DNA of 64,000 nucleotides. Source: Streptomyces sp. Go-475 (GTDB taxonomy: Bacteria; Actinomycetota; Actinomycetes; Streptomycetales; Streptomycetaceae). Location of the stretch: the NCBI RefSeq assembly GCF_003330845.1, contig NZ_CP026121.1:682001-746000 (forward strand), given 5' to 3'. How positions within the stretch are numbered: the first letter of the stretch is position 1; each line of letters opens with the position of its first letter. The notes beneath the pieces were generated by a model that worked only from the letters and a program-made list of their open reading frames with translations, was not told the DNA's origin and ran no database searches. The position numbers were made by a program, and so were the translations under genes. This document shows, piece after piece, positions 1 to 64,000 of the stretch.

Positions 1-1
1 C

Positions 2-1078
2 CTCACCTCGCGCCTCCCGCTGTCCTTCATCCACAGCTTCATCGGCTCCTCCCTCATCAGCCCCGACACGCCGTTCTACGAGCTGGAGGGCGGCACGGCC
101 GTACTGCCGGACGCCCTGCTGGAACGCGTCCGCGAGGACGTGCGGTTCGACCGCCGTGTCACACGCATCGAGTACCACCACCCGGACCGCCCTTCGGCGG
201 ACACCGAGCACGTGCGGAACAAGGGCCCGCACGTGTGGGTGGACACCGTGTCCGAGGGCCGCGACGGTCCCGTCGTCCGCGAGCAGTTCACCGCGGACGT
301 CGCCGTCGTCACGGTGCCGTTCTCCGGACTGCGCCACGTGCAGATCGACCCGCCCATGTCGTACGGCAAGCGCCGCGCGGTCTGCGAACTGCACTACGAC
401 AGCGCGACCAAGGTGCTGCTGGAGTTCAGCCGCCGCTGGTGGGAGTTCGACGAGGCCGACTGGAAGCGCGAGCTCGACGCCGTCGACCCGGGCCTGTACG
501 AGGCTTACCGCACCGGCCGCGCCGCCACGGACGGGAGCCTGCTCGGCGCTCACCCCTCCGTGCCCGGCGGGCACATCACAGCGGGTCAGCGCACCCACTA
601 CGCCGCCAACCGCGCGATCAGCCGGGATCAGCCGGAGGCGGTCGACGTCCTGGGCGGCGGCTCGGTGTCGGACAACGCCAACCGCTTCATGTTCCACCCC
701 TCCCATCCGGTCCCGGGCAGCGCGGGGGGTGTGGTTCTGGCCTCCTACAGCTGGGCCGACGACGCGCTGCGCTGGGACTCCCTGGACGACGAAGCACGCT
801 ACCCGCACGCCCTGTGCGGCCTCCAGCAGGTCTACGGGCAGCGCATCGAGGTCTTCTACACCGGCGCGGGCCGCACGCAGAGCTGGCTGCGCGACCCCTA
901 CGCCTACGGGGAGGCGTCCGTGCTCCTGCCCGGACAGCACACGGAACTGCTGCCGGCCATCCCCGTGCGCGAGGGACCGTTGCACTTCGCCGGTGACCAC
1001 ACGTCCGTCAAGCCGGCGTGGATCGAGGGGGCCGTGGAATCCGCCGTGCGGGCCGCTCTGGAGATCCACACGGCGTAG
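2..1078 (+). CDS. Flavin monoamine oxidase family protein, 5' end outside the window
   Basis: This is the C-terminal part of an FAD-dependent amine oxidase, which oxidises amines or amino acids with release of hydrogen peroxide. The frame is open from base 2, so the N-terminal Rossmann FAD-binding segment lies upstream. The family shows in the segment [17 protein letters not shown] (about codons 25-41 of what is visible), which matches the region where these enzymes position the substrate domain, and in the C-terminal [20 protein letters not shown], the typical second FAD-contact motif. The protein ends shortly after it, as is usual. Substrate cannot be read from the sequence. It is followed by a hairpin and a separate transport operon. 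Confidence 0.85.
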
Positions 1079-1101
1079 CAGTCGCTGAACCGCCGCGCAT
1101 G

Positions 1102-1132
1102 CCAGGGCCCCGGCGCACCGCCTGGGCCCTGG
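1102..1132 (+). terminator. GC-rich hairpin after the amine oxidase gene
   Basis: A perfect 9-bp stem (ccagggccc at 1102-1110 pairing with gggccctgg at 1124-1132) closes a 13-nt loop 24 bases after the stop codon. There is no T-run, which is normal for Streptomyces terminators. A weaker stem (gggcgg/ccgccc) lies at 1165-1186. The rest of the gap up to 1343 shows no gene; a CCAA-N8-TTGG dyad lies around 1230-1246. Confidence 0.5.
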
Positions 1133-1343
1133 AGGGCGCCGTAAGGACCCGTCGTCCGCCCGGAGGGCGGGCCCCGCGGACCGCCCGCGCAAGAGGCCCC
1201 GGCTGGGATACCTCGGCGACCGCAATGACCAAAACCTCCGTTGGTTCCGCAAGCGAGACAGCCCGTCGGCGTCCGGTGCAGCATGTGGCCCACGTCACCC
1301 TCCCCCACAGGGCCTTTACCTACCCGCATCGACGTACCGACAG

Positions 1344-2339
1344 GTGGTGGCACTCGTGCGCCTGCGCACTCCCCTCGCCCTGCTCGGGGCCGCCGTGCTC
1401 GTGCTCGTCGGTCCGCCGCTGGTGACCACCGGCAGCGGCACCGAGACCGGCACACAGATCCCGGGCCTGCGTTTCATGGTCCCCAACACGCCCGGCGGAG
1501 GCTACGACATCACGGCCCGGACGGCCGCGAAGAACGCCGAGGACGCCGGACTGACCCACAACATCGAGGTGTTCAACCTGCCCGGCGCCGGCGGCACGGT
1601 GGGCCTGAGCCGGCTGGTGAGCGAGCACGGCAACGGCAAGCTCGCCATGTCCATGGGCCTCGGGGTCGTGGGCGCCGTCCGCTCCAACGACGCGCCGAAG
1701 ACGCTCGGCGACACCACGCCGATCGCCCGGCTCACCGAGGAGCAGGACGTGGTGGTGGTCGCGAAGGACTCCCCGTACAAGACGATCGACGACCTGATCG
1801 GCGCCTGGAAGGAGAACCCGGGCAAGCTGCCGGTGGGCGGCGGCTCCTCCCCCGGTGGGCCCGACCACCTCGCGCCGATGCTGATGGCCCGGGCGGCCGG
1901 GATCCCCCCGAAGCAGGTCAACTACATCCCCTTCGACGGCGGCGGCGAGCTGCTCGCCTCCATCCTCGGCAACAAGGTCGCCTTCGGCGTCTCCGGCGTC
2001 GGCGAGTACCTCGACCAGATCAAGGCGGGCGAGCTGCGTCTGCTCGCGGTCACCGGCCCGGAGCGCGTCGAGGGGCTGGACGCTCCCACGCTGAAGGAGG
2101 CCGGCTACGACGTGAACTTCACCAACTGGCGCGGCATCGTCGCCCCGCCCGGCCTGACCGACGGCGAGCGGGACAAGCTCGTGCGGCTGATCGAGGAGCT
2201 GCACGACTCGGACGAGTGGCGCAAGTCCCTGGAGCAGAACGGCTGGGACGACGCCTTCCTCACGGGTGAGGAGTTCGGCGCGTTCCTCGACGCCGAGGAC
2301 AAGCGCGTGGTTTCGGTGCTGAAGGAGCTGGGACTGTGA
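1344..2339 (+). CDS. tctC: Tripartite tricarboxylate transporter substrate-binding protein (TctC/Bug family)
   Basis: This is the extracytoplasmic solute-binding component of a tripartite tricarboxylate transporter, which captures citrate-like carboxylates for TctA/TctB. The 331-residue length fits the Bug family. A hydrophobic export segment spans about residues 8-28. The family hallmarks follow: the VPNTPGGGYDITAR motif (about residues 47-60) and the mid-protein GGGSSPGGPDHLAPML loop. The GTG at 1344 is chosen because it places the export segment at the N-terminus. The stop overlaps the start of the next gene (GTGA), so tctC and tctB are probably translationally coupled. The ligand is unknown, and no TctDE two-component pair is nearby. 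Confidence 0.88.
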   Translation: MVALVRLRTPLALLGAAVLVLVGPPLVTTGSGTETGTQIPGLRFMVPNTPGGGYDITARTAAKNAEDAGLTHNIEVFNLPGAGGTVGLSRLVSEHGNGKLAMSMGLGVVGAVRSNDAPKTLGDTTPIARLTEEQDVVVVAKDSPYKTIDDLIGAWKENPGKLPVGGGSSPGGPDHLAPMLMARAAGIPPKQVNYIPFDGGGELLASILGNKVAFGVSGVGEYLDQIKAGELRLLAVTGPERVEGLDAPTLKEAGYDVNFTNWRGIVAPPGLTDGERDKLVRLIEELHDSDEWRKSLEQNGWDDAFLTGEEFGAFLDAEDKRVVSVLKELGL

Positions 2340-2875
2340 CGACGCAGACCACCGACATTCCCCCCGCGCAGGGCAGCGAGAAGCGCTCGTGGCTGCGGGA
2401 GCACTCCGAGCTGGGTGTGTGCGCGCTGCTGCTGGCGCTGGGCGTGCTCGTCCTGACCGACGCGCTCACCATGGACGTCGACATCGCCCAGCGCGGCCCG
2501 GTCGGCCCGAAGACCGTGCCGGTCGTGGTCGGCGCCGGGCTGCTGGTGATCGCCGCGCTGCTCGCCGTGGACGTGCTGCGCGGCGGCCGGGGCCAGGCCG
2601 AGACCGGCGAGGACGTCGACCTGTCGGAACCCGCCGACTGGCGCACGGTGCTGCTGCTCGCCGGGGTGTTCCTCGGCGCGGCCGTGCTGATCGAGCCGCT
2701 CGGCTTCCCCATCGCGGGCGCGCTGCTGTTCTGGGGCGCGGCGTTCGCGCTGGGCAGCCGCCGGATCGACCGCGACCCGCTCATCGCGGCCGGGCTCTCC
2801 CTGGTCACCTACACCGTCTTCAACAACCTGCTCGGAGTGCCCCTGCCCGGCGGTCCGCTGATGGGAGTGCTGTGA
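2336..2875 (+). CDS. tctB: Tripartite tricarboxylate transporter small membrane subunit TctB
   Basis: This 179-residue protein is the small integral membrane subunit of the TctCBA importer. It has four hydrophobic segments, starting around [20 protein letters not shown] (residues 25-44), followed by [20 protein letters not shown], a third segment [20 protein letters not shown] and a final pair reaching the C-terminus. This is the usual TctB topology, with the loop between the second and third helices charged and variable. It starts at a GTG overlapping the tctC stop and ends one base before the tctA start, so it sits inside a tight operon. Its job is to support TctA in the membrane. Confidence 0.85.
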
Positions 2876-2876
2876 C

Positions 2877-4370
<1,494 letters not shown>

Positions 4371-4375
4371 CCCGG

Positions 4376-6316
4376 TCAACGCGGCACCCGGTCCCGGGTG
4401 CCGTCCGGGAAGCGGATCTCCACCTCCCCTGCCCCGGTGACCCGTACGCGCGTTCCTGAACACCGCGCGTGCGGGTCACCGTCGTTCACCTCGGGATCGG
4501 CGCTCAGCACGACGAGGGTCACCAGGAGGTGGGTGCCGCCCGGGTGGGCGGGCAGCGTGAGGTACGGGGTCGCCGAGTGGTGGCCGTAGGCGTTGGTGCC
4601 GGCCGCGTGCGCCACGGCCGCCCGGGCGTCCTGCCAGCCGTGCAGGCCGGCGATCGTGCTGGTCGTTCCGTCCGCGCGCCGGGCCAGCGCCCAGCCGGAG
4701 CCGGTCCGGGCGGCCGGGGGCGCGGTGTCGTCGGCGACGGCCCAGCCGCCCTCGCGGACGGGCGTGCCGGGCGGCGCGTCGACGCGGTGCACCCGCACCT
4801 CCCACGGGCCGCGCACGACGCTGACGGTCTCGATGCGGTGGCCTTCGGCGCTGCCCGGGAGCACGGCCCGGTGCCAGGAGGCGGCCCGGCCGGCCTCGAC
4901 GCCGAGGGGGTGGATGCGGCCGCGCGGGCTGGGGGTGCCGTCGGGGGCGAGCAGGGCGATGTGGTTGTCGGGGGCCCGGTCCGCCGGTGTCTCGGGTGCC
5001 GTCGCGCTGGAGTAGGCGAACCGCGCGTAGTGCGGGCTGTCGTCGGCCCGCGCGGGCGGGGGCGGCAGCCGGTCGCTGCCGTGGTTGACGAGCCGTACGA
5101 TCCCGTCGGCCGCGGTGGAGTGCAGCAGCCAGCCCGGGGCCGGTAACCCGAGGCGTACGTCGGCGGTCTCGACCGGGCCTGGTTCCTCGGGGGCGGTCCA
5201 CACCGGATGGTCCTCCGGCAGGAGCAGGCCGAGGAAGGCCTTGCTCGCCCAGTACGGGGAGGCCGGTCCCGAGTACCGCTGGGTGACCGGGAGGAAGGGC
5301 CGGTACCAGCCGAGGGTGAGCAGCCCCTCGGCGTCCGGCACGCCGCGCTCGGCGAAGTGCTGCAGCGCGCCGGAGGCGAGGCGGCGGGTGCGGCCGGGCG
5401 GCAGCGGGGTGGCGTCGGCGAGGACCCCGGCCCACAGGGGCGCGGTCGTGGCGAACCGGTAGGTGAGGGAGCGGCCCTGGTGGACCGGTGCGCCGTCGGC
5501 GCCGAAGAAGTGCTGGTGGTGGTGGAGGAAGGACCGCAGGCGTGCCCGGTGTCCCGCGACCAGCCCAGGGTCGGCGCGGGGCCCGGCGATGCGGGCCCAC
5601 AGGACCGGATACAGGTGCAGGGCCCAGGCGTTGTAGTAGTCGAACTTGCGGCCGTCGCCGTCGGTGTACCAGCCGCCGCCCCGGTACCAGTCCTCCAGGC
5701 GTGCCAGGCCCGCGTCGATCTCGGAGCGGCGGTGCGGGGCGCCGACGGAGGCGAGGAACTCCTCGGTGATGACCTGGAACAGCCGCCAGTTGGAGTCGTT
5801 GACGACCGCTCCGACGAAACCGCCCAGCCAGTCGGCGACCCGCTGCCGTACGCGGTCGTCGAGCCGGTCCCAGATCCAGGGCCGGGTCTCGTGCAGGGCG
5901 ATCGCGAGGGACGCGGCCTCGACCATGGGCTGGGAGCGGTCGGTGATGGGCGGCCAGTGGTCGGGGCTGCGCGGGTCGGTGCCGGACGCGAGTCCGGCCG
6001 TGTACCGCTCGATCAGGCCGGGCGCCCCCTGCCCGCCCGCGCCCGCGATGCGGAACGCGGCCAGCAGGAAGGAGCGGGCGAAGCCCTCCAGCCCGTCGGA
6101 CCAGGGCCCGGAGTGGCTGGGCGGGCCGGGGAGCCGGTACTGGGCCAGGTTCGGGGAGGCGTAGGGGGTCAGGGCGTCGAGGAGGCGGTCGGCGACCGCC
6201 TCCCAGTGGGCGCGGGTCCAGCCGGTGTACGGCGAGGTCAGCGGGTCGGGGGGCGGCAGGTGCGGCAGGTTGGGGAGGGGGGTCGGGTCGGGGAGCGACA
6301 CGTGCGGCGCGCTCAT
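4376..6316 (-). CDS. DUF2264 domain-containing protein
   Basis: The protein has 646 residues and matches the DUF2264 family. The N-terminal signature SPYTGWTRAHWEAVADRLLD (about residues 28-47) is followed by the very conserved DGLEGFARSFLLAAFRIAG and a run of aromatic-rich helices (NDSNWRLFQVITEEFL, YYNAWALHLYPVLWARIAG) typical of an alpha/alpha toroid fold. There is no signal peptide, so it should be cytoplasmic. DUF2264 proteins are commonly found in polysaccharide-utilisation loci, but no reaction is firmly assigned. Here it is the last gene of an ABC sugar-import operon, 22 bp after a LacI regulator, which supports a role in processing the imported oligosaccharide. Confidence 0.87.
   Translation of the reverse strand: MSAPHVSLPDPTPLPNLPHLPPPDPLTSPYTGWTRAHWEAVADRLLDALTPYASPNLAQYRLPGPPSHSGPWSDGLEGFARSFLLAAFRIAGAGGQGAPGLIERYTAGLASGTDPRSPDHWPPITDRSQPMVEAASLAIALHETRPWIWDRLDDRVRQRVADWLGGFVGAVVNDSNWRLFQVITEEFLASVGAPHRRSEIDAGLARLEDWYRGGGWYTDGDGRKFDYYNAWALHLYPVLWARIAGPRADPGLVAGHRARLRSFLHHHQHFFGADGAPVHQGRSLTYRFATTAPLWAGVLADATPLPPGRTRRLASGALQHFAERGVPDAEGLLTLGWYRPFLPVTQRYSGPASPYWASKAFLGLLLPEDHPVWTAPEEPGPVETADVRLGLPAPGWLLHSTAADGIVRLVNHGSDRLPPPPARADDSPHYARFAYSSATAPETPADRAPDNHIALLAPDGTPSPRGRIHPLGVEAGRAASWHRAVLPGSAEGHRIETVSVVRGPWEVRVHRVDAPPGTPVREGGWAVADDTAPPAARTGSGWALARRADGTTSTIAGLHGWQDARAAVAHAAGTNAYGHHSATPYLTLPAHPGGTHLLVTLVVLSADPEVNDGDPHARCSGTRVRVTGAGEVEIRFPDGTRDRVPR
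4382..4403. terminator. Short perfect hairpin between convergent genes
   Basis: A 9-bp perfect stem (CGGCACCCG/CGGGTGCCG) with a 4-nt loop lies 12 bases after the tctA stop and inside the last codons of the opposing DUF2264 gene. Its position between convergent genes suggests a bidirectional terminator, although it also encodes protein on the minus strand. Confidence 0.4.
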
Positions 6317-6338
6317 GCGGGTGCGGTTCCTCCGTTGG

Positions 6339-7415
6339 TCACAGGGCGCGCCCGGGCGGGGGCGGGCCGACGCTGTCGCGGACGACGATGTGGGTGCCGA
6401 GCAGGTGGTGGGCCCCGGCGGCGTGCTCGGGGTCGCGCAGCGCGATGCGCACGGCGGCGCGGCCGAGTTCCTCGGCGGGGGTGCGGACGGTGGTGAGGGG
6501 TGGGTTGAAGTCCTCGGCGAGCGGGATGTCGTTGTAGCCGACGACGGAGACGTCCCCGGGCACGCTCAGCCCGGCGTCGGCGATGGCGCGCAGGGCACCG
6601 GCGGCGACCATGTCGTCCCCGGCGAAGACAGCCGTGAACTCCCCTGTGTGTTTCAGGAGTTCGGTCATCGCCCGATGACCGGCCGCGCGGCCGAGTCCGC
6701 AGTCGACGACGTGCGCGGCCTCGGGCGGCAGGCCGTGCTCGGCGAGGGCGGCCCGGTAGCCGGCCACGCGGGCGTCGAGGGCGGTGTTGCCGGGCAGCCC
6801 GCCGAGGAAGACGATCCGGCGGTGCCCCGCGGAGAGCAGATGGCCGGTGGCGGCGCGGGCGCCTGCCTCGTTGTCGAACTCCACGACCAGCGCGGGGATG
6901 CCGGGGTCGGGCGCGGGCCTGCCGCAGAGCACGAGCCGGGCGCCGGAGGAGTCCAGGGCGTGGGCGTAGTGGGCGACGCGCTCGCGGTAGGCGTCGTCCT
7001 CGACGACCCCGCCGACGAGGATCACCAGCCGGGCGCCCTCCTCCCGCATGAGCTGCACGAACTCCATCTCGCGCTGGGCGTCGCCGCCGGTGGCGCCGAC
7101 CACGCAGAGCCAGCCGCGGTCGGCGGCCTCGGCCTCCACGCCCTCGGCGACCTGTGCGTAGAAGGGGCTGGTGACCTGGCGGACCACGACGGCGGCCATC
7201 TTGCGGCCGCCGCCGACCAGGGCGCGGGCGTGCGCGTTGGCCACGTAGTCCAGGTCGCGGGCCGCCCGCAGCACCCGGGCCCGGGTCGCCGGAGGCACCG
7301 GGTGGTTGCCGCTGAGCGCGCGGGAGGCCGTGGCCGTGGACACGCCCGCCCGCTCGGCGACCTCGCGGATCGTGACCCGTCCCTTGGGCACCATGTCGTT
7401 CCCCATCCCCCGCAT
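6339..7415 (-). CDS. LacI family transcriptional regulator of the sugar ABC operon
   Basis: This 358-residue LacI/GalR repressor has the N-terminal helix-turn-helix VTIREVAERAGVSTATASRALSG (about residues 14-36), a hinge helix and a periplasmic-binding-protein-like effector domain ending with the usual LTTVRTPAEELGRAAVRIAL region. The ATG at 7415 has a purine-rich GAAGAGGGG upstream. Internal ATGs at codons 4 and 8 are alternatives that would leave the HTH intact. It sits between the binding-protein gene and the DUF2264 gene and is probably co-transcribed with them, so it should autoregulate the operon through the operator at 10998-11011. The ligand is presumably the imported sugar. Confidence 0.9.
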   Translation of the reverse strand: MRGMGNDMVPKGRVTIREVAERAGVSTATASRALSGNHPVPPATRARVLRAARDLDYVANAHARALVGGGRKMAAVVVRQVTSPFYAQVAEGVEAEAADRGWLCVVGATGGDAQREMEFVQLMREEGARLVILVGGVVEDDAYRERVAHYAHALDSSGARLVLCGRPAPDPGIPALVVEFDNEAGARAATGHLLSAGHRRIVFLGGLPGNTALDARVAGYRAALAEHGLPPEAAHVVDCGLGRAAGHRAMTELLKHTGEFTAVFAGDDMVAAGALRAIADAGLSVPGDVSVVGYNDIPLAEDFNPPLTTVRTPAEELGRAAVRIALRDPEHAAGAHHLLGTHIVVRDSVGPPPPGRAL

Positions 7416-7437
7416 CCCCTCTTCCGGCCACCGCCGT

Positions 7438-9087
7438 TCAGGTGTTGGCCGCGTAGTCCTTCGCGTACTCCTCGGCCATTCTGTCGCCGCCCCTGCTCCG
7501 CCACCTCTTCACCGCCGCGTCCCACTCGGACAGGGGCAGGCGCCCGGCGATGATCCCGGTGACGGTGTCGTCCAGGAACGTCTTGAGGGTGGCGCCCTGG
7601 GCGTTGTTCGTCGCGGACTGGAGCCCGAAGGAGGCGTCGCGTATGGCGTGCGGGACGACCTTCCGCTGCCAGGCGTGCAGGGCGCGCACGGCGTCGGGCA
7701 TGCCGGGGACGAACAGCACCTGGGGGCCTTCGGCGAGGTACTTCAGGGGCAGGTTGGTGTTGTTCTCGACCTCGCCGAGCGCGGTGGGTTCGGGCGAGCC
7801 GTCCTTGCCGCGGGTCAAGTGGACGCCCTCGACGCCGTAGTGGACGAGTTCCCACTCCTGACTGCCGAACGGCGCGGCGAGGTAGTCGAGGATGCGCAGC
7901 AGCAGTTCGACACACTCCTTCTTCGCCTGCTTCAGGACGGTGTAGCCGAAGGAGCGGCGGGCGGCGACGATGCCGCCGGGCTCACCGCCGACGCTGTAGG
8001 GCAGGGCCGCCGCCGGGGTCATCTTGCCTTGCGACTCGCGGTACTTGGGCAGGTAGGCGCCGAAGCCGTCCTGCATGGAGCCGACGGTGCCGTTGTAGTA
8101 GAGGGTCGTGAGGTCGATCTGCGAGATGGACGTGGCGTCGGGGTGGTAGGAGCCGTTCTTGCGCAGTCGGGCCTGGAAGGCGATGGCCGCCTTGTAGCGT
8201 TCGTCGGCGGCGCCGGGCAGGAAGGTGCCGTCCTTGGTGACGGCCCAGCGCTGGGGCGCGTTGTGGGCGGCGGAGTGGAAGGCGTTGCCGAACAGGGAGC
8301 CGTTGGCGGCGCCGAGCATGTAGGTCTTCCCGCGGGTTCCCCGCCTGGCCACGGCGGTGAAGTCCTCGGCCGTCCAGCCCTCCTTCATGCCCGCGTCGGC
8401 GAACATGTCCTGGTTGATCCACAGGGTCGAGCCGGGCAGCGGGCGTTCCAGCGGGATGCCGTAGATGCGTCCTCCGATGCGGCCCATGTCGCGCCAGGCG
8501 TGGGTGGGGATGCCCGCGAGGTTGGGGTAGTCGGTGATCGCGTCGCCCGACAGGTACGGCGTGAGGTCCTGGGCGCGGCGCCGCACGAACTGCGCCTCGC
8601 GGGGCAGGGTGAAGCCGGAGAACATGTTGATGATGTCGGGCAGGGCGTCGGCGTCGCCGGCCATGACGGTCGCCATCTTCTTCTGGTAGTCGGCCTGGGA
8701 GATGATCGTGTACTCGATCTTGACGCCGAGGGCCTTCTCCACGGCGGCCCAGAACCGGTTCTGCGCGGCGGGCTTGGGCGGGGTGCCGAAGGAGACGGTC
8801 ATGACGCGGACGGTGGAGCCGTCGCCCGGGGTGCGGGAGACCGACGTGACCAGGTCGGAGGGGTAGGAGGTGTAGCCGGCCTGGACACCGGAGTCGGTGG
8901 GCGCCAGGTCGGGCTCGGGCCCGGCGGCGGGCCGGTAGGCCGGCCAGGGGGCGAGCTTCTTCCCGGCGTTGGAGACGTCGCCGTCGCCGGATTCCGAGGA
9001 GCAGGCGGTCAGCAGACCGGGGACGGAGACGGCGGCACCGCCCGCCGCCATGGAGCGCAGGAGGGTGCGTCGGGACATGCGGGGCAT
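7438..9087 (-). CDS. Extracellular solute-binding lipoprotein of a sugar ABC transporter
   Basis: This 549-residue lipoprotein is the substrate receptor for the two permeases transcribed just before it. It starts with a Tat-like twin-arginine signal (SRRTLLRSM, arginines 6-7) and a lipobox ending at Cys29 (GLLTAC). The large size and the DITKYL-like region fit the LplA/AlgQ-type family of oligosaccharide-binding proteins rather than the smaller MalE type. The ATG at 9087 is chosen because it places the signal peptide at the N-terminus and has GAGGTGG upstream; the frame continues open upstream but has no signal there. No ATPase gene is in the operon, so a shared MsiK-type ATPase is likely. 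Confidence 0.9.
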   Translation of the reverse strand: MPRMSRRTLLRSMAAGGAAVSVPGLLTACSSESGDGDVSNAGKKLAPWPAYRPAAGPEPDLAPTDSGVQAGYTSYPSDLVTSVSRTPGDGSTVRVMTVSFGTPPKPAAQNRFWAAVEKALGVKIEYTIISQADYQKKMATVMAGDADALPDIINMFSGFTLPREAQFVRRRAQDLTPYLSGDAITDYPNLAGIPTHAWRDMGRIGGRIYGIPLERPLPGSTLWINQDMFADAGMKEGWTAEDFTAVARRGTRGKTYMLGAANGSLFGNAFHSAAHNAPQRWAVTKDGTFLPGAADERYKAAIAFQARLRKNGSYHPDATSISQIDLTTLYYNGTVGSMQDGFGAYLPKYRESQGKMTPAAALPYSVGGEPGGIVAARRSFGYTVLKQAKKECVELLLRILDYLAAPFGSQEWELVHYGVEGVHLTRGKDGSPEPTALGEVENNTNLPLKYLAEGPQVLFVPGMPDAVRALHAWQRKVVPHAIRDASFGLQSATNNAQGATLKTFLDDTVTGIIAGRLPLSEWDAAVKRWRSRGGDRMAEEYAKDYAANT

Positions 9088-9104
9088 GGGTGAACCACCT
9101 CGTG

Positions 9105-9992
9105 TCAGCTCTTGATGGCGCCGGTGAGCACGCCCTTGGTGAAGTACTTCTGGAGGAAGGGGTAGACGAGCAGGATCGGCACGGTGGCGATCACGAGCAC
9201 CGCCATCTGCACGGTCTGCGGAGCGGTGACGGTGGCCTCGCCGGTGGTCGCGTCGGTGAGCCCGGCGCCCGCCACCACATAGGTGCGCAGCACCTGCTGG
9301 AGGGGCCAGTGGTCGCTCTCCAGGTACAGCGAGGCGTAGAACCAGGAGTTCCAGTAGGCGACGGCGTAGAACAGGCCGACGACGGCGAGTGCGGCCTTGG
9401 ACAGCGGCAGCACCACCGACACCAGCACCCGCCAGTCCCCCGCCCCGTCCAGCCGGGCCGCCTCGTACAGCTCCTCGGGGATGGACTGGAAGAAGCCGCG
9501 CAGGACGACCAGGTTGAACACGTTGACCAGGACGGGCAGCACGAGCGAGGCGTACGAGTCGAGCAGGCCGAGTTCCTTGACGAGCAGGAAGCTCGGGATC
9601 ATGCCGGGCGGGAAGAGGAACGTGAACAGCACCAGCAGCAGGACGGGCTTGCCGCCGAGGACGCCGGGGCGGGACAGCGCGTAGGCCAGGGTCACCGTGC
9701 AGGCGAGGCTGAGCAGGGTGCCCACGATCGTGACACCGGCGCTGACGCCGAGGGCGTGGGTGACGATGCCGCCGTCGAAGATGTCGCGGTAGGCGTCGAG
9801 GGAGGGTTCCGTGGGCCACAGCACCCAGCCGCCGTTGTCGACGACCTCCTGCGTGGAGGCCAGGGACGTCGACACGATCACCAGGAACGGCACGCAGACC
9901 AGCAGCACGACGGCGGCCAGGGCGAGGGCCTTCGCGGCCTGGGTGAGCGGCCGGGGCCTCTCCATCCAGCCGGGGCGGGCTGACGCGCTCAC
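9105..9992 (-). CDS. Sugar ABC transporter permease (LplC/UgpE-like)
   Basis: This 295-residue inner-membrane permease has six hydrophobic segments. Its ATPase-coupling EAA loop appears as ELYEAARLDGAGDWRVLVSVVLP written in part (about residues 170-190). The family shows also in the C-terminus LLVYPFLQKYFTKGVLTGAIKS, characteristic of LplC-type permeases for complex oligosaccharides. It starts at a GTG that overlaps the stop of the upstream permease gene (GTGA), which decides the start and implies coupling. The binding-protein gene follows 17 bp downstream. Confidence 0.9.
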   Translation of the reverse strand: MSASARPGWMERPRPLTQAAKALALAAVVLLVCVPFLVIVSTSLASTQEVVDNGGWVLWPTEPSLDAYRDIFDGGIVTHALGVSAGVTIVGTLLSLACTVTLAYALSRPGVLGGKPVLLLVLFTFLFPPGMIPSFLLVKELGLLDSYASLVLPVLVNVFNLVVLRGFFQSIPEELYEAARLDGAGDWRVLVSVVLPLSKAALAVVGLFYAVAYWNSWFYASLYLESDHWPLQQVLRTYVVAGAGLTDATTGEATVTAPQTVQMAVLVIATVPILLVYPFLQKYFTKGVLTGAIKS

Positions 9993-10960
9993 CGGTAGAC
10001 CCCCTGTTCGCCGAGGCGGTGGGCGACCTTGTTGGCCGCGTAGACGAGGAGGGCGCCGACGAGCCCCTTGAACAGGCCCGCGGCAGCGGCGAATCCGTAG
10101 TCGCCGCCGACGATGCCCTGGTAGTAGACGAAGGTGTCGATGACCTCGGCGGTCTCCGGTCCGACCGCGTCGCGTTGCAGCAGCATCTGTTCGAAGCCGA
10201 CGGAGAGGATGTCGCCGAGCCGCATGATGAGCAGCAGCACGATCACCGGGCGGATGGCGGGCAGGGTGACGTGCCAGAAGCGCCGCCAGGGTCCGGCGCC
10301 GTCGATGGCGGCGGCCTCGTACTGCTGCTCGTCGACCTGGGCGAGCGCGGCGAGGAAGATGATCGTGCCCCAGCCGGCGTCCTTCCAGATGACCTGGGCG
10401 ACGACGAGCGGCTGGAAGGCGTCCGGGTTGCCGATGATGTCGACGGTGTGCAGCCCGGCCCCGCTCAGGCCGCTGTTGAGCAGGCCGGTGTCCCCCAGCA
10501 CCTGCTGGAACAGCGCGACGACGATGACCCACGAGATGAAGTGCGGCAGATACGCCACCGACTGCACGAACCGGCGCACCGAGGACCAGGTGAGCGTGTG
10601 CAGCAGCAGGGCGAGGCCGAGCGGCACCGGGAAGTAGAAGACCAGCTGGAGGACGGCGATCCAGAGGGTGTTGAGGACCGAGTCCCAGAACGCCGCGTCG
10701 TCGAACATGCGCTGGAAGTTGCCGAGCCCCACCCAGGGGCTGCCCCACAGGCCGTCGAACGGCACGTACTCCTTGAACGCGATGACGTTGCCGGCGAGGG
10801 CGCCGTAGTGGAAGAGCAGGAAGTAGGCGAGACCGGGCAGCATGAGCAGGAACAGCGACCGGCTCTGAAAACCTTTACGCGAGCGCTTCGTCCTTGCGGG
10901 GCGACGGCGATCCGGGTTCACCCCCTTCACACCTGCTGGTTCCCGTAAGGCAGTTGCCAC
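9989..10960 (-). CDS. Sugar ABC transporter permease (LplB/UgpA-like)
   Basis: This 323-residue permease is the first gene of the minus-strand sugar operon. A basic N-terminus (about 30 residues) precedes the first membrane helix (SLFLLMLPGLAYFLLFHYG), and the EAA coupling loop is QYEAAAIDGAGPWRRFWHVT. The motif YLPHFISWVIVVALFQQVLG is typical of LplB proteins, which import alginate- or pectin-type oligosaccharides. It pairs with the LplC-like permease that overlaps its stop. The upstream gap contains a LacI-type operator 38 bp before the start codon. Confidence 0.9.
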   Translation of the reverse strand: MATALREPAGVKGVNPDRRRPARTKRSRKGFQSRSLFLLMLPGLAYFLLFHYGALAGNVIAFKEYVPFDGLWGSPWVGLGNFQRMFDDAAFWDSVLNTLWIAVLQLVFYFPVPLGLALLLHTLTWSSVRRFVQSVAYLPHFISWVIVVALFQQVLGDTGLLNSGLSGAGLHTVDIIGNPDAFQPLVVAQVIWKDAGWGTIIFLAALAQVDEQQYEAAAIDGAGPWRRFWHVTLPAIRPVIVLLLIMRLGDILSVGFEQMLLQRDAVGPETAEVIDTFVYYQGIVGGDYGFAAAAGLFKGLVGALLVYAANKVAHRLGEQGVYR

Positions 10961-10997
10961 GGCGCCCCCTCACCTCGGCGTGTCCGGTGAGGGGAAG

Positions 10998-11011
10998 TTA
11001 AAACGCTTTCA
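10998..11011. promoter_or_regulatory. LacI-type operator upstream of the sugar ABC operon
   Basis: The 14-bp imperfect palindrome TGAAAGCGTTTTAA (read on the minus strand) is centred on the CG that is typical of LacI/GalR operators. It lies 38-51 bp before the first permease gene. It is unusually AT-rich for this genome. It is the likely target of the LacI regulator encoded in the same operon at 6339-7415; that assignment is inference from position. Confidence 0.65.
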
Positions 11012-11064
11012 CTGCGCGGTCAACACTTCTGACCACACGGGACTTCCCGTCGGGTGACACCGGG

Positions 11065-12393
11065 TCAGGCCGAGAGCAGGCCCCTGCCCAGCCAGTCGGA
11101 GGAGTCCCGTACGCCGGGCAGGGCGAAGAAGTAGCCGCCGCCGGTCGGGGAGATGTAGTCGACGAGGGGTTCGTCGATCAGCCGGGTCTGCGTGGCCTCG
11201 AACTGGCGCCGCACGTCCTGCTGGTAGCAGCAGAAGACCAGGCCCATGTCGAGGTTGCCGACGTCGTCGACGCCCCGGTCGTAGTTGTAGCCCCGGCGCA
11301 GGATGCGGGAGTCGTCGGTCGCCGCGGTGCGCGGGTTGGCGAGGCGGATGTGCGCGTCGAGCGGGATGGCGGTGCCGTGCGGGTCCTTGGCGTAGTCGGG
11401 GCTGTCGGTCTCCTTGGCGCCGTCCAGCGGGGCGCCGGTGTCCTTGCGCCGGCCGAACATCAGCTCCTGCTCGTTCAGCGAGACCCGGTCCCAGAACTCG
11501 ACGAGCATGCGGATGATCCGGACGACCTGGTAGCTGCCGCCGGTCGCCCAGCCGGGTTCGCCCTGCCCGGCCCCGACCCACACGAGGTGGTCCATCTCCC
11601 GGGCCGAGGCGACGTCCGGGTTGGCTATGCCGTCCTTGAAGCCCAGCAGGTTGCGCTGGGTTCCGCTGGGCCGGGGCCCGTTCTGGAAGCCGTCGATCCG
11701 CCACCGGATCTGCATCGCGCCCCGGGTGTGCTTGGCGATGTCGCGCAGGGCGTGCAGCACCGTGTCCTGCCGGGCCGCGCAGAGCTGCAGCGACAGGTCG
11801 CCGTGGCACTCGGCCGGGTTCAGGTTGTCGTTCGGGAAGGTCCGCATGGGCGTGAGCCGGCGCGGCCGGGCCTTGGCGAGTCCGTAGCGGTCGTCGAACA
11901 GGGAGGCGCCGACGCCGACCGTGACGGTGAGCGCGTCGGCGGGGACGACCGGGCCGAGGATGCCGTTGTCCGACGGCGGGGCGCCGACGCCGAGGTCGGT
12001 GGGGGTGCCGCCGGAGGTGAGGAAACGGGCCCGCCGCGTCACCGTCCGCAGCAGCTCGGCGAGTTCCTTGCGGTCGTCGGCGATCACGTCGAAGGAGACG
12101 AAGGTGGCGGCCGCCTGCGCGGGGGTGAGGATCCCGGCCTGGTGGGGCCCGTGGAAGGCCACCGGGCCGGCGGCCGACCCCTCGGCGGCCCGGGCCGTAC
12201 CGCTGCCGGCCTCGGCGAGCGCGAACCCGCCTCCGGCCAGCACGGCTCCGGCTGCTCCGGCGCCCAGGGCCGTCTTGACGAAGGAACGGCGGCCGGTGTG
12301 GGCGGGGCAGCCCGGCGGGGGCGTGTCGGCGGACGGCATGGGGGCGTTCCCTTCGGGGTGTTCCGAGCGGTGCGGGTGGCGTTCGGTGCTCAC
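11065..12393 (-). CDS. efeB: Tat-exported Dyp-type peroxidase EfeB (deferrochelatase)
   Basis: This 442-residue haem peroxidase acts outside the membrane in the EfeUOB iron uptake system. Export is by Tat: twin arginines at residues 35-36 ([11 protein letters not shown]) precede a hydrophobic stretch. The Dyp signature GxxDG appears as [10 protein letters not shown] (residues 250-259), and the C-terminal half carries the conserved RRGYNYDRG segment. The GTG at 12393 is preferred because it overlaps the efeUO stop (GTGA) and has AGGAAG five bases upstream. An ATG at 12339 is a possible alternative. EfeB in other bacteria oxidises ferrous iron or releases iron from haem. Confidence 0.92.
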
Positions 12394-14624
12394 GCGGACT
12401 TCCTGATCTCGAGCAGGTCCGGCACCGGGGAGAGGTCTTCGAGAAGCTGACCGGTGGCCCCGTCGATCCGGGCCTTCGCGGTCCGGTCGAGCCGTGCGAC
12501 GGGGGTCCAGCGGCCCGCGCGGTGCTCGGAGTCGAGCAGGGCCTGCAGACGCGCGATGTCGGCGTCGACGGTGGGGAGCAGGCGCGGGGCGCGGCTGGTG
12601 AGCAGCGGCCTGAGGACGGTGAGCAGTTCGCGTGTGCCGGCGAGGTTGGCGTCGGCGGTGGCCAGTCCGGTGCCGCTGCCCTGGTCGGTGTCGCCGGTCA
12701 GCTCGAACTGGAGGGTGTTCTCCAGGATCTCGTGGGCGCGCAGGGGCAGGTCGGAGGGGTCGAAGTCCTGGTGCGGGAAGGCCTTCCACAGCCCCTCGGC
12801 GTTGTCGGCCAGCTGCTGGGCCGGGCCCTTGAGCTGGGCCGCGGACTGCCCGTGCCACAGGCCGTACTCGACCCGGTGGAAACCGGTGAAGTCCTTGTCG
12901 CGCACCCCGCCCGGCAGACCGTCGGGCCGGCCGTTGATCTTCTGGTCGAAGTCCGCGAAGGTGCCGTAGGCGGCGCCCAGGGAGGCGTATGTGCGGTGGG
13001 CGGTGAGCCAGTCGGCGCGGGCCGTGCCCAGGTGGCCGGAGCGGATGTCGTCGTCGAGTTTGCGGGTCTGCCGCACCAGGGTGGCCAACCCGCGGTCCAC
13101 GTACGCGCGGTAGGCCTTGAGCGGCGCCGCGAGGTCCCGCTCGGAGACGGGGACGACGGCCGTGCTGCCGGCGGCGCCGGCGACTCGCACCGCCTTGGAG
13201 GTGACGGCCTTGCCGTCCGTGGGCACACAGCGCCAGGCGTAGCTGCCGCCCGCCACGGTGGCGACGAGGTCCCGCGTGGTGCCGGGGGCCAGGCCCTCGA
13301 TCTCGCCGTAGACCGCGTGGGTGGCCGGGTCGATGAGATACACCTCGGACGTCTTGTCGCCCGTGTTGCGCATCTGGAAGGTCTGCCGTCCCGGCCGGGG
13401 CGCGGTGAACCCCTGACCGCAGTCGGTCTCGGAGACGGCGACGGTCTCGCCCCCGCTGGGCTTCGGCCGCGCCAGGGCGACGACGAGCCCGGCCAGCACC
13501 GCGGGCACGACGACCACGGCGACGGGGACGAGCCAGGCGGGGCGGCGACGGGCGGGGGGCCGGGGCGGGGTGGAGGGCTGGAGCGGTGCGGCGGCCTCGC
13601 CCTCTCCCGAGGCGTCGGACGGACGCGGAACCGGCGCGCCGGCCTCGGCCTGCGGTGCGGCGGCCCGGGGCCGAAGGAGGTCGCGCAGCCGTACCGCCGC
13701 GCTCCGGGCGGCAGCCTCGACGGGCTCGGCAGGAACCGGTCCGGCCGCCACCGCGCGCCCGTCGGGAGCGACCCCCGCACCCCCCGCGGCCCCCGCGCCG
13801 CGGGCGGTGCGCACCCCCGACACCCCCCGCACGAACAGCGTCATCACCACGGCGAGATACCCGGCGTACCCCGCCACCTGAAGCCACGTCATCGTCGGCG
13901 TCAGGTTGAGCACGCCCTGGAGCAGGGTGCTGTACCAGGACCCCGCGTCCATGCTGCCGCTCAGGTCGAAGGCGTAGGCCGTCCCGCCGGGCAGGACCCC
14001 GCCCTCCTGGAGGTCGCGGAGCCCGTAGCCGAGCACGCCGGCGGCGATGACGACGAGCACCGCGCCGGTGACGGTGAAGAAGCGGGTGAGGTTGATGCGC
14101 AGCACCCGCCGGTACAGGCCCCAGCACAGGCCGGCCGCGAGGACGAGTCCGACGCCCGCGCCGGTCAGCGGCCCGGCCGACTCGTTCGCCGCACGGGCCG
14201 TGGTCCACAGGAACAGCGCGGTCTCCAGGCCCTCACGCCCCACCGCCAGGAACGAGGTGAGCACCAGGACACCCGCGCCCATCGCCAGCGCTTCGGTGAC
14301 CTTCTCCTTGATCTCGCCCGCCAGGTTGCGGGCCGAACGGCGCATCCAGAACACCATCGCGGTGACGAAGGCGACGGCCACGATGCTCAGCGTGCCGCCG
14401 AAGGCCTCCTGGGCGGTGGTGGACAGGGACGCGGCGGTGAAGGTGAGGACCGCGCCGAAGCTCAGGGAGAGCGCGATCGCGGCCAGCACCCCCGTCCACA
14501 CCTGCGGCAGACGGGACTTGGCGTCCGCGCGCACGAGGGTGGCGACCAGCACGGAGACGATGAGGCCGGCTTCCAGTCCTTCCCTGAGTCCGATCAGGAA
14601 ACTCGGAAACGCGTCGTCCCACAT
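12390..14624 (-). CDS. efeU: Fused iron permease and iron-binding protein (EfeU-EfeO fusion)
   Basis: One 744-residue open frame joins two Efe components. Residues 1-270 form an FTR1-type permease with about seven membrane helices and the two REGLE iron-passage motifs at residues 14-18 and 130-134. A proline- and alanine-rich linker (about 275-360) leads to an extra membrane helix (about 362-385). Then follow an EfeO cupredoxin-like domain (about 395-485) and an M75-type helical domain with the GxHxxE motif as GFHRVEY (His583, Glu586). In E. coli these are separate proteins. The ATG at 14624 has GGGAGGG upstream. The gene overlaps efeB and is preceded by an iron-box-like palindrome. Confidence 0.9.
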
Positions 14625-14671
14625 GTACCGCGACCCTCCCGGCCCCGTGCCCCGACGCACCCTCAAGTGAC

Positions 14672-14690
14672 TTAGCCAAGGCATGCCTTA
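14672..14690. promoter_or_regulatory. Iron-box-like palindrome (DmdR/IdeR type) upstream of efeUO
   Basis: The 19-bp site TAAGGCATGCCTTGGCTAA (minus-strand reading) contains the perfect 12-bp palindrome AAGGCATGCCTT. By my alignment it matches 11 of 19 positions of the actinobacterial DtxR/DmdR iron box consensus. It lies 48-66 bp before the efeUO start, so iron-dependent repression is a reasonable inference. Confidence 0.55.
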
Positions 14691-14831
14691 CTGACGCGGA
14701 CCATCATGACCTCGGAACTCTGGGCATCCGGTCATGAATGCCTCATGGCCCGGCAAAAGTACGCGCGACAGCCGCCGGCTGTTCCAGCTCACTCCTCTTG
14801 ACGCGTCAATGACAACAATGGCTTGATGATG

Positions 14832-14845
14832 TGGGAGCGCTCCCA
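14832..14845. promoter_or_regulatory. CebR-like operator
   Basis: The perfect 14-bp palindrome TGGGAGCGCTCCCA lies 22 bp before the SGNH/CBM2 gene. It is identical to the CebR/CelR box known to control cellulose and cellobiose genes in Streptomyces and Thermobifida. No cebR gene is in this window, so control would be in trans. Confidence 0.85.
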
Positions 14846-14866
14846 CCTCCCAGGGAAGGGACCACC

Positions 14867-15967
14867 ATGCCCAGAACCCGCCGCTCGTCCTCGCACCTAC
14901 GGCTCGTCCCGCTCCTCGGCCTCCTGGCCACCCTGCTCCTCCCCCTCGGCCTGACGCTCGCCCCGCGCGCCACGGCGGCCCCCGCGGCGGACCCCGTCCG
15001 GGTCATGCCGCTCGGCGACTCGATCACCGGCTCGCCGGGCTGCTGGCGGGCGGTGCTGTGGAACCGGCTGACCGACAGCGGCTACAAGGATCTCGACTTC
15101 GTCGGCACCCTCCCGCCCCAGGGCTGCGGACAGGCGCACGACGGCGACAACGAGGGGCACGGCGGCGAACTGGTGACCAACGTCGCCGACCGGGACCTGC
15201 TGCCCGGACGGCTGGCGGCCACGCGCCCGGACATCGTTGTCATGCACTTCGGCACGAACGACGTGTGGAGCAGCATCGCCCCCGACCGCATCCTGGCCGC
15301 CTACACCAAGCTCGTGGCGCAGATGCGGGCCTCCAACCCGGACATGCGGATCCTCGTCGCGCAGCTCATCCCGATGAATCCGAGCAGTTGCGCGGCTTGC
15401 GCGCAGCGGGTCACCGACTTCAACGCGCGGATCCCCGCGTGGGCGCGGGCGACGAGCACCGACCGCTCCCCCGTCACCGTCGTCGACCAGTGGACGGGTT
15501 TCAGCACGGCCACCGACACCTATGACGGCGTGCACCCCAACGCCTCGGGCGACGCGAAGATCGCCGCCCGCTGGTTCCCGGCCCTGGCGGCGGTCCTCGA
15601 CGCGGGCGTCCCGGGGGGCCCGGGCGGTCCCGGCGGGGATCCCGCCGCCTGCTCCGCGCGCTTCCGGGCCGTCTCGTCCTGGCAGGGCGGTCACCAGGGC
15701 GAGGTGACGGTGACGAACACCTCCGCCGCTGCCGTCCGGGGCTGGACCGCGACCGTCGTCCCGGCGGGCGGCGCACGCCTCACCCAGGTCTGGAACGGCA
15801 CGCTCACGACGGCCGCCGACGGCACGGCCACCGTCACGAACGCGGCGTGGAACGGCGCGCTGGCCCCCGGCGCGAGCGCCACGTTCGGCTTCGTCGCCAC
15901 CGCACCGGCAACGGCCGGGACCCCGGCGGCGACCGTCACGTGCACGGTGAAGGCCACCGGGAACTGA
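14867..15967 (+). CDS. Secreted SGNH/GDSL esterase with C-terminal CBM2
   Basis: This 366-residue secreted enzyme should remove ester groups, such as acetyl groups, from plant polysaccharides. A Sec signal peptide covers about residues 1-39. The catalytic domain shows GDSIT (Ser52), GTND (129-132) and the DxxH block with Asp220 and His223. A Gly/Pro-rich linker (about 249-260) joins a CBM2 cellulose-binding module (about 262-366) with the expected Cys pair near its ends. The ATG at 14867 has GGGAAGGGA upstream; a longer reading from 14831 would overlap the operator and bury the signal. The CebR-like box and the following mannanase place it in plant cell wall degradation. Confidence 0.88.
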   Translation: MPRTRRSSSHLRLVPLLGLLATLLLPLGLTLAPRATAAPAADPVRVMPLGDSITGSPGCWRAVLWNRLTDSGYKDLDFVGTLPPQGCGQAHDGDNEGHGGELVTNVADRDLLPGRLAATRPDIVVMHFGTNDVWSSIAPDRILAAYTKLVAQMRASNPDMRILVAQLIPMNPSSCAACAQRVTDFNARIPAWARATSTDRSPVTVVDQWTGFSTATDTYDGVHPNASGDAKIAARWFPALAAVLDAGVPGGPGGPGGDPAACSARFRAVSSWQGGHQGEVTVTNTSAAAVRGWTATVVPAGGARLTQVWNGTLTTAADGTATVTNAAWNGALAPGASATFGFVATAPATAGTPAATVTCTVKATGN

Positions 15968-15997
15968 CACGGCGAAGACGACCAGGAACTGACACGG
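15961..15997 (+). repeat. 13-bp direct repeat spanning the esterase stop codon
   Basis: GAACTGACACGGC occurs at 15961-15973, including the last codon and TGA stop of the esterase gene, and again 24 bp later at 15985-15997. A related CTGACACGGC follows the mannanase stop at 17671. The copies look like a small local duplication. Confidence 0.6.
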
Positions 15998-16039
15998 CAA
16001 CAGGCCCCACCCCTACCTCACCCCACCTCTGGAGCCGCC

Positions 16040-17674
16040 ATGAGACCCCGCCCGCCCTCCGTCCCCCGGCCGGCCGTCGTCGCCGCCGCCCTCCTCGGAC
16101 TCCTCCTCTCCTTCCTCTCCCTCAGCACCCCGGCGCAGGCGGCCCCCACCGGCTTCCGCGTCGAGAACGGCCGGCTGCTGGAGGCCTCCGGGAACGACTT
16201 CGTGATGCGCGGCGTCAACCACGCGCACACCTGGTACGCGGACCGGATCAGCTCCCTCGCCCACATCAAGGCCAAGGGCGCCAACACGGTCCGCGTGGTC
16301 CTCTCCAGCGGTGACCGCTGGACCCGCAACGACACCGCCGACGTGGCGAACGTGGTCTCCCAGTGCAAGCAGAACCGGCTGATCTGCGTGCTGGAGGTGC
16401 ACGACACCACCGGCTACGGCGAGCAGAGCGGAGCCGTCACGCTCTCCCGCGCCGCCGACTACTGGATCAGCGTGCAGAGCGCGCTGACCGGTCAGGAGGA
16501 CTACGTCATCGTCAACATCGGCAACGAGCCGTACGGCAACACGAACTACTCGGCGTGGACGGCCGACACCAAGGCGGCGATCCAGAAGCTGCGGGGCGCC
16601 GGCTTCGACCACACGATCATGGTCGACGCGCCCAACTGGGGCCAGGACTGGGCGTTCACCATGCGCGACAACGCCGCCTCGGTCTTCGCCGCCGACCCGG
16701 ACGCCAACACCGTCTTCTCGATCCACATGTACGGCGTCTTCGACACGGCCGCCGAGATCACCGACTACCTGAACCGCTTCGTCACCGCCGAACTCCCCAT
16801 TGTCGTAGGCGAGTTCGGGCACGACCACTCGGACGGCAACCCGGACGAGGACACCATCCTGGCCGTCGCCCAGCAGCTCCGCCTCGGCTATCTCGGCTGG
16901 TCGTGGAGCGGCAACGGCGGCGGGGTCGAGTACCTGGACATGGTCACGAACTTCGACCCGAACCAGCTCACGTCCTGGGGTCAGCGGCTCTTCAACGGCG
17001 CGAACGGCATCGCCGCCACCGCCAAGGAGGCCGCGATCTACTCCTCCGGCGGAGGCGACACCACTCCCCCGACGGCCCCCGGCACCCCGAGGGCCTCGGG
17101 GGTGACGTCCTCGTCCGTCACCCTGACCTGGGCGGCCTCCACCGACACGGCGGGCGTCACCGGCTACGACGTCGTCCGGATCAGCGGCGGCACGGAGACG
17201 GTCGCCACCACCACGGCGACGACCACGGCGACCGTCACCGGGCTGTCCCCGGCGACCGCGCACACCTTCGCCGTCTACGCCCGCGACGCCGCCGGCAACC
17301 GCTCGCCCCGCTCGGGCACGGTGACGGTCACGACCGCGCCCGGCGGGTCGCCGTCGGCGTGCGGCGTGGGCTACCGGGTGACGAGCAGCTGGCCCGGCGG
17401 TTTCCAGGGCGAGATCACCCTTCGCAACACCGGCGCGTCGGCGATCAACGGCTGGACGCTGCGCTGGACCTTCCCCGACAGCCAGCGCATCACCAACCTC
17501 TGGGGCGGAACGGCGACGCAGACCGGCTCCCAGGTGAGCGTCGCGGCCGCCTCGTACACGGCGACGATCCCCGCGGCGGGCTCGGTCACCCTCGGTTTCA
17601 CGGCCACCCGGGGGACCGCGAACCCGAGCCCGACGGCGTTCACGCTGAACGGCGCCGACTGCTCCGTGAGCTGA
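16040..17674 (+). CDS. Secreted GH5 (subfamily 8-like) beta-mannanase with FnIII and CBM2
   Basis: The product is 544 residues and should cut beta-1,4-mannan outside the cell. A signal peptide covers about residues 1-35. The catalytic domain (about 38-335) closely resembles Streptomyces GH5_8 mannanases: FVMRGVNHAHTWY, LEVHDTTGYG, acid/base Glu163 in GNEP, and nucleophile Glu258 in VVGEFG, then YLGWSWSGNGGGVEYLD. A fibronectin type III domain (about 345-430) and a CBM2 module (about 437-543) follow. The start ATG at 16040 has GGAG upstream. It lies 72 bp after the esterase gene on the same strand and may share its CebR-type control. A cellulase activity is less likely from these motifs. Confidence 0.88.
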   Translation: MRPRPPSVPRPAVVAAALLGLLLSFLSLSTPAQAAPTGFRVENGRLLEASGNDFVMRGVNHAHTWYADRISSLAHIKAKGANTVRVVLSSGDRWTRNDTADVANVVSQCKQNRLICVLEVHDTTGYGEQSGAVTLSRAADYWISVQSALTGQEDYVIVNIGNEPYGNTNYSAWTADTKAAIQKLRGAGFDHTIMVDAPNWGQDWAFTMRDNAASVFAADPDANTVFSIHMYGVFDTAAEITDYLNRFVTAELPIVVGEFGHDHSDGNPDEDTILAVAQQLRLGYLGWSWSGNGGGVEYLDMVTNFDPNQLTSWGQRLFNGANGIAATAKEAAIYSSGGGDTTPPTAPGTPRASGVTSSSVTLTWAASTDTAGVTGYDVVRISGGTETVATTTATTTATVTGLSPATAHTFAVYARDAAGNRSPRSGTVTVTTAPGGSPSACGVGYRVTSSWPGGFQGEITLRNTGASAINGWTLRWTFPDSQRITNLWGGTATQTGSQVSVAAASYTATIPAAGSVTLGFTATRGTANPSPTAFTLNGADCSVS

Positions 17675-17690
17675 CACGGCACCGCGCGAC

Positions 17691-17727
17691 GTGCCGCCGG
17701 ACCCGTGCGCCCCGGGCCCGGCGGCAC
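17691..17727 (+). terminator. Hairpin after the mannanase gene
   Basis: A perfect 10-bp stem (GTGCCGCCGG at 17691-17700 with CCGGCGGCAC at 17718-17727) closes a 17-nt loop 17 bases after the mannanase stop. It probably ends the esterase-mannanase transcript. Confidence 0.6.
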
Positions 17728-17740
17728 CCTCGCCATCCGT

Positions 17741-17839
17741 GTGATCCGCGTGATCCGCGTGATCCGCGTGATCCGCGTGATCCGCGTGATCCGCGTGATC
17801 CGTGTGATCCGCGTGATCCGTGTGATCCGTGTGATCCGT
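17741..17839 (+). repeat. Eleven tandem copies of a 9-bp repeat
   Basis: Eleven head-to-tail units of GTGATCCGC or GTGATCCGT lie here, with one degenerate unit before them at 17732-17740. The unit length is a multiple of three and reads Val-Ile-Arg in the frame of the following acyltransferase gene, with no stop between. The array fills the 306-bp gap between the mannanase and acyltransferase genes together with a hairpin. I see no other gene there. Confidence 0.95.
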
Positions 17840-17980
17840 ACTACACCACCCCCGTGGGCGGTTTACGCCGCTCCGCAGCGGTCAGGCGGCGGGGATGTCG
17901 CACCGGCACCCCGCAGCCGTATCTCCGGCAAGACGCGTCCGCACCCCTCCGGGTTCCCGGCACACCGCTCAGGGGGCCCG

Positions 17981-19120
17981 ATGAGCGAGGACACCCTGCG
18001 CATGCGCCCGGTCCCGGCCACCGCGGCCGAACGGACGGCGCAGCCCGCGAGGGAGCCGGCCGGGCAGCGCGACGCCTTCTTCGACAACGCCAAGTACCTG
18101 GCGATCGTGCTGGTGGCCGTCGGGCACGCCTGGGAGCCGCTGCGGGACGGCAGCCGTACGGTCAGCGCGCTGTACATGGTCGTGTACGCGTTCCACATGC
18201 CGGCGTTCATCATCGTCTCCGGCTACTTCTCGCGCTCCTTCGACGCCGGCCCGGGGCGGATCAGGCGTCTGGTCACCGGGCTCGCCGTTCCGTACGTCGT
18301 GTTCGAGACGGCGTACACCCTGTTCACCCGGTGGACGGACCAGGAGCCCGACCGTCCGGTCAGCCTGCTGGATCCGCTGTACCTGACCTGGTTCCTGGCC
18401 GCGCTGTTCATCTGGCGCCTGACCACGCCGGTGTGGCGGCAGGTGCGGTGGCCGCTGCCCCTCGCCCTCGTCGTCGCGATGCTGGCGACGCTCTCCCCGT
18501 CCATCGGCAACGACCTCGACCTGCAGCGCACGCTGCAGTTCCTGCCGTACTTCGTGCTCGGGCTGGTGCTGAAGCCGGAGCACTTCCAGCTGGTGCGCCG
18601 CCGCGCGGTGCGGATCCTCGCCGTGCCGGTGTTCGCCTGCGCGGTCGCCGTGGCCTACTGGGCGGTCCCGCGGATGACCGGCGCCTGGTTCTACCACCGC
18701 GACAGCGCCGCGGAACTCGCCGCGCCGTCCTGGTACGGGCCCGTCATGACGCTGGTGACCTTCGGCTGTTCGCTGGTCCTGGCGGCCTGCTTCCTGGCCT
18801 GGGTGCCGGGGCGCCGGACCTGGTTCACCGTGCTGGGCGCGGGCACGCTGTACGGCTACCTGCTGCACGGTTTCGTCGCCCAGGGGTCCAAGTACACTTG
18901 GGGCTGGTACGACCCGGCGTGGGTGCACCGGCCCGTGGGCGAGATCGTCGTGACGGCCGTCGCCGCCGTGGTCGTGACGGCGCTGTGCACCCCGCCGGTG
19001 CGCCGGCCGCTGCGCTGGGTGGTGGAGCCCGACCTGGCGTGGGCGTTCCGCCGGGACGCGCGCGAGGGCGCACGGGAGCGGAACACCGCCGGCAGGCCTC
19101 ACGGCGTCACAGGCGGATGA
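17981..19120 (+). CDS. Membrane acyltransferase family protein (Acyl_transf_3)
   Basis: This 379-residue multispanning protein belongs to the acyltransferase 3 family, which moves acyl groups onto surface sugars, peptides or lipids. The N-terminal block FFDNAKYLAIVLVAVGHAWEPL (partly about residues 32-53) contains the conserved active-site histidine in VGHAW, followed by VVYAFHMPAFIIVSGYFSR. About ten hydrophobic helices follow. The ATG at 17981 has an AGGGGG just upstream; the frame stays open back through the 9-bp repeat array, so longer forms starting at repeat GTGs are possible but unlikely. Its end overlaps the convergent phosphatase gene by 14 bp. Confidence 0.85.
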   Translation: MSEDTLRMRPVPATAAERTAQPAREPAGQRDAFFDNAKYLAIVLVAVGHAWEPLRDGSRTVSALYMVVYAFHMPAFIIVSGYFSRSFDAGPGRIRRLVTGLAVPYVVFETAYTLFTRWTDQEPDRPVSLLDPLYLTWFLAALFIWRLTTPVWRQVRWPLPLALVVAMLATLSPSIGNDLDLQRTLQFLPYFVLGLVLKPEHFQLVRRRAVRILAVPVFACAVAVAYWAVPRMTGAWFYHRDSAAELAAPSWYGPVMTLVTFGCSLVLAACFLAWVPGRRTWFTVLGAGTLYGYLLHGFVAQGSKYTWGWYDPAWVHRPVGEIVVTAVAAVVVTALCTPPVRRPLRWVVEPDLAWAFRRDAREGARERNTAGRPHGVTGG

Positions 19121-20345
19121 CGACCAGGGCGATGTCGTCGGGCGCTCCGCTCGTGACGCCGAGCCGGTCCAGCACGGCGTCCGCCAAGGGGTCCGGGGCG
19201 AGGCCGCTGTGCCGCGAGAGGACCGAGGTGAGGCGCCCCAGGCCGGCGTCGATGTCCTCGTCGCGGCGCTCGACGAGCCCGTCGGTGTAGAGCACGAGGG
19301 TGTCGCCCGGCGTGTAGGACACCCCGGCCTGGGGCCGGGGGACGTGGTAGGGCCGGGCGCCGAGCGGCGGGTCGGTGGCCTGGTCCAGCAGCTCGCAGGT
19401 TCCGTCGGCATGGACCAGGACCGGGGGCAGGTGCCCGGCGTTGCTGTAGATGATCAGTCGGCTGCGGGTGTCGATGAGTACCTTGACCGCGGTCGCCGCC
19501 ATCGCGCCGTCGACGGAGCGGGCGTACAGGCCGAGGACCTCCAGGGCCTGGGCGGGGCTGGGGATGGCCCGGATGGCCGCGCTCAGGGCACTGCGGAGCA
19601 TGCCCATCACGGCTGCGGCCTGCAGGCCGTGGCCGACGACGTCCCCGACCGCCGCGGCGTAGCGGTCGGGTGGCAGGTCGACGACGTCGTACCAGTCGCC
19701 GCACACGTTGAGCGATCGCGTCGCGGGCAGGTAGCGCACGGCGATGTTGTCGTCGTGCCGGGTCAGGTCGCGGTCCTGGAGCATGGCTTCCTGCAGGGCG
19801 ACGGCGACCTGGCGTGCGCGGCTGTGGGCCTCGCGCAGTTCCTGGTTCAGCCGGTGCAGCTCGCGGGCGCGCACGTAGAGCTCGGCCGCCATGCCCTTCT
19901 CCCGTTCGGTGAACTCCTCGGTGAGGCGGCGGGCCCGGCCGGACCGGATGAAGGCGGTGACGTCCTCGGAGCGCTGGACGATCCAGGCGACCGTGCCGTC
20001 CGGGGCCGGGATCGGGGTGTGGATGGTGGACCACCACCGCTCCTCGTACCCGCTCGGCCGGCCGGGGGCGCGAATGTCGTACCGCTGCAGGACCAGGGTG
20101 TCCGGGGATCCCGTGTCCAGCACCCGGCGCAGGGACGCCTTGAGGTTGCGTTCCGCGTCGGCTGCAGTGCCGGGGTTCGCGGGGAGGGCGGTGAAGAAGT
20201 ACTTCCCGATCAACTCCGGACCGGTCCGTTTCGTGGCCTCCAGGTAGGCCCGGTTCGCGTAGCGGATCACCAGGTCCGTGTCCAGCACCAGGTACGGGCT
20301 CGGGGTGGCGTCGAAGAAGGCCGTGAAGTCGATGTCCGCTGCCAT
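19107..20345 (-). CDS. PAS domain PP2C (SpoIIE-type) serine phosphatase
   Basis: The protein has 412 residues. An N-terminal PAS sensor domain spans about residues 5-125 (FFDATPSPYLVLDTDLVIRYANRAYLEATKRT in part), a coiled-coil linker spans about 130-170, and a SpoIIE/RsbU-type PP2C domain follows. The phosphatase metal-binding motifs are VCGDWYDVVDL and AVGDVVGHGLQAA, and the last motif is LVLYTDGLVERRDED. Such proteins usually dephosphorylate anti-anti-sigma factors. No sigma factor or anti-sigma gene lies beside it, so its partner is unknown. The ATG at 20345 starts directly before the PAS domain; an upstream extension is low-complexity and rejected. Confidence 0.9.
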   Translation of the reverse strand: MAADIDFTAFFDATPSPYLVLDTDLVIRYANRAYLEATKRTGPELIGKYFFTALPANPGTAADAERNLKASLRRVLDTGSPDTLVLQRYDIRAPGRPSGYEERWWSTIHTPIPAPDGTVAWIVQRSEDVTAFIRSGRARRLTEEFTEREKGMAAELYVRARELHRLNQELREAHSRARQVAVALQEAMLQDRDLTRHDDNIAVRYLPATRSLNVCGDWYDVVDLPPDRYAAAVGDVVGHGLQAAAVMGMLRSALSAAIRAIPSPAQALEVLGLYARSVDGAMAATAVKVLIDTRSRLIIYSNAGHLPPVLVHADGTCELLDQATDPPLGARPYHVPRPQAGVSYTPGDTLVLYTDGLVERRDEDIDAGLGRLTSVLSRHSGLAPDPLADAVLDRLGVTSGAPDDIALVVIRL

Positions 20346-20699
20346 GGCGCGCTCTCTTCGGTCCGCGAGCCCGGCTGCCCGCCCTACCAATCTACGAGCG
20401 ATCCAGGGTCCGGGCCCAACGGTCGACCGCCGCGGCCCGGGCGCCGGGGCCGGCTCACCGCGCCGCACGCGGTCACCGCGGGCCGGCGGTCCTTCCTCAC
20501 GTCTGCCTTTCCTTCACGAAGTGGGCGACGGACTACTCGCTGTAGCCGTAGAGCCCGCCGCGCACCACGCCGTCGACCGTGTCTTTCGAGGGCTCCCCTC
20601 GAAGAGCCACACGCCGGAGGCGATTCGCCGCCATCCGGGGGCCGGGGGCACCTCGTCTGCCGTGGCCAGACGGGCAGATGCCAGCCCGGCCCGGTCGGC
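20346..20699. other. Gap with no supported gene
   Basis: This stretch lies between the phosphatase start and a degenerate SLOG-type gene. On the minus strand a short C-terminus-like end (GVVRGGLYGYSE, stop at 20533) and a nearby segment in another frame (WRRIASGVWLFEG) look like a decayed coding region, but I cannot recognise a family. No RNA gene or clear promoter was seen. Confidence 0.4.
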
Positions 20700-21015
20700 T
20701 CCCCGACCCGCGGCGGGCGGCTTGAAGTGGCCGTTCCCGCCTCCAAGTACCGCGAGAGCCCCCGGAGTGACACCACCCCGTCCACGACGGGCTGTACAGC
20801 AGCGCCGCCGATGTCCGCGAAACCGGCATGCCCGAGTCCACCTCCGAGGCACACCAGGCCGCCAGTGAGATCCTCGTGGGCCGCGTCGACGACCTGATCG
20901 CGGTGTGGGACGGGAAACCGGCCCGGGGGTACGGCGGGACAGCGGACGTGGTCGCATACGCAGAGCGGAAGGGTGTACCAGTACGCGTCCTGTGGGCCGG
21001 AGGGCGCCGCCCGTC
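20700..21015 (+). pseudogene. Frameshifted remnant of a SLOG-type nucleotide-binding protein
   Basis: Pieces of one protein family lie in three frames. GGRLEVAVPASKYRES (20712-20759) is in frame 3. HHPVHDGLYSSAADVRETG, then VGRVDDLIAVWDGKPARG and GGTADVVAYAERKGVPVRVLW (20771-20995), are in frame 2. PEGAARR (from 20997) is back in frame 3. Streptomyces proteins with the order EVVIPA-EWHHP-DVHRTG-LVAVWDGKPARGYGGTADVVAYA-VLWPEGA are intact homologues known to me. Here one base is missing near 20760, a TGA (20768-20770) replaces the expected TGG, and one base is inserted near 20996. The N-terminal third is unrecognisable. Confidence 0.7.
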
Positions 21016-21053
21016 GACCGGCAGTCGGGTTGCTCGCCCGGCACGAGACGGTC

Positions 21054-21251
21054 TCAGGCGTTGCAGCCCTTCTGCCGCACGCCCGGCCCCCGCTCTGCGG
21101 CGACCGCAGCGAAGCAGTTCCGGCACAGCGGGTTGGCCTTGAAGCCGTACTTCTCGCACGGCTCCGAGCAGCGAGCGCACTTGCCCCCCTCGACGCTCGA
21201 CCAGTTCGAGGCCGGATACTCCTTGCCTGCTTCATGGTGCCGGTACCGCAC
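21054..21251 (-). CDS. Possible small CxxC zinc-ribbon protein
   Basis: This candidate 65-residue protein starts at a GTG inside the 3' end of the ester cyclase gene (20-bp overlap). It contains GGKCARCSEPCEKYGFKANP followed by LCRNC, with Cys-x2-Cys-x3-Cys and Cys-x2-Cys spacing that could bind zinc. Codon use in the Cys-rich half is reasonable for this genome (KYGFKANPLCRNCF with C or G at third positions). No family is assigned, and no clear ribosome binding site is seen, so it would depend on coupling. It could be a fragment of a longer lost gene. Confidence 0.4.
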   Translation of the reverse strand: MRYRHHEAGKEYPASNWSSVEGGKCARCSEPCEKYGFKANPLCRNCFAAVAAERGPGVRQKGCNA

Positions 21252-21651
21252 CGATCTGTTGCATGACTCCAAGGAGGTCGGGTTGACCTCGTTCGCCGAC
21301 AATCCGGCCGTCGGCCAGGTAGTAGAAATTCATGGCCTGCACCGAGACCTTGTTGCCGCTTGCGGGGATGCCGAAGAACTCACCGTCGTGCGTGCCGCGC
21401 ATGGTGAACCGTGCAGCCACCGTGTCGTCTTCCCCGATCATCTCCTCCAGGCTCCACTGCACGTCCGGGAATCCACTGCGCATCATGCCGATGACCTCCA
21501 TGTAGCCCTCGGGACCTCGAAGCGGCTCCGGATGACTCGGTGCGTGGAACACCGCGTCGGGAGAGATGACCTCGCGGCCAAGATCCTCATCGGCTGTGTT
21601 GATGAACTCGACGAAGCGGTTCATCAGCGACTTCACGGCTTCGGGCGGCAT
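21232..21651 (-). CDS. Ester cyclase / SnoaL-like protein
   Basis: This 139-residue cytoplasmic protein belongs to the SnoaL/NTF2-like superfamily. The signature runs FVEFINTADEDLGREVISPD (about residues 13-32), then HAPSHPEPLRGPEGYMEVIG, FPDVQWSLEEMIGEDDTVAARF and MRGTHDGEFFGIPASG. Members include polyketide cyclases and many uncharacterised ester cyclases, so the substrate is unknown. It is divergent from a PadR gene, with a double palindrome between the two starts, which suggests that PadR controls it. Confidence 0.85.
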   Translation of the reverse strand: MPPEAVKSLMNRFVEFINTADEDLGREVISPDAVFHAPSHPEPLRGPEGYMEVIGMMRSGFPDVQWSLEEMIGEDDTVAARFTMRGTHDGEFFGIPASGNKVSVQAMNFYYLADGRIVGERGQPDLLGVMQQIGAVPAP

Positions 21652-21689
21652 GTTCCTCTCCTCCTGGCGGTGGTGTTCCGCTCAAGGTA

Positions 21690-21719
21690 GCATCGATTCG
21701 ATGTGTACATCGTTTCGAT
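21690..21719. promoter_or_regulatory. Tandem palindromic operator between ester cyclase and padR genes
   Basis: Two 13-bp palindromes, CATCGATTCGATG (21690-21702) and CATCGTTTCGATG (21707-21719), are separated by TGTA. Their junction forms ATGTGTACAT, which resembles the ATGT...ACAT half-sites of PadR operators. The site lies between two divergent starts (21651 and 21742), so it can control both. The binding protein is inferred to be the adjacent PadR. Confidence 0.7.
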
Positions 21720-21741
21720 GTGATTGTGGGATACTGAAGGC

Positions 21742-22302
21742 ATGCTGGAACTAGCGATACTGGGCTTCCTGGCCGGGGGTGCTCTTCCCGGGCACGAGCT
21801 GCGCCGGCGGGTTTCGCAGCTGACCGGGTACACGCGGCCGGTCAGCGACGGCAGTCTGTATCCGGCGATCAACCGTCTCACCAAGGCGGGCCTGCTGGAG
21901 CGGCGCGCCGACCCGGCTGCGGGCCCAGCGCGCTACGTAGTGAGCCTGACCGGCGCAGGGCGCACCGAACTGTTGAAGAGGCTGCGCAAGCCGGCCGACC
22001 ACGAGATCACCGACTTCACCCGCTTCTTCACTATCCTGGCGTTCCTCTCGCACCTGCCCGAGGTGTCCGAACAGCACGCGGTGCTGCGCAGACGGCTTGA
22101 GTTCCTGGAGGAGCCGGCGAGCTTCTTCTACGACGGTGACAGGCCGCTGCGGGCCGAGGAGGTGGCCGACCCCTACCGGCGCGGCATGCTGCTCACCGCC
22201 CGTGCCATCAGCAGCGCCGAACGCGCCTGGCTGCACGCCGTTCTGGACGGTGACGAGCCCACCGAGAGCATTCCCTTCCCGCTCGACGAACCCGCGAGCT
22301 GA
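21742..22302 (+). CDS. PadR family transcriptional regulator
   Basis: This 186-residue regulator begins with MLELAILGFLAGGALPGHEL, the canonical start of the PadR winged-helix domain, and continues with DGSLYPAINRLTKAGLLERR, the recognition helix and wing (about residues 40-59). A C-terminal dimerisation domain of the Vir type follows (about 95-180). The ATG at 21742 has GAAGG immediately upstream. It is divergent from the ester cyclase gene and 20 bp before a quinone reductase gene, so it likely represses all three in response to a small hydrophobic molecule. Confidence 0.9.
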   Translation: MLELAILGFLAGGALPGHELRRRVSQLTGYTRPVSDGSLYPAINRLTKAGLLERRADPAAGPARYVVSLTGAGRTELLKRLRKPADHEITDFTRFFTILAFLSHLPEVSEQHAVLRRRLEFLEEPASFFYDGDRPLRAEEVADPYRRGMLLTARAISSAERAWLHAVLDGDEPTESIPFPLDEPAS

Positions 22303-22322
22303 CCGGCCCTGGAGGTACGTCC

Positions 22323-23303
22323 ATGCTTGCGTCCTGGTACGACGAACAGGGCCCTGCCGCCGATGTCCTGCACGTCGGCGAACTACCCGACCCCACCGCC
22401 GGCCCCGGCGAGGTCCGCGTCCGCGTCACCGTGTCGGGCGTCAACCCCGGCGACACCAAGAAGCGGCGCGGCTGGCTCGGCTCCTCGATGCCCTACCCGC
22501 GGGTGATCCCGCACAGTGATGCCGCCGGAGTCATCGACGCGGTGGGCGACGGAGTCGACGCCCACCGCGTGGGACAACGGGTATGGGTGTACGGCGCCCA
22601 GTCCTACCGCCCCTTCGGCACCGCAGCCCAGTACAGCGTCGTGCCTGCGGATCTGGCCGTCCCGCTACCCGACCACCTCAGCGACGAACTCGGTGCAGGC
22701 CTGGGCATCCCTGGGGTCACCGCCCACCGCACCGTGTTCAGCGACGGGCCTGTCGACGGACAGCTCGTGCTCGTGCATGGGGTGCTCGGCGGCGTCGGCT
22801 CCCTGGCCGCGCAGCTCGCCCGGTGGGGCGGCGCGACCGTGATCGGGACCGTGCGCCATGGCAGCGACCTGAACCGCCTCGACCCCGCCGTGGTCTCCCA
22901 CGCCGTGGCGCTCGACGGGGACGACCCCGCCGCCGCGATCCGCGCGCACGCTCCCGACGGCGTGCACCGAATCATCGAGGTGGCCCTGTCGGACAATGCG
23001 GACCTGGACAACGCCGTCGCCGCGAACGGCGCGGTGATCGCCGCCTACGCCACCCGGGACGACCGGCCCCTACTCCCCTTTTGGCCCATGCTGTTCAACG
23101 ACGTCACGCTGCGCATGCTCGGCAGCGACGACTTCGCCGAAACGGCGAAACGGCAGGCGGCCCGCGACCTCACCGCCGCAGCCGCGGTCGGCATGCTGAC
23201 CGTCGCCATCGGCGACGTGTATCCGCTGGAGAAGATCGCCCAAGCGCAAGACCGTGTCGATACCGGCGGCCGAGGTCGCGTCCTGGTGACCATTCCCAAC
23301 TGA
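22323..23303 (+). CDS. NADPH:quinone reductase / zeta-crystallin-like MDR oxidoreductase
   Basis: This 326-residue enzyme belongs to the medium-chain dehydrogenase superfamily, quinone reductase branch. It has the GroES-like domain with SGVNPGDTKKRRGW (about residues 37-51) and the nucleotide-binding motif LVHGVLGGVGSLAAQLA (about 147-163), the AxxGxxG-like Rossmann loop. It lacks the cysteine cluster of zinc alcohol dehydrogenases, so it should reduce quinones or enones with NADPH. It follows padR by 20 bp with GGAGG before the ATG, giving a regulator-enzyme pair. Confidence 0.9.
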   Translation: MLASWYDEQGPAADVLHVGELPDPTAGPGEVRVRVTVSGVNPGDTKKRRGWLGSSMPYPRVIPHSDAAGVIDAVGDGVDAHRVGQRVWVYGAQSYRPFGTAAQYSVVPADLAVPLPDHLSDELGAGLGIPGVTAHRTVFSDGPVDGQLVLVHGVLGGVGSLAAQLARWGGATVIGTVRHGSDLNRLDPAVVSHAVALDGDDPAAAIRAHAPDGVHRIIEVALSDNADLDNAVAANGAVIAAYATRDDRPLLPFWPMLFNDVTLRMLGSDDFAETAKRQAARDLTAAAAVGMLTVAIGDVYPLEKIAQAQDRVDTGGRGRVLVTIPN

Positions 23304-23325
23304 ACTGTGCCGGCACGAGGGCTGA

Positions 23326-23834
23326 TCACTCGGGCCGTGGGGTGGGGTGCCGTAGTCCTTCCAACTCGCCCAGCCGGCCCTCGCATTCGTCAGCGGACGC
23401 GGGCGTGTTCGTGAATGCACGAGGTACCGAACGCGCGAGCGCAGATGCCGATGGAGAGCTTGCGGCGCTCGAAGTGGCTGAGGAAGGCATCCCATTCCTC
23501 TGCGGTGGGGGTGCGGTGTTCCTCGCTGGGCCGCAGGGAGCGGCGGCGGGCGATGAACGCGCGGTGGGCTGCGATGGCTTCGACCGGGTAGCTCGCGTTG
23601 TAGCCCATGGTGGTGTCGATGTCGGCGTGTCCGGCGATGACCTGGGCGATGTGGGGTGGGCAGGCCGCTGCGGTCGTAGTGGAACAGCAGCGGCACCGGC
23701 GGGTTCCACACGTGCTCCTTGTAGTCGTAAGCGACGACGAAGGGGACGGCTCCGATACGCGGATCGTGGATGCGGGTGATGATGGCGCTCAGGACGTCGG
23801 CGGGTTCCGGACTGACCAGCAGGACACGTTCCAC
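23326..23834 (-). pseudogene. Decayed tyrosine recombinase (integrase) C-terminal region
   Basis: Three frames hold consecutive pieces of a Streptomyces phage- or plasmid-type integrase. ERVLLVSPEPADVLSAIITR and VVAYDYKEHVWNPPVPLLF (about 23665-23830) lie in one frame. IAQVIAGHADIDTTMGYNAS, then PSEEHRTPTAEEWDAFLSHFE and FGTSCIHEHA (about 23390-23650), lie in a second; the piece GH...DTTMGY contains the conserved second-histidine region and the catalytic-tyrosine neighbourhood. ECEGRLGELEGL (about 23345-23385) lies in a third. Between LLF and the GH motif the HxxR segment is missing, so there is an internal deletion as well as frameshifts. It cannot be functional. Confidence 0.75.
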
Positions 23835-23903
23835 CTCGTCGTAGCGCCGGGAGACCGCGTCATACCCGCGCCGGACCAGGTCCTTGGGATCGGTGGTGCC
23901 CAC
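23835..23903 (-). pseudogene. N-terminal fragment of a class I methyltransferase
   Basis: VGTTDPKDLVRRGYDAVSRRYDE reads in the same frame as, and runs directly into, the integrase relic (split here: VGTTDPKDLVRRGYD then AVSRRYDE). The motif DPK.LVRRGYDALS.RY is the usual N-terminus of a family of SAM-dependent methyltransferases. Only about 23 codons remain, so a deletion has joined the two genes. The rest of the gap to 24056 shows no gene. Confidence 0.5.
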
Positions 23904-24056
23904 GCGCGGGAGGCCGGCCAAGGCCCCGAGCGCCGGCGAACGAATTTCCGGCACGCCCGCCGGTCGAGCCGACCGCGCGACCGGAGACCGGAGGACCGGG
24001 AGCCGTGACCGAAGGCCGGACAACCCAAGGCCGGAGAACCGGTCGAGCCACCCGGC

Positions 24057-26189
24057 CTACACCCCCGGCGTGAGCCGGACGAGCAGCACTCCGGGTGTGT
24101 CCGGCACGTTCACCGTCAGGGCGTCGCCCTCCCAGACGGCCTGGCCGGCCCGCGCCGCACGGGGATGCAGGACGTCCGCGCGGACGGCGCCGCCCGCGAG
24201 GTGCCGGACCGGCAGGCGCCGTCCGGACGGCCCGCCGCGCCGCCACACCGACAGGTACGTCACCGCCTCGCCGGGGACGCGCAGGCCGAGGGCCAGCCAC
24301 TCGTCCGTCCAGCCGGGCAGGCCGAGCGGCCAGAACGGCAGGGCCCGGGCGAGGTCCCCGCGGATCGACTTGTAGACCTCCACGGCGTCCCGGACGAGGG
24401 CCAGTTGGCGGTCCGCCATGCGGTCGAGGTGGCCGGAGAGGTGGATGCGGCCGAGCAGTGCCCCGCCGAGGGTCCACGAGATCAGGTCGTCGTCGAACCC
24501 GGGCTGCGGGTAGGCCCAGACGGCGCCCTGTTCGGGCGGGACCGCGGTCGGCGCGGCGGCGGCGATGGGCGGGTAGCGCAGCGGGTCCTGCTGGTCGCTG
24601 GTGGACTGGAGCTGGGCGACGGCGAGGGTGGCGCCGTCCATGCGCATGCCGCCCGAGGCGCAGTTCTCGACGACCAGCCCCGGGTGGCGGTCCAGGACGC
24701 CGGACAGCCAGTCGAGGTAGGCGTGGGCGTGGCCGAGCAGCCCCGCTCCCGGTGCGAGGTCGCCGGGTGCCTGCGTGCCCGGGTCGACGACGATGTTGTA
24801 GTCCAGCTTGAGGTAGCCCACCCCCCAGTCGCCGACGATCCGGTCGACCGTCTTGTCGAGGTGGGCGCGGGCGGCCGGGTGCCGCAGGTCGAGCTGGTGG
24901 CGGCCCTGCTCGGTGAGGCGCACGCCGTCGCGCTGGAAGAACGCCTCGTCGGGCAGCTGGGCCGCGACGGGGCTGCGCACCCCGACGACCTCGGGCTCCA
25001 GCCACAGCCCGGGCACCATCCCGCGCTCCCGGATCCGGTCCAGGACCGCCTGGATGCCGCCGTCGGGGAAGCGGCGCGGCGAGGGCTGCCAGGCGCCGAC
25101 GCTGTCCCACCAGCCCCGGGTGTCGTCGTCGTACCAGCCGGAGTCGATGCAGAAGTACTCGGCTCCGGCGTCGGCGGCGGCGTCGATCAGCGGCAGCAGC
25201 TTGGCCGTGGTCGGGTCGCCCATCAGGGTGTTCATGTAGTCGTTGAAGACGACGGGCAGGGCGGTGTGGTCCGGGTGGGGGCGGCGGATCGCCCGGCGGT
25301 AGGAGGTCAGGGCGCCCAGCGCGGCGTCGAGGTCCGGGCCGAGGGCCAGGGCGCCGGGCACGGTGGTGAACTCCTCGCCCGGGGCGAGCCGGACCCGCCA
25401 CTGGTGTTCCGCGTCCGTCGGCCCGTTCAGCGCCAGGTAGCTGCCGTGGGCGCGTTCGCCGAGGTCCCAGCGCCAGCCGGCCGGGGACTCCACCTGCCAG
25501 ACCCAGGCCCGGCCGCCGTACCGCTCGGTCAGGGCGCCCATGGCCAGATGGCCGTCGGTGGGCCAGCTGCCGCGCCCGGTGAGGAGGAGGGCGGCCCGGC
25601 TGTCGTGCTCGTGGACGTCGGTGTTGATGTCGGCGACGGAGGCGCGCAGCGGCTCGGTGTACCAACGGCACTCGGCGAGCCAGTCGTTGCGGGCCCGGTG
25701 GACGTCGAGGGCGTCCGGGGCGGGCAGGCCGCCGAGCAGGAGGCTGCTGACGGACTGGACGACGAAGGGCTCGCGGCCGTCGTTGCGGAGCCGGACGCGG
25801 GAACGGAGGACGGGCAGTCCGGCCGGTGACGTGAGGTCGGCGAAGGCCGTCAACCCGGTGCTGGGGTCGTGGAGTTCGACGGTCAGCCACTCCCAGCCGT
25901 CCCGGCTGCCCGTGCGGTGGGTCCGGTAGGCGAGCCGCGACCCGAAGGCCGTGCCGGTGAAGCGGGGGCCGGACCAGCCGCTGCCGTGGCCGAGGGCGGT
26001 GAGTTCCACGAGCGGGAGGGCGGCGGCCGGGTCGGCGGGCCGCTCGTCGCCGGGGCGGGCGAGCCGGACCAGCCGGAGGGTCCCGTCGGCGGCCACCGCG
26101 AACCGGGCGCCGAGCGCCTCGTGCCCCCAAGTGAACTCGTCCTGCCGCTGGTTGGAGGCTGTGCGCGCCGCATCCGCCGTGCCGGTCAA
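24057..26189 (-). CDS. GH36 alpha-galactosidase
   Basis: This 710-residue enzyme should release terminal alpha-galactose from galactosides. It follows the GH36 plan: an N-terminal beta-supersandwich (about residues 20-295), a catalytic barrel (about 310-630) and a C-terminal beta domain. Signatures are YFCIDSGWYDD (345-355), GLWLEPEVV (394-402), the nucleophile motif YLKLDYN with Asp463, ENCASGG (508-514) and STSDQQD (529-535), which carries the expected acid/base aspartate. There is no signal peptide, so it acts on imported sugar in the cytoplasm. It is divergent from the LacI regulator and ABC importer at 26295-30465. Confidence 0.92.
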   Translation of the reverse strand: MTGTADAARTASNQRQDEFTWGHEALGARFAVAADGTLRLVRLARPGDERPADPAAALPLVELTALGHGSGWSGPRFTGTAFGSRLAYRTHRTGSRDGWEWLTVELHDPSTGLTAFADLTSPAGLPVLRSRVRLRNDGREPFVVQSVSSLLLGGLPAPDALDVHRARNDWLAECRWYTEPLRASVADINTDVHEHDSRAALLLTGRGSWPTDGHLAMGALTERYGGRAWVWQVESPAGWRWDLGERAHGSYLALNGPTDAEHQWRVRLAPGEEFTTVPGALALGPDLDAALGALTSYRRAIRRPHPDHTALPVVFNDYMNTLMGDPTTAKLLPLIDAAADAGAEYFCIDSGWYDDDTRGWWDSVGAWQPSPRRFPDGGIQAVLDRIRERGMVPGLWLEPEVVGVRSPVAAQLPDEAFFQRDGVRLTEQGRHQLDLRHPAARAHLDKTVDRIVGDWGVGYLKLDYNIVVDPGTQAPGDLAPGAGLLGHAHAYLDWLSGVLDRHPGLVVENCASGGMRMDGATLAVAQLQSTSDQQDPLRYPPIAAAAPTAVPPEQGAVWAYPQPGFDDDLISWTLGGALLGRIHLSGHLDRMADRQLALVRDAVEVYKSIRGDLARALPFWPLGLPGWTDEWLALGLRVPGEAVTYLSVWRRGGPSGRRLPVRHLAGGAVRADVLHPRAARAGQAVWEGDALTVNVPDTPGVLLVRLTPGV

Positions 26190-26259
26190 GGTGCTCCCCC
26201 TCCTGGCCCCGCCCCGTTGCCGGGGGCGGCGGTCCGCGTGAATCCCTCGTTACGGTCTC

Positions 26260-26288
26260 TTGACGACCCATGTGTGACCGGTCACAAT
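26260..26288 (+). promoter_or_regulatory. Promoter for a leaderless lacI-type mRNA
   Basis: TTGACG (26260-26265) and a weak CACAAT (26283-26288) are spaced by 17 bp. Transcription would start about seven bases later, at or next to the A of the ATG at 26295. No ribosome binding site precedes that ATG, which agrees with a leaderless transcript. The minus 10 element lies partly inside the first operator. Confidence 0.5.
26273..26286. promoter_or_regulatory. LacI-type operator 1, perfect 14-bp palindrome
   Basis: TGTGACCGGTCACA lies over the proposed minus 10 region of the lacI-type gene and about 85 bp before the divergent alpha-galactosidase start. An identical copy lies 27 bp downstream. The central CCGG and the site between divergent genes fit a LacI-family operator. 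Confidence 0.85.
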
Positions 26289-26294
26289 CCTCGC

Positions 26295-27341
26295 ATGAAT
26301 GTGACCGGTCACACAAGGCGCCCGGCGAGCATCAGGGACGTCGCGACCGCGGCGGGCGTCTCCTACCAGACCGTCTCGCGGGTGATCAACGGCCATCCCA
26401 GCGTCCGGCCGTCCACCCGGGAGCGGGTGCTCGCCGCCATCGACGAGCTGGGCTTCCGCCGCAACGCGACCGCCCTCGCCCTGGCCAGCGGCCGCAGCCG
26501 GGCCGTGACCGTGCTCACCGCGAACACCACGCACTACGGCTACGCCTCGATCCTGCAGGGCATCGAGGAGGCCGCCCGCGCCGCGTCGTACGCGGTGGGG
26601 ATCGGGGTCCTGGAGTCCGCCGAGGACGCGGCCGTGGCGGCGGAGGTGCAGCGCGCGGCGGACGCGGGCGGCGGACTGATCGTGATCGCCTACGATCCGG
26701 CCGGTGTGCGGGCGCTGGAGGCCGTGCCCGCCGGGCTGCCGGTCGTGGGCGTGGTCGAGACCCCGGCGAGCCCGCCCGCCGGCGAGAGTCCCTGGGTGTG
26801 GGCCGACGACCGCGAGGCCGCCTACCAGGCGACCCGCCATCTGCTCGCCCTCGGCCACGAGACCGTGCACTACGTCGCCATCCCGTCCAGCACCCGCCGC
26901 ACCAGCGCCCGCACCAGCGGCTGGCGGCAGGCGCTCAAGGAGGCCGGCGCTCCCGAACCCCGCCCTGTGCAGAGCAGTTGGGGCCCGGCGGGCGGTCACG
27001 CCGCGGGTTTGAAGCTCGCGAAGGACCCGTCCGTCACCGCGATCCTGTGCGGCAACGACGATCTCGCGCTCGGCGTGCTGCGGGCCCTGCACGAGGCGGG
27101 CCGCCCGGTGCCGGGCGAGGTGAGCGTCGCCGGTTTCGACGACGCCCCTCACTCCGCGTTCCTCACCCCGTCCCTGACGACCGTACGCCTGGACTTCACC
27201 GGCCTCGGGCGGGCCGCGTTCGGCCTGCTGCACGGGGCGCTGGAGGAGTCGGCGCCGGTCGCCCCGCATCCGGTGTCCGTGCCGGAACTGGTGGTGCGGG
27301 AGACCTCGGGCCCGCCGCCCGCCGGTCGCCGAACACCCTGA
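26295..27341 (+). CDS. LacI family repressor of the galactoside cluster
   Basis: This 348-residue LacI/GalR regulator has the HTH ASIRDVATAAGVSYQTVSRV (about residues 11-30), the hinge RNATALALASGRS and a sugar-binding effector domain ending with LTTVRLDFTGLGRAAFGLL. The ATG at 26295 has no ribosome binding site, but a promoter placed to start transcription there supports leaderless translation; GTG at 26301 is a weaker alternative. Twin operators flank the start, so it probably represses itself, the downstream importer and the divergent alpha-galactosidase. The inducer is likely a galactoside, judged by its neighbours. Confidence 0.9.
   Translation: MNVTGHTRRPASIRDVATAAGVSYQTVSRVINGHPSVRPSTRERVLAAIDELGFRRNATALALASGRSRAVTVLTANTTHYGYASILQGIEEAARAASYAVGIGVLESAEDAAVAAEVQRAADAGGGLIVIAYDPAGVRALEAVPAGLPVVGVVETPASPPAGESPWVWADDREAAYQATRHLLALGHETVHYVAIPSSTRRTSARTSGWRQALKEAGAPEPRPVQSSWGPAGGHAAGLKLAKDPSVTAILCGNDDLALGVLRALHEAGRPVPGEVSVAGFDDAPHSAFLTPSLTTVRLDFTGLGRAAFGLLHGALEESAPVAPHPVSVPELVVRETSGPPPAGRRTP
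26300..26313. promoter_or_regulatory. LacI-type operator 2, inside the first codons of its own repressor gene
   Basis: A second identical TGTGACCGGTCACA begins at codon 2 of the regulator gene at 26295. Centre-to-centre distance to operator 1 is 27 bp. It encodes part of the N-terminus (Val-Thr-Gly-His), so the same bases serve as coding sequence and as operator. Confidence 0.85.
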
Positions 27342-27395
27342 TCCAGTCCAGCAGTTGTTCCTGATCCGAACCGCCTGCTTTCGGAAAGGCACGTG

Positions 27396-28721
27396 ATGAA
27401 GAGAAGAGCTCTCCCCGCCCTGGCGCTGGTCTGCGCCGCCGGCCTGGCCGCCACCGCGTGCAGTGATCCGACCGCCGGGGACTCCGGTTCGGACGACGCG
27501 AAACAGACGGCGGTGAACCCGACCGCCCGCCTCGACGGCGTGAAGCTGACCATGTGGACGGCGCAGAACACGGTGAACGCGCCCCAGCAGGTCATCGACG
27601 CCTTCGAGAAGGCCACCGGCGCCACGGTCGACACCCAGGCGATCCCGGACCTCTACGAGCAGAACGTGCCGACGAAGCTGGCCTCCGGCGACCGCCCCGA
27701 CCTGATGTTCTGGCAGCCGTCCATTTCCACGCTGCCGTTCATCCAGCCGAAGCAGAACCTCCTGACGCTCGACGGCGAGCCGTGGGTCTCCGAGCTCGGC
27801 GACACCGAGAGGTCCCTCGGCGTCATCGACGGCAAGCGGTACGCGGCGATCGTCACCAGCCCCGCCATGCTCGGCGTCTACTACAACAAGGACGTCTTCA
27901 GGAAGGCCGGGCTGAGCGAGAAGGACTTCCCCCGGTCCTACGACGACCTGCTCGCCCTCGGCCGCACGGTCGTCGACAAGACCGACGCGGCCGCCTTCTA
28001 CGAGGCCGGCGGCGACAAGTGGCCGCTGCAGTGGCAGATGCAGGTCCAGCTCACCGACCTCGACCAGCGGTGGTGGGCCGATCTGAACGCCGGCAAGAAG
28101 AAGTGGACCGACCCGGTCGTCGTCGGCGCGATCAAGAAGTACAAGGAGAAGCTGCTCGACGCGGGGCTCGCCCAGAAGAACTACCGGACGGGCACCTTCA
28201 CCGGGCAGGCCGACGCCCTGTGGAAGGGCGAGGCCGGCATGGTCCTCAACGTCACCTCCTTCCAGAGCCAGTTGCAGGCCAAGTACTCCACGGCCGAGAT
28301 CGACCAGAAGATCGGCTGGTTCCCCGTCGCCAACTCCTCGGCCACCGGCCTGTACTCCCCCGACCAGACCAACGGTGTCGTCGCCTTCAGGACCGGTGAC
28401 GACAGGCGGCAGAACGCGGCCCGGCAGTTCCTCGCCTTCTGGCTCGGCCCGGACTACCCGGACTACATCAGGACGATGAAGATCCCCTCCGTGCAGCCGT
28501 CCGTGCCCACGCCCGACGGCCTGCCCGAGACGTCCAAGGCCCAGGTGGCGGCCCTGCCCAAGGCCATCGGCGTCTTCCAGGCCAAGGCGATCGTCGCCCC
28601 GGACACGCACCTCTACCTGGCTGACATGATCTTCGGCAAGAAGAGCCCGCAGCAGGTCGCGCAGGCGATCCAGGACCAGTTCGCGCAGGTGGCCAAGGCC
28701 CAGGGCGCGCCAGGGTTCTGA
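27396..28721 (+). CDS. Sugar ABC transporter substrate-binding lipoprotein
   Basis: This 441-residue extracytoplasmic sugar receptor is of the MalE-like family 1 type. A lipoprotein signal ends at Cys22 (LAATAC). Binding-protein features include the SGDRPDLMFWQPS segment and the central GVYYNKDVFRKAGL (about residues 150-165), a strongly conserved hinge motif of sugar receptors. The ATG at 27396 is preferred over the GTG three bases earlier because GGAAAGG lies at a good distance. It is followed by two permease genes, 2 bp and then overlapping, with no ATPase gene, so a shared ATPase such as MsiK is likely. Confidence 0.92.
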   Translation: MKRRALPALALVCAAGLAATACSDPTAGDSGSDDAKQTAVNPTARLDGVKLTMWTAQNTVNAPQQVIDAFEKATGATVDTQAIPDLYEQNVPTKLASGDRPDLMFWQPSISTLPFIQPKQNLLTLDGEPWVSELGDTERSLGVIDGKRYAAIVTSPAMLGVYYNKDVFRKAGLSEKDFPRSYDDLLALGRTVVDKTDAAAFYEAGGDKWPLQWQMQVQLTDLDQRWWADLNAGKKKWTDPVVVGAIKKYKEKLLDAGLAQKNYRTGTFTGQADALWKGEAGMVLNVTSFQSQLQAKYSTAEIDQKIGWFPVANSSATGLYSPDQTNGVVAFRTGDDRRQNAARQFLAFWLGPDYPDYIRTMKIPSVQPSVPTPDGLPETSKAQVAALPKAIGVFQAKAIVAPDTHLYLADMIFGKKSPQQVAQAIQDQFAQVAKAQGAPGF

Positions 28722-28723
28722 CG

Positions 28724-29644
28724 ATGGCGGACACGGCCGTACGTACCGAGCCCGCGCCGGTCAGGGGCGCGCCGAAGAAGGTGGGGCGGCTGCCACGCGC
28801 GGCCGTGCACCACCCCTGGTGGTTCGCGCTGCCCGCGATCGCCGTCTTCGCGGGCTTCTTCCTGGTGCCCAACCTGCTCAACTTCTACTACCCGTTCACC
28901 AACTGGTCCTCGTACCACGCGGACATCGCGTTCACGGGCCTGGACAACTTCAGGACCGTCGCCGAGGACGGCTCGCTGCTGCGGGCGATCCGGACGACCC
29001 TGGTGTACGCGCTGCTGGCGGCGCTGTTCCAGAACGGCTTCGGGCTCGCGCTGGCGCTGCTGCTGGAGGACGACAGCCGCTTCAACCGGTTCTTCCGGGC
29101 CGTCTTCTTCCTGCCGGTGCTGATCTCCGCCCTGGCCACCGGCTACGTCTTCCAGGCGCTGCTCGACCAGGACGGGGCGCTCAACTCCCTGCTCGGCACG
29201 GACGTCCCGTGGCTGGGGTCGACGACCTGGACGCTGGTGATCGTCACGCTCATCCACGGCTGGAAGTGGATGGGTCTGTCGATGCTGATCTATCTGGCGG
29301 GGCTCAAGGGCATTCCCGGTGACATGCTGGAGGCCGCCCGGATGGACGGCGCCGGGCCGTGGCGGACCTTCCGGTCGGTGCGCTGGCCGATGCTCGCGCC
29401 GGCCGTCACCTTCAACGTCACCACGGCGCTGATCGGTTCGATGAACACCTTCGACATCGTGCAGGCCACGACGGGCGGCGGCCCCGCGGCCTCCACCGAG
29501 GTCTTCAACATCTACATGTTCCGGATCTTCGGGCAGGGCCTGTACGCCCAGGCCTCCGCGATGAGCCTCGTCCTGTTCCTGGTGGTGGTCGCGGTGGCGA
29601 TCCCGCTGGTCGTGGGGCTGCGGCGAAGGGAGCAGCTGCTGTGA
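28724..29644 (+). CDS. Sugar ABC transporter permease 1 (MalF/UgpA-like)
   Basis: This 306-residue permease has six membrane segments. Its EAA loop, which contacts the ATPase, reads DMLEAARMDGAGPWRTFRSV (about residues 200-219). The N-terminal region has the usual YPFTNWSSY motif after the first helix. It begins 2 bp after the binding-protein stop, and its own stop overlaps the next permease start, so all three genes form a coupled operon. Confidence 0.92.
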   Translation: MADTAVRTEPAPVRGAPKKVGRLPRAAVHHPWWFALPAIAVFAGFFLVPNLLNFYYPFTNWSSYHADIAFTGLDNFRTVAEDGSLLRAIRTTLVYALLAALFQNGFGLALALLLEDDSRFNRFFRAVFFLPVLISALATGYVFQALLDQDGALNSLLGTDVPWLGSTTWTLVIVTLIHGWKWMGLSMLIYLAGLKGIPGDMLEAARMDGAGPWRTFRSVRWPMLAPAVTFNVTTALIGSMNTFDIVQATTGGGPAASTEVFNIYMFRIFGQGLYAQASAMSLVLFLVVVAVAIPLVVGLRRREQLL

Positions 29645-30465
29645 CCGCGCTGTGGCGGTACGGCCGCCCGTCCCTCGTCGTCCTGCTCGCCGCCCTGGCC
29701 GTGGGCGTGCCGCTGTGGCTGGTGGCCGTCACCTCGGCCAAGCCGCAGGCCGAGGCCATCAGGCCGAACCTCGACCTGCCCCGGCACTGGCAGCCCTCCG
29801 CCAACTACGCGGACGCCGTCGGCCAGGGCGAGATGCTGCGCGGCTTCCTCAACTCACTGCTGGTCGTGGTGCCTTCGGTGGTCCTGGTGCTGATCCTGGG
29901 CGCGGGCGCCGCCTGGGTGTTCGCCCGCCGCAAGTCCAAGCTGGTCTCGGCGGCGTACGCGCTGTGCATCAGCGGCCTGCTGCTGCCGCCCGCCGTCATC
30001 ACCATCGTGATGGAGCTGCGGCAACTGGGCCTGGCGAACACGCGCCCCGGCATGATCGCCGTGTACACCGGCATGTACCTGTCCACGTCGATCTTCTTCA
30101 TGACGGGCTTCATCCGGGCCATCCCCATGGAACTGGAGGAGGCGGCCCGGATGGACGGGGCGTCGCCGTCACGGATCTTCTGGCGGATCGTGCTGCCCCT
30201 GCTCCGGCCGGTGATCGCCACCGCGACGATCATGGTGATGCTCTACGCCTGGAGCGACGTCTTCTACGCGTTCTTCGTCCTCGGCGGCGGAGACCGGGCG
30301 ACCCTGCCGCTCAACCTCTACCAGGTCGCCAGCGCACAGCTCTACCTGAACAACTGGCACCTCGTCTTCGCGTACGTCGTGGTGATGAGCCTGCCCATGG
30401 TCGCCGTCTTCCTCGTCGGCCAGCGAAAGATCGTGTCCGGAATCACCAGTGGAGCCGTCAAGTGA
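29641..30465 (+). CDS. Sugar ABC transporter permease 2 (MalG/UgpE-like)
   Basis: This 274-residue permease partners the previous one. The EAA loop reads MELEEAARMDGASPSRIFWR (about residues 162-181), and the C-terminus FLVGQRKIVSGITSGAVK is typical of MalG-like subunits. The GTG at 29641 overlaps the upstream TGA (GTGA), which decides the start. A secreted glycoside hydrolase gene follows after 16 bp with its own GGAGG, so it is probably part of the same operon. Confidence 0.92.
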   Translation: MTALWRYGRPSLVVLLAALAVGVPLWLVAVTSAKPQAEAIRPNLDLPRHWQPSANYADAVGQGEMLRGFLNSLLVVVPSVVLVLILGAGAAWVFARRKSKLVSAAYALCISGLLLPPAVITIVMELRQLGLANTRPGMIAVYTGMYLSTSIFFMTGFIRAIPMELEEAARMDGASPSRIFWRIVLPLLRPVIATATIMVMLYAWSDVFYAFFVLGGGDRATLPLNLYQVASAQLYLNNWHLVFAYVVVMSLPMVAVFLVGQRKIVSGITSGAVK

Positions 30466-30481
30466 CTGGAGGTCCAGCAGC

Positions 30482-33034
30482 GTGATCACCCCCACCCGCA
30501 CGCGAGTCCGTCCGAGATCCCGTACCAGAACCGCCCTGATCACAGCACTACTTGGAGCAGCCGCCATGGCAGCCACCCTCCCCGCGGCAGGATCCGCGGC
30601 AGCCGCGGCCGAACCGCAGCGCCTCACCGTCGACCTCAAGTCCTCCGAAGGCCCGGTGATGCTCGGCGCCAACGGCTCCCTCTACGGGCTCAGCGACGAC
30701 GGCGTGCCCAGCGACGCCGCGATGGCGCCCCTGAAGATCACCAGCGTCTCGCAGAAGCCCGAGGGCGGCGCCCAGCACCCCAACGGCGACGCGCTCACGG
30801 TCTCCAAGTCGTTCTTCCGCAACGGCGGCGGCGAGATCAACGTGATGATGCAGGACGTCTATGCCAAGTGGCCCTACGAGGACCTCGGCATCGACGACTA
30901 CCTCCCCAAGGTCGACAAGATCGTCAAGGAGATATCGGCCGACCCGAACAGCGACCGCTTCGTCTACATCCCGTTCAACGAGCCCGACCAGATCTGGTAC
31001 AAGCTCGACGTCGCCGACCAGGCGCAGTACGAGAAGAACCGGGACCGGTTCTTCCAGGACTGGAAGACGGTGTACCACCGCATCCGCGCGATCGCCCCGG
31101 ACGCGCGCGTCGCCGGACCCAACGAAGCCGCCTACCACACGCGCCTGCTGAAGGACTTCCTCGCCTTCGCCAAGCGGGAGAACGTGCTGCCCCAGATCAT
31201 GACCTGGCACGAGCTGGGCTCCGGCTCACTGCGCGACTTCCAGGCCCATTACGACGACTACCGCAAGCTGGAGCGCGAGGCGGGCGTCGCCCCGCTGAAG
31301 ATCAACATCGACGAGTACGCCAACCGCCGCGACCTGTCCGTGCCCGGGCAGCTCGTGCAGTGGGTGTCCATGTTCGAACGCAACAAGGTGTACGCGAACA
31401 TGGCCTACTGGGACGCCGCCGGCAACCTCAGCGGCCACGTGGTGCGCTCCAACATCCCCAACGGCGGCTGGTGGCTGTTCCGCTGGTACGCGGGCCTGAC
31501 CGGGAACACCGTGAAGGTGACGCCGCCGCAGCCGAACACCATCGACACCCTCCAGGGGCTCGCCTCCCTCGACACCTCCCGCCGCCAGGCACAGGTGCTG
31601 CTCGGCGGCTCCGCCGGTGACGCGGACGTGGTCGTGCGCAACGTCCCCCGCTCCGTGTTCGGCCGCACGGTCACCGCGACCGTCGCCGAGGCCGCGTGGT
31701 CCGGCTACGAGGGTCAGCACGCGGCGCCGCGGGTCCTCGCGCGCACCAAGGCGAAGGTGGCGGACGACGGTTCGGTGACCGTCCCGCTGCGCGGGATGCA
31801 GAAGATGTCGGCCTACCGGATCGTCCTCACCCCGGGCGGCTCGGGCACCCCGGCCGCGGCCTCCGTCCCGTGGTCGGCGTCGTACGAGGCCGAGGACGCG
31901 GCCATCACCGACGGCAAGGTCTACACGCAGGGCACCGTGCAGAACGCCAACGGCTACGCGGCCTCCGGCACCAAGGACGTCGGCTCGCTCAACCAGCCCG
32001 GCAGCAAGGTGGCCTTCTCGGTGACGGTGCCGAAGGACGGCACGTACGACCTGGCGATCCTGTACGGCAACCAGTCCGGCGGCCCGGCCACCCAGAAGCT
32101 GTCGGTCGACGGCGCCGACCCGGTGACGGTCTCCTACCCCTCCACGGAGAACTGGACCTACCGCGCCAAGAAGGACGTCACCCTCCAACTGAAGGCGGGA
32201 ACACACCAGTTGACCCTGTCCAAGGGCGACGCCGAGGTCACCCTCGACCGGATCGACCTGACGACCCGTACGGGCGCGGCCTCCGCCTCGTACGAGGCCA
32301 CGCTCGCGGACATCAGCGGCCGGCCGTCGTACGACTACGCGTCGTCGGCCGGGGTGGGCACGGGCGCCCTGGTCCTGCGCCCGGGCGACAAGGCGGTCTT
32401 CGACGTCCACGCCCCGCGCGACGGCTACTACACGGTGACGCCCCGCTCCACGGCGGCGGTGAAGCTCGCGCTGCACGGCGAGACGGTCACGGCGGCGCCC
32501 GGCCGGCCGCTGCGGCTCTACCTGGTCGCGGGCAACAACCGGATCGCGATGACGTCGGGCCACGCCGCCGTGCGCTCCCTGGACGTCACCGGCGACGGCT
32601 CGGCCACCGGCACCCTCTCCTACGAGGGCGCCTCGGCGACGCTCGCCGGCGGGGCCAAGCTCGTCGAATCCCCGCACGCCTCCGCCGGCTCGTACATCGG
32701 CTGGCTCGGCAACAGCCCCTCCAGCACCGCGACGTTCACGGTGGACGCGCCCCGCTCCGGACGCTACCTGCTGGTCGTCCACTACGCGCACAACGACCGC
32801 CGGGACAACGGCCACGCCTACAACACGGACATCATGTCCCGTACCGCCGACCTCACGGTCGGGTCCGGCGCGCCGGTGAAGGTCACCTTCAAGAACACCT
32901 GGAGCTGGGACGACTACTGGACCGTCGGCGTCCCGGTCGACCTGAAGAAGGGCGCCAACACGGTGACGTTCGGCAACGCGAGCGCCTGGGCGCCGAACAT
33001 CGACCGGATCGAGCTGGGCCGGGTCGCGGGCTGA
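30482..33034 (+). CDS. Secreted clan GH-A-like glycoside hydrolase with C-terminal CBM35/CBM6-type modules
   Basis: This 850-residue secreted protein has a signal peptide over about residues 1-43. The catalytic region (about 50-465) has a TIM-barrel-like layout with VYIPFNEPDQ (Glu167, acid/base candidate) and KINIDEYAN (Glu278, nucleophile candidate), the two-glutamate pattern of clan GH-A, closest in style to GH39. Three beta-sandwich segments follow: about 475-595 (starting ASYEAEDAAI, ending LDRIDLTT), 600-695, and 705-850 (ending NIDRIELG); the first and last look like CBM35/CBM6. I cannot name the substrate. Its place behind an importer and beside an alpha-galactosidase suggests a galactose-containing polysaccharide. 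Confidence 0.8.
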   Translation: MITPTRTRVRPRSRTRTALITALLGAAAMAATLPAAGSAAAAAEPQRLTVDLKSSEGPVMLGANGSLYGLSDDGVPSDAAMAPLKITSVSQKPEGGAQHPNGDALTVSKSFFRNGGGEINVMMQDVYAKWPYEDLGIDDYLPKVDKIVKEISADPNSDRFVYIPFNEPDQIWYKLDVADQAQYEKNRDRFFQDWKTVYHRIRAIAPDARVAGPNEAAYHTRLLKDFLAFAKRENVLPQIMTWHELGSGSLRDFQAHYDDYRKLEREAGVAPLKINIDEYANRRDLSVPGQLVQWVSMFERNKVYANMAYWDAAGNLSGHVVRSNIPNGGWWLFRWYAGLTGNTVKVTPPQPNTIDTLQGLASLDTSRRQAQVLLGGSAGDADVVVRNVPRSVFGRTVTATVAEAAWSGYEGQHAAPRVLARTKAKVADDGSVTVPLRGMQKMSAYRIVLTPGGSGTPAAASVPWSASYEAEDAAITDGKVYTQGTVQNANGYAASGTKDVGSLNQPGSKVAFSVTVPKDGTYDLAILYGNQSGGPATQKLSVDGADPVTVSYPSTENWTYRAKKDVTLQLKAGTHQLTLSKGDAEVTLDRIDLTTRTGAASASYEATLADISGRPSYDYASSAGVGTGALVLRPGDKAVFDVHAPRDGYYTVTPRSTAAVKLALHGETVTAAPGRPLRLYLVAGNNRIAMTSGHAAVRSLDVTGDGSATGTLSYEGASATLAGGAKLVESPHASAGSYIGWLGNSPSSTATFTVDAPRSGRYLLVVHYAHNDRRDNGHAYNTDIMSRTADLTVGSGAPVKVTFKNTWSWDDYWTVGVPVDLKKGANTVTFGNASAWAPNIDRIELGRVAG

Positions 33035-33068
33035 TTCCCGCGGTGCGGGGCGACGGTTGACGGAGTGA

Positions 33069-33104
33069 CGGTTGCGGAGGATCGAATGGCGTCCTCCGCA
33101 ACCG
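33069..33104 (+). terminator. Strong hairpin terminator after the galactoside operon
   Basis: A perfect 13-bp stem (CGGTTGCGGAGGA at 33069-33081 with TCCTCCGCAACCG at 33092-33104) closes a 10-nt loop 35 bases after the hydrolase stop. It should end the five-gene galactoside operon. Confidence 0.8.
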
Positions 33105-33197
33105 GATTGCCGCCACGCACCGTCTGTTGTCATGGCCGCCGCACGACCAGGCGGCCATGACGACGGCCCGGTTCGGGCCACGACAACGGGGAGTCCC

Positions 33198-33572
33198 ATG
33201 CGCACGAAGCTCGGCTCGGCCCTGGCGGCGACGGTCCTGGCGACCGGCCTGGGCGTCGCGATGGCGCCCAGCGCCTCCGCCGCCGACAACTGCTGGGCGG
33301 ACGGGGACGGCATCCGCTCCTGGTGCCGCAACGTGTCCGGCGCGGCGGTGTACGGATACATCGGCAACAACCGCATCTACCCCGACCCCACCAAGGTGGT
33401 CGGATACATGCACTCCAACCCCAGCTGGTTCTACTGCAAGCTGGACGGCCAGGCCTGGGTCGGCGGGCCGCACCCGACCCGCTGGCTGCTGACCGTGGCC
33501 GACAACGGCAAACTCGGCTACATGAAGGACACCGCGATCTACAGCGAGACCGATCCGGTGCGCAACTGCTGA
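33198..33572 (+). CDS. Small secreted protein with four cysteines, unknown function
   Basis: The product is 124 residues with a clear Sec signal peptide (MRTKLGSALAATVLATGLGV, cleavage after about residue 29). The mature part of about 95 residues has four cysteines (32, 43, 80, 124), so two disulfides are possible, and aromatic-rich beta-like stretches such as WFYCKLDGQAWVGGPHPTRW, reminiscent of small SH3-like secreted proteins. I do not recognise a named family. It has GGGGAG before the ATG and lies alone between two strong hairpins, so it is probably monocistronic. Confidence 0.75.
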   Translation: MRTKLGSALAATVLATGLGVAMAPSASAADNCWADGDGIRSWCRNVSGAAVYGYIGNNRIYPDPTKVVGYMHSNPSWFYCKLDGQAWVGGPHPTRWLLTVADNGKLGYMKDTAIYSETDPVRNC

Positions 33573-33588
33573 CCTCGGGTCGGCCCGT

Positions 33589-33631
33589 GACAGTGCCGCA
33601 GTCCGCCGAGGAGGCGGGCTGCGGCACTGTC
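33589..33631 (+). terminator. Long hairpin terminator after the small secreted protein
   Basis: A 19-bp stem (33589-33607 with 33613-33631), containing a single T-G wobble, closes a 5-nt loop 16 bases after the stop codon. It is one of the strongest hairpins in the window. Confidence 0.85.
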
Positions 33632-33696
33632 GTGTTCCGGCCGTCCGCGCGCCCCGCCGGGGGCCCCGCATGACATCCCGTCACCCGCACCCCTAT

Positions 33697-33718
33697 GCTT
33701 CTACATGCCTGTAGAAGC
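33697..33718. promoter_or_regulatory. BlaI-type operator upstream of spo0M
   Basis: GCTTCTACA and TGTAGAAGC form perfect 9-bp arms around a 4-bp spacer. The same TTCTACA-N4-TGTAGA core recurs at 36264-36279 between the BlaI gene and terD. The site ends 32 bp before the spo0M ATG. The TACA...TGTA core is typical of BlaI/MecI/CopY operators. Confidence 0.75.
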
Positions 33719-33750
33719 AAGTACACGCACGTGAAGGAGTGGACGCCACC

Positions 33751-34770
33751 ATGGTGTTCAAACGACTGCTCGGCGCGCTCGGTGTGGGCGGCCCCACGGT
33801 CGACACGGTTCTCGACCCGGCCCCCGTCCGCCCCGGCGGCACGCTCACCGGCCAGGTCCACCTGGCCGGCGGCAAAGCCGACTTCGACATCGAGCACATC
33901 ACCCTGGAGCTGGTGGCCCGGGTCGAGGCCGAGCACGACGGCGGTGAGAGCGAGGGCGTCGTGGCCTTCGACCGTTTCACCGTCGGCGGCGGCTTCCGGC
34001 TCGCCGAGGGCGAGCAGCGCAGCGTGCCGTTCAGCGTGACCGTGCCGTGGGAGACACCGGTCACGGAACTGCACGGCCAGAGCCTGGGCATCGTCCTCGG
34101 GGTGCGCACCGAGCTGTCGGTGGCGGGCGCGAAGGACAAGGGCGACCTGGACCAGCTGACCGTCGCGCCGCTGCCCGTGCAGGAGGCCGTGCTCGAAGCC
34201 CTCGGCGGGCTCGGGTTCGGTTTCCGGTCGGCCGACCTGGAGTACGGGCGCATCGGCGGCACGGGCCAGCGGCTGCCCTTCTACCAGGAGATCGAGCTCG
34301 TCCCCTCGCCCGCCTACGCGCAGCAGGTCAACGAGATCGAGCTGACGTTCCTGGCGAACCCGGGGGGCGTGGACGTGGTGCTGGAGGCGGACAAGCGGGG
34401 CGGCTTCCTGTCGCCGGGCCAGGACGCGCTCACCCGCTTCACCGTCTCCCACGAGGGGGTCGGGCAGCAGGACTGGCCGGCGATCGTCGACGGCTGGATG
34501 CGGCAGCTGGTCGCGCACCGGGCGTCGTACGGCTCCCCCACGGGCTACGCCGCCCCCTTGGGCCACGGCTCCCCCGCCGCGTTCGGCCCGGGCGGTCACG
34601 GGCACGACGCGCACCACCACGACGGCCACCGCTCCGGCCCGGGCATGGGCACCGCCGTCGCGGCGGGCGCGGCCGGACTCGCGGTCGGGGTCGTCGGCGG
34701 CATGGTCGCCGGCGAAGTCGTCGACGAGGTCGGGGACTTCTTCGAGGGCGAGGAGGACGAGGAGGGCTGA
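33751..34770 (+). CDS. spo0M: Spo0M-like sporulation-control protein
   Basis: This 339-residue cytoplasmic protein has an arrestin-like Spo0M domain over about residues 1-240, starting MVFKRLLGALGVGGPTVDTV and continuing with GGTLTGQVHLAGG and SVPFSVTVPWETPVT. In Bacillus Spo0M influences sporulation; its role in Streptomyces is less clear. After the domain comes a His/Gly-rich stretch (about 260-295) and then a Gly/Ala/Val hydrophobic segment and an acidic tail, FFEGEEDEEG, which is not part of the basic fold. The ATG at 33751 is used; GTG at 33739 overlaps the GGAG. A BlaI-type palindrome precedes it. Confidence 0.88.
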   Translation: MVFKRLLGALGVGGPTVDTVLDPAPVRPGGTLTGQVHLAGGKADFDIEHITLELVARVEAEHDGGESEGVVAFDRFTVGGGFRLAEGEQRSVPFSVTVPWETPVTELHGQSLGIVLGVRTELSVAGAKDKGDLDQLTVAPLPVQEAVLEALGGLGFGFRSADLEYGRIGGTGQRLPFYQEIELVPSPAYAQQVNEIELTFLANPGGVDVVLEADKRGGFLSPGQDALTRFTVSHEGVGQQDWPAIVDGWMRQLVAHRASYGSPTGYAAPLGHGSPAAFGPGGHGHDAHHHDGHRSGPGMGTAVAAGAAGLAVGVVGGMVAGEVVDEVGDFFEGEEDEEG

Positions 34771-34789
34771 CGCCGCAGGGGCGGGGCCC

Positions 34790-35794
34790 TCACAGGGGCG
34801 TGGCCGCGTGCAGGATGAGCACCATCGTCACGGCCGAGTTCGCGGAGGACATCGCCGACACGGCCGTTCCCGCGGCCGCGCCCCAGGCCGCCAGGCCGAC
34901 GGAGGTGAACGCCGGGGGCCAGGTGCGCACGGCCGGTGCCGGGCCGAGGAGCGCCGCCACGCGGCGGGGCACCGGCCCCGGCGCGGCGAGTCCCGCGAGC
35001 GTGGACACCGGGGTGCCCCGGGAGACGAGAGCGGCCGTGCCGATGGCGCGTGCCACCGTGCGGCGGCTGCCGATCGCCCGGGCCGCCTCCTCGTCGGCCC
35101 ACCGCTCGGCCGTGTACGCCACGGCGGTGCGCAGCGGCCGCAGGAACGGGTTGGCCCGGGCGGCGAGCTGCACGGCGAGCAGGAACCGGTCGTGCCGGGC
35201 GTCGAGGTGCGCCCGCTCATGGGCGAACAGCGCCCGCCGCTCGGCCGCCCCGAGCCGGTCCAGCAGGGCCGTACTCACCACGACACGCCCCCCACGCGGG
35301 CCCCGGGCGCGGCGGCCGGCCCTGCCGCGCGGAGCACCCTCGCCGGTACGCCCGCCGCCGTTCCGCCCACCGCCGGGCAGCGCGTACGCGTAGGGGACGC
35401 CGTCGGGCAGGACGGCGACCTCGGTGTCCGGCAGGCCGGTCAGGGCGCGGTGGGCCTGGCGGCGCACCCGGGCGTGCCGCCACAGCGTCCGGGCGCAGGC
35501 GGCGACCACCGCGCACAGGGCGGGAATGGCGGCCTTGCCGACGACCTCGTCGTACGGCACCGCCGCCCGTACCTCGGGGTCCGACCAGCCGTCCGGCAGC
35601 GGGTTGCCGGGCAGCTGGGCGGTGCCGACCACCATCACCAGCCCCAGGCACACGGTGCTGCACAGCGCCAGCACCACCGCCAGCACGGTGAGCAGCCGGG
35701 TCGCGGTACGCGGATGCAGATGCTGCTCGGCCAGGCGCGCGACCGGCCAGGCCGTGAGCGGCAGCACCAGCGGAAGAAAGACGAACACCCCCAT
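34790..35794 (-). CDS. M56 family membrane metallopeptidase (BlaR1-like)
   Basis: This 334-residue membrane protein has the zinc-peptidase motif HERAH (His192, Glu193, His196) in FAHERAHLDARHD, and predicted helices at about residues 3-18, 33-60 and 85-105 and near the C-terminus. BlaR1-type M56 proteins sense a signal and cleave their partner BlaI repressor, which relieves repression. It has no penicillin-binding sensor domain, so its signal is not known to be a beta-lactam. It lies 6 bp after the BlaI gene, the usual pair order. Confidence 0.88.
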   Translation of the reverse strand: MGVFVFLPLVLPLTAWPVARLAEQHLHPRTATRLLTVLAVVLALCSTVCLGLVMVVGTAQLPGNPLPDGWSDPEVRAAVPYDEVVGKAAIPALCAVVAACARTLWRHARVRRQAHRALTGLPDTEVAVLPDGVPYAYALPGGGRNGGGRTGEGAPRGRAGRRARGPRGGRVVVSTALLDRLGAAERRALFAHERAHLDARHDRFLLAVQLAARANPFLRPLRTAVAYTAERWADEEAARAIGSRRTVARAIGTAALVSRGTPVSTLAGLAAPGPVPRRVAALLGPAPAVRTWPPAFTSVGLAAWGAAAGTAVSAMSSANSAVTMVLILHAATPL

Positions 35795-35800
35795 GAGGCT

Positions 35801-36187
35801 TCAGTCTTCCCCCTCGCCGTGGGCCTGATCCAGCAGGTCGCGCAGCAGTCGCTCGTCGTCCGGGTCGAGGCCGGTGACGAAGCTGGCCAGCACGGCCCCG
35901 CGGTCGTTCTCGGCGTCCAGCACCTTGCGCATCTTGCGGGCGGCCAGGCCCGCCTGGTCCGAGGCGGGCGTCCAGGCGAAGGACCGGCCGACCCGCTCCC
36001 GGGTCACCGCGCCCTTGCCCAGCAGCCGGGTGAGGATCGTGATCACCGTCGTGTACGCGAGGTCGCCGCCAAGACGTTCCTGCACCCAGCCGGCCGTGGC
36101 CGGACCGTCCGCCTCCCGCAGTGCCGACAGCACCAGCGCCTCCAGCTCGCCCTGTCCCCGCCGGGGACGCTGCCGGGGATCCGTCAC
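35801..36187 (-). CDS. BlaI/MecI/CopY family repressor
   Basis: This 128-residue winged-helix repressor shows the family pattern GELEALVLSALREADGPATA (about residues 11-30), then VQERLGGDLAYTTVITILTR, the recognition helix, and a C-terminal dimerisation helix region AENDRGAVLASFVTGLDPDD, where BlaR-type peptidases cut. The GTG at 36187 has GGGAGG upstream; the frame extends further upstream but would run through the operator. It is co-transcribed with the M56 peptidase and is divergent from terD, with a palindromic operator between. Confidence 0.92.
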   Translation of the reverse strand: MTDPRQRPRRGQGELEALVLSALREADGPATAGWVQERLGGDLAYTTVITILTRLLGKGAVTRERVGRSFAWTPASDQAGLAARKMRKVLDAENDRGAVLASFVTGLDPDDERLLRDLLDQAHGEGED

Positions 36188-36263
36188 CGCCCTGCCTCCC
36201 TTCCGCCGCCCTTCGGCGCCCGTGCGGACATCGTATAGATCCGCCGGACCGGAACCCGGATCT

Positions 36264-36279
36264 TCTACAGTGCTGTAGA
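36264..36279. promoter_or_regulatory. BlaI-type operator between blaI-like and terD genes
   Basis: TCTACAG and CTGTAGA are perfect 7-bp arms around TG, so the site reads TCTACA-N4-TGTAGA, the same architecture as the site before spo0M. It lies 77-92 bp before the blaI-like start and 37-52 bp before the terD start, so it can control both. Confidence 0.8.
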
Positions 36280-36315
36280 TTTTAAGGGACCGCACTCGTC
36301 AAGAAGGAGTACCTC

Positions 36316-36891
36316 GTGGGAGTTTCCCTGTCCAAGGGTGGCAACGTCTCGCTCAGCAAGGAGGCGCCGGGCCTCACCGCGGTCCTGGTCGGCCTGGGCT
36401 GGGACGTCCGCACGACCACCGGCACCGACTACGACCTCGACGCCTCCGCCCTCCTCCTCGACGCCTCCGGCAAGGTCCCCTCGGACGAGCACTTCGTCTT
36501 CTACAACAACCTGAGGAGCCCGGACGGCTCGGTCGAGCACACCGGCGACAACCTCACCGGCGAGGGCGAGGGCGACGACGAGAGCGTCAAGGTGAACCTC
36601 GCCGCCGTGCCCGCCGGGATCGACAGGATCGTGTTCCCGGTCTCCATCCACGACGCCGAGAACCGCGGCCAGAGCTTCGGGCAGGTCCGCAACGCCTTCA
36701 TCCGGGTCGTCAACCAGGCGGGCGGTCAGGAGATCGCCCGCTACGACCTGTCCGAGGACGCCTCCACGGAGACCGCGATGGTCTTCGGCGAGCTGTACCG
36801 GCACGGCGCCGAGTGGAAGTTCCGGGCCGTCGGCCAGGGATACGCCTCCGGCCTGGCCGGGATCGCGTCCGACTTCGGTGTGAACGTCTGA
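36316..36891 (+). CDS. TerD family stress protein
   Basis: This 191-residue calcium-binding stress protein of the tellurite-resistance TerD family has the signature order [20 protein letters not shown], then [42 protein letters not shown] and [12 protein letters not shown]. The aspartates in DYDLDAS and GDN correspond to calcium ligands of the family. The GTG at 36316 has AAGGAG upstream. Control by the adjacent BlaI-type operator would link it to the BlaI/M56 system and to spo0M. Confidence 0.93.
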
Positions 36892-36906
36892 CACGGACCG
36901 ACCGCG

Positions 36907-36942
36907 CCGCCGGGCCCGCCAGCGCGTGGCCGGGCCCGGCGG
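36907..36942 (+). terminator. Perfect hairpin after terD
   Basis: A 12-bp perfect stem (CCGCCGGGCCCG with CGGGCCCGGCGG) closes a 12-nt loop 15 bases after the terD stop codon. Confidence 0.7.
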
Positions 36943-36972
36943 CGGCCTCTCAGCAACCGACCGGGAGACCAT

Positions 36973-37638
36973 GTGGCCCTACCGTCCCGCCTCAGCCCCG
37001 AGGACCGCGCCGACTTCGAAGCCGTACTGCACCTCGCGATGAGCAGCGCGGAGATCCGCGGCGCTCTGCGCCCCGACCCGACCGGCCGGGCCGCCGCGCA
37101 CCTGCGCGCCCACGCGCTCGACCACGCCGACGCCATCACCGCGGCGGCCGGCGAGCCGTACCGGACCTATCTCGCCGTACGGCGGGCGGCCCGGCGGGAG
37201 ACGCCGCCTCCGCTCGGCTCGGGCAGCCTGCTGCCGGCCCTCGCGGTGCTCACCCCGCTCGTGTCGGCCGTCTCCGCCGGGGCGCTGCTGCTGCTCGGCG
37301 GCCTGCTCCAGGTGGCCGGCGCGCCGGGCCCGCTGCCCGGCTCGCTCGTCGCGGCCGGCTGGACCCTGGCGCTCGTGGCGGCCGTGACCGGCCTCGTCGC
37401 CCTGGCCGCGGTGCTGCGTACGGCCCTGGGCAGACCCGCCGTCCCACCGGCCCCCGACCAGGTGGAGCACGCCCGGCAGGCCTGGCGGCAGGCGCTGCTC
37501 GACCACGGCATGCTGCCCCACCTGCGCCGGCACCTGACCCCGTACCCCGAGGCGGCGGTCACGCCGTGCTCCCCGCCCGATACGCTCGCGCCGTGCCCGG
37601 CCCGGGCCGGAAAGGACAGGACACCATGTTCGGACTGA
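36973..37638 (+). CDS. Putative membrane protein of unknown function upstream of tatA
   Basis: The product is 221 residues. A soluble N-terminal part (about 1-75, helical, SPEDRADFEAVLHLAMSSAE) is followed by two hydrophobic segments at about residues 84-115 (LLPALAVLTPLVSAVSAGAL then LLLLGGLLQVAG) and 122-150. A C-terminal tail with HARQAWRQALLDHG follows. I do not recognise a family. The GTG at 36973 is preceded by GGGAG. Its 3' end overlaps the tatA gene by 13 bp in another frame, so the two are probably translated in a coupled way. Confidence 0.7.
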   Translation: MALPSRLSPEDRADFEAVLHLAMSSAEIRGALRPDPTGRAAAHLRAHALDHADAITAAAGEPYRTYLAVRRAARRETPPPLGSGSLLPALAVLTPLVSAVSAGALLLLGGLLQVAGAPGPLPGSLVAAGWTLALVAAVTGLVALAAVLRTALGRPAVPPAPDQVEHARQAWRQALLDHGMLPHLRRHLTPYPEAAVTPCSPPDTLAPCPARAGKDRTPCSD

Positions 37639-37877
37639 GCGAGCTCGCGATCATCCTCATCGTCGTCATAGCCGTCCTCGCGGCCAAGAAGCTGCCCGAG
37701 CTGGCCCGCTCGGCCGGCAAGTCGGCGCGCATCCTCAAGGCCGAGGCCCGCGCCGCACGCGACGAGGAGGCGGGCACGGCCCCCGCGCCGCGGGTGCTCC
37801 AGGGCGAGACCGTCCCGCCGGGCTCCGGCCCGACCCCGCCCGGCGCCCGTGCGGCGGACGCCCCGGACCACCGCTGA
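37626..37877 (+). CDS. tatA: Twin-arginine translocase subunit TatA/TatE
   Basis: This 83-residue protein has one N-terminal membrane helix (MFGLSELAIILIVVIAVLAA), an amphipathic helix with KKLPELARSAGKSARILKAE (about residues 21-40) and a charged, Pro/Ala-rich tail. The FG..E and LPELARS motifs are typical of TatA/E. The usual Streptomyces tatA is elsewhere beside tatC, so this is probably an additional paralogue. Its last codons, PDHR and stop, are the seed of the tandem repeats that follow. Confidence 0.88.
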   Translation: MFGLSELAIILIVVIAVLAAKKLPELARSAGKSARILKAEARAARDEEAGTAPAPRVLQGETVPPGSGPTPPGARAADAPDHR

Positions 37878-38412
37878 CCCGCACCCGGACGACCGCTGAT
37901 CCGCCCCGGATCACGGCTGGCCCGCCCCCAGGACCACCGCCGGCCCGCCCCGGACGACCGCCGGCCCGCGCCCGGACCACCGCTGATCTGTCCCCGGACG
38001 ACCGCCGACCCGCCTCCGGACCACCGCCGACGTCCCCGGACCACCGCTGACCCGTGCCCAGCGGCCGCCGGCCCGCCCCCGGACCACCGCTGACCCCCGC
38101 CCGGACGACCGCCGGCCCGCCCCCGGACCACCGCCGACGTCCACGGACCACCGCCGACCCGTGCCCATGCGGCCGCCGGCCCGCCCCCGGACCACCGCCG
38201 ACGTCCACGGACCACCGCCGACGTCCCCAGACCACCGCCGACCCGTGCCCATGCGGCCGCCGGCCCGCCCCCGGACCACCGCCGCCGTCCACGGACCACC
38301 GCCGCCGTCCCCAGACCACCGCCGACCCGTGCCCATGCGGCCGCCGGCCCGCCCCCGGACGGCCGCTGATCCGTCCCCGGATCACGGCTGGCCCGCCTCC
38401 CGGACGACCGCT
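37864..38412 (+). repeat. Tandem repeat array grown from the tatA 3' end
   Basis: The 548-bp gap between tatA and htpG is filled with repeats. A short unit, CCGGACCACCGCTGA or CCGGACCACCGCCGAC, occurs at least twelve times; its first copy is the last codons and stop of tatA (37864-37877). From 38161 a longer unit repeats with an exact 84-bp period: GTGCCCATGCGGCCGCCGG starts at 38161, 38245 and 38329, with a related earlier copy at 38054. No gene is supported here; open frames are low-complexity by-products of the 3-fold period. Confidence 0.93.
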
Positions 38413-38425
38413 GTCCGTCCCCCGG

Positions 38426-40324
38426 CTACAGCGTGCGCTCCAGGCGGTCCGCCACCAGCTTGACGAACTTCGCCGGGTCCTTCGGCTGACCGCCCTCGGC
38501 GAGCACCGCCAGCGTGTGGAGCAGTTCCGCGGACTCCTCCAGTTCCGTGCGGTCCTCGCGCTCCTGGTAGGCCTGGTTGAGGCCCTTCACCAGCGGGTGA
38601 CCGGGGTTGAGCTCCAGGATCCGCTTGGTGCGCGGCACCTCCTGGCCCATGGCCCGGTACATGTTCTCCAGGGCCGGGGTCAGGTCGTGCGCGTCGGAGA
38701 CGACGCAGGCCGGGGAGACGGTGAGGCGCGTCGAGAGGCGCACCTCCTTGATGTCCTCGTCGAGCCGCTCCCGCATCCAGCCGAGCAGCCCGGCGAACTC
38801 CTCGGCCTGCTTCTCCCGCTCCTCGCCGGCCTGCTCCTCCCCCTTGGCGTCCAGGTCGATCTCGCCCTTGGCGACGGACCGCAGCTTCCGGCCCTCGTAC
38901 TCGCCCACCGCGTCGACCCACACCTCGTCGACCGCGTCGGTGAGCAGCAGGACCTCGATGCCCTTGTCGCGGAACGCCTCCATGTGCGGGGAGTTCTCGA
39001 TGCTCTGCCGGGACTCGCCGGTGAGGTAGTAGATGTCCTCCTGGCCGTCCTTCATCCGCTCCACGTACCGGGCCAGCGTGGTCGGCTCGTCGTCGGCGTG
39101 GGTGGTCTCGAACGAGGCGACGGCGAGGATGGCGTCCCGGTTCTCCGAGTCGGTGACCAGGCCCTCCTTCAGGACCGTGCCGAACTCGCGCCAGAACGTG
39201 GCGTAGCGGTCGGCGTCCTTGGTCATGAAGTCCTTGACCGTGGACAGCACCTTCTTCGTCAGGCGCCGCTGCATCATCCGGATGTGCCGGTCCTGCTGCA
39301 GGATCTCGCGGGAGACGTTGAGCGAGAGGTCCTGCGCGTCGACGACGCCCTTGACGAAGCGGAGGTACGGCGGCAGCAGCGCCTCGCAGTCGTCCATGAT
39401 GAAGACGCGCTTCACATACAGCTGCACCCCGCGCCGGAAGTCCCGCGTGAACAGGTCGTGCGGTGCGTGCGAGGGGACGAAGAGCAGCGCCTGGTACTCG
39501 AAGGTGCCCTCCGCCTGCAGCCGGATGGTCTCCAGCGGCTCGCGCCAGTCGTGGCTGATGTGCTTGTACAGCTCGTGGTACTCGTCGTCGGACACCTCCT
39601 CGCGCGAGCGCGCCCACAGGGCCTTCATCGAGTTCAGCGTCTCGGGCCCGGGCGCGCTGTCGCCCTCGCCCGCCTCCGGGACCATCCGGATCGGCCACGT
39701 GATGAAGTCCGAGTACCGCTTGACGATCTCCCGGATCTTCCACGGCGAGGTGTAGTCGTGGAGCTGGTTCTCGGGATCGGCGGGCTTGAGGTGCAGCGTC
39801 ACCGAGGTGCCCTGCGGGGCGTCGTCGACGGTCTCCAGGGTGTACGTGGCCTCGCCGCGGGAGCTCCAGCGGGTGCCCTGGCCCTCGCCGGCGCGCCGGG
39901 TGACCAGTGTGACCTCGTCCGCCACCATGAAGGCGGAGTAGAAGCCGACACCGAACTGGCCGATGAGCCCCTCGGCCCCGGCCGCGTCCTTGGCCTCCTT
40001 CAGCTCCTTCAGGAGGGTGGCCGTACCCGACTTGGCGATGGTGCCGATGAGCTGTCCGACCTCGTCGTACGACATCCCGACGCCGTTGTCCCGCACCGTG
40101 AGGGTACGGGCCTCCTTGTCGACGTCGATCTCGATGTGCAGGTCCGAGACGTCGGCGTCGAGCGAGTCGTCCCGCAGCTTCTCCAGACGCAGCTTGTCGA
40201 GCGCGTCGGAGGCGTTGGAGACGAGCTCGCGCAGGAAGACATCCTTGTTCGAGTAGACCGAGTGGATCATCAGCTGGAGCAGCTGACGGGCCTCTACCTG
40301 GAACTCAAACGTTTCGGTCGTCAT
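38426..40324 (-). CDS. htpG: Chaperone HtpG (Hsp90)
   Basis: This 632-residue cytosolic ATP-dependent chaperone has the normal length for bacterial Hsp90. The N-terminal GHKL ATPase domain shows [16 protein letters not shown] (residues 29-44), [14 protein letters not shown] and [16 protein letters not shown], all nucleotide contacts. The middle domain has [20 protein letters not shown] and [10 protein letters not shown], and the C-terminal dimerisation domain ends at ADRLERTL. The ATG at 40324 begins [16 protein letters not shown], the canonical start. Two 16-bp direct repeats lie upstream and may be regulatory. The 3' end abuts the repeat array. Confidence 0.97.
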
Positions 40325-40361
40325 GGTTCGCGAATACCTCACAGGTCCCACAGTCGCCTGA

Positions 40362-40396
40362 ACTGGTGGCAGTCACTTGGACTGGTGGCAGTCACT
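40362..40396. repeat. 16-bp direct repeats in the htpG upstream region
   Basis: ACTGGTGGCAGTCACT occurs at 40362-40377 and 40381-40396 with a 19-bp period, 38-72 bp before the htpG start. A third, degenerate copy (minus-strand GCGACTGTGGGACC) is closer to the gene. No HAIR or CIRCE element is seen. The repeats could be regulator sites for htpG or for neighbouring transcription. Confidence 0.6.
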
Positions 40397-40428
40397 GTAA
40401 AACACCAAGTCAGGCGGCAGACCGGGAA

Positions 40429-41145
40429 TCAGGCGAGGTGGGCGAAGACCACCAGGTTCTCGGTGTAGTCCCGGGCCTGGCGGTCGTAGGCACCCGAGCA
40501 GGTGATGAGGCGGACCTGGGGGTCGGGGGTGTCGCCGTAGACGCGCTCGCTCGGGAAGTCGTCCTTGGGGAAGGACCGCGCGTCGTCGACCACGAAGGCC
40601 GCCCTGCTTCCGTCGGCTCGCACCACGTGGAACCGGTCCCCCTTCCGCAGCTCGTTGAGCCGGGCGAACACGGCCGGGGACGTCTTGGTGTCGACGTGCC
40701 CGGCGATGATCGCGGTCCCGGCCTCGCCGGGCGAGTGGCCCTCGGCGTACCAGCCGACGAGGTTGGTGTCGTCGGCGGGCGGGGGGTCGAGCTGGCCGGA
40801 ACGGCCGATGGCGAGATCCGTGAAGGGCGCGTCGACCGCGATCTTGGGGATGTGCAGGCGGACCGGGGACCGCGGCAGACCGCCGGCCTCGGACGCGGCG
40901 GACCGCGGCGCGGCCGCGGACGCGGGCGGCGCCTCGGGAACGGCGGGCGCGGCCGAGGCGGCGGGCGCGACGGCCGGCGGGGCGTGCGGCGGGCCGCCGG
41001 CGTCGGTCGACCCGCCGCGGCCGGTGAGCAGGCCCACGGCCAGGGCCAGGGCGGCCACGGCCCACACCACCGACACGGCGGTGCGCAGCCGCCGCCTCGA
41101 CGGGGCGGTATCGGGTGCGTCGGGGGAAGGAGGGCTGGCTGCCAT
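40429..41145 (-). CDS. Class F sortase
   Basis: This 238-residue membrane-anchored transpeptidase has an N-terminal helix (about residues 22-41), a long Ala/Pro linker (about 50-90) and the sortase beta-barrel. Catalytic residues are visible: His150 in IIAGHVDTK, Cys216 in LITCSGAYD and Arg225 in RQARDYTEN. The TCSG context and the short single-helix anchor fit the class F sortases of Actinobacteria, which attach proteins to peptidoglycan. The gene lies downstream of its probable substrate on the same strand, but 489 bp of repeats separate them. The ATG at 41145 has AAGGAGGG-like purines downstream only, so its translation signal is unclear. Confidence 0.9.
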   Translation of the reverse strand: MAASPPSPDAPDTAPSRRRLRTAVSVVWAVAALALAVGLLTGRGGSTDAGGPPHAPPAVAPAASAAPAVPEAPPASAAAPRSAASEAGGLPRSPVRLHIPKIAVDAPFTDLAIGRSGQLDPPPADDTNLVGWYAEGHSPGEAGTAIIAGHVDTKTSPAVFARLNELRKGDRFHVVRADGSRAAFVVDDARSFPKDDFPSERVYGDTPDPQVRLITCSGAYDRQARDYTENLVVFAHLA

Positions 41146-41152
41146 CGAAAAC

Positions 41153-41560
41153 CACCTCACTCGGGCACGGCAGCGGGAACGGACACGGGCACGAACGCGG
41201 CACGCGGGGCACGGACGCGGACCGGGGCACTCGGGGCACGGACGCGGACCGGGGCACTCGGGGCACGGACGCGGCACGCGGCACGCGGCACGGCACGGGG
41301 GCACGGACGTGGCACGCCGCACGGCACGCGGGCACTGCCACGGGCACGGACGCGGCACGCGGCACGCGGCACGCGGCACGCGGCACGGCACGGGGGCACG
41401 GACGTGGCACGCCGCACGGCACGCGGGCACTGCCACGGGCACGGACGCGGCACGCGGCACGCGGCACGCGGCCCAGCACGCGGGCACAGCACGCGGCACA
41501 GCACGCGGGCACAGACGCGACACGCGGGCACGGCACGGGCACGGACATGGCGCGGCACGC
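41153..41560 (+). repeat. GGCACG-rich repeat array between sortase and substrate genes
   Basis: The 489-bp gap contains low-complexity runs of CGCGGCA and GGGCACGGACG. A 27-bp unit around cggggcactcggggcacg is doubled near 41221-41275. A unit of about 95 bp is tandemly duplicated, the first copy starting at 41291 and the second at 41386. No gene is supported in either strand; the open frames there are artefacts of base composition. Confidence 0.9.
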
Positions 41561-41634
41561 GGGCGGACGAGCCGGACCGCCGCGACGCGGAGTGCGCGTG
41601 CGGCGGCCACAGCGGTCATGAGGTCAGGCACCCG

Positions 41635-42369
41635 TCATGCGGCGCCCTGCGAGGCCTTCCGGCGCCGCAGCGCGTACAGGCCGGTGCCGGCCACCGCCAG
41701 CATCGCCAGGCCGCCGGCGGTCACACCCGACGAGGCGGCCAGCCCGCCGCCACCGGTGTGCATACCGCCGCGCGGCTTGTGGTGCTTGCCGTGCTCGCCG
41801 TGCCAGGAGCCCTTGTCGTGCTCGTCGTGCTTCCCGTGGTCCTCGTGCTTGCCGTTCTCGTCGTGCTTGTCCCCGTAGGCGTCCTCGTCGTGCTTGTCCT
41901 TCCAGGTGTCGTCGCCGCGCTCGCCGTCCTTGAGGGCGTCCGGGTCGTGCTTGGGGTTGTCCCAGTCGTCGTCCGCGTTCACCGCGGCCAGCGCTCCGCC
42001 ACCGGTGTGCACCCCGCCGCGCGGCTTGTGGTGCTTGCCGTGCCCGAAGTCCTTCCCGTGGTCGTCGTGCTTGCCGTGCTCGTCGCCCTTGCCGTGCTCG
42101 TCGCCCTTGCCGTGCTTGTCGCCGAACGCGTCCTTGTCGTGCCTGGAGCCGTCCTGGTCGTGGTCCGCGGTCACGGCGGCCAGGGCTCCGCCACCCGTGT
42201 GTACTCCGCCGCGCGGCTTGTGGTGTTTGCCGTCCTTGTGGTGCTCCTTGCTGTAGGAAGTGGTGTCGTGGTCCCGGTCACCCATCGCCTCGGCGTAGGC
42301 GGCGGGTGCGGCGATCGCGAGGGCGGCCGTGGCCGTGGCCGTCGCGAGCATCATGCGGGCAGAGCGCAT
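41635..42369 (-). CDS. Cell-surface protein with three copies of a sorting-like PRGGVHTGGG motif
   Basis: The 244-residue protein has a signal peptide (about 1-26, ending PAAYA-EA), a mature part very rich in His, Lys, Asp and Gly, and a C-terminal anchor: hydrophobic helix (about 215-235) and LRRRK tail. The module KHHKPRGGVHTGGGALAAV occurs at residues 48-66 and 112-130, and as KHHKPRGGMHTGGGGLAAS at 195-213, where it directly precedes the anchor. PxGGVxTGGG followed by a helix and arginines is a recurring C-terminal layout of Streptomyces wall proteins. The downstream class F sortase is the likely partner. The charged, His-rich linkers might bind metal. Confidence 0.75.
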   Translation of the reverse strand: MRSARMMLATATATAALAIAAPAAYAEAMGDRDHDTTSYSKEHHKDGKHHKPRGGVHTGGGALAAVTADHDQDGSRHDKDAFGDKHGKGDEHGKGDEHGKHDDHGKDFGHGKHHKPRGGVHTGGGALAAVNADDDWDNPKHDPDALKDGERGDDTWKDKHDEDAYGDKHDENGKHEDHGKHDEHDKGSWHGEHGKHHKPRGGMHTGGGGLAASSGVTAGGLAMLAVAGTGLYALRRRKASQGAA

Positions 42370-42630
42370 CGGTGAATCCTTCCGTCGCGAGCCGGGCAGC
42401 TGACGCCTCGCCAGCTCACGAGACCCGGCCTCGACGTGAACCACCGTCAGTCATGCCGCTCCGTCCCACCATCCAGGGGCGTTCACTCGGGTTACGACCG
42501 CACTCTGACGGCGGCACCGGGCCCCCTTCCTCCGGCCGTACGGTCCGCAACCTCCGGCCCGCCGGTGCCGTCTCCTACGGCGACACGCGGGCCGGAACCG
42601 CTCCGGCCCGGATCATCATGGGAGGCGCTC

Positions 42631-43134
42631 ATGGCCATGGTCGGCCTGTTCTGGATCGGCGAGGACTCGGTGTACGTGGGGGCCGAGCCGGTGGGAGGGG
42701 CCTCCGGGGTGCGGCTGACCGAGGCCGGCGTGGAGACGCTCGGGGCAGGTCAGGGCAGGTTCTGGGCGTGGGACGAGGTGGTCCGGATCGGGACCGACGG
42801 CGTACCCGTCCGGTCCGCTGCGCGCAGGATGGCGTCGATGGCGTTCGACGCCGTGCTCGCCGCGGTGGCAGCGGGCGGCGGCGAGCTGCCACCCGCCTTC
42901 CTCGTGGAACTGGTGACGGCCGAGGAGACCGTCGAGGTCACCGCGCACGTGGCGGTCACCGGCGGGATCTACCAGCCGTCCGAGTACGAGCTGTCCGTCG
43001 CCCTCCTGGAGCGGCTCGCCGAGGGGCGTGCCGAGGTCGGTGACCTCCTCGCGTGGGGCCGAGACCACGCGGCCGGGGGCACTCCGCCGCGCGAGGAGCG
43101 CGAGGCGCTGCTGCGGAAGTGGGCCGGCGTGTAG
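42631..43134 (+). CDS. Conserved hypothetical protein
   Basis: This is a 167-residue soluble protein without signal or membrane helix. It starts MAMVGLFWIGEDSVYVGAEP and has a beta-rich N-terminal half (GVRLTEAGVETLGAG, RFWAWDEVVRIGTDGVPVRS) suggesting a PH-like or small barrel fold, then a helical C-terminal half (YELSVALLERLAEGRAE). I do not recognise a named family, although the arrangement is common in Streptomyces hypothetical proteins. The ATG at 42631 has GGGAGG five bases upstream; 42637 is an alternative. Confidence 0.7.
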   Translation: MAMVGLFWIGEDSVYVGAEPVGGASGVRLTEAGVETLGAGQGRFWAWDEVVRIGTDGVPVRSAARRMASMAFDAVLAAVAAGGGELPPAFLVELVTAEETVEVTAHVAVTGGIYQPSEYELSVALLERLAEGRAEVGDLLAWGRDHAAGGTPPREEREALLRKWAGV

Positions 43135-43156
43135 CGTCCCCCGCGCCCGCGGCGCG

Positions 43157-43444
43157 TCACCGCGGCCCGGGCCCCCGGTGCCCCGTACGGGTGGGGTCCG
43201 GGTCGACCAGCTGCGCCGCCATGCCGACGAGGACCAGCCCGCCCGCGATGAGCAGCCCCTGGGACAGGGCGATGCCGCAGCCCAGGACGGTCACGCCGAG
43301 GGCCAGCCCCCACCAGGCGCCGGTACGCCGGTACTCCCGGGGCCGGGCGGGGCGGCCGGTCCGCAGGGCTCGGGCGAATCTGGGGTCCTCCCGCTCGAGT
43401 CGCGCGGCGAGATCGACCAGGCGTTCGTCTTCGGACCGGGGCAC
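43157..43444 (-). CDS. DUF3040 domain membrane protein
   Basis: This 95-residue protein starts VPRSEDERLVDLAARLERED, followed by PRFARAL, the usual DUF3040 N-terminus, and has two membrane helices (about residues 45-80, AWWGLALGVTVLGCGIALSQ then GLLIAGGLVLVGMA). The function of the family is unknown. The GTG at 43444 has GGAAGGAGA upstream. The gene is convergent with the hypothetical gene ending at 43134. Confidence 0.85.
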   Translation of the reverse strand: MPRSEDERLVDLAARLEREDPRFARALRTGRPARPREYRRTGAWWGLALGVTVLGCGIALSQGLLIAGGLVLVGMAAQLVDPDPTRTGHRGPGPR

Positions 43445-43840
43445 GGCTTCTCCTTCCCGAACCCTGCGGCGCTCGGAGGCAGGGCACGGCCGAGGACAGG
43501 GCAAGTCGTGGGGTGGAGGGCCACGTGAGGGTGCGGAGACGGGCAGCCCGCCGAGACGCGACACGGCCGCTCTCACCAGGGCTTCAGCTTCTCCCTCCTC
43601 CTCCGGCTTCCGCCATCGGGCCCAATCCTCATCCTTCCCGGCGACGGCACCCCACGAACGCCGGACCGTGACGGGTGTTCGGCCCGAGGGCGGGTTGCGC
43701 CACGCAGCGCGCCGGACTCGGCCCCGCTCAGGCCCACGTCCACGCCCGCGTCCCGCCCACCCCCGGATTCCACCCGCGCCGGACCTCACCCGGCCCAAAT
43801 CGTGTTGACCGCCCCCGGCAGGCGGTGCTGGAGTCGGCAC
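43445..43840. other. Intergenic gap with no supported gene
   Basis: This 396-bp divergent gap between the DUF3040 gene and a methyltransferase gene contains no recognisable coding region, RNA gene or repeat array. Only GC-biased open frames are present. It should hold the promoters of both flanking genes, but I could not identify convincing elements. Confidence 0.6.
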
Positions 43841-44581
43841 GTGGACAGCATCCCCGCCAACCGGCGGCTCTGGAACCAGATCAGCGGCGCCTACCAGCAG
43901 AGGCACGACTCGCGAATCGGCGCCGCACCCCGGCTGTGGGGCATGTACTCCATCCCCGACGCGCACCTGCGCGCCTTGGGCGACGTCACCGGCAAGCGTG
44001 TCCTCGAACTCGGCTGCGGCGCCGGCCAGTGGTCCAGGGCGCTCGCCGCCGAGGGCGCCCGTGTGGTCGGGCTCGATCTGTCCGAAGCCCAACTCGCCGC
44101 AGCGGCCCGCGCGATGGGAGCGGCCCGCTACCCGCTGGTGCAGGGCGCCGCCGAACAACTCCCCTTCGCCGCCGACAGCTTCGACCTGGTGTTCTGCGAC
44201 TTCGGCGGGCTCAGCTGGGCGCCCCCGCACCTGGCCGTCCCGCAGGCCGCGCGCGTCCTGCGCCGAGGCGGGCGCCTGGTGTTCAACGTCGCCAGCCCAT
44301 GGTTCGAGGCGTGCTACGACGAAGCCGCCGGCCGTGTGACCACGACGCTGCAGCAGGACTACTTCGGGCTGAACACCATCGCCGAAGACGACGGCGCGAC
44401 CAGCTATCAGCTCACGTACGGCGACTGGGTCAGGGTCCTGCGCGGCGCGGGTCTCGTCATCGACGACCTCATCGAGCCGCGGCCCGAACCCGGAACACCC
44501 AACGGCTACAACGAAACCGACCCACCCGACTGGGCACACCGCTGGCCGGCGGAACTGCTCTGGGTGACCCACAAACCGTGA
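43841..44581 (+). CDS. Class I SAM-dependent methyltransferase
   Basis: This 246-residue enzyme transfers a methyl group from S-adenosylmethionine to an unknown acceptor. The SAM-binding motif I is VLELGCGAGQWSRALA (about residues 54-69), the acidic ribose-binding residue is in VVGLDLSEAQL, and motif IV-like FDLVFCDFGGLSW follows. The start region RRLWNQISGAYQQRHDSRI is typical of a common Streptomyces methyltransferase family. The GTG at 43841 has GGAG upstream; the frame is open further 5' without family similarity. Confidence 0.88.
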   Translation: MDSIPANRRLWNQISGAYQQRHDSRIGAAPRLWGMYSIPDAHLRALGDVTGKRVLELGCGAGQWSRALAAEGARVVGLDLSEAQLAAAARAMGAARYPLVQGAAEQLPFAADSFDLVFCDFGGLSWAPPHLAVPQAARVLRRGGRLVFNVASPWFEACYDEAAGRVTTTLQQDYFGLNTIAEDDGATSYQLTYGDWVRVLRGAGLVIDDLIEPRPEPGTPNGYNETDPPDWAHRWPAELLWVTHKP

Positions 44582-44627
44582 GTTCCGCCGCGCCGGGACG
44601 TGCGGGCGTCCCCGCGCCGGACGCCCC

Positions 44628-45890
44628 CTAGCGTTCGGCCGGTTCGGCGGGACGCGGGGCGGGTGTCGTGGTGTCCGGCGGGGGCTCGACGGCGTGCGTC
44701 GGGGCCGTGCGGCCCGGCAGGAGGGTCTTCCCGGCCCGGAGCGCGCGGGCGAGCAGGTGGGCGCGGCCGGCGGCGATGGGGCCGAGGACCGCGAGGACGA
44801 GGACGTACCCGGCGATGAACGGGGCGAGGCGGTCGTCGAGTCCGGCGGTGGCGGCCATGGCGGCCAGGATCAGCGCGAACTCCCCGCGGGCGACGAGCGT
44901 GGTGGCGATCTCGGCGGCGGGCTCGGTGCCGTAGCGGTACACGCGGGCGACGAGGAGGCCCGCGATGACGTTCATCACGAGGGTCAGCGCGGCCGCCGCC
45001 GCGACCGGTCCGACGACGGAGACGATGTCACCGGGGTCGATGGAGAGCCCGAAGGCGAAGAAGAAGATCGCCGCGAAGGCGTCGCGCAGCGGATGCACCA
45101 GGTCCCGGATGCGGGGCCCGGAGGGAGTGCCGGCGAGGATCAGGCCGACCATGAACGCGCCGATGGCGTCGGCGACTCCGAGGACCTCGGCGACGCCGGC
45201 GACGAGGACGGCCGCGCCGAGGAAGCTGATGACGAGCAGTTCGTTGTCGCGGGTGGCGATGAGACGCCCGACCACCTTGGTGCCGTAGCGGGCGGCGGTG
45301 GCCAGCAGCAGGAGGAAGCCGAAGGCCTTGGCGGCCTGCAGGGCCATGTCCGCGACGCCCTGGGCGCCGCTGATGACCGGCTGGAGCGCGGCGAGGTACA
45401 GCGCCAGGAAGATGTCCTCGACGACGATGACGCCCAGGATGAGGCGCGTCTCGGGGCGGCCGATGCGGCCGAGGTCGATGAGGATCTTGGTGACGATGGC
45501 GGACGAGGAGATGCCCAGGACACCGGCGAGCACCAGCGCCTCCCGGACGCCCCAGCCCAGGGCGAAGCCGAATCCCAGCCCGGCGCCGACGTTGAGCAGC
45601 AGATAGATCCCGCCCGCGGTCAGCAGGCGCCGGCCGCCGCTCTTGAGGTCGTCGAGGTGGAACTCCAGGCCCAGGTAGAACAGCAGCAGCACCAGCCCGA
45701 GCGCGGAGAGCATCTCGAAGTCGTGGGCGTCCTGGACGATGACCAGGCCCGGGGTGTGCGGGCCGAGCAGGATGCCCGCGAGCATGAACAGCGGGATCGT
45801 CGGGAGTCCGATCCTGCCGCCGAGGCGGGCGAGGAACGCGGCGGCCAGGAAGGCGCCGCCCATGGCGAGGAGGCTGTCAGCGTGTCCCAC
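44628..45890 (-). CDS. Cation:proton antiporter (CPA2, KefB-like)
   Basis: This 420-residue inner membrane protein exchanges K+ or Na+ for protons. It has about 12 membrane helices with the CPA2 motifs LGLVLLLFYLGLEFHLDDLK (about residues 65-84) and GVLGISSSAIVTKIL, and later FFFAFGLSIDPGDI. There is no C-terminal TrkA-N domain, only a Pro/Thr-rich tail, and no KhtT-like regulatory subunit gene is beside it. The GTG at 45890 has GGAAGG upstream. Confidence 0.92.
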   Translation of the reverse strand: MGHADSLLAMGGAFLAAAFLARLGGRIGLPTIPLFMLAGILLGPHTPGLVIVQDAHDFEMLSALGLVLLLFYLGLEFHLDDLKSGGRRLLTAGGIYLLLNVGAGLGFGFALGWGVREALVLAGVLGISSSAIVTKILIDLGRIGRPETRLILGVIVVEDIFLALYLAALQPVISGAQGVADMALQAAKAFGFLLLLATAARYGTKVVGRLIATRDNELLVISFLGAAVLVAGVAEVLGVADAIGAFMVGLILAGTPSGPRIRDLVHPLRDAFAAIFFFAFGLSIDPGDIVSVVGPVAAAAALTLVMNVIAGLLVARVYRYGTEPAAEIATTLVARGEFALILAAMAATAGLDDRLAPFIAGYVLVLAVLGPIAAGRAHLLARALRAGKTLLPGRTAPTHAVEPPPDTTTPAPRPAEPAER

Positions 45891-46136
45891 GGGTCACCGC
45901 CTTCCCCTCCGCATGGAAGGTGGATCGTTTCTGCGTGCGAGGGTGGATGGGCTCCTCCTTCTGGTGATGTACCGGACATCGTGTTCCTTGTCGGCGTCTG
46001 CCCGAAGTCGCGGTCATCACGACACGCGAAGCTCCGGCCGTGGCCACTCTCACACGCGGTCCGGCCGCCTCACCATCGGTGCTCGCACCCATTTCCGGGT
46101 GCGGACGAGACCCGTCCTCGGCAGGCGGCGGCCTTG

Positions 46137-47600
46137 TCACACCTGCCGGTGGTCGATGCCCAGCAGGCTCGCCGCCGCCCGGAAGTCGGCCGCGTGGTGG
46201 CCGACCGCGAGGGACCAGTGGTGGCCGACGCCCGTGGCGCTCCACGCGTCGACCCATTCACCGGGATCGCGACCGAAGTCGACCCGGCTGGTGGTGTTGC
46301 CGATCTCCAGCAGCGGTCCGGGGACGACAGTGCCCTCGGAGGTGACGAACGACAGACTGCCGTCGGCGTCCTGGCCGAGGCCGAGCAGGGTGACGGGCCC
46401 GTGCTGGACGTCGAACTCGACGCTCACGCCCCAGCCGCGTTTGCCGTGGTAGACGCCGAGGCCGCGCAGCAGCGGGTCGCGGGCGCTGACCGCGAGGTGG
46501 GCGGGTCCGTCGTGGCCCATCTCCACGACGCCGTCCTCGAAGTTCAGGGCCTGGATCTCGGTGAAGGAGCCTCCCGCGCCGACGCTCTGGGAGGCCAACT
46601 GCGCGACGGAGGTACGCAGTTCGTATTCGCCGGCCGCGGGCACGCCCCGGGCGGTGAGCAGGGAGGCGCCGAGGATCATGCCGGCGCCGAGACGCTCGTG
46701 GAGTTCGCCGTCGAGGCCGCGGTGGTAGTAGGCGAGGCTGTCCAGCGCGAAGTCCTCCACCAGCCGGTCCAGGGCGACCGACACGGTCGCGCCCCAGGCG
46801 AAGTCCTCCTCCACCACGCTGTCGTCGAGGGTGAAGACCTGCCGGGCGAGCGCCATCCGCTCGCGGGTCTCCGCCTCGGTCACGCGCTCCACTCGGTGCC
46901 GCAGGTCGTCGAACTCCAGCACCTCGACGTGCGAGCCGAACGTCGTGGCCAGCAGTGTGGGATCGGTCTGCACGTCGAGCATGCCGGGGTAGACGTGTCC
47001 CATGAGGCCGTGCCGGGCGTGCCGGAGGGCGGCGCGGATGTGCGCGGCCCGGATCCACTGCTCGATGCGCCGCCAGGCGGACTCCTGCCGCAGCCAGCCC
47101 GACACCGACCGGAAGGGAATGCCGGCGCGCCGGAAGACATTGCCGACCTCGGGGACGGGGCACTGCCCGCAGTAGGCCAGCCACGCCCCGGTGTCGAAGG
47201 AGGCGTGGTCCATCCGCTCGGTCGGCTGAAGGTCGATGACCAGGACGGGCGTGTGCGAGCGCTGGGCGATCGGCAGGACCATCGACGAGGTGAGGTACGT
47301 CGTCAGGAACAGCACGATCAGGTCGCAGTCGGCGCGGCGCAACTCCTCGGCGGCGCGGGCCCCTTCCTGGGCGTCGGAGACGAACCCGGCGTCGGTGACC
47401 TCGGCGTCCATCCCCCGGAAGCGCTCGGCGACATAGGCGGCCGATTCCTTGAGCTGTGGCAGGAGGCCGGGGAACTGCGGCCAGTACGTGCCGAGTCCGC
47501 CCGCGACCAGTCCGATCCGGGTGCGGCGCCGGGTGACCGGCGGGAGCAGGTCGCGCAGGGCGGCGGCCCGTACGGCCGTGCGGTCCGCTGTCGTTGCCAT
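46137..47600 (-). CDS. L-fucose/L-arabinose isomerase family protein
   Basis: This 487-residue protein resembles the L-arabinose/L-fucose isomerase fold. The N-terminal Rossmann-like domain begins RIGLVAGGLGTYWPQFPGLL (about residues 28-47), then DLIVLFLTTYLTSSMVLP. The central part has GHVYPGMLDVQTDPTLL and a metal-site-like region DSVVEEDFAWGATVSVALDR. These enzymes interconvert aldose and ketose sugars. The exact substrate is unknown, and the family also contains proteins of uncertain activity. It follows the MFS gene by 33 bp on the same strand, so the two form an operon beside a GH106-like hydrolase. Confidence 0.8.
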   Translation of the reverse strand: MATTADRTAVRAAALRDLLPPVTRRRTRIGLVAGGLGTYWPQFPGLLPQLKESAAYVAERFRGMDAEVTDAGFVSDAQEGARAAEELRRADCDLIVLFLTTYLTSSMVLPIAQRSHTPVLVIDLQPTERMDHASFDTGAWLAYCGQCPVPEVGNVFRRAGIPFRSVSGWLRQESAWRRIEQWIRAAHIRAALRHARHGLMGHVYPGMLDVQTDPTLLATTFGSHVEVLEFDDLRHRVERVTEAETRERMALARQVFTLDDSVVEEDFAWGATVSVALDRLVEDFALDSLAYYHRGLDGELHERLGAGMILGASLLTARGVPAAGEYELRTSVAQLASQSVGAGGSFTEIQALNFEDGVVEMGHDGPAHLAVSARDPLLRGLGVYHGKRGWGVSVEFDVQHGPVTLLGLGQDADGSLSFVTSEGTVVPGPLLEIGNTTSRVDFGRDPGEWVDAWSATGVGHHWSLAVGHHAADFRAAASLLGIDHRQV

Positions 47601-47633
47601 GGTCGGTGCTCCTTGTCGGGGTGGTCCGGCGGC

Positions 47634-48896
47634 TCAGGTGCTGGGCACGCGCAGGTCCGCTCTGTCCGCCGCGGCGCCGGCGGAGCGCGGGACCAGGACG
47701 CGGATGATGAACACGCCCGCGAGGGCCGCCGCGGTCATGCAGGCGGTGATCGTCCAGAGCAGGACGGACGCGCTGTGGTCGGCGAGGGCGGGGGTGAAGA
47801 AGGCGGCGACCGCGAAGACGCCCCGGGACAGGGCGTAGGTGAGGCCCTGGGTGGTGCCGCGGGTGTCGGCGGGCAGCGTCAGCTGCGACCACACCTTGTA
47901 GTTCGCCTCGCCCGCGAAGGGGTTGGAGAGCTGGTAGAGCACGAAGAAGACGAGCATCCCGACGAGGGCGCCCGCGGTCAGGGACGCGATGACGAAGGCG
48001 AGGATCTGCACCACCGCGGCCACGTGGAACAGCCGGTCGCGCCAAGGGGTGTCGGCGACGCGCACGAAGGCGAAGGTGAGCAGCACGCCGATGGGGATGA
48101 AGGCCAGGTTGATGCCGGTGGCCAGGCTCTGGGAGGCGTCGCTGACGGTGACGAGCAGATAGGTGCCGAACTGGCCGAAGGTGTTGGCGCCGAGGCCCCA
48201 GGTGACGTAGAAGACGAACGTCGCGGTCATCGGCAGCAGGGCGGCGCGGTTCCAGACGTTCTTCAGCGAGACGCCGCGGGGGGCGGGGTCCGCCTCCTGC
48301 TCTCCCGTGTCCGGCTCGTCGGACAGCTTCAGCCGGGACCTGAGGGCCCAGGTGACGAGCGCGGCGACGGCCAGCTGCCCGGTGATGAGCCGGGCACCGG
48401 TCATGCCGGTGGTGGACAGCACGAAGCCGAGGAAGATGGAGACGGCGATGCCCAGCATCCACATGACCTGCGTGAAGGCCACGAGCCTGCCCCGGGCCCA
48501 GGAGGGCGCGGCGTCCGAGACCACGGCCAGGGACGTCGGGAGGTCGGCGCCGGCCGCGAGGCCCGCGACGAGGACGCCGATCAGCAGCGTGATGTCGTCC
48601 GGCGCGAGCGTGATGACGATCGCGCCGAGCGCGAAGCAGAAGATGTCCCAGTTGTAGACGCGGCGGCGGCCGAAGAGGTCGGCGAGCCGGCCGCCGACGA
48701 GGGATCCGACGGCGATGCAGCCGGTGACGATCGCGCTGATCGCCCCGGCCATCCATACGCCCATGTCGTAACTGTCGCGGTAGATGGCCAGGTTGACGGA
48801 GATGCCGACGATCAGCCCGGCGTCGAGATAGGAGGCCATGCCCGACAGGGCGGCGGCTTTCCAGAGCGGTGTGGGGATGGGGCGGGTACCGGCCAT
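47634..48896 (-). CDS. MFS transporter, probable sugar or sugar-acid importer
   Basis: This 420-residue major facilitator protein has 12 predicted helices. The signature between helices 2 and 3 is GSLVGGRLADLFGRRRVYNWD, cut here to GRLADLFGRRRVYNW (about residues 65-79), and the equivalent in the second half is RVADTPWRDRLFH. The sugar-porter style N-terminus LSGMASYLDAGLIVG is visible. It is the first gene of an operon with the isomerase-like gene. An operator-like site sharing AAAAACGTT lies 65 bp before its ATG. Substrate is inferred to be a monosaccharide released by the neighbouring hydrolase. Confidence 0.9.
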   Translation of the reverse strand: MAGTRPIPTPLWKAAALSGMASYLDAGLIVGISVNLAIYRDSYDMGVWMAGAISAIVTGCIAVGSLVGGRLADLFGRRRVYNWDIFCFALGAIVITLAPDDITLLIGVLVAGLAAGADLPTSLAVVSDAAPSWARGRLVAFTQVMWMLGIAVSIFLGFVLSTTGMTGARLITGQLAVAALVTWALRSRLKLSDEPDTGEQEADPAPRGVSLKNVWNRAALLPMTATFVFYVTWGLGANTFGQFGTYLLVTVSDASQSLATGINLAFIPIGVLLTFAFVRVADTPWRDRLFHVAAVVQILAFVIASLTAGALVGMLVFFVLYQLSNPFAGEANYKVWSQLTLPADTRGTTQGLTYALSRGVFAVAAFFTPALADHSASVLLWTITACMTAAALAGVFIIRVLVPRSAGAAADRADLRVPST

Positions 48897-48960
48897 GATG
48901 CGACTCCGTCGTCTGGTGACATCGCGGTTCCGGGGGCCTGGTCGCAGCGAATATAGGGCG

Positions 48961-48976
48961 AGAAAAACGTTGCAAC
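48961..48976. promoter_or_regulatory. LacI-type operator A (MFS/isomerase operon)
   Basis: AGAAAAACGTTGCAAC lies 65 bp before the MFS start. Its core AAAAACGTT is shared with the sites at 49074-49088 and 54165-54177 (reverse strand). The AACGTT centre is typical of LacI-family operators, and the site is conspicuously AT-rich for this genome. Confidence 0.6.
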
Positions 48977-49073
48977 AAGGTGTCGCGCACGCATGCGTGA
49001 AACGACGTCGTCCTCGGCCGGGCCGTTCACGGATATGGCGTGACCGTTCCAGCTCGCCTACGGTGAGGGTGGC

Positions 49074-49088
49074 CTAAAAACGTTTTAG
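49074..49088. promoter_or_regulatory. LacI-type operator B (GH106-like gene)
   Basis: CTAAAAACGTTTTAG is a near-perfect palindrome ending 10 bp before the GTG of the GH106-like gene. The short distance means a bound repressor would also block the ribosome binding site region of the promoter. Confidence 0.7.
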
Positions 49089-49098
49089 GGGAAGGACC

Positions 49099-52000
49099 GT
49101 GTCCGTGCTCTCCCCCACGCTCCGGCAGCTGTTCGAGGATCCGCCCCGCGCCTTCGGCCCCACTCCCCTGTGGTGGTGGTCGGGTGCGAAGGTCACCCGT
49201 GAGCGACTCGCCTGGCAGCTGCGGGCGTTCGCGGACGGCGGCGTCCACAACCTCGTCGTGATCAATCTGGCTCCGGCCGGCCCCACGTTCGGCGCCATGG
49301 CCGACGACCCCGCGTGGTTCGGTGAGGAGTGGTGGGACCGCTTCACCGATGCCTGCGAGATCGCGGCGGAACTCGGCACCCGCCTGTGGTTCTACGACCA
49401 GATCGGGTTCTCCGGGGCCAATGTGCAGGGGACGGTGACACGGCGTCATCCCGAGGCGGCCGGGCTGGCGCTGCGCTGCCGCGACGCGAGTGTCCGCCGG
49501 GGCAGGGTCGCCCTGCGGGCCGCCGAGACGCCGCTCGCCGCGTACGCCCTGCCGGGGAGGCGGCTCGCGCTCGGCGCGGACGGGGCCGTCGAGGCCGCCG
49601 ACGGCACCCGGGTGCGGCTCGTCACCGCCGTCCCCACGGCCTTCGACTACCTGGACCCGCACGCCGTCGGCCTGCTGATGGACGCCGTCCACCACGAGTA
49701 CGACCGCCGCGTGCCCGAGTACCTCGGCACCGTCGTCGCGGGCAGCTTCCAGGACGAACTGCCCGGCACCAACGCGTGGAGCCACCGCTTCGCCGCCGAG
49801 TTCCGCTCCCGGCGCGGCTACGACCTGCTCGACCACCTGCCGGCCCTGTTCGGCACGGACGCCGGCCCGGCGGAGGGGAAGATCCGCGCCGACTACTACG
49901 CCGTCCGCGCGGAGTTGACCGAGGAGGCCCTGTTCCGGCCGCTCGCCGACTGGCACCGCGAGCGCGGCCTGCTGCTGGGCAGCGACCAGAGCCACCCCGC
50001 CCGCGCGGGCTACCCCGCCCAGTCCACGCAGATCTACACCGACTACTTCCGCACCCACCGCTGGTACAGCGCCGCCGGCAGCGACCACCACGGCGACGCC
50101 AAAGTGCACTCCTCCATGGCCCACCTCTACGGCCACGAGCGCGTCTGGATCGAGGCGTTCCACTCCTCCGGCTGGGGCGGCACGCTGGAGGACACCTACC
50201 ACTGGCTGCTGCCGTTCCTGCGCAGCGGCGCCAACCTGTACAACCCGCACGCCAGTTACTTCGGCACCGCGGGCGGCTGGTTCGAGTGGGCACCGCCGTC
50301 CACCGACTGGCGCCAGCCCTACTGGAAGCAGTACCCGGTGTTCTCGCGGGCGGTGGCGCGGATCTGCTCGATCATGTCCTGGGGCGGCTACGCGGCCGAC
50401 GTGGCGGTCCTGTACCCCACCGCCACCATGCAGACGCTGATCCCGCTGGACGCGCCCGTCCAGCACTTCGGCGACGGCCGGCTGGGCGAGGACCACGCCG
50501 CCACCGACGAGACGCAGCGCCACTACCTGGACCTGTGCGGCACCGGCAACTGGCTCGCCCCGCACGCCGGTTCGCTCGACCGGCACGGCATCTCCTTCGA
50601 CGTCGTCGACGACGACTCCGTCCGGCGCGCCGAGGCCGCGGACGGCGCCCTGCGGATCCGGGACCTGGCGTACACCGCCGTGCTGCTGCCGTCGGCGAGC
50701 GTGCTGGAGGAGGAGACGGCACGCCGGCTGGCCGGACTCCTCGACGCGGGAGGGCGGGTCGTCGTCGTGGGACGGCCGCCCGCGACGGCCGCGGGCCGGG
50801 CCGGTGACGACTCCGTGGTGGCGGCCCTGCTGGCCCACCCCCGGCTGGAACGGGTGCCCGACCCGGAGGCCGGTGCGCGGGCGGTGGCCGACGCGGCCGG
50901 GCACGCGACGGATGACGTGCCGCTGCTCGTCCGGCGGCGGGGGAACGAGGCGGTGGCGCTGGTGACGGCGGCCTTCCCGGAGATCGGCGCGCATCCGCTC
51001 CGGCCCGGCTCCGCCGCCGCCCCCACCGGCACCGTGTCCGTCACCGTGCGGGCGGAGGTCGCCGAGGCCGAGGTCTGGAACCCGGCGACCGGATCCCGCG
51101 GTCCCGCGCGCGTCACCGTCGCCGGGGACGGTACGGGCTCGACCGTCGAGGTGCCGCTGGACGGGGCCCCCGCGGTCCTGGTCGTCTGGCGGGAGGGCAG
51201 GCCGGCGCCGCGGCCCGCTCCCGTGGGTGAGGCGGCCCCGCGGGTGGTCGACGTCTCGACCGGGTGGCAGGGCCGGCTGGTCCCCACCATGGACAACACC
51301 TGGGGCGATCTGGCGCTGCCCGAGGGAGCGCCGGTGGACGAGCCGCAGATCTGGACCATGCGGTGGAGCGAGGGCGAGGCGTGGGAGCGGATCCGGACCA
51401 CGTACGGCAACCGGGTCCTGGTCCTGCCCCCGGTGCCCGTCGACCAGGCCCCCGAGCCGCTGGACGGCCCGCGCGCCGAGCGGATCCTGGCCGGGGAGCT
51501 GCCGCTCGTGCCGCCGGACGCGGGCTGGGAGGTCTCGGTGTACTCGGCGAGCCGCGGCATCCCGGACCAGGGCGGGCTGCTGGGCACCAAGGGGCTGGTG
51601 AACGAGGAGTTCGTCCGTGTCCCCGTGCCGGTCGGCGGGACGGCGGCCCGGGTCCGCGCCCTCGTGGAGACCGACCACCGGGGGCCCGCCGAGCTGCACG
51701 TCGGCGCCGAGGCCGTCAAGCGGGTGTGGTGGAACGGCGAGTTGCTCGCCCCGGAGAGCGGCGGGTACGTGGCCTCGGCCCGGGTCACGGTGTCCCGCGC
51801 GCGCAACGTCCTCGAGTACGAGCTGTCCGGCGCCCAGGACCGGCCCTCGACGATCTCGGCGACCGCCGGCACGCCCCTGGGCAGCTTCTACTGCCTGTCC
51901 GAGCCGGGCGGGCTCGGGCCCCGGCCGCGGTTCATGCGCCCGCCCGAGGACGTACGGCCGGACGGCCGGGTCACCTATCGGGCGCGGCTGCGGGTGCCGG

Positions 52001-53058
52001 GCGGCGAGGCGCGGGCGGTGCTCGTCGTGGGTGCCGCCTCGGCGGTCACCGTGCTGCTCGACGGGGAGGTCGTGGCGCGGCAGGAGGAGGTGGAGTACTA
52101 CGCGGCGGACTGGGGCGCCGTGCCGATGTTCTTCCGCCACGAACCGGTGCTCGGGGCGGGCGAGCACACGCTGGAGGTCGTCGCCGACGGCGCCGGCGCC
52201 CGGGACGCGGTCTTCGTCGACCTGGTGGTGCGTTCAGGACCCGAGGTGACGGCCCTGGTCAGCGGCGCCGGCTGGGAGGTCGTGTCGGGCGGCCGGCGGG
52301 GGCGGACGGTCGAGGACGACCGCAGGCGCGGCGAACTGCGGCACTGCCACGCCGCGGTGCGGCCGCATCCGCTGCCGGACACCGCCTGGCTCACGGGCCG
52401 GCCGGTGCTCGGCGGCACGGTGTGGCCGTCGCGCTCCACCGACGGCGTCCACGCGTCACCGCAGCGCTTCCGGTTCACCGTCCCCGCGGGCACGGTGGCG
52501 CTCGACCTGCCGTTGGCGCTGCGGGCGCGCGTACGGGTCGGGGACGGCGCGGAACGGCCGTCGGCCGGCGGGCTGCTGACGCTGGACCGGCCGCTGCCGG
52601 CGCCGGCTTCCGTCGAGGTGGTCACCGAGCCCACGGCGGTCCTGCGGGGCGGCTCCGCCTGGCGGGGGCCGGTGCGCGTGCGGACGGTCCCGGCGCCGCT
52701 GTCCTTGGGCGACTGGCGGGAACGGGGGCTGGGGAGCTGGAGCGGGGGCGTGACGTACGCACGGATGCTCCAGGTGCCGCCCGGGCCCGATCCCGTGCTG
52801 GATCTGGGGCGGGTGCGGGGCAGTGTGGAGGTGTCGGTCGACGGGGTACCGGCCGGGGAGGCGTTCTGCGCGCCGTACCGCTTCCCGCTGCGCGGGACCG
52901 GCGGGCGTACCGTCCGGGTGGAGGTGACGGTCCGCGGCACGCTGGCGCCGTACCTCGCGGAGGCCACGCCGACCGCCTGGGCCTTCGAATCCCAACTGGA
53001 GTCGGGGCTGTTGGGGCCCGTGACGCTGCGGATTCCCGCGGCGGGCGGGTCTTTGTGA
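49099..53058 (+). CDS. Very large GH106-like glycosyl hydrolase (alpha-L-rhamnosidase type)
   Basis: This 1319-residue protein has the layout of GH106 alpha-L-rhamnosidase-type enzymes. An N-terminal block PLWWWSGAKVTRERLAWQLR (about residues 23-42) is followed by GVHNLVVINLAPAG, RLWFYDQIGFSGANVQG, a region with SFQDELPGTNAWSHRF (Asp/Glu likely catalytic) and VWIEAFHSSGWGG. The C-terminal half (about 700-1319) is made of beta-sandwich domains (WWNGELLAPESGGYVASARV; YLAEATPTAWAFESQLE). No signal peptide is seen, so it should act inside the cell on imported oligosaccharides, unless another export route is used. The GTG at 49099 has GGGGAAGGA upstream. Confidence 0.8.
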   Translation: MSVLSPTLRQLFEDPPRAFGPTPLWWWSGAKVTRERLAWQLRAFADGGVHNLVVINLAPAGPTFGAMADDPAWFGEEWWDRFTDACEIAAELGTRLWFYDQIGFSGANVQGTVTRRHPEAAGLALRCRDASVRRGRVALRAAETPLAAYALPGRRLALGADGAVEAADGTRVRLVTAVPTAFDYLDPHAVGLLMDAVHHEYDRRVPEYLGTVVAGSFQDELPGTNAWSHRFAAEFRSRRGYDLLDHLPALFGTDAGPAEGKIRADYYAVRAELTEEALFRPLADWHRERGLLLGSDQSHPARAGYPAQSTQIYTDYFRTHRWYSAAGSDHHGDAKVHSSMAHLYGHERVWIEAFHSSGWGGTLEDTYHWLLPFLRSGANLYNPHASYFGTAGGWFEWAPPSTDWRQPYWKQYPVFSRAVARICSIMSWGGYAADVAVLYPTATMQTLIPLDAPVQHFGDGRLGEDHAATDETQRHYLDLCGTGNWLAPHAGSLDRHGISFDVVDDDSVRRAEAADGALRIRDLAYTAVLLPSASVLEEETARRLAGLLDAGGRVVVVGRPPATAAGRAGDDSVVAALLAHPRLERVPDPEAGARAVADAAGHATDDVPLLVRRRGNEAVALVTAAFPEIGAHPLRPGSAAAPTGTVSVTVRAEVAEAEVWNPATGSRGPARVTVAGDGTGSTVEVPLDGAPAVLVVWREGRPAPRPAPVGEAAPRVVDVSTGWQGRLVPTMDNTWGDLALPEGAPVDEPQIWTMRWSEGEAWERIRTTYGNRVLVLPPVPVDQAPEPLDGPRAERILAGELPLVPPDAGWEVSVYSASRGIPDQGGLLGTKGLVNEEFVRVPVPVGGTAARVRALVETDHRGPAELHVGAEAVKRVWWNGELLAPESGGYVASARVTVSRARNVLEYELSGAQDRPSTISATAGTPLGSFYCLSEPGGLGPRPRFMRPPEDVRPDGRVTYRARLRVPGGEARAVLVVGAASAVTVLLDGEVVARQEEVEYYAADWGAVPMFFRHEPVLGAGEHTLEVVADGAGARDAVFVDLVVRSGPEVTALVSGAGWEVVSGGRRGRTVEDDRRRGELRHCHAAVRPHPLPDTAWLTGRPVLGGTVWPSRSTDGVHASPQRFRFTVPAGTVALDLPLALRARVRVGDGAERPSAGGLLTLDRPLPAPASVEVVTEPTAVLRGGSAWRGPVRVRTVPAPLSLGDWRERGLGSWSGGVTYARMLQVPPGPDPVLDLGRVRGSVEVSVDGVPAGEAFCAPYRFPLRGTGGRTVRVEVTVRGTLAPYLAEATPTAWAFESQLESGLLGPVTLRIPAAGGSL

Positions 53059-54087
53059 TCACGCCGGGGGCGCGGGGGCTCCCGTTCGGGTGGAGTCCCG
53101 CAGGACGAGGCCGGGGGCGAAGACGCGGGTTTCGTGGAGGTGGTCCGCGCGGGCCTCGATCTCGTCGAGCAGCATCTCCACCGCCGCCCGTCCGAGGTCC
53201 TCGACCGGCTGCCGGACGGTCGTGAGGGTGGTCGCGCCGAAGCTCGCGATGTCGAGGTCGCCGTAGCCGACCACCTGCACGTCCTCGGGGATGCGCACGC
53301 CGCGCTCGGTGAGGCCCCGGCACAGGCCGGCCGCGAGGAAGTCGTTGGTGCAGAACACCCCGTCGGGCAGGTCCTCCAGCCCGCGGGCGATCTCCACGCC
53401 GTACGCGACGGTCATCTCCTCGGCGACGACCTGGTCCAGCCGGGCCTCGCGCCGACTGCGCACGGCCTGCCGGGCGCCCTGGTACCGGTCGGCGCACTGC
53501 CGTATGCCCCGCTCGCCGTTGACGACGAGGACGTCCCGCGCCCCGCTGTCCAGGAGGTGCTGTACGGCGATGCGCCCGCCGGCGATGTCGTCGACGGAGG
53601 CCGAGCAGCCGTCGCGGTCGGGCATCGCGCGGTCGGCCAGGACGAGCGGGATGCCCCGCTCGCGCAGCCGGGCGAGCCGGCCCGGGTCGGCGCTGAGCGG
53701 CACGACGACCACGCCGACGGCCCGCTGCTCGACGAGCATGCTGAAGTAGCCCTGTTCCCGCTCCGGGGCGTCCCCGCTGTGGCAGAGGACGAGGGAGTAG
53801 CCGTGGTCGTACGCGGCGTCCGCCGCGCCCCGGGCGATGCGCGCGTAGAAGGAGTTGGTGACGTCGGGCAGCACCAGCCCGATCGCGGAAGCGCGCCCGG
53901 TGCGCAGGCCGGCGGCTCCGGGGTGGGGGACGTAGTCGAGCGCGGCGACCGCGACGCGGACGCGTTCGGCGGTCCGGGCGTTGACGCGCTCGGGCCGGTT
54001 GAGCACGTTCGACACCGTGGACACCGAGACGCCTGCGGCGGCCGCGACGTCCTGGATGCGGGCGGGGCGTGCCGGAACGGCGTCCAC
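53059..54087 (-). CDS. LacI family regulator of the GH106/isomerase/MFS cluster
   Basis: This 342-residue LacI/GalR repressor has the HTH RIQDVAAAAGVSVSTVSNVL (about residues 10-29), the hinge PHPGAAGLRTGRASAIG and an effector domain with TNSFYARIARGAADAAYDHG. The GTG at 54087 is directly preceded by GAGGGG, so spacing is poor, but no better start is in frame. Its own upstream region contains the AAAAACGTT core found at the two other operators in the cluster. It ends one base from the convergent hydrolase stop. Confidence 0.9.
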   Translation of the reverse strand: MDAVPARPARIQDVAAAAGVSVSTVSNVLNRPERVNARTAERVRVAVAALDYVPHPGAAGLRTGRASAIGLVLPDVTNSFYARIARGAADAAYDHGYSLVLCHSGDAPEREQGYFSMLVEQRAVGVVVVPLSADPGRLARLRERGIPLVLADRAMPDRDGCSASVDDIAGGRIAVQHLLDSGARDVLVVNGERGIRQCADRYQGARQAVRSRREARLDQVVAEEMTVAYGVEIARGLEDLPDGVFCTNDFLAAGLCRGLTERGVRIPEDVQVVGYGDLDIASFGATTLTTVRQPVEDLGRAAVEMLLDEIEARADHLHETRVFAPGLVLRDSTRTGAPAPPA

Positions 54088-54164
54088 CCCCTCGCTGTTG
54101 CAGCCGTGCGACCAGGCACGACCGTGGCCTTCATGGGCGCCGCAAGTATAACGTGGCCGGGCGT

Positions 54165-54177
54165 GGAACGTTTTTCC
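54165..54177. promoter_or_regulatory. LacI-type operator C (upstream of the regulator gene)
   Basis: GGAACGTTTTTCC is 78-90 bp before the LacI-type start. On the reverse strand it contains AAAAACGTT, the core shared with sites A and B. It suggests autoregulation. Confidence 0.6.
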
Positions 54178-54214
54178 CGCCCGGTCCCCGTGGTCGCCCG
54201 ATCCCCGTGGCCGG

Positions 54215-54985
54215 TCAGGCCGAGGGCGCGCCGGTGAGGACTTCCACCCGGCCGGTGTCGAGCGAGTAGTAGGCGCTGACGACCGCCAGGTCGCCCTTCT
54301 TCACGAGCGGGCCGAGGTCCTTGTTGGTCCGCAGGTCGGCGGCGGTCTGCTTGATGTGGATCCGGACCATCGCGTCGACCGGGTCGGCGTGCTTCTTCTT
54401 GACGGTCTCCCGATAGGCGGGCCGCAGGGCGTCGGAGATCGACTGGAGGTTGCCGGGCAGCGTCCTGCCGTCGCGCATCGCCTCGTAGGCCGCCTTGACG
54501 GCCCCGCAGCGCTGGTGCCCGAGGACCACGATCAGCGGGGTGCCGGACGTCATCGGACCGTACTCCACGGAGCCGACGACCACCGGGCCCACGACCTGCC
54601 CGCCGGTGCGCATCACGAACAGGTCGCCCAGGCCCGTGTCGAAGAGCAGCTCCGGCGGGACGCGGGAGTCGATGCAGGACAGGATCACGCCGTACGGGTC
54701 CTGCGCCTCGGCGACGAACTCGCGCCGCTTCGGGTCCCGGTCGGGGTGCTGGAGTTTTCCGTCCACCCAGCGCTTGTTGCCGTCCATCAACCGGGCGAAC
54801 GCCGCCCAGGGCGAGTCCGGGCGGGCGGCCGCCGCGGGAGAGGGTGCGGGGGTGCTCGGCGCGGCCGCGGCCTTCCCCGTGGGCGTGCTGTCCGACGTCG
54901 ACGAGCAGCCGGTCAGCAGAGCCGCCCCGGCGGCCAGCCCACCGGTGAGTATGGCCCTGCGCTGCGGTGTTGCGGCGGTCCCCAT
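54215..54985 (-). CDS. Beta-carbonic anhydrase, predicted Tat lipoprotein
   Basis: This 256-residue enzyme converts CO2 and bicarbonate and is probably exported. Twin arginines at residues 9-10 (QRRAILTGGLAAGAALLTGC) lead to a lipobox ending at Cys27, so it is likely a Tat-exported lipoprotein. Zinc ligands and the catalytic dyad are Cys104, Asp106 and Arg108 in SCIDSRVPPE, and His157 and Cys160 in GHQRCGAV. Length and motif spacing are normal for the beta class. The ATG at 54985 has AAAGGGGA upstream. Confidence 0.92.
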   Translation of the reverse strand: MGTAATPQRRAILTGGLAAGAALLTGCSSTSDSTPTGKAAAAPSTPAPSPAAAARPDSPWAAFARLMDGNKRWVDGKLQHPDRDPKRREFVAEAQDPYGVILSCIDSRVPPELLFDTGLGDLFVMRTGGQVVGPVVVGSVEYGPMTSGTPLIVVLGHQRCGAVKAAYEAMRDGRTLPGNLQSISDALRPAYRETVKKKHADPVDAMVRIHIKQTAADLRTNKDLGPLVKKGDLAVVSAYYSLDTGRVEVLTGAPSA

Positions 54986-55230
54986 GTGGCCGTCCCCTTT
55001 CGGTCTCCCCGCTTCCCCTGGTGGGAGGGGGTGATGCCACTGTCGTGGGAGGCCGGTAAACGCCCGTACAGCGCTGGTGCAGGGCAGGAGAAGGGCTCGT
55101 CCAAAACGCGCGAGGTAGCCGGGGCCGGACGTTCGGTGATCAGGCGGGACCGTGGGAACCGCTTCCGCTTCTTCGGCCGGTCGCCGTCCGGGGGGCGTGT
55201 TCGGCGGTGCGGCGGTGGCGGAACCGGCCG

Positions 55231-56493
55231 TCAGGACCGCACCGTGGCCGTCCCGCTCGGCGTCCCGGCCTCGCCGCTGCCGAACCGGACCCCCTTGGCC
55301 TCCTTGCCCAGCGCGCTCAGCAGGATCACCACGGCCAGGGTGGGCACGATGGTCCACGCCATCGCCGACGGGTAGCCGTGCCGCTCGGCGAGGGCCTCCT
55401 GGATCGGCAGGTTGAGCGCGGCGATCAGGTTGCCGAGCTGGTAGGTGACGCCCGGGTAGAAGCCCCGGACGGCGTCCGGGCTCATCTCGGTCAGATGCGC
55501 CGGGATGACGCCCCAGGCGCCCTGCACGCACACCTGCATCAGGAAGGACGACAGCATCAGCCAGCCGACCGTGGTGGACAGGACGAAGAACGGCACCACG
55601 ACCAGTCCCCCGGCCGCCGCGATCATGATGGTCCGGCGGCGCCCCAGCCGCTCCGAGTACGCGCCCAGCAGCACACCGCCGATGATGGCGCCGATGTTGT
55701 AGACCACGGCGATCGCGATGGAGGTGTTCGCCGACAGGTCCAGGCCCTTCTTCACGAAGGTCGGGTAGATGTCCTGGGTGCCGTGCGACATCCAGTTGAA
55801 GGCGGTCATCAGCGCGACCAGGTAGACGAAGCGCCGCAGCACGGCCGGGTTCCTGAACACCTGGTGCGCGGGCGTGCGGTTGAGCCGGACGCTCTTCTCC
55901 CACACCTCGCTCTCCTCCACCCGGCTGCGCACCCACAGGGCGACCAGGGCGGGCAGCAGGCTGAAGGCGAACAGGCCGCGCCAGCCGAAGACGGGCTCGA
56001 TGACGAAGAACGCCACGGCGGCCAGCAGATAGCCCAGCGAATAGCCGCTCTGCAGCAGGCCCGACCAGAAGCCGCGCCTCTCGGTGGGGATCTTCTCCAT
56101 GGCCAGGGCCGCCCCCAGGCCCCACTCGCCGCCCATGCCGATGCCGTAGAGCAGGCGCAGCACCAGCAGCACGGTGTAGTTGGGCGCGAAGGCGCAGGCG
56201 AAGCCGACGATCGAGTAGAAGACGACGTCGACCATGAGCGGTACGCGGCGGCCCTTGCGGTCCGCCCACATCCCGAAGAGCAGGGCGCCGATGGGCCGCA
56301 TGACCAGGGTCGCCGTGGTGAGGAAGGCCATGTCGGTCAGGGAGACATGGAAGTCGTCGGCTATCTCGCTGTAGACGAGCACGACCAGGAAATAGTCGAA
56401 CGCGTCCATCGCCCAGCCGAGATAGGCGGCCACGAAGGCATTGCGCTGGTCTCTCGTCAGACCCGCCGCCTGCCCTTTCACGGTATTCAGCAC
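55231..56493 (-). CDS. MFS transporter of the sialate/carboxylate symporter type
   Basis: This 420-residue, 12-helix major facilitator begins with [20 protein letters not shown] (about residues 14-33), a hallmark of the sialic acid/lactate/aromatic acid symporter group. It carries the inter-helix motif [18 protein letters not shown] and, in the second half, [15 protein letters not shown]. The GTG at 56493 has GGGAGG upstream. The substrate is not determined, but an organic acid is likely. An IS element lies 117 bp upstream of the start. Confidence 0.9.
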
Positions 56494-56610
56494 TGCGGCC
56501 TCCCGAAGTTCGCAGCCGAGGCTAGGCAGCGGGCATCGGGAATCGGGCAAAGCCCGGACCAGGATTGCACCAAAGGTCGCCGGGGCGGGCCGGGGCCGGG
56601 GCGAGCGCAC

Positions 56611-57412
56611 CTAGTGATCTGAGTCAGAGATTCGTCGGCAGTAGGCGGCGACTTTGTCGAGGATCTCGTCGGCTGTCTTCGTCCAGATGAAGGGTCTGGG
56701 GTGTTCGTTCCAGTCGGCGAGCCAGGCCCGGATGTCGCGTTCGAGGGCTTGGACGGAGCGGTGGACGCCGCGCTTGAGCTTCTTCTGGGTCAGCTCGGCG
56801 AACCACCGCTCGACCAGGTTCAGCCAGGACGCGCTCGTCGGCGTGAAGTGCAGGTGGAAGCGTGGGTGGGCGAGCAGCCACCGCTTGATGTCGGGCGTCT
56901 TGTGGGTCGCGTAGTTGTCCAGGATCAGATGAACCTGCAGGTCGGCCGGGACTTCCTTGTCCAGCTTCGTGAGGAACTTCTTGAACTCCGCCGCCCGGTG
57001 ACGGCGGTGAAGGGAGCCGATGACCTTGCCGCTGGCCACCTCGAGGGCGGCGAAGAGGGTTGTGGTGCCGGCCCGGACGTAGTCGTGGCTGCGGCGTTCG
57101 GGAACACCGGGCACCATCGGCAGAACTGGCTGGGAACGGTCCAGGGCCTGGATCTGGGACTTCTCGTCCACGCAGAGCACGAGGGCCTTCTCCGGCGGAT
57201 CGAGATAGAGGCCGACGACGTCGCGGACCTTGTCGATGAACAGCGGGTCGGTGGACAGCTTGAACGTCTGTGACCGGTGCGGGGCCAGGGCGAACGCCCG
57301 CCAGATGGGCCAGAGCCTGAGCCGTCGTACGGCGACGTAACCAGCCCTCCAGCACCGCCCGTTGGGCATCAGTGACCGACAACGGCGGAATCTTAGGACC
57401 CGGACGACTCAT
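56611..57412 (-). pseudogene. IS630-family transposase with deleted DNA-binding region
   Basis: The first 35 codons (MSRPGPKIPPLSVTDAQRAV and then the start LEGWLRRRTTAQALA) are in one frame. The rest, from IWRAFALAPHRSQTF onward, is in another frame after a junction near 57307. About 100 residues that normally carry the helix-turn-helix are missing. The DDE catalytic residues remain: Asp in CVDEKSQIQ, Asp in HLILDNYATHK and Glu in SWLNLVERWF. The stop codon TAG lies in the left inverted repeat. It should not be active as a transposase. Confidence 0.88.
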
Positions 57413-57449
57413 ACCCGACTAACGACGAATCTCTGACTCAGATCACTAG
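56611..57449. mobile_element. IS630-family insertion sequence, internally deleted
   Basis: Perfect 27-bp terminal inverted repeats occupy 56611-56637 and 57423-57449, starting CTAGTGATCTGAGTCAGAG. The element is 839 bp, shorter than the roughly 1.1 kb usual for the family because part of the transposase gene is missing. Both ends carry CTAG, matching IS630-type insertion at TA. Its right end coincides with the left end of a MITE-like element. With intact ends it could still move if a full transposase is supplied in trans. Confidence 0.9.
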
Positions 57450-57614
57450 GGCCCTTCTGATGGATCTCCGTGGGAGAAGGAGCGGCCGTTCGGTGCGTGC
57501 GATCGGCGTGCGGGGCGGAGGGTCATGTGGCGGAGCCACCTGGCCCTTCGCCCCGTGCGGCGAGCGGGCGTGCCGGGCGTCGCGGCGCCGCGGAGATCCA
57601 TCAGAAGGGCCCTA
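57447..57614. mobile_element. MITE-like element with 24-bp perfect inverted ends
   Basis: The 24 bases at 57447-57470 (starting TAGGGCCCTTCTGATGG) are the exact reverse complement of those at 57591-57614. The outermost TA on each side is best read as a TA target duplication, which leaves a core of about 164 bp (57449-57612). The interior has no gene. The size, symmetry and TA target fit a miniature inverted-repeat element. The IS630 copy sits exactly at its left end, and its right end supplies the stop codon of the MerR gene. Confidence 0.8.
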
Positions 57615-58025
57615 ACGGCCGGGGACCCGGCGTCCCGGCGCGGTCGCCTCGTCCAGGAGGCGGCGGAAGGTGGGGCATTCCAGATGGCTCGGTGCGGGGC
57701 AGGCGGCGGCGTGCCGCAGGGAGTCGCGCAGCACGCCCAGTTCGCGGATCCTGCGGTCCAGTTCGTCCGCCTTGGCCGACAGCATCCGCCGGTCGATCCG
57801 CGGGTGTCCGTCCGGCGCGAACATCCGGGCGATCTCGTCGAGGGAGAACCCGGCCGTCCGTCCCAGCGCGATCAGCGCCAGCCGCTCCAGCACGCCGGGG
57901 TCGTACTGGCGGCGCAGGCCCCTGCGGCCGGTGGCGGCGATCAGCCCCTTCTCCTCGTAGAACCGCAGCGTCGAGGCGGGCACCCCCGCGCGCCGCGCCA
58001 CTTCCGCGATGTCCAGGTCTGTCAT
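57612..58025 (-). CDS. MerR family transcriptional regulator
   Basis: This 137-residue regulator has the N-terminal MerR HTH (DIAEVARRAGVPASTLRFYE, about residues 5-24) with EKGLIAATGRRGLRRQYDPG next, and a dimerisation helix (about 75-110). The C-terminus has two cysteines (CPAPSHLECPTF) that could bind metal or sense thiol changes, a pattern seen in a common Streptomyces subgroup. The stop TAG is formed by the right end of the MITE, so the last residues may differ from the ancestral protein. It is divergent from a methyltransferase, with a MerR-like palindrome between. Confidence 0.9.
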   Translation of the reverse strand: MTDLDIAEVARRAGVPASTLRFYEEKGLIAATGRRGLRRQYDPGVLERLALIALGRTAGFSLDEIARMFAPDGHPRIDRRMLSAKADELDRRIRELGVLRDSLRHAAACPAPSHLECPTFRRLLDEATAPGRRVPGR

Positions 58026-58034
58026 TCCCTTGAC

Positions 58035-58048
58035 CTCAAGTCGACTTG
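58035..58048. promoter_or_regulatory. MerR-type operator between divergent genes
   Basis: TCAAGTCGACTTGA is a perfect 14-bp palindrome, within CTCAAGTCGACTTGAAG, close to SoxR/MerR-type operators. TTGACC precedes it at 58029-58034 and TAGAAC follows at 58051-58056, as expected for a promoter spanning the operator. It controls the methyltransferase and probably the MerR gene. Confidence 0.75.
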
Positions 58049-58102
58049 AAGTAGAACGCTGTCATCCCGACCTGACGAAGGCAAGCAGAAGGAGAGACCG
58101 AC

Positions 58103-58954
58103 ATGGACGCCTCGCGCAGGACCGACGACGCACAGGCCGCCCGCTGGAACGGGCCGGCCGGGCACGCCTGGGTGGATCTCCAGGACGTGCTGGACGAGAT
58201 GTTCCGGCCCTTCGAGAAGCTGCTCGTGGAAGCCGTGTCCGCCGAGCGGGCGGGCCGGGTGCTCGACGTCGGCTGCGGTACGGGCGGCATCACCCGGGCC
58301 GTCGCCCGGCGGGTCGGTCACTGCGTCGGGGTCGACCTGTCCGGCCCGATGATCGACACGGCCCGGGCGCTCACCGAGCGGGAGGGGGCGCCGGCGTCCT
58401 TCGTGCGCGCCGACGCGCAGGAGCACGCGTTCGAATCCGGCGCCTTCGACGCCGTCATCTCGCGCTTCGGCGTCATGTTCTTCAGCGATCCGGTCCGGGC
58501 CTTCGGGAATCTGCGGAGCGCCGTCCGGGACGAGGGCGGGCTGTTCTTCGTCGCGTGGCGCGGCCCCGCCGAGAACCCGTTCATGACGACGGCCGAACGC
58601 GCCGCCGCGCCGTACCTGCCGGACCTCCCGCCCCGCCGGCCGGACGAGCCGGGGCAGTTCGCGTTCGCCGACCCGGACCGGGTGCGGCGCATCCTGGCGG
58701 AGAGCGGCTGGGCCGGGATCGACATCCGGCCGGTCGACGTGGTCTGCACCCTGCCCGAGCGGGAGCTGGTGCGCTACTTCACCCGGCTCGGTCCCGTCGG
58801 CTTGATCCTGCCCGAGGCCGACGAGGAGACGCGGGCCCGGATCGTCGAGACGGTCCGCCCCGCGTTCGACCCGTTCGTGCAGGGCAGTGAGGTCCGTTTC
58901 ACCGCGGCCTGCTGGATGGTCTCCGCGCGGGCCTCGTCCGCGAAACTTTCGTGA
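58103..58954 (+). CDS. Class I SAM-dependent methyltransferase controlled by MerR
   Basis: The 283-residue enzyme begins with AARWNGPAGHAWVDLQDVLD (about residues 12-31), a start characteristic of a methyltransferase family often paired with MerR genes. Motif I is VLDVGCGTGGITRAVA (about 53-68) and motif II GVDLSGPMIDTA; the stretch FDAVISRFGVMFF matches motif IV. The methyl acceptor is unknown. The ATG at 58103 has AAGGAGA upstream. It is divergent from the MerR gene with a shared operator. Confidence 0.9.
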   Translation: MDASRRTDDAQAARWNGPAGHAWVDLQDVLDEMFRPFEKLLVEAVSAERAGRVLDVGCGTGGITRAVARRVGHCVGVDLSGPMIDTARALTEREGAPASFVRADAQEHAFESGAFDAVISRFGVMFFSDPVRAFGNLRSAVRDEGGLFFVAWRGPAENPFMTTAERAAAPYLPDLPPRRPDEPGQFAFADPDRVRRILAESGWAGIDIRPVDVVCTLPERELVRYFTRLGPVGLILPEADEETRARIVETVRPAFDPFVQGSEVRFTAACWMVSARASSAKLS

Positions 58955-59005
58955 GGCCCGGCCCTCTTTTCGAAGCGGGGGCGGCCTGCGCATAGTGAGA
59001 TCACG

Positions 59006-59716
59006 ATGACGCAGAAAAGAGCCCTGGTTGTCCGAGGCGGGTGGGAAGGCCACGAGCCGGTCAAGGCCACGGAGCTGTTCCTGCCCTTCCTCCGGGACAA
59101 CGGATACGTCGTCCGGGTCGAGGAATCGACCGACATCTACGCCGACACCGCCGAGCTGGCCGGCACCGACCTCGTGGTCCAGTGCGTCACGATGTCGGAG
59201 ATCACGTCCGAGCAGGTGGCCGGACTGAGCTCCGCGATCGTGGCCGGCACCGGCTTCACCGGGTGGCACGGCGGCATCGCCGACTCCTTCCGTGCCTCGG
59301 CCGACTATCTCCACCTGGTGGGCGGCCAGTTCGCCACCCACCCCGGCAAGGAGCCCTGCGAGCGGCGGGGCGAGGCGGCGGACAACTTCCTGCCGCACAC
59401 CATCACCTTCACCGAGGCCGGCCGCGAGCACCCGGTCACCGCCGGCCTCGCGGACTTCGAGCTGGACACCGAGCAGTACTGGGTGCTGCACGACGACCTC
59501 ATCGACGTCCTGGCCACCACCACCCATCCCACCCGGCCCTGGCAGCCCTGGCACCGGCCGGTGACCTCGCCGGCGGTCTGGACCCGCCGGTGGGGTGCCG
59601 GGCGGATCGTGGTGACGACCCCGGGGCACAGCGTCGACGTGCTGGAGCACCCCACCGTCCGCACCGTCATCGAGAGGGGCATGCTGTGGGCGACGCGCAC
59701 CGCATCGGCGTCGTAG
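59006..59716 (+). CDS. ThuA domain-containing protein
   Basis: This 236-residue protein has the class I glutamine-amidotransferase-like ThuA fold. Motifs include ALVVRGGWEGHEPVKATELF (about residues 6-25), GTGFTGWHGGIADSFRA (in place of the catalytic-elbow region) and a C-terminal TPGHSVDVLEHPTVRTVIER. ThuA proteins work in trehalose or other disaccharide catabolism with a dehydrogenase partner. Here the next gene, overlapping by 31 bp, encodes a Gfo/Idh/MocA oxidoreductase, which fits the ThuA-ThuB pairing. Confidence 0.87.
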   Translation: MTQKRALVVRGGWEGHEPVKATELFLPFLRDNGYVVRVEESTDIYADTAELAGTDLVVQCVTMSEITSEQVAGLSSAIVAGTGFTGWHGGIADSFRASADYLHLVGGQFATHPGKEPCERRGEAADNFLPHTITFTEAGREHPVTAGLADFELDTEQYWVLHDDLIDVLATTTHPTRPWQPWHRPVTSPAVWTRRWGAGRIVVTTPGHSVDVLEHPTVRTVIERGMLWATRTASAS

Positions 59717-60798
59717 GGCTCGGGGTCATCTCCCGCGCGTACCTGGACACGCTGGCCGGTCATCCGGCCGTGCGCGTCACCGCGGTCGCGGACCTCGACG
59801 CGGCCCGGTCGGCCGCGGTCGCCGCCGAGCTGCCCGGCGTCGAGGCGCTGCCCGTCGAGGAGTTGCTGCGCAGCCCGGACGTGGACACGGTCCTGAACCT
59901 CACCACCCCGGCGGCGCACGCGGAGGTCGCCCTCGGGGCGATCCGCCACGGCAAGCACGTGTACGGGGAGAAGCCGCTGGCGGTGGACCTGGAAGAGGCG
60001 CGGGAGGTCATGGCGGCCGCCGCGCGGGCGGGCGTCCGGGTGGGATGCGCGCCGGACACCGTGCTGGGCACGGGGGTCCAGACGGCGCGGGCGGCCGTGG
60101 CGGCGGGAAGCATCGGACGCCCGCTGTTCGCCTCGGCCGTGATGGTCACGCCGGGCCACGAACGCTGGCATCCGCACCCGGACTTCTACTACACGGCCGG
60201 CGGCGGCCCGCTGCTCGACATGGGCCCGTACTACCTGTCGTCCCTGATCCACCTGCTGGGCCCGGTGCGGGCCGTGGTCGGAGCGGCCGGGCGACTGCGC
60301 ACGGAGCGGGTCATCGGGTCCGGCCCGCGCGCGGGCGAGCGCATACCGGTCGAGGTGGACAGCCATGTCTCGGGCGTGCTGGAGCATGTGAACGGGGCGC
60401 TGACGACCCTCACGACGAGCTTCGACGGGGTGGCGACCACGGCCGCCCCCATCGAGGTGCACGGCGAGCGGGGCACCCTCGCGGTCCCCGACCCGAACCG
60501 CTTCGACGGCGAGGTACGCCTGCACGCGCTCGGCGACACGGGATGGCGCCCCCTTCCCGCGTCGGCGGGCTACGAGGACGGCGCCCGCGGCGTCGGGCTG
60601 CTGGACTTCCTCGCCGCCGAGGGGCGGCGCGCGAACGGTGAGGTCGCCCTCCACGTGCTGGACGCGATGACGGCCCTGCTGCGCTCCTCGGCCGAGGGGC
60701 GGCGGATCGAACTGACGACGTCGGCCCAGGTGCCCGCGCCCGTGCCGCTGACGGCGGCTCAGGACTGGAGGGGCCAGGCCACGCCCGCTCCGGCGTGA
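59686..60798 (+). CDS. Gfo/Idh/MocA family oxidoreductase (ThuB-like)
   Basis: This 370-residue NAD(P)-dependent sugar oxidoreductase shows the Rossmann motif IGVVGLGVISRAYLD (about residues 7-21), the EKP motif GKHVYGEKPLAVDLEEA with the catalytic lysine, and LLDMGPYYLSSLIHLLG as the substrate-domain signature. The GTG at 59686, inside the thuA-like gene, has GAGAGGGG upstream, which supports coupled translation. A keto-sugar intermediate is the expected substrate from the ThuA context. Confidence 0.9.
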   Translation: MGDAHRIGVVGLGVISRAYLDTLAGHPAVRVTAVADLDAARSAAVAAELPGVEALPVEELLRSPDVDTVLNLTTPAAHAEVALGAIRHGKHVYGEKPLAVDLEEAREVMAAAARAGVRVGCAPDTVLGTGVQTARAAVAAGSIGRPLFASAVMVTPGHERWHPHPDFYYTAGGGPLLDMGPYYLSSLIHLLGPVRAVVGAAGRLRTERVIGSGPRAGERIPVEVDSHVSGVLEHVNGALTTLTTSFDGVATTAAPIEVHGERGTLAVPDPNRFDGEVRLHALGDTGWRPLPASAGYEDGARGVGLLDFLAAEGRRANGEVALHVLDAMTALLRSSAEGRRIELTTSAQVPAPVPLTAAQDWRGQATPAPA

Positions 60799-60803
60799 GC
60801 GCC

Positions 60804-62282
60804 TCAGTCCACGGGCCAGGTGTGCGCGGGCGCGTTCATGTGCATGTAGTCCATGTACGTCCTGGTCATCTGGCGCAGCGCCTCCCGCCGGTCGATGACG
60901 CCCGCCTTCTCCAGGTGGTGCACCGTCTCGGCCTGCCACACGGCGCCGTTGCGGGCGGTGACGCAGCGCTGCTCGATGATGCCGAGCAGCGGTTCGCGCC
61001 AGGGGTCGTCCATGCCGGCCAGCTCCAGGCCCCGGTGGGCCAGGGGCAGCAGGCGCCGCAACACCAGCTCCGTCACCGGTACTTCGCCCACGCCGGGCCA
61101 GTACAGCCGGGCGTCGATGCCGTCGCGGGCCGCGGTGTGCAGGTTCTCCTCGGCGACCGAGAAGGACATCCGCGTCCACACCGGCCGGTCCTCGTCGACC
61201 AGGGCGCGGGTGAGGCCGTAGTAGAAGGCGCCGTTGGCGATGATGTCGGCCACCGTGGGGCCGGCGGGCAGGACGCGGTTCTCGATGCGCAGGTGCGGGC
61301 CGCTGTCGGTGACGGCGTAGATGGGCCGGTTCCAGCGGTAGATCGTGCCGTTGTGCAGGGTCAGTTCGCCCAGCTGCGGCACCCCGCCGCTGTCGAGCGT
61401 CCGCTGCGGGTCCTCGTCCTCGCACAGCGGCAGCAGGGCCGGGAAGTAGCGGACGTTCTCCTCGAAGAGGTCGAAGACGCTGGTGATCCAGCGCTCCCCG
61501 AACCACACCCGGGGCCGTACGCCCTGGGCCTTGATCTCCTCGGGGCGGGTGTCGGTGGCCTGCTCGAACAGGGGGATGCGAGTCTCGCGCCACAGCTCCT
61601 TGCCGAACAGGAAGGGCGAGTTGGCCGCCAGGGCGATCTGCACGCCCGCGATGGCCTGGGCCGCGTTCCAGTAGTGCGGGAACTCCTTCGGGGCGACCTG
61701 GAGGTGGAACTGGGTGCTGGTGCAGGCGGCCTCGGGGGTGATGGTGTCGGCGTAGGTCGACAGGCGTTCCACGCCGTCGACCGTGATCCGCAGGTCCTCG
61801 CCGCGCGCCGCGAAGATCTGCTCGTTGAGCAGCCGGTAGCGCGGGTCGCCGGAGAGGGCGGCCTCGCTCACGTCCGGTTCCCCCAGGGTCGGCAGGATGC
61901 CGACCATGATCAGGTGGGCGCCCACGGCCGCGGCGCGGCCCTCGGCGTGGTTGAGCGCGTCGCGGATGGCCTGTTCCCAGGAGCCGGGGCCGCCGGCCGT
62001 GAGCTGCCGGGGCGGGATGTTGATCTCCAGGTTGAAGCGGCCGAGCTCGCTCGACCAGGCGGGGTCGGCGATCGCCCGGAGCACGTCGGTGTTCCGCATC
62101 GCGGGGAGTCCGTCGTCGTCCACCAGGTTGAGCTCGATCTCCAGCCCGACCTGCGGGCGCTCGCTCTCGAAGCCCGACTCGCGCAGCATCCGCGCGAGCA
62201 CCTCGAGGTCGGTGTGCATCTTCTCCCGGTACCGACGACGGTCCTCCCGTGTGAACACCAGGGCCGGCACGTCCCGTCCCAT
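60804..62282 (-). CDS. Glutamate-cysteine ligase family protein
   Basis: This 492-residue ATP-dependent carboxylate-amine ligase belongs to the GCS2-like family. Signatures are VGLEIELNLVD (about residues 47-57), RFNLEINIPP, CTSTQFHLQVAP and HLRIENRVLPAGPTVADIIA. Related Streptomyces proteins join glutamate to an amine or cysteine; since Streptomyces uses mycothiol rather than glutathione, the true acceptor is uncertain. The ATG at 62282 has GGGAGGG upstream. It ends 5 bp from the convergent oxidoreductase gene. Confidence 0.87.
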   Translation of the reverse strand: MGRDVPALVFTREDRRRYREKMHTDLEVLARMLRESGFESERPQVGLEIELNLVDDDGLPAMRNTDVLRAIADPAWSSELGRFNLEINIPPRQLTAGGPGSWEQAIRDALNHAEGRAAAVGAHLIMVGILPTLGEPDVSEAALSGDPRYRLLNEQIFAARGEDLRITVDGVERLSTYADTITPEAACTSTQFHLQVAPKEFPHYWNAAQAIAGVQIALAANSPFLFGKELWRETRIPLFEQATDTRPEEIKAQGVRPRVWFGERWITSVFDLFEENVRYFPALLPLCEDEDPQRTLDSGGVPQLGELTLHNGTIYRWNRPIYAVTDSGPHLRIENRVLPAGPTVADIIANGAFYYGLTRALVDEDRPVWTRMSFSVAEENLHTAARDGIDARLYWPGVGEVPVTELVLRRLLPLAHRGLELAGMDDPWREPLLGIIEQRCVTARNGAVWQAETVHHLEKAGVIDRREALRQMTRTYMDYMHMNAPAHTWPVD

Positions 62283-62332
62283 GCGCCCTCCCGCGTTCCG
62301 TCGGCGGATTGCTCTCGTCCCAGCGTCGCACC

Positions 62333-62361
62333 TTGTCCTCACCCCCGCACCCACCTAGCCT
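62333..62361 (+). promoter_or_regulatory. Leaderless-type promoter for the MFS gene
   Basis: TTGTCC (62333-62338) and TAGCCT (62356-62361) are 17 bp apart, which places the transcription start at about 62368, the GTG start codon itself. No ribosome binding site precedes the GTG, so the transcript is probably leaderless. Confidence 0.5.
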
Positions 62362-62367
62362 GAGTTT

Positions 62368-63640
62368 GTGCCGCGAATAAACAAAACCCGAACGCACAGT
62401 GCCGTGCCGGGCAACGGCAACCCCCTCACCCGACTCCGTGTCGCGCTCACCGTCTTCTTCGCCCTCGACGGTTTCGTCTTCGCCGGCTGGGTCGTCCGGA
62501 TCCCGGCCATCAAGGAGCGGACGAACGCCTCGGCCAGCGCCCTCGGCCTCGCCCTGCTGGGCGTCTCCGCAGGAGCCGTCATCACCATGACCCTCACGGG
62601 ACGCCTGTGCCGCCGCTACGGCAACCACCGGGTCACCGTCGTCTGCGCCGTCCTGCTCTCCCTCAGCGTCGCCCTGCCGCCGCTCACCCGTTCGGCCCTG
62701 TCGCTCGGCCTGGTGCTGCTGCTCTTCGGCGCCGCGTACGGCGGGATCAACGTCGCCTTCAACAGCGCGGCGGTCGAACTGGTGGCCGCGCTGCGGCGGC
62801 CGGTCATGCCGAGCTTCCACGCCGCGTTCAGCCTGGGCGGCATGATCGGCGCGGGGCTGGGCGGGCTGGTCGCGGGGTCCCTCTCGCCCACCCGGCACCT
62901 GCTGCTGCTGACCGTCGTCGGCCTGCTGGTGACGGCCGCGGCGGGACCCACGCTGCTGCGGCACGAGCCCCCGGCTCCGCCCGAGCGGGAGCGGACCGAG
63001 CAGGGCGGCGCCCCTCGCCGGCTCGACGGCCGGACCCGGTGGCTGGTGATCGTGTTCGGCGTGATCGCCGGGTGCACCGCGTACGGGGAGGGGGCGCTGG
63101 CCGACTGGGGCGCCCTGCACCTGGAACAGGACCTGGACGCCTCGCCGGGTGCCGCGGCCGCCGGCTACTCCTGCTTCGCGCTCGCGATGACGGTGGGGCG
63201 GCTGACCGGCACGACGCTCCTGGAGCGCCTCGGGCGGACCCGGACCGTCGTCGCCGGCGGCGCCACGGCGGCGGCCGGGATGCTGCTCGGCTCGCTCGCC
63301 CCCTCGCTGTGGGCGGCCCTGCTCGGGTACGCGGTCACGGGCCTGGGCCTCGCCAACCTCTTCCCCTGTCGCCGTGGAACGCGCGGGCGCGCTCGCCGGC
63401 CCCGGGGGCGTCGCCACCGCCTCCACGCTGGGCTACGGGGGCATGCTCCTCGGGCCGCCCGCGATCGGTTTCATGGCGGACTGGTTCACCCTGCCGGCCG
63501 CGCTGACCAGCGTGGCGGTCCTCGCGGCGGTGGCGGCGGCCGTTGGAGCGCTCGTCGGGGCGACGGCGGGGCGGGCGGCCGCGGACCGTCAGCCGCGGCC
63601 CCAGGGGTCCGCGGCGGACACACCGGCCTCCCCCGGCTGA
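62368..63640 (+). pseudogene. MFS transporter gene interrupted by one frameshift
   Basis: Residues 1 to about 334 (MPRINKTRTHSAVPGNGN through TGLGLANLFP) read normally as a major facilitator with the motif TGRLCRRYGNHRVTVV. At a C-run (TTCCCCTG, 63361-63368) the frame shifts by one base. The remaining 91 residues, VAVERAGALAGPGGVATAST then LGYGGMLLGPPAIGFMADWF, continue in the next frame to a stop at 63640. With three rather than four C residues the reading is a full-length transporter of about 425 residues. It could be a sequencing error or a real recent mutation. Confidence 0.82.
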
Positions 63641-63860
63641 CGGCCCGATCCCGGGCACCCACCGGCCTCCCCTCGGCCGGCAGCCCGATCCCCGGGCACA
63701 CACCGGCCTCGGCGAGACCTCGGCTCCCGGCTGAGGGGCCCGGTCGCCGCGGCCGGACGATCCGTCGTGGCCGGCCGGTCGGCACTGCCGTGTTCCTGGG
63801 TACCCGGGGCCACGCCCGTGGTGATCACCGGGCCGTAGCCATGCACAAGGAGGCAGACCC

Positions 63861-64000
63861 GTGACCGAACAGCAGCACCCCGGCGAGCAGCACCCGACAC
63901 CGGAGTTTCCCTCCCAGGACCAGCCGCACCCGGGCTGGACGGGCCCCATGGACCCGCCCCCGGACCACGGTGAGGAGTCCTACCGGGGCAGTGGCCGGCT
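63861..64000 (+). CDS. SDR family oxidoreductase, 3' end outside the window
   Basis: Only the first 46 codons are present. They contain the acidic, Pro/His-rich lead of a well-known SDR group (EFPSQDQPHPGWTGPMDPPP, then DHGEESYRGSGR). In relatives this lead is followed directly by the Rossmann motif ITGGDSGIGRA, which lies beyond the end. The GTG at 63861 has AAGGAGG upstream. The 220-bp gap before it holds imperfect repeats of CCCGATCCCCGGGCA and CACCGGCCTC but no gene. Confidence 0.8.
   Translation, partial: MTEQQHPGEQHPTPEFPSQDQPHPGWTGPMDPPPDHGEESYRGSGR

Follow-up and report, generated by a model that had tools for sequence, protein, structure and literature searches.

We consider it very probable from the sequence that the palindrome TCTACA-N4-TGTAGA is the operator of the BlaI-type repressor encoded next to it, and the case for a regulon is strong. 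The window (the whole 64,000-nucleotide stretch of Streptomyces sp. Go-475 DNA analyzed here) carries one copy ahead of spo0M and another between terD and blaI. An earlier note on this DNA had proposed that a BlaI-type regulon joins Spo0M and TerD with a BlaR-like protease that lacks a penicillin sensor, and this proposal is supported, in that the sites are conserved and track the BlaI gene. The relevant features of the window are as follows.

33670 to 33699, + strand: promoter-like element of spo0M, ATGACA-N18-TATGCT, whose −10 box abuts the core of operator 1
33697 to 33718, palindromic: operator 1, GCTTCTACATGCCTGTAGAAGC on the + strand, a 22-bp palindrome GCTTCTACA-TGCC-TGTAGAAGC with its core at 33700 to 33715
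33751 to 34770, + strand: spo0M (PF07070, 266 bits, E = 2.4e-79)
34790 to 35794, − strand: BlaR1-like membrane zinc protease (M56/M48-like), with HExxH at residues 192 to 196 and E230 of ERWADE
35801 to 36187, − strand: blaI, Penicillinase_R repressor (PF03965, 85.7 bits against a cutoff of 22.6, E = 3.8e-24)
36264 to 36279, palindromic: operator 2, TCTACAGTGCTGTAGA, between the divergent terD and blaI
36276 to 36281, + strand: candidate −10 box of terD, TAGATT, overlapping the right arm of operator 2
36316 to 36891, + strand: terD (PF02342, 294 bits, E = 4.9e-88)
36973 to 37638, + strand: DUF36973 (name used here), uncharacterized, a membrane protein by eye, with no Pfam match
37626 to 37877, + strand: TatA/E-like gene (PF02416, 42.2 bits)

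The positions of the two palindromes and their distances to spo0M and terD, as claimed earlier, were all recovered on rescanning: operator 1 ends 32 bp before the spo0M ATG (33751), and operator 2 ends 36 bp before the terD GTG (36316). Operator 2 lies where it had been described as the terD site, but it serves as the upstream site of blaI too, 76 bp from the probable GTG start of that gene at 36187, which was inferred from relatives. With ≤2 mismatches allowed, these were the only two palindromes in the window, and both are exact (100 shuffles gave a mean of 0.23, with 3 reaching 2). The exact pattern occurs at just two places, 2.56 kb apart, in the 8,570,609-bp genome, and the reversed control pattern at none. 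At ≤2 mismatches, 40 places were found genome-wide versus 24 for the control; therefore, only the near-exact class stands out. One-mismatch copies are present at three places (4605067 and 4605086, which are 19 bp apart, and 6578605). A chance palindrome was ruled out by the shuffles, the genome-wide rarity, and the conservation in relatives. Terminators were also rejected, as the two terminator-like sites detected in 33560 to 36330 include neither palindrome.

The arms TCTACA/TGTAGA, with TACA/TGTA half-sites, are found at both window operators and in relatives, and both window operators have a 4-bp spacer, versus 2 bp between BlaI/MecI half-sites (as in TACANNTGTA). The two N2-spaced copies of the Go-475 genome (G000:C1:8082918 and 8082952) were left out of the operator set because such sites in relatives sit between TetR-type and FAD-monooxygenase genes (named by eye). 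The earlier note had made its case depend on conservation in related genomes, and the palindromes are indeed conserved in Streptomyces: the exact pattern is present in 126/199 genomes of the genus, in 333 copies versus 6 control copies. A scan of the phylum matched 19/396 genomes, comprising 9/12 Streptomyces and 10/384 others; the control pattern matches 9 of those 384, and thus there is no signal above background outside Streptomyces in that scan. Among same-order genomes outside the genus, 4/12 (G202, G206, G207, and G209) have 1 to 4 N4 copies.

The presence of the site follows the presence of a close BlaI homolog. When the 199 Streptomyces genomes were binned by the exponent of the top-scoring hit for this BlaI, the site was present in 41/43 genomes at 55 or more, 63/77 at 40 to 54, 17/23 at 30 to 39, 4/12 at 20 to 29, 0/2 at 12 to 19, and 1/42 under 12 (Fisher's exact test, 4e-24, a value that overstates independence because the species are related). 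In 80 named BlaI loci, taken from 390 confirmed, the region upstream of BlaI has an exact site in 61 and a one-mismatch site in 2; the closest sequences in the remaining 17 differ at 4 to 6 positions and resemble control stretches. In seven loci, terD and blaI each have a nearby site of their own in the region between them, and the distance separating the two genes is about 570 to 630 bp in four of the seven. There are counter-examples: L083 and L088 have only one site even though terD and blaI are >300 bp apart, and L091 carries one at terD and none at blaI.

The genes next to the sites were assigned by BLAST against reference proteins (frame filter of GC3 0.80; ≤300 bp downstream, on either side); for rare families, the reference proteins came from the same loci that were counted. 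Two sets were used, namely, 192 distinct sites from mixed BlaI-anchored and genome-wide loci, which are biased to BlaI, and 79 genome-wide sites drawn from the matches listed among the 333 copies, one per genome for some, plus the two in this genome. A recognized gene lay within 300 bp at 189/192 sites and at 76/79 of the genome-wide sites (74 if two sites whose only match was their own singleton are excluded). By family, the counts in the larger and the genome-wide sets were as follows: BlaI, 86 and 25; TerD, 70 and 24; TerB, 36 and 18; TatA-like, 25 and 8; Spo0M, 18 and 6; LCP, 9 and 3; DUF36973, 8 and 3; transglycosylase-associated, 7 and 3; ion channel, 6 and 3; CBS/CorC-like, 6 and 3; an 83-amino-acid (aa) protein, 5 and 5; acyltransferase, 5 and 2; and DedA, 3 and 2. 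The larger set also has M56 (4) and two types of PAP2, PBP-like, and DUF347 (1 each), and the remaining families of the genome-wide set count 1. Pfam searches of representatives confirmed TerB, TatA_B_E, LytR_cpsA_psr, Acyl_transf_3, Ion_trans, Transgly_assoc, VTT/DedA, PAP2 (one of the two types), and DUF347 and found no match for the 83-aa protein; CBS/CorC, the other PAP2 type, and PBP-like are names given by eye. The predicted target set is thus wider than Spo0M and TerD, including blaI itself, TerB, TatA-like, LCP, DedA, PAP2, and other membrane and stress genes, and Spo0M is a less widespread member than TerD. Some of these sites are far from blaI: among the BlaI matches listed, the transglycosylase-associated, ion-channel, and TerB sites of one genome (G190) are on contigs other than that of BlaI, and the TerB and Spo0M sites of another (G096) are about 3.9 and 4.2 Mb from it. 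Neither a beta-lactamase nor a PBP2a gene is among the families recognized at the 189 sites (beta-lactamases were not searched by name), and no copper genes were recognized there.

Operator 1 adjoins a probable promoter. The element ATGACA-N18-TATGCT, the only sigma70-like match in 33560 to 36330 (shuffle mean, 0.0), finishes one base ahead of the operator core, and TATGCT, TATACT, or TATATT directly precedes TCTACA at 17/18 Spo0M-associated sites, with TAGACT at the remaining one. The spo0M gene of the window is the sole Spo0M match in the genome. The same search reported no sigma70-type promoter at terD, where TAGATT may act as the −10 box; the TT following the operator arm is kept in 91 to 92% of 66 TerD sites and 83 to 89% of 18 TatA sites. 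The terD, DUF36973, and TatA-like genes run in one direction, the last two overlapping (37626 versus 37638), and DUF36973 and the TatA/E-like gene are probable operon partners of terD. Among 40 BlaI loci that have TerD close by, the second gene comes next in 21, a TatA-like gene lies downstream in 18, and neither is present in 16; at the 8 and 25 of 192 sites counted above, the operator directly precedes a DUF36973 or TatA-like homolog.

The nearest solved relative of the repressor is 2g9w (profile E = 1.1e-18), which we take to be Mycobacterium tuberculosis BlaI (Rv1846c), and the profile matches MecI and penicillinase-repressor chains too. The repressor has been described as the only regulator; it is the only one recognized in this stretch, but the genome holds three BlaI-type matches. 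The protease (334 aa) ends in a helix at 294 to 331 followed by 3 residues, without a C-terminal penicillin-binding sensor domain. HExxH is present in 97/98 full-length homologs (103/112 of all collected), and H192, E193, H196, and E230 are invariant among 49 aligned homologs. The predicted model appears to resemble the membrane and zinc domains of BlaR1; no Foldseek match reached E ≤ 0.001. The earlier description of an M56 peptidase without a penicillin sensor stands as to the missing sensor, but not as to the Pfam family: M56 (PF05569) scores 17.9 bits, under its cutoff of 31, and M48 passes at 51.1 bits.

The families are known ones, and what departs from the BlaI systems that we found is the operator spacing, the target set, and the absence of a sensor in the protease. 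As in Staphylococcus aureus BlaI-BlaR1/MecI-MecR1, a BlaI-family repressor, resembling the solved MecI/BlaI sequences, adjoins a membrane zinc protease with apparent resemblance to the BlaR1 membrane and zinc domains, and the half-sites are TACA/TGTA; unlike in that system, the sensor domain is absent, the spacer is N4 instead of N2, and no beta-lactamase or PBP2a gene was recognized at the sites. The M. tuberculosis protein is likewise an actinobacterial BlaI and, as 2g9w, the closest solved structure. Its targets extend past beta-lactamase (e.g., ftsQ and Rv1303), but those named in the parts of the source used here do not include TerD, TerB, Spo0M, or DedA (PMC12565901). CopR/CopY copper repressors belong to a related family and recognize TACA/TGTA arms (PMC7253601), but the BlaI studied here has no CXC motif, its spacer is N4, and its sites lack recognized copper genes. 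The Streptomyces coelicolor sigmaE envelope regulon similarly includes LCP proteins and PBPs, and BlaI, TerD, "tellur," Spo0M, and DedA are absent from the main text of that report (PMC6767563); the motif terms searched in PMC8265638 were not present either. Our search of the open-access literature found neither a description of this regulon nor a function ascribed to Streptomyces BlaI/M56 pairs that lack a sensor.

PAP2 proteins are linked to undecaprenyl-carrier recycling. Some members of the DedA family transport undecaprenyl phosphate (PMC11474028, PMC12893004). At a paralogous locus of the Go-475 genome, G000:C1:4598000-4612000 (L161), a DedA-PAP2-PAP2 cluster is divergent from BlaI-M56-DUF347, with two one-mismatch sites in between. 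In same-order genomes, N4 sites precede DedA and PAP2 genes at five loci (L177, L178, L180, L182, and L183), with BlaI at all but L182 and M56 at L178, L180, and L183; a sixth (L175) has DedA and M56, and no DedA, PAP2, BlaI, or M56 gene was detected at the sites of L176 and L179.

We propose that a BlaI dimer on operator 1 would cover the spo0M transcription start, while BlaI on operator 2 would block terD-DUF36973-tatA and repress blaI-M56. The sensor-less BlaR1-like protease probably detects envelope or membrane damage via its membrane helices or a short outer loop; it would then bring about the inactivation of BlaI, and the genes so induced would serve the cell under envelope and membrane stress. 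The role is thereby recast from sporulation to envelope stress, which is the leading but unproven candidate signal. Bacillus subtilis sigmaW, which is released by membrane proteolysis, offers a parallel, YceC to YceE of that organism being TerD-like. It is an ECF sigma factor with an anti-sigma factor, unlike the repressor and protease here, and no homology is claimed. Its regulon has spo0M (core) and yceC-H (sigmaW/sigmaB/sigmaM) as members (PMC3498285), and a spo0M null mutant has membrane and cell-shape defects (PMC5325327). Two unrelated control systems share Spo0M and TerD-like proteins, which supports an envelope role.

Other readings of the palindrome were weighed. Iron-responsive elements are hairpins with a CAGUGN loop, and SSQG locus tags presumably belong to S. 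viridochromogenes DSM 40736. Such an element for apo-aconitase was predicted at S. viridochromogenes SSQG_00725, a tellurium resistance protein (loop CAGUG, 5′, 64 bp upstream; Table 1, PMC3912134). SSQG_00725 is very probably the terD ortholog of DSM 40736 (L050), where exactly 64 bp separate the terD start from the end of a CAGTG contained in the palindrome, and the spacer GTG is kept (77, 91, and 82%) in the 66 TerD sites. The same arms, however, precede the divergent blaI and many unrelated genes with different spacers, and the presence of the site follows a BlaI gene. The spo0M operator abuts the probable −10 box, and the transcript would therefore probably lack part of the palindrome. 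The predicted hairpin of the terD copy is also weak (−4.5 kcal/mol), its minimum-energy fold having a 6-bp stem and the loop GUGC, not CAGUG. An RNA element is thus very improbable.

Binding by a different regulator, which could be a paralogous BlaI, is also unlikely, if less starkly so; in that case, the position of the site next to this blaI would be incidental or reflect cross-regulation. Paralogs do exist among the three BlaI-type matches, and the two one-mismatch variants at the second locus make cross-binding likely. Against this, the site is missing from 41/42 genomes in which the best BlaI match is remote (exponent under 12), and BlaI is the commonest directly downstream gene both in the BlaI-biased set (86/192) and genome-wide (25/79). 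Somewhat more credible, though still improbable, is a genuine BlaI regulon that serves redox, metal, or osmotic stress instead of the cell envelope. TerD and TerB take their names from tellurite, and methyl viologen raised SSQG_00725 1.62-fold (p 0.05) in S. viridochromogenes Tu494 (PMC3912134). The LCP, DedA, PAP2, acyltransferase, and ion-channel targets argue otherwise, as do spo0M and yceC-H in the sigmaW set. A CopY-type metal switch was ruled out, since BlaI has no cysteine and therefore no C-terminal CXC motif.

Returning to the BlaI operator, a more far-reaching reading has slightly less than even odds: Streptomyces would possess an envelope-stress response run by a family of BlaI repressors, each with a sensor-less BlaR1-like protease that reads the membrane state directly, acting through a 4-bp-spaced operator on TerD/TerB, Spo0M, TatA-like, LCP, and, at sister loci, DedA/PAP2 undecaprenyl-carrier recycling genes. 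Built on a repressor and independently reached, it would correspond to the sigmaW response of Bacillus, and the published aconitase-binding element before terD would be this operator, an alternative to the post-transcriptional reading of the terD leader. For one BlaI clade, this supplies an operator that can be tested, a list of targets, and a class of candidate signals; TerD, TerB, and Spo0M, about whose functions little is understood, gain a candidate common regulator. Should the proteases prove to read the membrane state or the undecaprenyl carrier, they would reveal how enzymes of the BlaR1 type operate when no drug sensor is present.

The spacer of the BlaI-type operator TCTACA-N4-TGTAGA differs among the target families. 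It reads GTGN in most TerD copies (n = 66 TerD-associated sites) and mostly TGC in Spo0M copies, and is variable among TerB copies. Shared ancestry may account for these patterns. In S. viridochromogenes DSM 40736, the operator preceding terD (L050:7913-7928) very probably corresponds to an iron-responsive element that was predicted in an earlier study, with the loop CAGUG and a distance of 64 bp (PMC3912134).

Three further features were located in the Go-475 genome:

G000:C1:6578605-6578620 (L005, L162), one-mismatch operator ∼160 bp upstream of a CBS/CorC-like gene
G000:C1:8082918-8082965 (L174), tandem TCTACA-N2-TGTAGA sites
G000:C1:4598000-4612000 (L161), second BlaI-M56 pair, divergent from DedA-PAP2-PAP2

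Exact operator sites are present at relatives of the CBS/CorC-like gene, a possible third target in this genome. The gene for an 83-amino-acid protein without a Pfam match, a candidate uncharacterized regulon member, repeatedly lies directly 3′ of the operator (5/79 genome-wide sites; L019, L027, L149, L151, and L185).

In the window, the space that separates the tatA-like gene from the following gene on the minus strand, judged HtpG-like by eye, is filled by a C-rich tandem array (37861-38425; units of 22, 64, 84, and 107 bp). Another tandem array (41164-41546) is long, GC-rich, and degenerate; it contains a perfect 95-bp repeat in 2.1 copies and lies toward the 5′ end of, and within, reading frames that look sortase-like by eye.

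The N2-spaced palindrome is a conserved operator separate from the N4 operator; in related loci (L188, L189, and L191 to L193), such sites have a TetR-type regulator gene on one side and a FAD-dependent monooxygenase gene on the other (both named by eye). The second BlaI-M56 locus carries two adjacent operators, each with one mismatch, and probably constitutes a sister regulon that serves to recycle the undecaprenyl carrier.
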